Source: Syntrophaceae bacterium (GTDB lineage: Bacteria > Desulfobacterota > Syntrophorhabdia > Syntrophorhabdales > WCHB1-27). Taken from it: a stretch of DNA of 16,983 nt. Under the pieces are notes generated by a model. That model saw only the letters and a list, made by a program, of their open reading frames with translations, was not told the DNA's origin and ran no database searches. Shown one piece after another: positions 1 through 16,983 of the stretch. Numbering within the stretch: the first letter of the stretch is position 1; the number at the start of each line of letters is the position of its first letter. Made by a program: the position numbers and the translations under genes. The stretch is from positions 7,317 to 24,299 of the forward strand of contig PLSJ01000449.1 of the NCBI GenBank assembly GCA_003165115.1, in the 5' to 3' direction.

Positions 1-378
1 TACTTTGCGAAAGATTTTAAGTCATTATCGATAGGATTTCGCTTGCAGGCGCCGTCGGGTACCGCAGTGTACGGAACCTCCTCGCCGCTCCATAATCAGG
101 AAATAAGTGCGCGAGCAGGAGAAGTGATTTCCATTGACTTCAGTTTCGAGTGCACAGTGGCGGTAGGAGCTTATTTTCTCAGCGTCGGAATAGCAGAGAT
201 GTTAGGTGAACTTTCAGAATACTATCATTATACGATGCTCCATTTTGTCGCCGATGCAGCAACGGTCCAGGTATCAGGCCCGAACAAATTTGCCGGGATG
301 GTCGATTTGAATAGTAGGATGATTGGTATTCATAGAGAGCAATCCGGTAAACCCGCAAGTGATCTACGCTCGAGTTAG
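1..378 (+). CDS. wzt: Wzt-type O-antigen/polysaccharide ABC exporter ATPase, C-terminal carbohydrate-binding domain (5' end outside window)
   Basis: The reading frame is open from base 1 and ends at a TAG at 376-378, so about 125 C-terminal residues are visible; the TTG at 43 lies inside the frame and is not taken as a start. The segment reads like the beta-sandwich that follows the ATPase in Wzt proteins: a 'G-F-R-L' strand, then 'V-Y-G-T-S-S', a 'R-A-G-E-V-I-S-I-D-F-S-F' strand, 'G-A-Y-F-L-S-V-G-I-A', and a final 'F-A-G-M-V-D-L' strand. In the known family this domain recognises the finished glycan (often its modified end) and the ATPase pairs with the permease Wzm at the inner membrane. 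No Walker motifs are visible because that part is upstream. Its place at the head of a row of glycosyltransferases and methyltransferases supports the call. The next start lies 8 bases downstream. A different beta-sandwich protein cannot be wholly excluded. Confidence 0.75.
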   Translation, partial: YFAKDFKSLSIGFRLQAPSGTAVYGTSSPLHNQEISARAGEVISIDFSFECTVAVGAYFLSVGIAEMLGELSEYYHYTMLHFVADAATVQVSGPNKFAGMVDLNSRMIGIHREQSGKPASDLRSS

Positions 379-386
379 GACGAATT

Positions 387-1244
387 ATGGCCCGCAACAA
401 CGTGGGCGAGACCGGGTTGGGCCGGAGACGCAGTCACCATCGCGATCATAGGGAATTGGATATGAAGCGGATACAGGACCTTTATTACGTACTTTTAAGA
501 AAATTGCTCGGACCCGGTCTGCCACACGAGACAGAGGGAACCGGGCAAAGTGCCGTATTGTTATCACGAGTCGGACTGCTCGAAGACAGGGTCCATCATC
601 TCGAAGACCGGCTGATGAGCTACTACCGAAACAGGTGGGACGCTATAGATAATCTCGCAGATTATCTGGTGGGGGCGGAGGTTCCGGGGGATTATGTGGA
701 GTTTGGAGTCTACAAGGGCGTGACCTTTGGCTATGCCCTTAAGATTATGTCCTCGTTATTCCCTAAGATGAAGTTCATCGCCTTCGACTCCTTCGAGGGT
801 TTGCCGGAGCCGAAAGGCATTGACCGGACAGAAGATTATTCGAGCAATTTTTACAAGGGTCAGTTTGCCTGTTCCGAGAGTGAGTTTATGGCCCTGCTGG
901 CACAACAGAACGTGGATCTGCAAAAGGTCGTTACGGTGAAAGGATGGTTCCATGATGTGCTGAAGGACCATTTGTCGGAAAACCTCGGTCCGGATGTGAT
1001 TGCTGCCGCCTGGATAGATTGCGACCTGTACGAATCGACAGTGCCCGTCCTTGATTTTATCGGTCCCCGGCTCTCCACCGGTTCCGTGCTTCTTTTTGAC
1101 GATTGGGGCTGCTTCAGGAACCTTCCTGACTTCGGCCAGCAAAGGGCGTGCAGCGAATGGCTCGTTGCGAACCCCCACATCACCCTGGACCCCCTTTTCC
1201 CGTTCGCATGGCATGGAAAGGCCTTTACTGTTAGACTTTCATAG
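387..1244 (+). CDS. TylF/MycF-like SAM-dependent methyltransferase
   Basis: This 285-residue protein belongs to the TylF (macrocin O-methyltransferase) family, which methylates sugar hydroxyls using S-adenosylmethionine and a divalent metal. Visible motifs (numbered from the 387 start) are the SAM-binding V-E-F-G-V-Y-K-G at 104-111, the typical F-D-S-F-E-G-L-P-E at 133-141, W-I-D-C-D-L-Y-E-S-T at 209-218, and the D-D-W metal-binding region near 238-240. Residues about 60-85 (E-D-R-V-H-H-L-E-D-R-L) look helical and may oligomerise. Two starts are possible. ATG 387 has AGGA six bases upstream, but its first 25 residues are arginine/histidine-rich and unlike the family. ATG 462 has AGGGA at 450-454 with a 7-base spacer and begins M-K-R-I-Q-D-L-Y-Y, which looks more natural, giving 260 residues. 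The likely substrate is a hydroxyl on a glycan sugar or nucleotide sugar; which one cannot be read from the sequence. Confidence 0.88.
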   Translation: MARNNVGETGLGRRRSHHRDHRELDMKRIQDLYYVLLRKLLGPGLPHETEGTGQSAVLLSRVGLLEDRVHHLEDRLMSYYRNRWDAIDNLADYLVGAEVPGDYVEFGVYKGVTFGYALKIMSSLFPKMKFIAFDSFEGLPEPKGIDRTEDYSSNFYKGQFACSESEFMALLAQQNVDLQKVVTVKGWFHDVLKDHLSENLGPDVIAAAWIDCDLYESTVPVLDFIGPRLSTGSVLLFDDWGCFRNLPDFGQQRACSEWLVANPHITLDPLFPFAWHGKAFTVRLS

Positions 1245-1247
1245 CCC

Positions 1248-2237
1248 ATGGCGCACCTGTTGAACATGAAAGAACCGGCGGGCAAGCTGGAGTGCCCCGT
1301 CTGCGGTTCCCCATCTTTCGAGCCGACACCCCAGGTGATCGACCTGAGACGCGTTCTCGAAAGATGGCAGATCGAGGCCGATATCACGTTACGGGATTCG
1401 GTTTGGCGGGAATACAAGGAAGATATGAAATCGAGCATCAGACTCTACCGGTGCTCAACGTGCAGGGCACAAATGTTCATGCCCCCCGTAAGCGGAAGCG
1501 AGGATTTCTATGCCGACATCACCGCTAAAGAATATTACGTCGCCGAGAAATGGGAATTCTACCAGGCGGCCAGGGATATAGAGCGGTACAAAAGAAAAAA
1601 GGTCCTTGATATTGGTTGCGGCAACGGTTATTTCCTGAGTCTGCTCTCATCCAGGGTAAAACATATCGGGTGTGTGGGTTACGAATTCAACAGCGTCATG
1701 GCAGATATGGCGAGAGGAAAAGGCCATACGGTATACACCGGCCGTTTTCCGGAAGCGGTGCTCGGTAGCGACGGTAAGGCGGAGTTCGATGCCGTATGCC
1801 TGTTCCAGGTCCTCGAGCATCTGTCTGACCCAATGGGTTTCCTTCGGGACGTGTGCCGGGCGATGATCCCCGGCGGGTTGCTCTTTGTGGGAGTGCCGGA
1901 TGCAGAGGGCCCCCTCAGATTTTTCCCCTATGCGCTCACGGATATCCCGCCCCACCATGTTACACGGTGGTCTCGGGAAACGTTCAGGAGGGGACTGCGC
2001 GGATTAGGCCTGGAGTTTGTCAAAGCAGCTTACGAGCCCTTGCCGCACTACCTCTGGCAAAGTTATCTCCCGCCCATTATAGAGCAACGTTTTCCGTCTC
2101 TGAGAAGAGCCGACACCTTTATCCGCGGGCGCCTGACCTCTGCGGTCATCTCTCTCATGAAGACAATCGGCATAAAGTGGCTGCACGGGGTACGGGGACA
2201 CACCCTCTACGTGGTCCTTCGATTCGGTAAAGACTGA
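1248..2237 (+). CDS. Class I SAM-dependent methyltransferase with N-terminal zinc-ribbon-like cysteines
   Basis: This is a 329-residue methyltransferase of the Methyltransf_23/11 type. Near the N-terminus two Cys-x-x-Cys pairs (C16/C19 in C-P-V-C and C69/C72 in C-S-T-C) are about 50 residues apart and probably bind zinc, as in many sugar-modifying methyltransferases. The SAM-binding glycine loop V-L-D-I-G-C-G-N-G lies at about 119-127, the post-motif Q-V-L-E-H-L-S-D-P at 187-195, and A-M-I-P-G-G at 205-210. The C-terminal third is rich in aromatic residues and probably forms the acceptor-binding part. The start at 1248 lies 3 bases after the TylF-like gene; a second in-frame ATG at 1266 is possible. 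Its TGA shares one base with the ATG of the asnB-like gene, so translation is probably coupled. The acceptor is unknown; a polysaccharide or nucleotide sugar is inferred from context. Confidence 0.88.
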   Translation: MAHLLNMKEPAGKLECPVCGSPSFEPTPQVIDLRRVLERWQIEADITLRDSVWREYKEDMKSSIRLYRCSTCRAQMFMPPVSGSEDFYADITAKEYYVAEKWEFYQAARDIERYKRKKVLDIGCGNGYFLSLLSSRVKHIGCVGYEFNSVMADMARGKGHTVYTGRFPEAVLGSDGKAEFDAVCLFQVLEHLSDPMGFLRDVCRAMIPGGLLFVGVPDAEGPLRFFPYALTDIPPHHVTRWSRETFRRGLRGLGLEFVKAAYEPLPHYLWQSYLPPIIEQRFPSLRRADTFIRGRLTSAVISLMKTIGIKWLHGVRGHTLYVVLRFGKD

Positions 2238-4195
2238 TGTGCGGCATTTGTGGGACGTGGGGAAGGGCCGAACCGGAGTCGGTGGGTAGGATGATACGTG
2301 CCATGGAGCACAGGGGGCCTGACGATAGGGGCATATACAGCGATGTGCGTGCCTGTCTGGGAATGTCACGCCTCTCCATTCTGGACCTGAGCAACGCCGC
2401 TCATCAGCCCATGCATAACGAAGATAAGACAATCTGGATCGTTTACAACGGTGAGATGTATAACTTCCAGACCGAGCGAGAGCTTCTCGAAAATTCCGGG
2501 CAAAAGTTCTTTTCGAGATCAGACACGGAGGTAGTTCTCAAGCTTTACGAACGTTACGGCGACGACTTCCTGCTGAGGCTGAGGGGTATGTTTGCCCTGG
2601 CGATCTTTGATAAGCGGCGGGGGCCCGGCCGGGAGCGCATGATCCTCGCCAGGGATCACCTGGGCATCAAACCGCTGATCTACGCCCGTTCAGGCAACTC
2701 ACTCGTTTTTGCTTCCGAGCTGAAAGCCTTGCTCGCATCCGGCCTTATAGCGTCGACGATCGATCCGGTTTCCTTACGGCTTTTACTCAGTTACGGCTCC
2801 ATTTATCAACCTCACACGATGATAGAGGGGGTCAGCATGCTCCTTCCTGCCCATCGACTCATTGTCGACGAGAAAGGAGAGCGCCTCGAGCGCTATTGGT
2901 CGATCGAGGTCGACCGACTGAGGCCGCTCAGGGCCAGGCCATACGAGGAGTTGGTCGAACGCGTGGCTGAAAAGCTTGAAGAATCGGTGCGGCTGCAGAT
3001 GGTAAGCGATGTGCCGGTCGGGGCATTCCTGAGCGGGGGAGTTGACTCGTCACTCTTGGTCGGTCTCATGACCAGGATCGCGGGCCGGCGAGTGAAGACT
3101 TTTTCGGTCGGCTTTGAAGCTGAGGGAGCCGGCCTGGATGAAAGCCAGGAGGCGGAAAGGAGCGCCCTTTTCTTTGGCGCAGACCATACGAGGGTCGTGG
3201 TCACGGGGTCTGACCTGAAGAACCGGGTCGAGCACTTCGTGGAAGCCCTGGACCAGCCATCGGTAGATGGAGTAAACAGCTACTTTGTGTCAATGGCAGC
3301 AAAGCAAAGCGTAACGGTAGCCATATCGGGTACGGGCGGAGACGAACTTTTTGCAGGTTATCCATGGTTTGCCGAGATGGCGCTGTACGAAAGGAAAAAG
3401 GCTGGGAAGGAAGGAAGATTCCTTAATCGACTCCTTGGGTTGCCTCTCCTTGGTCCATTCTTCGGCCGGGCGGGGATGCCCCGGCACAGCGACAAGGAGT
3501 TTCTCAATCGGTACGGAGCCACTTACCAGGTGTTTGGTCCTGCCGGGGCGCCGGAGTTCATGAAGAGGGAGCCGAATGGCTCCGAAGGGATGGATAAGGA
3601 CGCTGCCCGGGATCTGGCGGGGATTGACGAACTTCCCCGCGCGGCGACGATCGAGCGCGTTTCAGCCTTGTGCTTACGCGGCTACACGGCCAATCAGCTC
3701 TTGCGGGATATAGACGCCGTATCCATGGCGCACTCTCTCGAGGTGCGGGTGCCATTTCTGGATGTGCCGCTCACGGACCTGGCGTTCTCTCTGCCCTTTT
3801 CCTCGAAGCTGGGGGATATCGACGGTATTGACACCTCCTTTCACACCGCGTCATACCGGGAGACAGGCGCCAAAAAGGTGCTCATCGACGCAGGTCGAAA
3901 ACTTGGTATTCTGCCTGACTCAATCGATTGCCAACCCAAGCGTGGTTTCACCATGCCGCTCGACCACTGGTTAAAGGGCCCACTGAAAGACGTGCTTTTC
4001 GATACGCTTTCCACCCGCTCTGTCAAATCACGTGGATTACTGGAACCCCGGGCAGTAGAGCAGGTGAAGGACGGATTCCTGGAAGGGGTCATACACTGGA
4101 CAAGGCCATGGCTTCTGGTGGTGCTCGAACTCTGGTGTCGCCAGACGTTGGGGAATTCCCTGACGAGCGATAGTCGCCAGGTGGCAAACGGATGA
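2237..4195 (+). CDS. asnB: Glutamine-hydrolysing asparagine synthase family amidotransferase
   Basis: This 652-residue protein has the full two-domain layout of AsnB. The N-terminal class II glutamine amidotransferase begins M-C-G-I-C-G, where Cys2 becomes the N-terminal nucleophile after Met removal, with H-R-G-P-D-D, Y-N-G-E-M-Y-N-F and S-D-T-E-V-V following in family order. The C-terminal ATP-pyrophosphatase domain carries the P-loop-like L-S-G-G-V-D-S-S, S-G-T-G-G-D-E-L-F-A-G-Y, and S-L-E-V-R-V-P-F-L-D near the end. The family makes an amide from a carboxylate using glutamine and ATP. In polysaccharide clusters, AsnB-like enzymes are often thought to amidate sugar acids (uronamides) rather than make free asparagine; which applies here is inference. 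The gene overlaps the preceding one by one base and the next by ATGA at 4192-4195. All key residues seen are intact. Confidence 0.93.
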   Translation: MCGICGTWGRAEPESVGRMIRAMEHRGPDDRGIYSDVRACLGMSRLSILDLSNAAHQPMHNEDKTIWIVYNGEMYNFQTERELLENSGQKFFSRSDTEVVLKLYERYGDDFLLRLRGMFALAIFDKRRGPGRERMILARDHLGIKPLIYARSGNSLVFASELKALLASGLIASTIDPVSLRLLLSYGSIYQPHTMIEGVSMLLPAHRLIVDEKGERLERYWSIEVDRLRPLRARPYEELVERVAEKLEESVRLQMVSDVPVGAFLSGGVDSSLLVGLMTRIAGRRVKTFSVGFEAEGAGLDESQEAERSALFFGADHTRVVVTGSDLKNRVEHFVEALDQPSVDGVNSYFVSMAAKQSVTVAISGTGGDELFAGYPWFAEMALYERKKAGKEGRFLNRLLGLPLLGPFFGRAGMPRHSDKEFLNRYGATYQVFGPAGAPEFMKREPNGSEGMDKDAARDLAGIDELPRAATIERVSALCLRGYTANQLLRDIDAVSMAHSLEVRVPFLDVPLTDLAFSLPFSSKLGDIDGIDTSFHTASYRETGAKKVLIDAGRKLGILPDSIDCQPKRGFTMPLDHWLKGPLKDVLFDTLSTRSVKSRGLLEPRAVEQVKDGFLEGVIHWTRPWLLVVLELWCRQTLGNSLTSDSRQVANG

Positions 4196-5214
4196 AGCCC
4201 GAACACCTCCAAATCCTCCGCTCTCCTGAGAGCAAGAAGAGCCTGCAATGCAAGCAGCCTGTATTCGTAGACGGTCGCATCAGGTCCGGAGTGTTGACGG
4301 ATGGAGAATACTCCTATCCGATTATCGATTACATCCCCAGGTTTGTCCCTTACGACAACTACTGTTCGAGCTTTACGTTGGAGTGGGAAAAGCATCCGGA
4401 CATCCTGTACGGCAAATACTCCAATTACTCTGCCTACGAAGAGAGGTTTCACAAGGAGACGCGGTGGGAAGGAGATCTCCGGGGCGAAGTTATTCTTGAG
4501 GCCGGCTGCGGTCCCGGGGCCTTCACGCGCTACGCGCTCGAAACCGGCGCTACGGTGGTTTCCTTCGACGCATCGAGAGGCGTCGAAAAGAGCCATGAGA
4601 TGAATGGAAAGAATGACAATTGCTGCATCCTCCAGGCCAGCATCTATGAAATGCCGTTTCCCGATAATTTTTTTGACAGAATATTCTGCTTCGGTGTCCT
4701 GCAGCATACCCCCGACCCAAGAGGCAGCCTCAGGGCACTGGTTTCAAAGTTGAAGCCGGGCGGACAATTGGCGTGCGACATCTACAGCGTCCCTCCCTCG
4801 CATCATCCCTACACGGGCCTGCTAAAGACAAAATATTTTCTTCGCCGGTTTACCCGCGGGAAGGAGCCGAACAAACTCTACCGACTGATCAGCCATTATG
4901 TGGGCGTAATGTGGCCCATAACGCGGGTAATGCGCAGAATCCCAAAATATGGCATACAAATAAACAGGAAATTCCTGTTCGACGACTACGACACGAGGCT
5001 GACGAACATGGACCGGAAACTGCATAAGGAGTTTGCCCGCCTCGATATTTTTGACATGCTTTCTCCTGCCTACGATTTGCCCTCGACTGTAGAGGAACTC
5101 GGAAAGTGGTATCAATTGGCCGGTCTTGACAGCGTGGAGGTCCATTTCGGGTACAACGGGATCGAGGGCAGGGGTAGGAAGCCTATTCACCACGATGGAG
5201 GCGGCCATCAATAA
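4192..5214 (+). CDS. Class I SAM-dependent methyltransferase with Trm112-like N-terminal segment
   Basis: This 340-residue protein starts with about 50 residues resembling a Trm112/YcaR-like head (M-K-P-E-H-L-Q-I-L-R, then Y-P-I-I-D-Y-I-P-R-F), but only one cysteine remains (C20), so metal binding there is doubtful. The Rossmann domain follows: V-I-L-E-A-G-C-G-P-G at about 100-109, F-D-A-S-R at 125-129 for the SAM ribose contact, then G-V-L-Q-H-T-P-D-P at 168-176 and L-K-P-G-G at 187-191. Residues 200-290 are basic and aromatic and may contact a membrane or glycan acceptor. It overlaps the stop of the asnB-like gene by four bases (ATGA), indicating translational coupling, and overlaps the next methyltransferase by 20 bases. 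A T7 run at 4668-4674 lies in the gene without disturbing the frame. The acceptor is unknown. Confidence 0.87.
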   Translation: MKPEHLQILRSPESKKSLQCKQPVFVDGRIRSGVLTDGEYSYPIIDYIPRFVPYDNYCSSFTLEWEKHPDILYGKYSNYSAYEERFHKETRWEGDLRGEVILEAGCGPGAFTRYALETGATVVSFDASRGVEKSHEMNGKNDNCCILQASIYEMPFPDNFFDRIFCFGVLQHTPDPRGSLRALVSKLKPGGQLACDIYSVPPSHHPYTGLLKTKYFLRRFTRGKEPNKLYRLISHYVGVMWPITRVMRRIPKYGIQINRKFLFDDYDTRLTNMDRKLHKEFARLDIFDMLSPAYDLPSTVEELGKWYQLAGLDSVEVHFGYNGIEGRGRKPIHHDGGGHQ

Positions 5215-5932
5215 TTCGCGCCCCGACTGGCCTGCGGCAGGAAGGAGGCAGCCCGCACCCGATGACCCCGATTATCTGGGCTCGAGAGGTCTGTCCCGCG
5301 GCCTGCAAAGAGCGATCGACCTTGAACTCAAGGGCAAAAAGGGGCTCCGTATTCTCGATGTGGGTTGTGGCCAGAAGGCGTTCTACCCTTTTTTTGAGCC
5401 ATTCTGCAAAACGTATATCGGTACCGACATCCTCAGGGGTGACTCTCTCATCGATATCGTCTGCCCGGCCGAAAGTCTCGCCGTGAAGGATGAATGGGCG
5501 GATCTGGTCCTTTGCCTCTCCGTTCTCGAGCACGTCAACAACCCGGGTAACGTGGTAGGCGAACTCTACCGGGTAGTGAAACAAGGCGGACTGGTGTTCG
5601 CCTCAACCCATGGATGCTTCCCCTGGCATCCTTATCCTCAGGACCACTGGCGCTGGACACAAACGGGTCTGCCCTTGCTTTTTAAACAGCACGCAGCTTT
5701 TTCTTCGGTCCACCTCTTTTCTACCCGCGGCAGTATGTCGGGCATATTCTTCCTTCTCGCACATTATAGCTACCGGTGGACGAGCGAAAAAGGGAAATTG
5801 TTCCTTAGGAGGCCTCTCACTACATTGATCAATCGACTCGGCGAATTCCTTGACCGGAAGAGTCCCGGCCTCGCCGATATCAACCGTCCTGTAACAGCCA
5901 TACCGGAGTTTTTTGTCATTGCCAAAAAGTAG
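5195..5932 (+). CDS. Class I SAM-dependent methyltransferase (Methyltransf_11-like)
   Basis: The protein is 245 residues from ATG 5195. The frame is open back to 5126, but that would overlap the previous gene by 89 bases and add residues unlike the family. No strong ribosome binding site is visible; coupling to the upstream gene (20-base overlap) is likely. The SAM loop I-L-D-V-G-C-G-Q-K is at about 53-61, the acidic ribose-binding end of strand 2 is G-T-D-I-L near 76-80, and S-V-L-E-H-V-N-N-P lies at 109-117, followed by V-K-Q-G-G. The segment H-P-Y-P-Q-D-H-W-R-W-T at 145-155 is typical of methyltransferases found among polysaccharide genes and probably shapes the acceptor pocket. The C-terminal third has hydrophobic stretches (I-F-F-L-L-A-H-Y) that might sit against a membrane. 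The exact acceptor is unknown. Confidence 0.85.
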   Translation: MEAAINNSRPDWPAAGRRQPAPDDPDYLGSRGLSRGLQRAIDLELKGKKGLRILDVGCGQKAFYPFFEPFCKTYIGTDILRGDSLIDIVCPAESLAVKDEWADLVLCLSVLEHVNNPGNVVGELYRVVKQGGLVFASTHGCFPWHPYPQDHWRWTQTGLPLLFKQHAAFSSVHLFSTRGSMSGIFFLLAHYSYRWTSEKGKLFLRRPLTTLINRLGEFLDRKSPGLADINRPVTAIPEFFVIAKK

Positions 5933-8096
5933 GCCAGACGACAGGTTCGACGACGATCCGTATCCGGAGAGACCGCGGATCCTCTTCATCGGGCATCCTT
6001 CGAGCACCCACACGCACTCATGGGTGGATAACGTTTCCGGAAGCTTCAACGTGCGTCTTTTTGGCCTGCCTACGGGTTATCCGCCTTCCAACTGGCCGGT
6101 CAGGACTTATGTTACCTTCATCCACCTCCCTGAGGGACTCAACCCGGATACAAGACGCTGGCTCCATCCGACCCCGGAAGACATCAGGCTACAACAGACG
6201 GCCCACCCTTCCTTCGTCGCTCCTGCCGCTTCCTACCAGGAATGGCTGGTAAAAATCATTGAAGAATGGCAGCCCCATGTGGTGCACACCTTCGGCTTGG
6301 ACCCCGCGTCTTTCCTCCTTTGCGCGATAAAGGATTCCCATGATTTACCAAGCTCCTTCACGTGGGTAGTGCAGGCTCGGGGGGGACCCGATCTCGCCCT
6401 CAACCGCCTTCTGTCTCAGTACTCACTCAAGATAACCGACGTCTTGAGAAACTGCGACCAGTTCATTGCGGACAATGCGCAAAACTACGAATACGCGCGG
6501 GAATTGGGGCTAGACCAGCGCAAGGTATCTTCTCTCGGCGTGGTACCGGGGACAGGCGGGATAGACGTGGATAAACTCTCGTCCATGTGGAGCGGGCCGA
6601 CGTCGAAAAGGGAGCGGATAATACTTTGGCCTAAGGCATATGAGGGACCCCAGAGCAAAGCCCTGCCTGTGTTCGAAGCGATAAGGCTTTCGTGGGATCG
6701 TATTGCTCCATGCACGATCCTTATGACGGCAGCCATACAGGAGGAAATCTACCAGTGGTACCAGACACTGCCGGAAAAGATCAGGAAAAGCTGCTCGCTC
6801 ACCGACCGGATCCCGAGAAGCGAGATCTTCCGGGTTATGGTGAAGAGCCGGGTTGTCCTCTCCCCATCCCTCCTCGACGGCATTCCTAATCTGCTTTACG
6901 AGGCAATGGCTACCGGTTCATTTCCCATTTTTTCCCCGCTCGAGACAATTGTGGACATCGTAGAGAGTGAGAAAAATCTGCTCTATGCCCGCAACCTGTA
7001 TCCGGAAGAAATCGCTCATGCACTGGACCGTGCAATGAATGATGACCCGCTCGTGGACGCCGCCGCGCTGCACAATATGAACCTGGTAAAGGAACGGGCC
7101 GACCGGAGACTGATCGTCCCGAAGATAATCTCCTATTATGAGCGAATCTCGGGCCGTGAAAGAGATGAGGAACAGGCCCGTCGCTGCGTAAGGGAACAAC
7201 TTTCATCGGAAGGAAGGCCGCCGGCGACGGACGTTGCACCGCCCTGCGACCAAGCTTTGTCGGATGACAGGCAGGAAGCCATGCTGCTCTGCCGTGCCGT
7301 TGAGATGAAAAATGGCAGGGCCCTGGAGGTGGTCGACCGGGTCCTCGAGCTTCACGATTCGAAGATTTCCGGTATTTTTCTGAAGGGCATGTCCCTGAAT
7401 GATCCCCAGGTCCTTGGATTGCTCGACAGGGCGTTAAGCCTGGGTAATCCCCAGGTCTTCGCCTCACTTGACAGGGCATTAGGTCTGAATGATCGCGCAG
7501 TGTTCGGCGTGCTCGACAGGGCCGTAAGCCTGAATGATCCACGTGTCTTCGCCCTATTCGACAGGGCCGTGAACCTAAATGATCGCAGGTTGTTCGATTC
7601 GATCGACCGGGCCATTAGCCTGAATGATCCACGGGTCTATATGCTGCTCGACCGGGCCATGAGCCTGAATAGCCCCCACGTGGTTGATTTGCTCGATCGG
7701 GCCATAGAGCGTCACGATGCCGACATGTTTGGTCTCCTCGATAGGGCTACGGGAGTCGACAGCCGTGTGCCGTGTGGTCTCCTGGACCGGGCGGCGGCGC
7801 TGCACGACCCAGGGGTGCTCGAACTGCTTGACAAGGCCATAGAGTTGAACGATGCCGATATGTTTGCTCTCCTCGATCGGGCTACGGTGGTGAATAACTC
7901 TGTACTGTTCGGTCTCCTGAATCGCGCTCTGGTGCTGCCTGACGCACGATTCCATGGCCTTCTGAAAATGGCCGCGGCCCTGAACGATCCGTGGGTCTTC
8001 AGGCTCATGACTAACAAGCACGGGTTCTTTCCCGCAAAAGTACTCGTGGCCTTCCACGTATTGATGAGAAGATGGGGCATAGGCAAGGGCCTCTGA
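5913..8096 (+). CDS. GT-B glycosyltransferase (GT4-like) fused to a long C-terminal array of 15-residue repeats
   Basis: This 727-residue protein has no ATG near its 5' end. TTG 5913 (GGAG at 5905-5908, spacer 4) or TTG 5919 (spacer 10) is the likely start, overlapping the previous gene by up to 20 bases. Residues about 22-410 form a GT-B fold: R-I-L-F-I-G-H-P-S-S-T-H-T-H near 22-35, a lysine pair (K241 and K249) where GT4 enzymes bind the nucleotide diphosphate, and L-L-D-G-I-P-N-L-L-Y-E-A-M-A-T-G at 320-335, the GT4 donor-site motif with E330. A polar linker (about 410-457) leads to sixteen 15-residue repeats at 458-697, then a short tail with basic residues (R-R-W-G-I-G-K-G-L). The family adds sugars from nucleotide donors to lipid-linked glycans at the cytoplasmic face. 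Typical GT4 enzymes are about 350-420 residues, so the extra 300 are the oddity. Donor sugar unknown. Confidence 0.82.
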   Translation: MSLPKSRPDDRFDDDPYPERPRILFIGHPSSTHTHSWVDNVSGSFNVRLFGLPTGYPPSNWPVRTYVTFIHLPEGLNPDTRRWLHPTPEDIRLQQTAHPSFVAPAASYQEWLVKIIEEWQPHVVHTFGLDPASFLLCAIKDSHDLPSSFTWVVQARGGPDLALNRLLSQYSLKITDVLRNCDQFIADNAQNYEYARELGLDQRKVSSLGVVPGTGGIDVDKLSSMWSGPTSKRERIILWPKAYEGPQSKALPVFEAIRLSWDRIAPCTILMTAAIQEEIYQWYQTLPEKIRKSCSLTDRIPRSEIFRVMVKSRVVLSPSLLDGIPNLLYEAMATGSFPIFSPLETIVDIVESEKNLLYARNLYPEEIAHALDRAMNDDPLVDAAALHNMNLVKERADRRLIVPKIISYYERISGRERDEEQARRCVREQLSSEGRPPATDVAPPCDQALSDDRQEAMLLCRAVEMKNGRALEVVDRVLELHDSKISGIFLKGMSLNDPQVLGLLDRALSLGNPQVFASLDRALGLNDRAVFGVLDRAVSLNDPRVFALFDRAVNLNDRRLFDSIDRAISLNDPRVYMLLDRAMSLNSPHVVDLLDRAIERHDADMFGLLDRATGVDSRVPCGLLDRAAALHDPGVLELLDKAIELNDADMFALLDRATVVNNSVLFGLLNRALVLPDARFHGLLKMAAALNDPWVFRLMTNKHGFFPAKVLVAFHVLMRRWGIGKGL
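7284..8003 (+). repeat. Coding tandem repeat: 16 units of 45 bp (15 residues)
   Basis: Sixteen full units of exactly 45 bp lie in frame, encoding residues 458-697 of the glycosyltransferase. The consensus is L-L-D-R-A-x-x-L-N-D-P-x-V-F-x. Units 4-10 and 12-14 fit best; units 1-3, 15 and 16 are worn, as expected at array ends. D3-R4-A5 is nearly invariant in units 4-14. No gaps or frame changes occur. Aligned by eye, units 6 and 8 match at 33 of 45 bases with a 17-base identical run, units 10 and 13 at 34 of 45, and units 11 and 14 at 32 of 45, so the array expanded by DNA duplication rather than by convergence. Each unit probably makes one helix of about 12-13 residues starting after Asn-Asp, with Pro at the first helix turn in many units. 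It does not match the length of TPR, HEAT, Sel1 or ankyrin repeats. Confidence 0.93.
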
Positions 8097-10318
8097 TGGG
8101 GATCGAATTGGACCGTCTGCTGTTGGTAACCATCATCACGCCTGCATACAATAGGGGCAGTTTTCTCGAAGAGACGATTCAAAGCGTCATTTCCCAGGAT
8201 TACCCTTGCATCGAATACATCGTCCTGGACGATGGTTCTACCGACAATACAGGGGACATACTCAAGAAGCATAACGGGCGTCTCTCCTGGGAATGCCATC
8301 CGAACATGGGCGAAACAAGAACGGTAAACAAGGGTTTCTCCATGGCGAAGGGAGAAATCGTTTGCGTGGTCAATTCGGACGATCCTCTCCTCCCCGGTGC
8401 CGTCTCCGGCTGTGTGAAGGCCCTCGAACAACATCCCGACGCCCTTGCCGCGTATCCGGACTGGCTCGAGATCGATTCCGATTCCCATCCTCTCGATGAA
8501 TTACGCCTCCCCGACTATAACATCTACAACATGCTCGAGGATTTCAACGTAGGGCTCGGACCCGGGACGTTCATCCGCAAACGCGCCTTCGATTTAATCG
8601 GTTACAGGAATTTGAGCCTCAAGTACACCGGCGACCTGGATTTCTGGTTTCGTCTTGCTTTAAGGGGTCCCCTGATCCACGTCCCCCAGGTCCTCGCTAC
8701 TCACCGGACCCACGGAGATTCTGCATCGGTTGCCGCGAAAGGCGCACGCATGTCCGGCGAGTTGGTGGAAATGGTGACCAACCTGTACTCCCAGCCGGAC
8801 CTGCCAAACGGTCTCTGCAAGATGCGTTCGAGCGTGCTTTCTCAGGCCCACGAGGTGGCGTCGCACTACTGTGGGTCGGATGTCAGGGCCGCTCGGAGAC
8901 ATAAAGTGAGGGCCTTCCGGCTCAACCCGTCGAGATTTATCCTTCAATGGCTCCGTTCGGGGGTTGTCCGGATCGCGCCCGGCCTCGGGCTGGCTTCGGT
9001 GAAGCGGGTCGTGCTCGCGGTATCCCTTAAGATGGCTTCGCTGGTTCTCCCCCGGCTGCGCGCCCCTGTATGGCTGTTTCTTCATTTTCAGACATATCTA
9101 TCGGAGACCTTGAGCGGCAGGACCGAAAGAGCCGGTAGCCCCGCGGCCGATCACAAATTCATCTTCGTCTCCCATGCCCTGCCCCCCTCCTGGTCAGGCC
9201 AATCAGTGGTTATCGGAAGACTGCTCCGTGATGCCGATCCAGCCGGATACTGTCTGGTCCATTCCGATGATTACGGCGTGCAAGGCAATCCTGATTTCAT
9301 CCCCACGCTCCCTGGGAAGTACTGCCAGGTGCCAAGAAAGCCCCTTAACGATCTCCTCAACCGTCCCACGGACAGACGAAAATGGCTGAGCCTTATGCGG
9401 GCCGCCTTCAGCCGGGGCTGGGATATCGCCAGAATAGCCACCAGTGAACGGGCATCGATACTCGTTGCCGCCACCGGCAATGTTATCGACCTCCCTGCCG
9501 CCTACCTGGCCAGCCGGCTCCTTCACATCCCTTTCTTTCCCTATCTGTTCGACGATTATCAGAGCCAGTGGCAGGAACCGATCCTGCATTCTTTTGCGAA
9601 CACTTTCGCTTCTCTGATGTTTTTGAATTCAAAAGCCATCATCGTGCCGAATGAGTTTCTGGCACAAATAATGTGCAGCAGATACAAAGACGCACGGGTG
9701 CTCACCATTCACAATCCGTGCGAGAGCGACGAACCAGACGGCCCGGGAACAGCCTGCACAGATTCGGCCGTCATCTACACGGGCGCCATCTATCACGTCA
9801 ACTTCGGCGCTTTTCGCAATTTGATCACTGCCTTGGACGTCCTCGGCCTTCCCGACCTCAAGCTGCACCTCTATACGGCCCAGCCTGAGGATTATCTGAA
9901 GGCGGAAGGCATATGCGGAAGCAGGGTCGAGTATCATGCGCATGTACCGCCTAGAGAGGTCGCCCGTGTGCAGGGCCGTGCCGCCATACTCTACGTGCCC
10001 TTTTCTTTTGACCCGGCACTGCTGCCGATTATCAAAACTTCGGCGCCGGGAAAGCTTGGAGATTACCTGGCAAGTGGCCGGCCCATACTCGTCAACGCCC
10101 CGTCCGACTCTTTTGTCGCCTGGTATATGACGAAACACCGCTGTGGCCTGGTGGTCGACACGGAAGACCCCGAAGAACTTGCCCGAGCCATCGGCCGCCT
10201 CATCCGTGACCCTGACCTGGTCTCATCTCTCACTGCAAATGCAAGAAGGCGCGTCCTTCTCGATTTTGCCCCCGCTCAAGCCCGGAAGCGCTTTTTAGAA
10301 GAGGTTCTCGCCCAATGA
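8096..10318 (+). CDS. Two-domain glycosyltransferase: GT2 (GT-A) fused to a GT-B glycosyltransferase
   Basis: The start is ATG 8096, which shares one base with the preceding TGA; an earlier ATG at 8072 would only add eight unlikely residues. Of 740 residues, the first 235 or so are a GT2 domain: T-P-A-Y-N-R-G at 15-21, D-D-G-S-T-D at 45-50, N-S-D-D at 93-96 as the metal-binding DXD-like motif, and T-G-D-L-D-F-W-F-R-L at 178-187 carrying the likely catalytic base. A middle stretch (about 265-345) is basic and hydrophobic and may touch the membrane. From about 353 a GT-B domain begins (F-I-F-V-S-H-A-L-P-P), with I-Y-T-G-A-I-Y and L-G-D-Y-L-A-S-G-R-P-I-L-V in the positions expected for the donor domain. 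The enzyme could add two successive sugars. It overlaps the next gene by ATGA. The GT-B half lacks the classic E-x7-E, so its activity is less certain. Confidence 0.86.
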   Translation: MGIELDRLLLVTIITPAYNRGSFLEETIQSVISQDYPCIEYIVLDDGSTDNTGDILKKHNGRLSWECHPNMGETRTVNKGFSMAKGEIVCVVNSDDPLLPGAVSGCVKALEQHPDALAAYPDWLEIDSDSHPLDELRLPDYNIYNMLEDFNVGLGPGTFIRKRAFDLIGYRNLSLKYTGDLDFWFRLALRGPLIHVPQVLATHRTHGDSASVAAKGARMSGELVEMVTNLYSQPDLPNGLCKMRSSVLSQAHEVASHYCGSDVRAARRHKVRAFRLNPSRFILQWLRSGVVRIAPGLGLASVKRVVLAVSLKMASLVLPRLRAPVWLFLHFQTYLSETLSGRTERAGSPAADHKFIFVSHALPPSWSGQSVVIGRLLRDADPAGYCLVHSDDYGVQGNPDFIPTLPGKYCQVPRKPLNDLLNRPTDRRKWLSLMRAAFSRGWDIARIATSERASILVAATGNVIDLPAAYLASRLLHIPFFPYLFDDYQSQWQEPILHSFANTFASLMFLNSKAIIVPNEFLAQIMCSRYKDARVLTIHNPCESDEPDGPGTACTDSAVIYTGAIYHVNFGAFRNLITALDVLGLPDLKLHLYTAQPEDYLKAEGICGSRVEYHAHVPPREVARVQGRAAILYVPFSFDPALLPIIKTSAPGKLGDYLASGRPILVNAPSDSFVAWYMTKHRCGLVVDTEDPEELARAIGRLIRDPDLVSSLTANARRRVLLDFAPAQARKRFLEEVLAQ

Positions 10319-11565
10319 ACGTGCTTTATGTTACCTCCTATGATAGAGACGGCCAGCAGTTCAACGGCTATCTCCTTCATAAGGCCCTCAAGGCAAGGGG
10401 ACATGTCTCCCACATGGCAGTCATGGATCGCTTCTTCGACGAGCCGGATGTTCACGCACTCGGCGGGCCGAAGCTGCGGCGAATAAACCTTCAGCTTACG
10501 GAGATCGAGCAGTCCCTCTCGCTTTATGCCGTCCTTCCTATACTGTCGACCGCCCTTTACCGGCAACCGTATTACAAGACCGCCGACATCGTCCATCTCG
10601 AACTGATCCATGCCCGGCAGTTCTTCAGCCTTTTGAACCTGCCCGTGATGAGCCGTCAACACCCACTGGTATGGACCATGCACGATCCATGGCTTCTGTC
10701 CGGCCACTGCGTTCACCCTTTGACCTGCGAACGTTGGCTGACCGGTTGCGGCCACTGCCCTGACCTCGGCGTCAATTTCCTCGTGCAGTCCGATACGACG
10801 GCCTTTACCTGGAAGCTGAAAAAAGCCGTCATGCACTATTCATCTGTCTCTTTAATCGTCGCGTCCGAGTGGATGCTCGACAGGGTGAAAAGAAGTCCTA
10901 TCCTCTCCCATCTCCCGTGCCATGTTATTCCCTTCGGTGTCGATACCGCGGTCTTCAGCCCCGGTGACAAGGAGCAGTGCCGCTCGTCTCTTGGCATTCC
11001 GGAAGACGCCTTCGTCATCGCCTTCAGGTCGGTCCCCTTCTCGCGAAACTTCAAGGGAACGGAGTATGTGGAAAAGGCACTCCTCTCGCTCAACTCAAGA
11101 AAACCCGTCTATCTTTTGACGTTTGAAGGGGTGGGGGGGCTCGACTCACTTCGCGGGAAGTTCCCTTTCGTGGAACTCGACTGGGTCACGGACCGCAGCC
11201 AACTCGTCCGGGCACTCTCGGCAGCCGATGTCTTTCTCATGCCGTCCATCGCAGAGACATTCGGGATGATGGCCGTCGAGTCGATGGCGTGCGGCACCCC
11301 GGTCGTCACGTTCGAAGGCACTTCCCTTAAAGGAGTGATTCACGCACCTTCCGGCGGGATCGCCGTTCCTTACCGAGATCACGAAGCCCTTGCTGGTGCG
11401 GTGGAAAAGCTGATCGAAGATAGATCGCTGCTGAAAACACTAAGCGATAATGCCTTAAGGATTGTAAGAGAGGAATACACGCTCGACCTTTACATAAAGC
11501 GCCATCTGGACCTTTACCAGTCGATGCTGAACGGCAGACGCTCAGGAAGGATGGGGAGCGGCTAA
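10315..11565 (+). CDS. GT4 family glycosyltransferase with cysteine-rich WcaC-like insert
   Basis: This 416-residue GT-B enzyme resembles WcaC-type GT4 proteins of exopolysaccharide pathways. Residues 1-30 form the first Rossmann strand and loop (M-N-V-L-Y-V-T-S-Y-D). At about 121-149 the segment M-H-D-P-W-L-L-S-G-H-C is followed by three more cysteines (C132, C138, C145, C148 in all), a pattern known in this subgroup. The C-terminal domain has I-P-F-G-V-D-T-A-V-F-S-P, R-N-F-K-G-T-E-Y for donor phosphate binding, and A-E-T-F-G-M-M-A-V-E-S-M-A-C-G-T-P-V, the classic E-x7-E motif. It should transfer a sugar from a nucleotide donor to a lipid-linked glycan in the cytoplasm, keeping the donor anomeric configuration. 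It starts inside ATGA shared with the upstream gene and its TAA overlaps the next ATG. A G7 run at 11133-11139 lies in frame. The donor is unknown. Confidence 0.9.
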   Translation: MNVLYVTSYDRDGQQFNGYLLHKALKARGHVSHMAVMDRFFDEPDVHALGGPKLRRINLQLTEIEQSLSLYAVLPILSTALYRQPYYKTADIVHLELIHARQFFSLLNLPVMSRQHPLVWTMHDPWLLSGHCVHPLTCERWLTGCGHCPDLGVNFLVQSDTTAFTWKLKKAVMHYSSVSLIVASEWMLDRVKRSPILSHLPCHVIPFGVDTAVFSPGDKEQCRSSLGIPEDAFVIAFRSVPFSRNFKGTEYVEKALLSLNSRKPVYLLTFEGVGGLDSLRGKFPFVELDWVTDRSQLVRALSAADVFLMPSIAETFGMMAVESMACGTPVVTFEGTSLKGVIHAPSGGIAVPYRDHEALAGAVEKLIEDRSLLKTLSDNALRIVREEYTLDLYIKRHLDLYQSMLNGRRSGRMGSG

Positions 11566-12755
11566 TGATGTCCAAGTTGGCTTTGGATGGTGGCCAGCCC
11601 GTCAGGGCTTCTATGCTCCGCTATGCGGGACAAAGCGTAGACGCGGCCGACAGGCGGGCCGTAGAGGAAGTCCTTCGCAGTGACTGGCTCACCACCGGCC
11701 CGGCTGTCGCATCTTTTGAAAGATCCCTTTGCGATTTCACGGGAGCGCGGCATGCCGTGGCGGTGAACTCGGGTACGGCAGCGTTGCATGCTGCCGCTTG
11801 CGCTGCAGGCATCGGTTCGGGAGACGAGGTCATTGTGCCGGCAATTTCCTTTGTGGCCAGCGCGAACTGCGTGCTTTATCAACGGGGAACCCCGGTCTTT
11901 GCCGATCTTTGTCCCGATACCCTGAATATCGATCCCACCGATGTCGAACGGAAGATTACCCCCAGGACACGTGCTATCGTAGCTGTGGATTTCGCGGGAC
12001 ACCCTTGTGATCACGACGCCTTGAGTGGGTTAGCGCGCAACTATGGAATACCCGTCATTGCAGACTCCGCCCACTCCCTCGGCGCCGTTTATCAAGGGAG
12101 AAACGTAGGCACCTTGCAGCGGTTCAATACCTTTAGTTTTCACCCGGTCAAGCATATCACTACGGGCGAGGGCGGCGCCGTATTGACGGATGACGAGAAG
12201 ATGGCTCATTCCATGCGTTCCTTCAGGCATCATGGCATCGACTTCGATCTACACGCACGAGGAAAGATCAACTCCTGGGAATATGACGTGGTGACGCTCG
12301 GATTCAACTACCGCATCCCGGACATCAATTGCGCCCTCGGCATAAGCCAGCTTACTAAGCTCAAGGGGTGGCTGGAAAGGCGCAGGGCTATTGTAACCGC
12401 CTACCGCAAGGCCATGGCTGAGCTACCGATGCTCCAATTGCCGGAAGAGCGTCCAGATTGCCTCTCCGCCTGGCACCTCTATGTTGTACGGCTGAACGCC
12501 GAGACCCTGAATGCTTCGCGGGCAGAGGTGTTTGCCGCACTGCGCGCAGAAAATATCGGCGTCAATGTACATTATATTCCCATACCCTGGATGACCCACT
12601 ACGCCAATCTCGGCTATGGTCGTGGTCAGTGGCCTGTGGCCGAGACGGAGTATGAGCGGCTGCTGAGCCTGCCCCTGTTCCAGGACATGACGGACCAGGA
12701 CATGACGGATGTGATAAAGGCCCTCGACAAGATATGGAACGCTTATCGCAGGTGA
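11565..12755 (+). CDS. pseC: PseC-like PLP-dependent sugar aminotransferase (DegT/DnrJ/EryC1/StrS family)
   Basis: The 396-residue protein matches the PseC branch of the DegT family from end to end. Near the N-terminus, S-D-W-L-T-T-G-P-A-V at 39-48 is a family signature; A-V-N-S-G-T-A-A-L at 66-74 binds the PLP phosphate, A-D-S-A-H-S at 166-171 holds the PLP-nitrogen aspartate, and F-S-F-H-P-V-K at 190-196 supplies the Schiff-base lysine K196, followed by T-T-G-E-G-G-A-V. L-G-F-N-Y-R-I-P-D and V-H-Y-I-P-I-P sit where expected. PseC aminates a 4-keto-6-deoxy sugar nucleotide using glutamate, giving a 4-amino-4,6-dideoxy sugar in pseudaminic acid synthesis. No PseB, PseG, PseH, PseI or PseF is in view, so the product may instead be a 4-amino-6-deoxyhexose for the glycan. 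ATG 11565 overlaps the upstream TAA; ATG 11568 is equally possible. A 15-bp duplication lies near the 3' end. Confidence 0.85.
   Translation: MMSKLALDGGQPVRASMLRYAGQSVDAADRRAVEEVLRSDWLTTGPAVASFERSLCDFTGARHAVAVNSGTAALHAAACAAGIGSGDEVIVPAISFVASANCVLYQRGTPVFADLCPDTLNIDPTDVERKITPRTRAIVAVDFAGHPCDHDALSGLARNYGIPVIADSAHSLGAVYQGRNVGTLQRFNTFSFHPVKHITTGEGGAVLTDDEKMAHSMRSFRHHGIDFDLHARGKINSWEYDVVTLGFNYRIPDINCALGISQLTKLKGWLERRRAIVTAYRKAMAELPMLQLPEERPDCLSAWHLYVVRLNAETLNASRAEVFAALRAENIGVNVHYIPIPWMTHYANLGYGRGQWPVAETEYERLLSLPLFQDMTDQDMTDVIKALDKIWNAYRR
12681..12710 (+). repeat. Two tandem 15-bp units inside the pseC-like gene
   Basis: The units at 12681-12695 and 12696-12710 differ at one base of 15 and encode Q-D-M-T-D twice. 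The segment sits where DegT aminotransferases normally read 'L-P-L-F/Y-x-x-M-T-D-x-D', so the protein is not obviously longer than its family. It may be a replication-slippage trace or chance. Confidence 0.7.
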
Positions 12756-12759
12756 ATTG

Positions 12760-13530
12760 ATGATCCCTTCCCCTCTTTCGTTTTGGAACGATCGCTCGGT
12801 GCTCGGAGCGGCAGCAGGCACCAACGACCTTCTGGCCAAACAACTCGAAATTGAAGCGATCGCATCCTACATCCATTCGGGAATGCGCGTCCTCGATTTT
12901 GGATGCGGGAATGGAATCACTGCGCTGGAATTGGCCCGGCGCTTCTCTGTCGACTTGCTGGGGATTGATTATGCCGAGGGTATGATAAGCGCGGCCGTAC
13001 AACTTTCCGATAAAATAGAGCTTAAAGGCAAAGTGCAATTTCGTGTACACGATCATATCGCTCTTCGCAACATGCAGGACAGGTTTGACCTCGTCTATTC
13101 GGAACGAGCGCTTATCAACTTGAAGAGCTGGGATTCCCAGCGTCAAGCTATCGAAGATCTTACCGGTCTTCTTAAGCCGGGCGGCATTTATGTGATGTGC
13201 GAAAATAGCATGGACGGTCTGGATCGTATCAACGAACTACGGGAGAACCTGGACCTTTCACGCATATCTCCACCATGGCACAACAGATACCTCCGCGAGA
13301 AAGAGGTCGAATCGCTCGTCATACCTGACGTCAGGCTCGATCACGTCAATCATTTCAGTTCCACCTATTACCTGCTAAGCCGTGTTTTGAACGCCGCCCT
13401 GGCCGCCAAAGAGGGCAAAGATCCGTCCTATGACGCTGCCATCAACCAGCTGGCGCTGAGCCTGCCATCGCTCGGCACCTGGGGACAGGGAAAGATTTGG
13501 GTGTGGCGTAAGACGGACCAAGAAAAATAA
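12760..13530 (+). CDS. Class I SAM-dependent methyltransferase
   Basis: The protein is 256 residues from ATG 12760. A TTG at 12757 is also in frame, but AGGTGA at 12750-12755 suits the ATG better. The SAM loop V-L-D-F-G-C-G-N-G lies at about 44-52, G-I-D-Y-A at 68-72 gives the acidic ribose contact, and Y-S-E-R-A-L-I-N-L at about 125-133 takes the place of the usual 'LEH' motif. This is followed by L-K-P-G-G and a pattern E-x-S-M-D-G-L-D-R-I-N-E-L-R, then P-P-W-H-N-R-Y-L. That combination marks a distinct methyltransferase subgroup that I associate with polysaccharide clusters. It follows the aminotransferase by 4 bases, so N-methylation of the new amino group is one possible role, but O-methylation is equally compatible. 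The frame is intact, and the next gene begins one base after the stop. Confidence 0.85.
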   Translation: MIPSPLSFWNDRSVLGAAAGTNDLLAKQLEIEAIASYIHSGMRVLDFGCGNGITALELARRFSVDLLGIDYAEGMISAAVQLSDKIELKGKVQFRVHDHIALRNMQDRFDLVYSERALINLKSWDSQRQAIEDLTGLLKPGGIYVMCENSMDGLDRINELRENLDLSRISPPWHNRYLREKEVESLVIPDVRLDHVNHFSSTYYLLSRVLNAALAAKEGKDPSYDAAINQLALSLPSLGTWGQGKIWVWRKTDQEK

Positions 13531-13531
13531 C

Positions 13532-14410
13532 ATGCCTGCATGCCCTTCATGCAATGATGCAAATACCGCATCCGTTTTCAGGAAGAATGAATTCCCCTAT
13601 CATCGGTGCCGGAGATGTCAGTCCCTCTTCGTCGACCTGAAAATGGGTGATAAGGCCGTCCATGAACACTATGGCGAAGCCTATTATGAGAGCGAGACCC
13701 TGGCTGAAAAAGGAAGACGAGGTTACCCGTCCTACCGTGCCAGCTATGCGTCGCTGACGGACGGATTTCGCAAGAAGCTCGACTTCGTCCGGAAATATGT
13801 ATCCGGGGGGAGGCTTCTGGACGCAGGCGCCGCTTACGGTTTTTTCCTCAAAGGGGCAGAACCGCACTTTGAAGGCGAAGGTATCGATATAAGCAATTTT
13901 GCGGCGATTGTCGCCCAGCGCGAATTCAATGTCCGGGTGAAAGTTGGCGATATTGAACGTGTGGATGCTCCCGATGGAAGTTTCGATGTGGTCGTCATGT
14001 GGGATATCATCGAACATATCATCCGCCCGATAAAGGCATTGACGGAAGTGGCCCGCGTTCTCAAGCCGGGAGGGTATCTTTTTGTCAGCACGGACGATGC
14101 CTCGAACTGGCTGCCGAAACTTCTGGGCAAGCGTTGGTGGTCATTGGGGGCACCAATGCATCTGTGCCACTTTTCAAAACGAGGGCTCGCCATCATCTGT
14201 GAACGGGCGGGACTCGGGTTGCCCGCGTTTTTCTCCGATCCACGGGAATATACACTCCCGGAAATCATTAAACATTTTGGTGTTTCTTATGAAAGCAATT
14301 TTCTCAAGAGCATCGGCTTAACCCTCGAGAAATCTCTCGTAAACAAGTTCGTCGTCCGTATGGCGCGTCCCGAACAGTTTATCGCCGTTATCCAAAAACC
14401 CGCGACTTGA
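13532..14410 (+). CDS. Class I SAM-dependent methyltransferase with N-terminal zinc ribbon (Methyltransf_23-like)
   Basis: This 292-residue protein opens with a compact four-cysteine zinc ribbon, C4-P-S-C7 and C26-R-R-C29, followed by Y-G-E-A-Y-Y, a common linker in this group. The SAM loop reads R-L-L-D-A-G-A-A-Y-G at about 94-103, with Ala where many relatives have Cys-Gly; this variant is common in the family and probably active. G-I-D-I-S near 117-121 gives the ribose contact, W-D-I-I-E-H-I at 157-163 is the motif after strand 4, and L-K-P-G-G is at 177-181. F-S-K-R-G-L near 195-210 is also typical. It is the sixth methyltransferase gene in the window and the second with two clear Cys-x-x-Cys pairs. 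It starts one base after the previous stop. The acceptor is unknown; a glycan sugar is inferred from its neighbours. Confidence 0.87.
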   Translation: MPACPSCNDANTASVFRKNEFPYHRCRRCQSLFVDLKMGDKAVHEHYGEAYYESETLAEKGRRGYPSYRASYASLTDGFRKKLDFVRKYVSGGRLLDAGAAYGFFLKGAEPHFEGEGIDISNFAAIVAQREFNVRVKVGDIERVDAPDGSFDVVVMWDIIEHIIRPIKALTEVARVLKPGGYLFVSTDDASNWLPKLLGKRWWSLGAPMHLCHFSKRGLAIICERAGLGLPAFFSDPREYTLPEIIKHFGVSYESNFLKSIGLTLEKSLVNKFVVRMARPEQFIAVIQKPAT

Positions 14411-14419
14411 AGAAGAATT

Positions 14420-15130
14420 GTGAAGACGCTCCTTATCATACCCGCTCATAATGAAGAGAAATGCCTGCCGGGTCTGCTGGAAGAAGTGCGCCGGGCAGGC
14501 TACGATGCCGTCGTCGTCAACGACGCTTCCTCCGACGCGACGGAGTTGTTGGCCAGGACAGCCGGATTCTCCGTGCTCTGTCTCCCCGTGAATCTCGGCA
14601 TCGGCGGAGGAGTGCAGACCGGCTTCATCTATGCCTTGCGCAATGGCTACGACGTTGTCGTCCAGGTGGATGGCGACGGGCAGCACGATCCCGGAGAGGT
14701 TCCCCGGGTCATCGGCCCTATCGCCGCGGGTGAGGCGGACTGCGTTGTCGGTTCCCGTTATATGCCCGCGGCCCCCGATACAGGGTATAAGACGCCTTTT
14801 GCCAGGCGGATGGGCATGTACTTTTCTACGGCCATCCTGCAGTTGGCTACGGGCTTACGCATCCATGACACCACCTCCGGCTTCCGCGCACTCAACAGGG
14901 CCGCCTTCGGCTTCTTCGCCAGGGAGTATCCGGTCGACCACCCGGAAGCAGAGTCGCTGCTCTTGCTGCACCAGGCTGGCTTTCGCGTCCTAGAGGTTCC
15001 CGTCAGGATGCGTGGCCGCGCAGGTGGGCAATCGCTTTTTACCTTCTTCCGTGCCATTCTTTATCCCCTGCGGGTGATCATAGGGTTCATGGGCATTGTC
15101 TTCAAAACATCCCGGAGGCAACAGAGTTGA
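14420..15130 (+). CDS. GT2 glycosyltransferase, polyprenyl-phosphate sugar synthase type (DPM1/GtrB-like)
   Basis: The gene starts at GTG 14420, 9 bases after the previous stop and behind an AGAAGAA stretch. The 236-residue product has the compact GT-A layout of dolichyl/undecaprenyl-phosphate sugar synthases: I-P-A-H-N-E-E at 7-13, V-N-D-A-S-S-D at 33-39, N-L-G-I-G-G-G at 58-64, Q-V-D-G-D-G-Q-H-D at 82-90 as the metal-binding DXD region, G-S-R-Y at 111-114, and D-T-T-S-G-F-R-A near 155-162 where the family keeps its acceptor-side motif. The C-terminal end is hydrophobic and basic (Y-P-L-R-V-I-I-G-F-M-G) and probably lies on the membrane, but there are no full membrane helices as in GtrB proper. 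The family loads a sugar onto polyprenyl phosphate at the cytoplasmic face for later transfer outside. The adjacent DUF2304 and GT-C genes support that role. The sugar is unknown. Confidence 0.88.
   Translation: MKTLLIIPAHNEEKCLPGLLEEVRRAGYDAVVVNDASSDATELLARTAGFSVLCLPVNLGIGGGVQTGFIYALRNGYDVVVQVDGDGQHDPGEVPRVIGPIAAGEADCVVGSRYMPAAPDTGYKTPFARRMGMYFSTAILQLATGLRIHDTTSGFRALNRAAFGFFAREYPVDHPEAESLLLLHQAGFRVLEVPVRMRGRAGGQSLFTFFRAILYPLRVIIGFMGIVFKTSRRQQS
15114..15118 (+). promoter_or_regulatory. Strong ribosome binding site deciding a TTG start
   Basis: GGAGG lies inside the end of the upstream GT2 gene, 8 bases before TTG 15127. This is the best Shine-Dalgarno match I noticed in the window and supports TTG as the start of the DUF2304 gene. 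Confidence 0.7.
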
Positions 15131-15819
15131 CGACATTTTCTTTCGCCGTGCAGAGCACCTGCGTTGGGGTGCTTGCCCTTCTCTTTGGCTACACCCTCTG
15201 GCTCATGCGATCCGGCCGACTCAGCGCGCACGTCACCGTACGCTGGGTCCTGGCTGAAAGCGCAGCCTTTCTGGCTGTGCTTCTGTGGCGGTGGTTACCC
15301 ATGTTCAGCTACACTTCGAGCCTGGGTGATCGCGAGCTATTGGTGGTTCTGGCGGTGATTTTTTTCTCCCTTATCGCCTTCCTGATCCTTGACTGCCTCG
15401 TACGCATATCAACCCATACCCATCAAATCAAGCTGCTGACACAGGAATTGGCGCTGTTGCGAAAATGCACCGAGCCGGATTGTTTCCAGCGCGAGGAGCG
15501 GTATTCCTCTCATGATGATGCGGCACTCCGTTGCCAGGCCGATCCTTTACCCAAAAAAATCGAAGCACATAATGAGAAATTTGCCTGCGCTACCGGTAAG
15601 GCTTCCTCATTATCGGGAAGTATATATATGATTCATCCCTACAGAAACCTGGTAAACCGGTTACTTCTATCGGTTTACCTATTGTGGCTGGCGGGCATCT
15701 TGATCCTGGCATGGGGAACCGCACCGTATATAATTCTACCTTGGGTCATCGTGCCACGGCCGCCGGAGTGGTTAACTTCTTTTGCAAGGCTTGTCTTCTT
15801 TCGTGACTACATCTTTTAG
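15127..15819 (+). CDS. DUF2304 membrane protein with a long C-terminal extension
   Basis: The gene starts at TTG 15127, overlapping the upstream TGA (TTGA) behind a clear GGAGG. Residues 1-112 look like DUF2304, a small membrane protein often found beside polyprenyl-phosphate GT2 genes: membrane helices at about 6-28, 40-57 and 69-92, then the amphipathic end I-K-L-L-T-Q-E-L-A-L-L at 101-111. The family is usually about 110-130 residues, but this protein continues to 230. The extra part has a polar stretch with four cysteines (C114, C119, C136, C154), then a hydrophobic stretch at about 178-209 that could form one long or two short helices, ending R-P-P-E-W. Its role is unknown; by position it may help flip or present a lipid-linked sugar, as GtrA does. 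An internal ATG at 15628 could also start a separate 63-residue peptide. It overlaps the following gene by 17 bases. Confidence 0.72.
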   Translation: MTTFSFAVQSTCVGVLALLFGYTLWLMRSGRLSAHVTVRWVLAESAAFLAVLLWRWLPMFSYTSSLGDRELLVVLAVIFFSLIAFLILDCLVRISTHTHQIKLLTQELALLRKCTEPDCFQREERYSSHDDAALRCQADPLPKKIEAHNEKFACATGKASSLSGSIYMIHPYRNLVNRLLLSVYLLWLAGILILAWGTAPYIILPWVIVPRPPEWLTSFARLVFFRDYIF

Positions 15820-16983
15820 CCTTTCCTTCGGCCTGATTCTGGTCTCAGCCATGGCGCTGGCATCGCTTTACGTACTGGTCTCATGGAGCGCGGGGCGTCT
15901 CTTGTTGAAGAAGAGCCCTGCCCGCGATGGACTGGCTATACCCTTCACGCTGGGGCACGCGGTCTTGGGGCTTTTGATTCAACTGATTGCCGTTGCCGGC
16001 CTTCTTTGGTGGTATGTCCTCTTGCCGCTATTTGCCGCAACAGTGTGGATCGGCCTTAGACAGAGTCCCTTGCCCCGATTCGAGTGGACATGGGAGAGTT
16101 GGTTACCGAAACATAGGATGACATATGTTCTGATGTTTGCGGTGGCGTTACTTTCGGCCATGCTCGCAACGGCCGCACTGACTTACCCCGGCACGGATGC
16201 CCTGGCGTATTACATGGCCCAGCCAAAACTAATGGCGGCTACAGGTCATTATACGCCTCTTCCGGGTTACCTGGAGATAGGGTTCACCGCAATGCCGGCG
16301 ACCGCGGAGATGCCCTACGCGGCCATGTATGCTCTCGGCGGTGACGCAATCGGCCTTGTCGCTTCCAAGCTGTCCATGTGGCCGGTTTTTCTTGCCGTTC
16401 TCTTGTTGCTCTGGCGGTGCGCCAGAGGCATAGGGCTGTCGGTGGATGCGGCCTGGATGTTTATTGCTTGCGGTGCTACGAGCACGGCCGTCACATTGGT
16501 CGCCTGGGACGGAAAAACCGATTTGATAGGCTTGATGTACGCCCTGGGGGCGGTTCTTTGGATTCCCGGGCTGCTTTCATCGAAGCCGGATCGACGCCAA
16601 TGCTGGCTGTTCGGTTTTTTATCTGCCTGTGCGATCGTGGCCAAGCTTTCCTATGCGCTCATCCTGCCATTCCTTCTGGGCGTTCCGCTGTTCTTCCTGT
16701 GGTGCAAACAAAGGACAATATTATTCCGCGTCCTCGCTATCGCGGGCCTGGCAGCCTGTTTTACCCTGGCGCTGGGCTGGTGGGTCAAAAACTACTCCCT
16801 TTTCGGCGATCCCTTTGCGCCGGTCCTGACGCTCCGTGAGAACACGCCTAGGTTCAACCTGGTGCAAGCCTTCTTCAGTGCGGATAGCACCCGCTGGATG
16901 CTGACGACCTACCCGCTTGCGCTGACCTTTGGCCTCTATCCCATGCAGCATGGAGGCATATCCCCTCTGTGGCTGATGCTGGT
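15803..16983 (+). CDS. Polytopic membrane protein, GT-C/GT39-like glycosyltransferase (3' end outside window)
   Basis: An open frame runs from GTG 15803 to the right edge, giving 393 codons without a stop. GTG 15803 makes a first membrane helix complete (F-S-L-S-F-G-L-I-L-V-S); ATG 15851 is a later candidate, and neither has a strong ribosome binding site. At least eight hydrophobic segments are visible. After the third, the periplasmic loop reads P-G-T-D-A-L-A-Y-Y-M-A-Q-P-K-L-M, then A-T-A-E-M-P-Y-A-A-M-Y-A-L-G-G-D-A. This matches the 'D-x-x-x-Y-H-x-x-x-P-K' and 'E-x-x-Y' layout of GT39-like membrane glycosyltransferases, where the early Asp is the catalytic residue. L-F-G-D-P-F-A-P-V near residue 340 is another family-like loop. 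Such enzymes take a sugar from a polyprenyl phosphate outside the inner membrane. It probably forms a unit with the two genes before it. The substrate is unknown and the C-terminus is not visible. Confidence 0.75.
   Translation, partial: MTTSFSLSFGLILVSAMALASLYVLVSWSAGRLLLKKSPARDGLAIPFTLGHAVLGLLIQLIAVAGLLWWYVLLPLFAATVWIGLRQSPLPRFEWTWESWLPKHRMTYVLMFAVALLSAMLATAALTYPGTDALAYYMAQPKLMAATGHYTPLPGYLEIGFTAMPATAEMPYAAMYALGGDAIGLVASKLSMWPVFLAVLLLLWRCARGIGLSVDAAWMFIACGATSTAVTLVAWDGKTDLIGLMYALGAVLWIPGLLSSKPDRRQCWLFGFLSACAIVAKLSYALILPFLLGVPLFFLWCKQRTILFRVLAIAGLAACFTLALGWWVKNYSLFGDPFAPVLTLRENTPRFNLVQAFFSADSTRWMLTTYPLALTFGLYPMQHGGISPLWLML

What the first reader, a model, noticed from the sequence alone, without database searches (positions are those of the whole stretch)
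7284..8003. A 16-unit, gap-free 15-residue repeat array fused to a glycosyltransferase
Seen directly: sixteen in-frame 45-bp units with consensus L-L-D-R-A-x-x-L-N-D-P-x-V-F-x follow an apparently complete GT-B domain. The hydrophobic spacing from the P/V-F positions through L-L, A and L fits one amphipathic helix of about 12-13 residues, with Asn-Asp acting as turn and helix cap. Frequent Pro in the turn argues against a continuous coiled coil, although 15/4 residues per turn is a known right-handed coiled-coil period. The length does not fit TPR, HEAT, Sel1 or ankyrin repeats. I do not recognise a named family; this may be an undescribed short-helix solenoid.
Basis: partly seen in the sequence, partly recalled or inferred. 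Interest (0 to 1): 0.78.

Follow-up and report, generated by a model that had tools for sequence, protein, structure and literature searches.

The report
Sugar-transfer enzyme with helix-repeat tail
A bacterial sugar-transferring enzyme carries a tail of sixteen near-copies of one 15-residue helix, predicted to stack into a rod that probably docks or spaces the enzyme; its relatives with a whole tail have fewer copies, and the tail seems to have been swapped between different enzymes.

Summary
The array is real: sixteen gap-free 15-residue units (window 7284-8003) near the C-terminus of a 727-aa GT-B glycosyltransferase, followed by a 30-residue basic cap. Pfam, NCBIfam and PDB sequences gave no significant natural match. 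Known alpha-solenoids are the nearest folds, but only loosely. The family looks very rare: besides the window's own record, capped searches found three database proteins and one contig-end fragment; 2 of 46 genomes of its class have it. In the four proteins with sequence ahead of the array, that part is a glycosyltransferase. Unit number varies (16, 8, 8, 6; two of one 8 are degenerate, counted by eye). One relative pairs a GT domain of one lineage with an array and cap of another, so the tail seems to be an exchangeable module. One fragment holds exact 45-bp tandem copies, a sign of recent duplication. Best explanation: a scaffold that docks or spaces the enzyme in polysaccharide assembly. 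A WbdD-like chain-length ruler is possible but untested. New variant of a known kind; structure predicted, function inferred.

The parts
5913..8096 (+). 727-aa ORF: GT-B glycosyltransferase with C-terminal repeat array and cap (a database copy starts two codons later, 725 aa)
5913..7157 (+). GT-B glycosyltransferase domain, residues about 1-415 (PF13692, PF00534 above cut-off)
7158..7283 (+). linker of low confidence (residues 415-449 pLDDT under 50) leading into a first helix (445-464)
7284..8003 (+). sixteen 45-bp / 15-residue units, predicted single-helix alpha-solenoid (residues 458-697)
8004..8093 (+). C-terminal cap LMTNKHGF..AK.L..FHVLMRRWGI (residues 698-727): 5 Lys/Arg, no Asp/Glu, predicted helix 708-720 at pLDDT under 50; 22 of 26 residues shared with P0002 and with P0003, 9 of 23 with P0004
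8072..10318 (+). downstream GT2 + GT4 fusion; its GT2 half is 48% identical over 321 columns to the GT2 that follows the relative's array in L004

Best explanation
The C-terminal third of this GT4-type glycosyltransferase is a modular alpha-solenoid built from 15-residue units of one helix and one tight turn (D-P starts the helix, L-N ends it), closed by a basic, hydrophobic cap. It works as a docking and spacing scaffold: the solenoid holds the catalytic GT-B domain at a distance or in an orientation relative to partner enzymes of the same polysaccharide cluster, or to the membrane where lipid-linked glycan is built, and the cap is the contact point. Shown here: repeats, unit-number variation, no named family, association with GTs, opposite affinities of the two halves of P0003. 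Predicted: the helical solenoid. Inferred: module exchange, docking, spacing and membrane contact.
For: 16 exact-phase units; AF2 helices with a 15-residue pitch, pLDDT 73-89 in the blocks of residues 461-660, and roughly the first ten units again helical without the GT domain at 63-83. Fold neighbours are alpha-solenoid proteins: PUF, Kap95/Kap121, Efr3, PP2A B56, TOG. The genes around it are methyltransferases, asparagine synthase-like, aminotransferase, GT2 and GT4. P0003: its GT columns side with P0004 (112 against 28 for P0002) but its array and cap side with P0002 (44 against 5), sign tests 4e-13 and 8e-9. The cap is 22-25 of 26 identical among three proteins whose GT domains are 31-52% identical. 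Codon position 2 is better conserved among units than position 3 (0.65 against 0.42), which suggests selection on the protein.
Against: No direct functional evidence. No Foldseek hit has E under 0.001, and the best VIA rows have rmsd near 10 A, within the tool's range for common helical arrangements. The cap is under pLDDT 50, its hydrophobic moment is modest (0.35-0.38, below those of two array helices, 0.41 and 0.61), and P0004's cap shares only 8-9 of 23 residues with the others. The array was found in only 2 of 46 genomes of the class, so it is not needed for such pathways in general. The AU test on the array part did not reject the GT grouping.
Confidence: 0.5

Rival explanations
1. Chain-length ruler: like the coiled coil of WbdD, the array sets the distance between the GT active site and a polymerase or the membrane, so that unit number sets glycan length; unit gain and loss then tunes it.
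For: N-terminal catalytic domain, helical spacer and basic hydrophobic C-terminus resemble the WbdD layout described in PMC5082667 and PMC11231755 (passages). Unit number is 16, 8, 8 and 6 (with two degenerate P0003 units counted by eye); exact 45-bp copies in L004.
Against: Not a coiled coil in prediction; the enzyme is a GT, with no sign that it terminates chains; no glycan data; no polymerase or ABC transporter among the 12 neighbouring ORFs scanned with Pfam, and none sought outside the window.
Confidence: 0.2
2. Array without a specific role: neutral growth and shrinkage of a 45-bp unit tolerated at the C-terminus.
For: Exact 45-bp copies in L004; rare distribution; identical amino acids share codons above expectation among near units (0.51 at lag 1 against 0.33 expected), so duplications have happened within the array.
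Against: Gap-free frame in 16 units, conserved residue pattern while third positions diverged, cap conserved 22-25 of 26 among three proteins.
Confidence: 0.15
3. Right-handed coiled coil with a 15/4 repeat, oligomerising the enzyme.
Against: Pro in 7 of 16 units just after the N-D; AF2 breaks the helix there in nearly every unit. AF2 was run on a monomer only.
Confidence: 0.05
4. Substrate-binding solenoid: the stacked D-R/K positions form a polar ladder that binds an anionic glycan, a nucleic acid or a peptide, as PUF or ARM repeats do.
For: D3 kept in 12 and R/K4 in 15 of 16 units; PUF and ARM folds among the nearest.
Against: Matches are general to helical repeats; near-neutral charge balance (34 acidic, 28 basic).
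Confidence: 0.1

Closest known systems
HEAT / ARM / PUF / TPR alpha-solenoids
   Same: Tandem helices stacked in an elongated array; nearest solved folds
   Different: Their unit is a two-helix (or larger) hairpin: about 40 residues for HEAT and 31-36 for PPR in PMC11514114 (passages). Here the unit is one helix in 15 residues. No significant Pfam match.
WbdD coiled-coil chain-length ruler
   Same: Glycan enzyme + extended helical spacer + C-terminal membrane-associated part (PMC5082667, PMC11231755, passages)
   Different: GT domain rather than methyltransferase-kinase; predicted turns every 15 residues rather than a coiled coil; ruler function untested
O-GlcNAc transferase (recalled, not tested)
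   Same: GT-B glycosyltransferase fused to a helical-repeat superhelix
   Different: TPRs, N-terminal, 34-residue units; different substrates (all recalled)
Designed repeat protein C3HR3_4r (8eoz)
   Same: Only solved chain whose sequence meets the array profile at E under 0.001 (4.4e-5 in sum; single stretches 9 and 0.064)
   Different: Taken to be a de novo design from its name; the match needs several gaps, so it does not keep the 15-residue phase; likely a shared Leu-rich helix pattern

Membership tests
GT-B glycosyltransferase of Pfam Glycos_transf_1 / Glyco_trans_1_4 type | Sequence profile above the curated cut-off | tested here: met
   PF13692 34.4 bits (cut-off 27), PF00534 31.5 (26.4)
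GT-B glycosyltransferase of Pfam Glycos_transf_1 / Glyco_trans_1_4 type | GT-B fold | tested here: met
   Foldseek best hits GlgM, BshA, MshA, PimA; E down to 4e-10
GT-B glycosyltransferase of Pfam Glycos_transf_1 / Glyco_trans_1_4 type | E-x7-E motif (recalled for GT4) | tested here: inconclusive
   Position is D322-x7-E330, both invariant in the 6 rows of A6: Asp in place of the first Glu
HEAT / ARM / PUF / TPR repeat | Two-helix (or larger) unit of about 30-42 residues | tested here: not met
   Sequence unit is 15 residues with one predicted helix, no sign of a 30-residue period
HEAT / ARM / PUF / TPR repeat | Match to the family's sequence profile | tested here: not met
   No such family listed at E up to 10 for the array alone or the whole protein (HMMER's filters drop most matches above about 0.1)
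HEAT / ARM / PUF / TPR repeat | Same fold | tested here: inconclusive
WbdD-type ruler | Coiled-coil spacer | tested here: not met
   Predicted helices of about 13 residues broken by turns (monomer model)
WbdD-type ruler | C-terminal membrane-associated helix | tested here: inconclusive
   Basic hydrophobic helix 708-720, moment 0.38, pLDDT under 50
WbdD-type ruler | Spacer length sets glycan length | not testable with these tools
   Needs glycan analysis

The most novel reading that the evidence does not exclude
A natural alpha-solenoid whose unit is a single 15-residue helix, half the usual two-helix unit, serving as an adjustable spacer on glycosyltransferases: units are added and lost by 45-bp tandem duplication and the whole tail is exchanged between GT lineages, so that glycan length or linkage changes by counting helices.
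Probability: 0.12. Interest if true: 0.8.

Novelty: new variant of a known kind. Interest (0 to 1): 0.52.

Why it matters
If the prediction holds, this is about the smallest helical-repeat unit one could have: one helix and one turn, all units alike, in a natural enzyme. That makes it a simple test bed for how helical repeats arise (duplication of 45 bp at a time) and a template for repeat design. On a glycosyltransferase it also makes a spacer or ruler idea directly testable by changing the number of units.

Tried and rejected
Named repeat family by sequence: Pfam, NCBIfam, PHROGs and PDB gave nothing convincing. Weak Pol III gamma/tau/delta clamp-loader hits (E 0.02-1.4) look like a shared helix pattern. 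The best PHROGs row for L004's array, a family of unknown function, has E 0.0038 over 18 residues and was not followed. The 8eoz hit (E 4.4e-5 in sum) breaks into two weak gapped stretches and was set aside.

Array outside glycosyltransferases: not found. Three protein searches over 5.8 billion sequences returned 4 proteins in all including the window's own, each with a GT domain; in each search only about 8,000 candidates sharing most words were scored, and lengths were limited by the query. Two genome-contig scans gave 18 and 198 pattern hits, none confirmed. Viral contigs: 42 pattern hits, none confirmed. Phages: none. Plasmids: with the array alone, three Streptomyces rows at E 0.02, 25% identity, not followed up; with whole P0003, 20 records, the 20 listed places lying in its GT part. 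In the class, three further weak places (E 0.11-0.34, L028-L030) appear at E up to 1 and were not followed up.

First thought that L002 (G028) was a GT without array; dropped, because its contig ends where the array would begin.

Tree-topology proof of module exchange: incomplete. The GT tree rejects P0002+P0003 (p 5.5e-6) and window+P0002+P0003 (p 0.004) as clades, the latter with the very long branch L003 in play. The array tree (5 rows, 116 columns) splits window+P0002+P0003 from P0004+L004 (100/100) but does not reject window+P0002 (p 0.40) or P0003+P0004+L004 (p 0.41) as clades. The claim rests on the opposite affinities of P0003 in its two halves and on branch lengths.

A 30-residue structural pair: no sequence sign of it (offsets 15 and 30 equal), although 90-bp copies score higher than 45-bp ones at DNA level within the array.

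Alignment A3 put GT parts of relatives onto the array and was not used.

Literature: searches for '15-residue repeat' + 'alpha-solenoid', 'single-helix repeat' + 'alpha-solenoid', '15-residue' with helical-repeat terms, and GT + repeat domain + Desulfobacterota returned no paper; some searches listed 12, 1 and 1 papers, none on this by title and abstract start. The library is openly licensed PMC only. Passages of PMC12775518 gave nothing used.

Full report
Observation. The ORF at 5913-8096 (+) encodes 727 residues. Residues 458-697 (window 7284-8003) fall into sixteen units of exactly 15 residues, consensus LLDRAxxLNDPxVFx. Self-identity at offset 15 and its multiples to 60 is 0.39-0.46, at the other offsets 0.02-0.15; none of 20,000 shuffles reached the observed sum. 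DNA units share 31-80% of bases; codon position 2 is conserved most (0.65), position 3 least (0.42). Where two units share an amino acid (Met and Trp left out), the codon is the same in 298 of 685 cases (0.44) against 0.33 expected from codon use of the window's genes, and in 0.51-0.52 at lags 1 and 3. So units probably arose by duplication within the array, some time ago, and were kept at the protein level.

What is attached. The first 415 residues or so are a GT-B glycosyltransferase: PF13692 and PF00534 above cut-off, Foldseek hits to GlgM, BshA, MshA and PimA. After the array comes a 30-residue cap with 5 Lys/Arg and no acidic residue. The neighbours scanned (12 ORFs) are a TylF-type methyltransferase, five further methyltransferases, an asparagine synthase-like protein, a GT2+GT4 fusion, a GT4, a DegT/DnrJ/EryC1 aminotransferase, a GT2 and a DUF2304 protein: by content a glycan cluster. 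Rfam finds no RNA family in the window at gathering scores.

Relatives. Three searches of 5.8 billion proteins (about 8,000 candidates scored in each) found, besides the window's own record P0001, P0002 (562 aa), P0003 (586 aa) and P0004 (440 aa, partial, labelled Desulfomonilaceae bacterium). Units by profile: 16, 8, 6 and 6; P0003 has two more degenerate units in phase (residues 427-456, by eye), making 8. In the window's class 2 of 46 genomes have the array at E up to 0.001: the window's own and G001. In a phylum sample it is 1 of 395, the window's own; G001 cannot have been in that sample, since the same profile hits it at 2e-52. G001's copy (L004) starts at a contig end inside the array; its first two whole units are identical over 45 bp and the partial unit before them reads the same. 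Assembly probably broke there. P0004 is 94% identical to L004 over residues 336-440 but shows fewer QANNTRVF units, so unit number differs or was collapsed. G028 has P0004's GT (97% over residues 1-309), on a contig that ends where the array would begin; it cannot be counted as array-less.

Module exchange. GT domains form two groups: window with P0002 (52% identity) and P0003 with P0004 (57%), 28-31% between groups. In the last six units and the cap, P0003 is instead nearest to P0002 (66 of 90 and 25 of 26), next to the window (52 of 90 and 22 of 26), and far from P0004 (41 of 90 and 8 of 23). Columns where P0003 matches only one of the two: GT 28 for P0002 against 112 for P0004; array and cap 44 against 5. 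With the window in place of P0002: 31 against 104, and 33 against 11. The switch lies at about residues 430-470 of P0003, near the start of the array. Tree tests are one-sided: the GT tree rejects P0003 with P0002, the array tree does not reject the GT grouping. I take exchange of the tail, or of the GT part in front of it, as likely. The GT2 gene after the array has a counterpart in L004 (48% over 321 columns), so the recombined piece may include it.

How it likely works. The GT-B domain transfers a sugar in surface-polysaccharide synthesis (from family and neighbours). The array is a helical stack that sets the place of this domain, and the cap touches a partner or the membrane. Exchange of the tail between GTs that differ in about 69% of residues suggests that it serves something common to both, such as location or assembly, rather than the catalytic reaction. 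The ruler version takes the WbdD system as model, where coiled-coil length sets O-antigen length (PMC5082667 and PMC11231755, passages). The layout is alike; the spacer fold and the enzyme are not, and nothing here measures glycan length.

Novelty. PMC11514114 (passages) gives about 40 residues for HEAT and 31-36 for PPR units. Three term searches for a 15-residue or single-helix solenoid unit returned no paper, and Pfam and PDB sequences gave no significant natural match. That makes it a new variant of the alpha-solenoid kind, in what looks like a very rare family.

Noticed in passing
window 6876-6902 (residues 322-330): The GT's usual E-x7-E motif (recalled) reads D-G-I-P-N-L-L-Y-E; Asp and Glu are invariant in the six aligned rows.
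   Followed up: partly
L004 1-136 and L002 1-120 (contig edges in G001 and G028): Contigs of two genomes break at or inside the array; P0004 joins a GT 97% like G028's (other family) to an array 94% like G001's, which hints at transfer of the cluster between families or at mis-binning.
   Followed up: partly
window 8072-10318: A second fusion: a GT2 and a GT4 domain in one 748-aa protein; in L004 the homologous GT2 (317 aa) stands alone, followed by another GT2-like ORF.
   Followed up: no
window 4192-8096: Neighbouring ORFs as listed overlap (4192/4195, 5126/5214, 5913/5932, 8072/8096), and the GT gene is called from a TTG start; probably one operon, true starts not settled.
   Followed up: no
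window 12680-12709: A perfect 15-bp duplication (CCAGGACATGACGGA x2) inside the aminotransferase gene.
   Followed up: no
window 15127-15819: ORF with a DUF2304 match overlapping the end of a GT2 gene.
   Followed up: no
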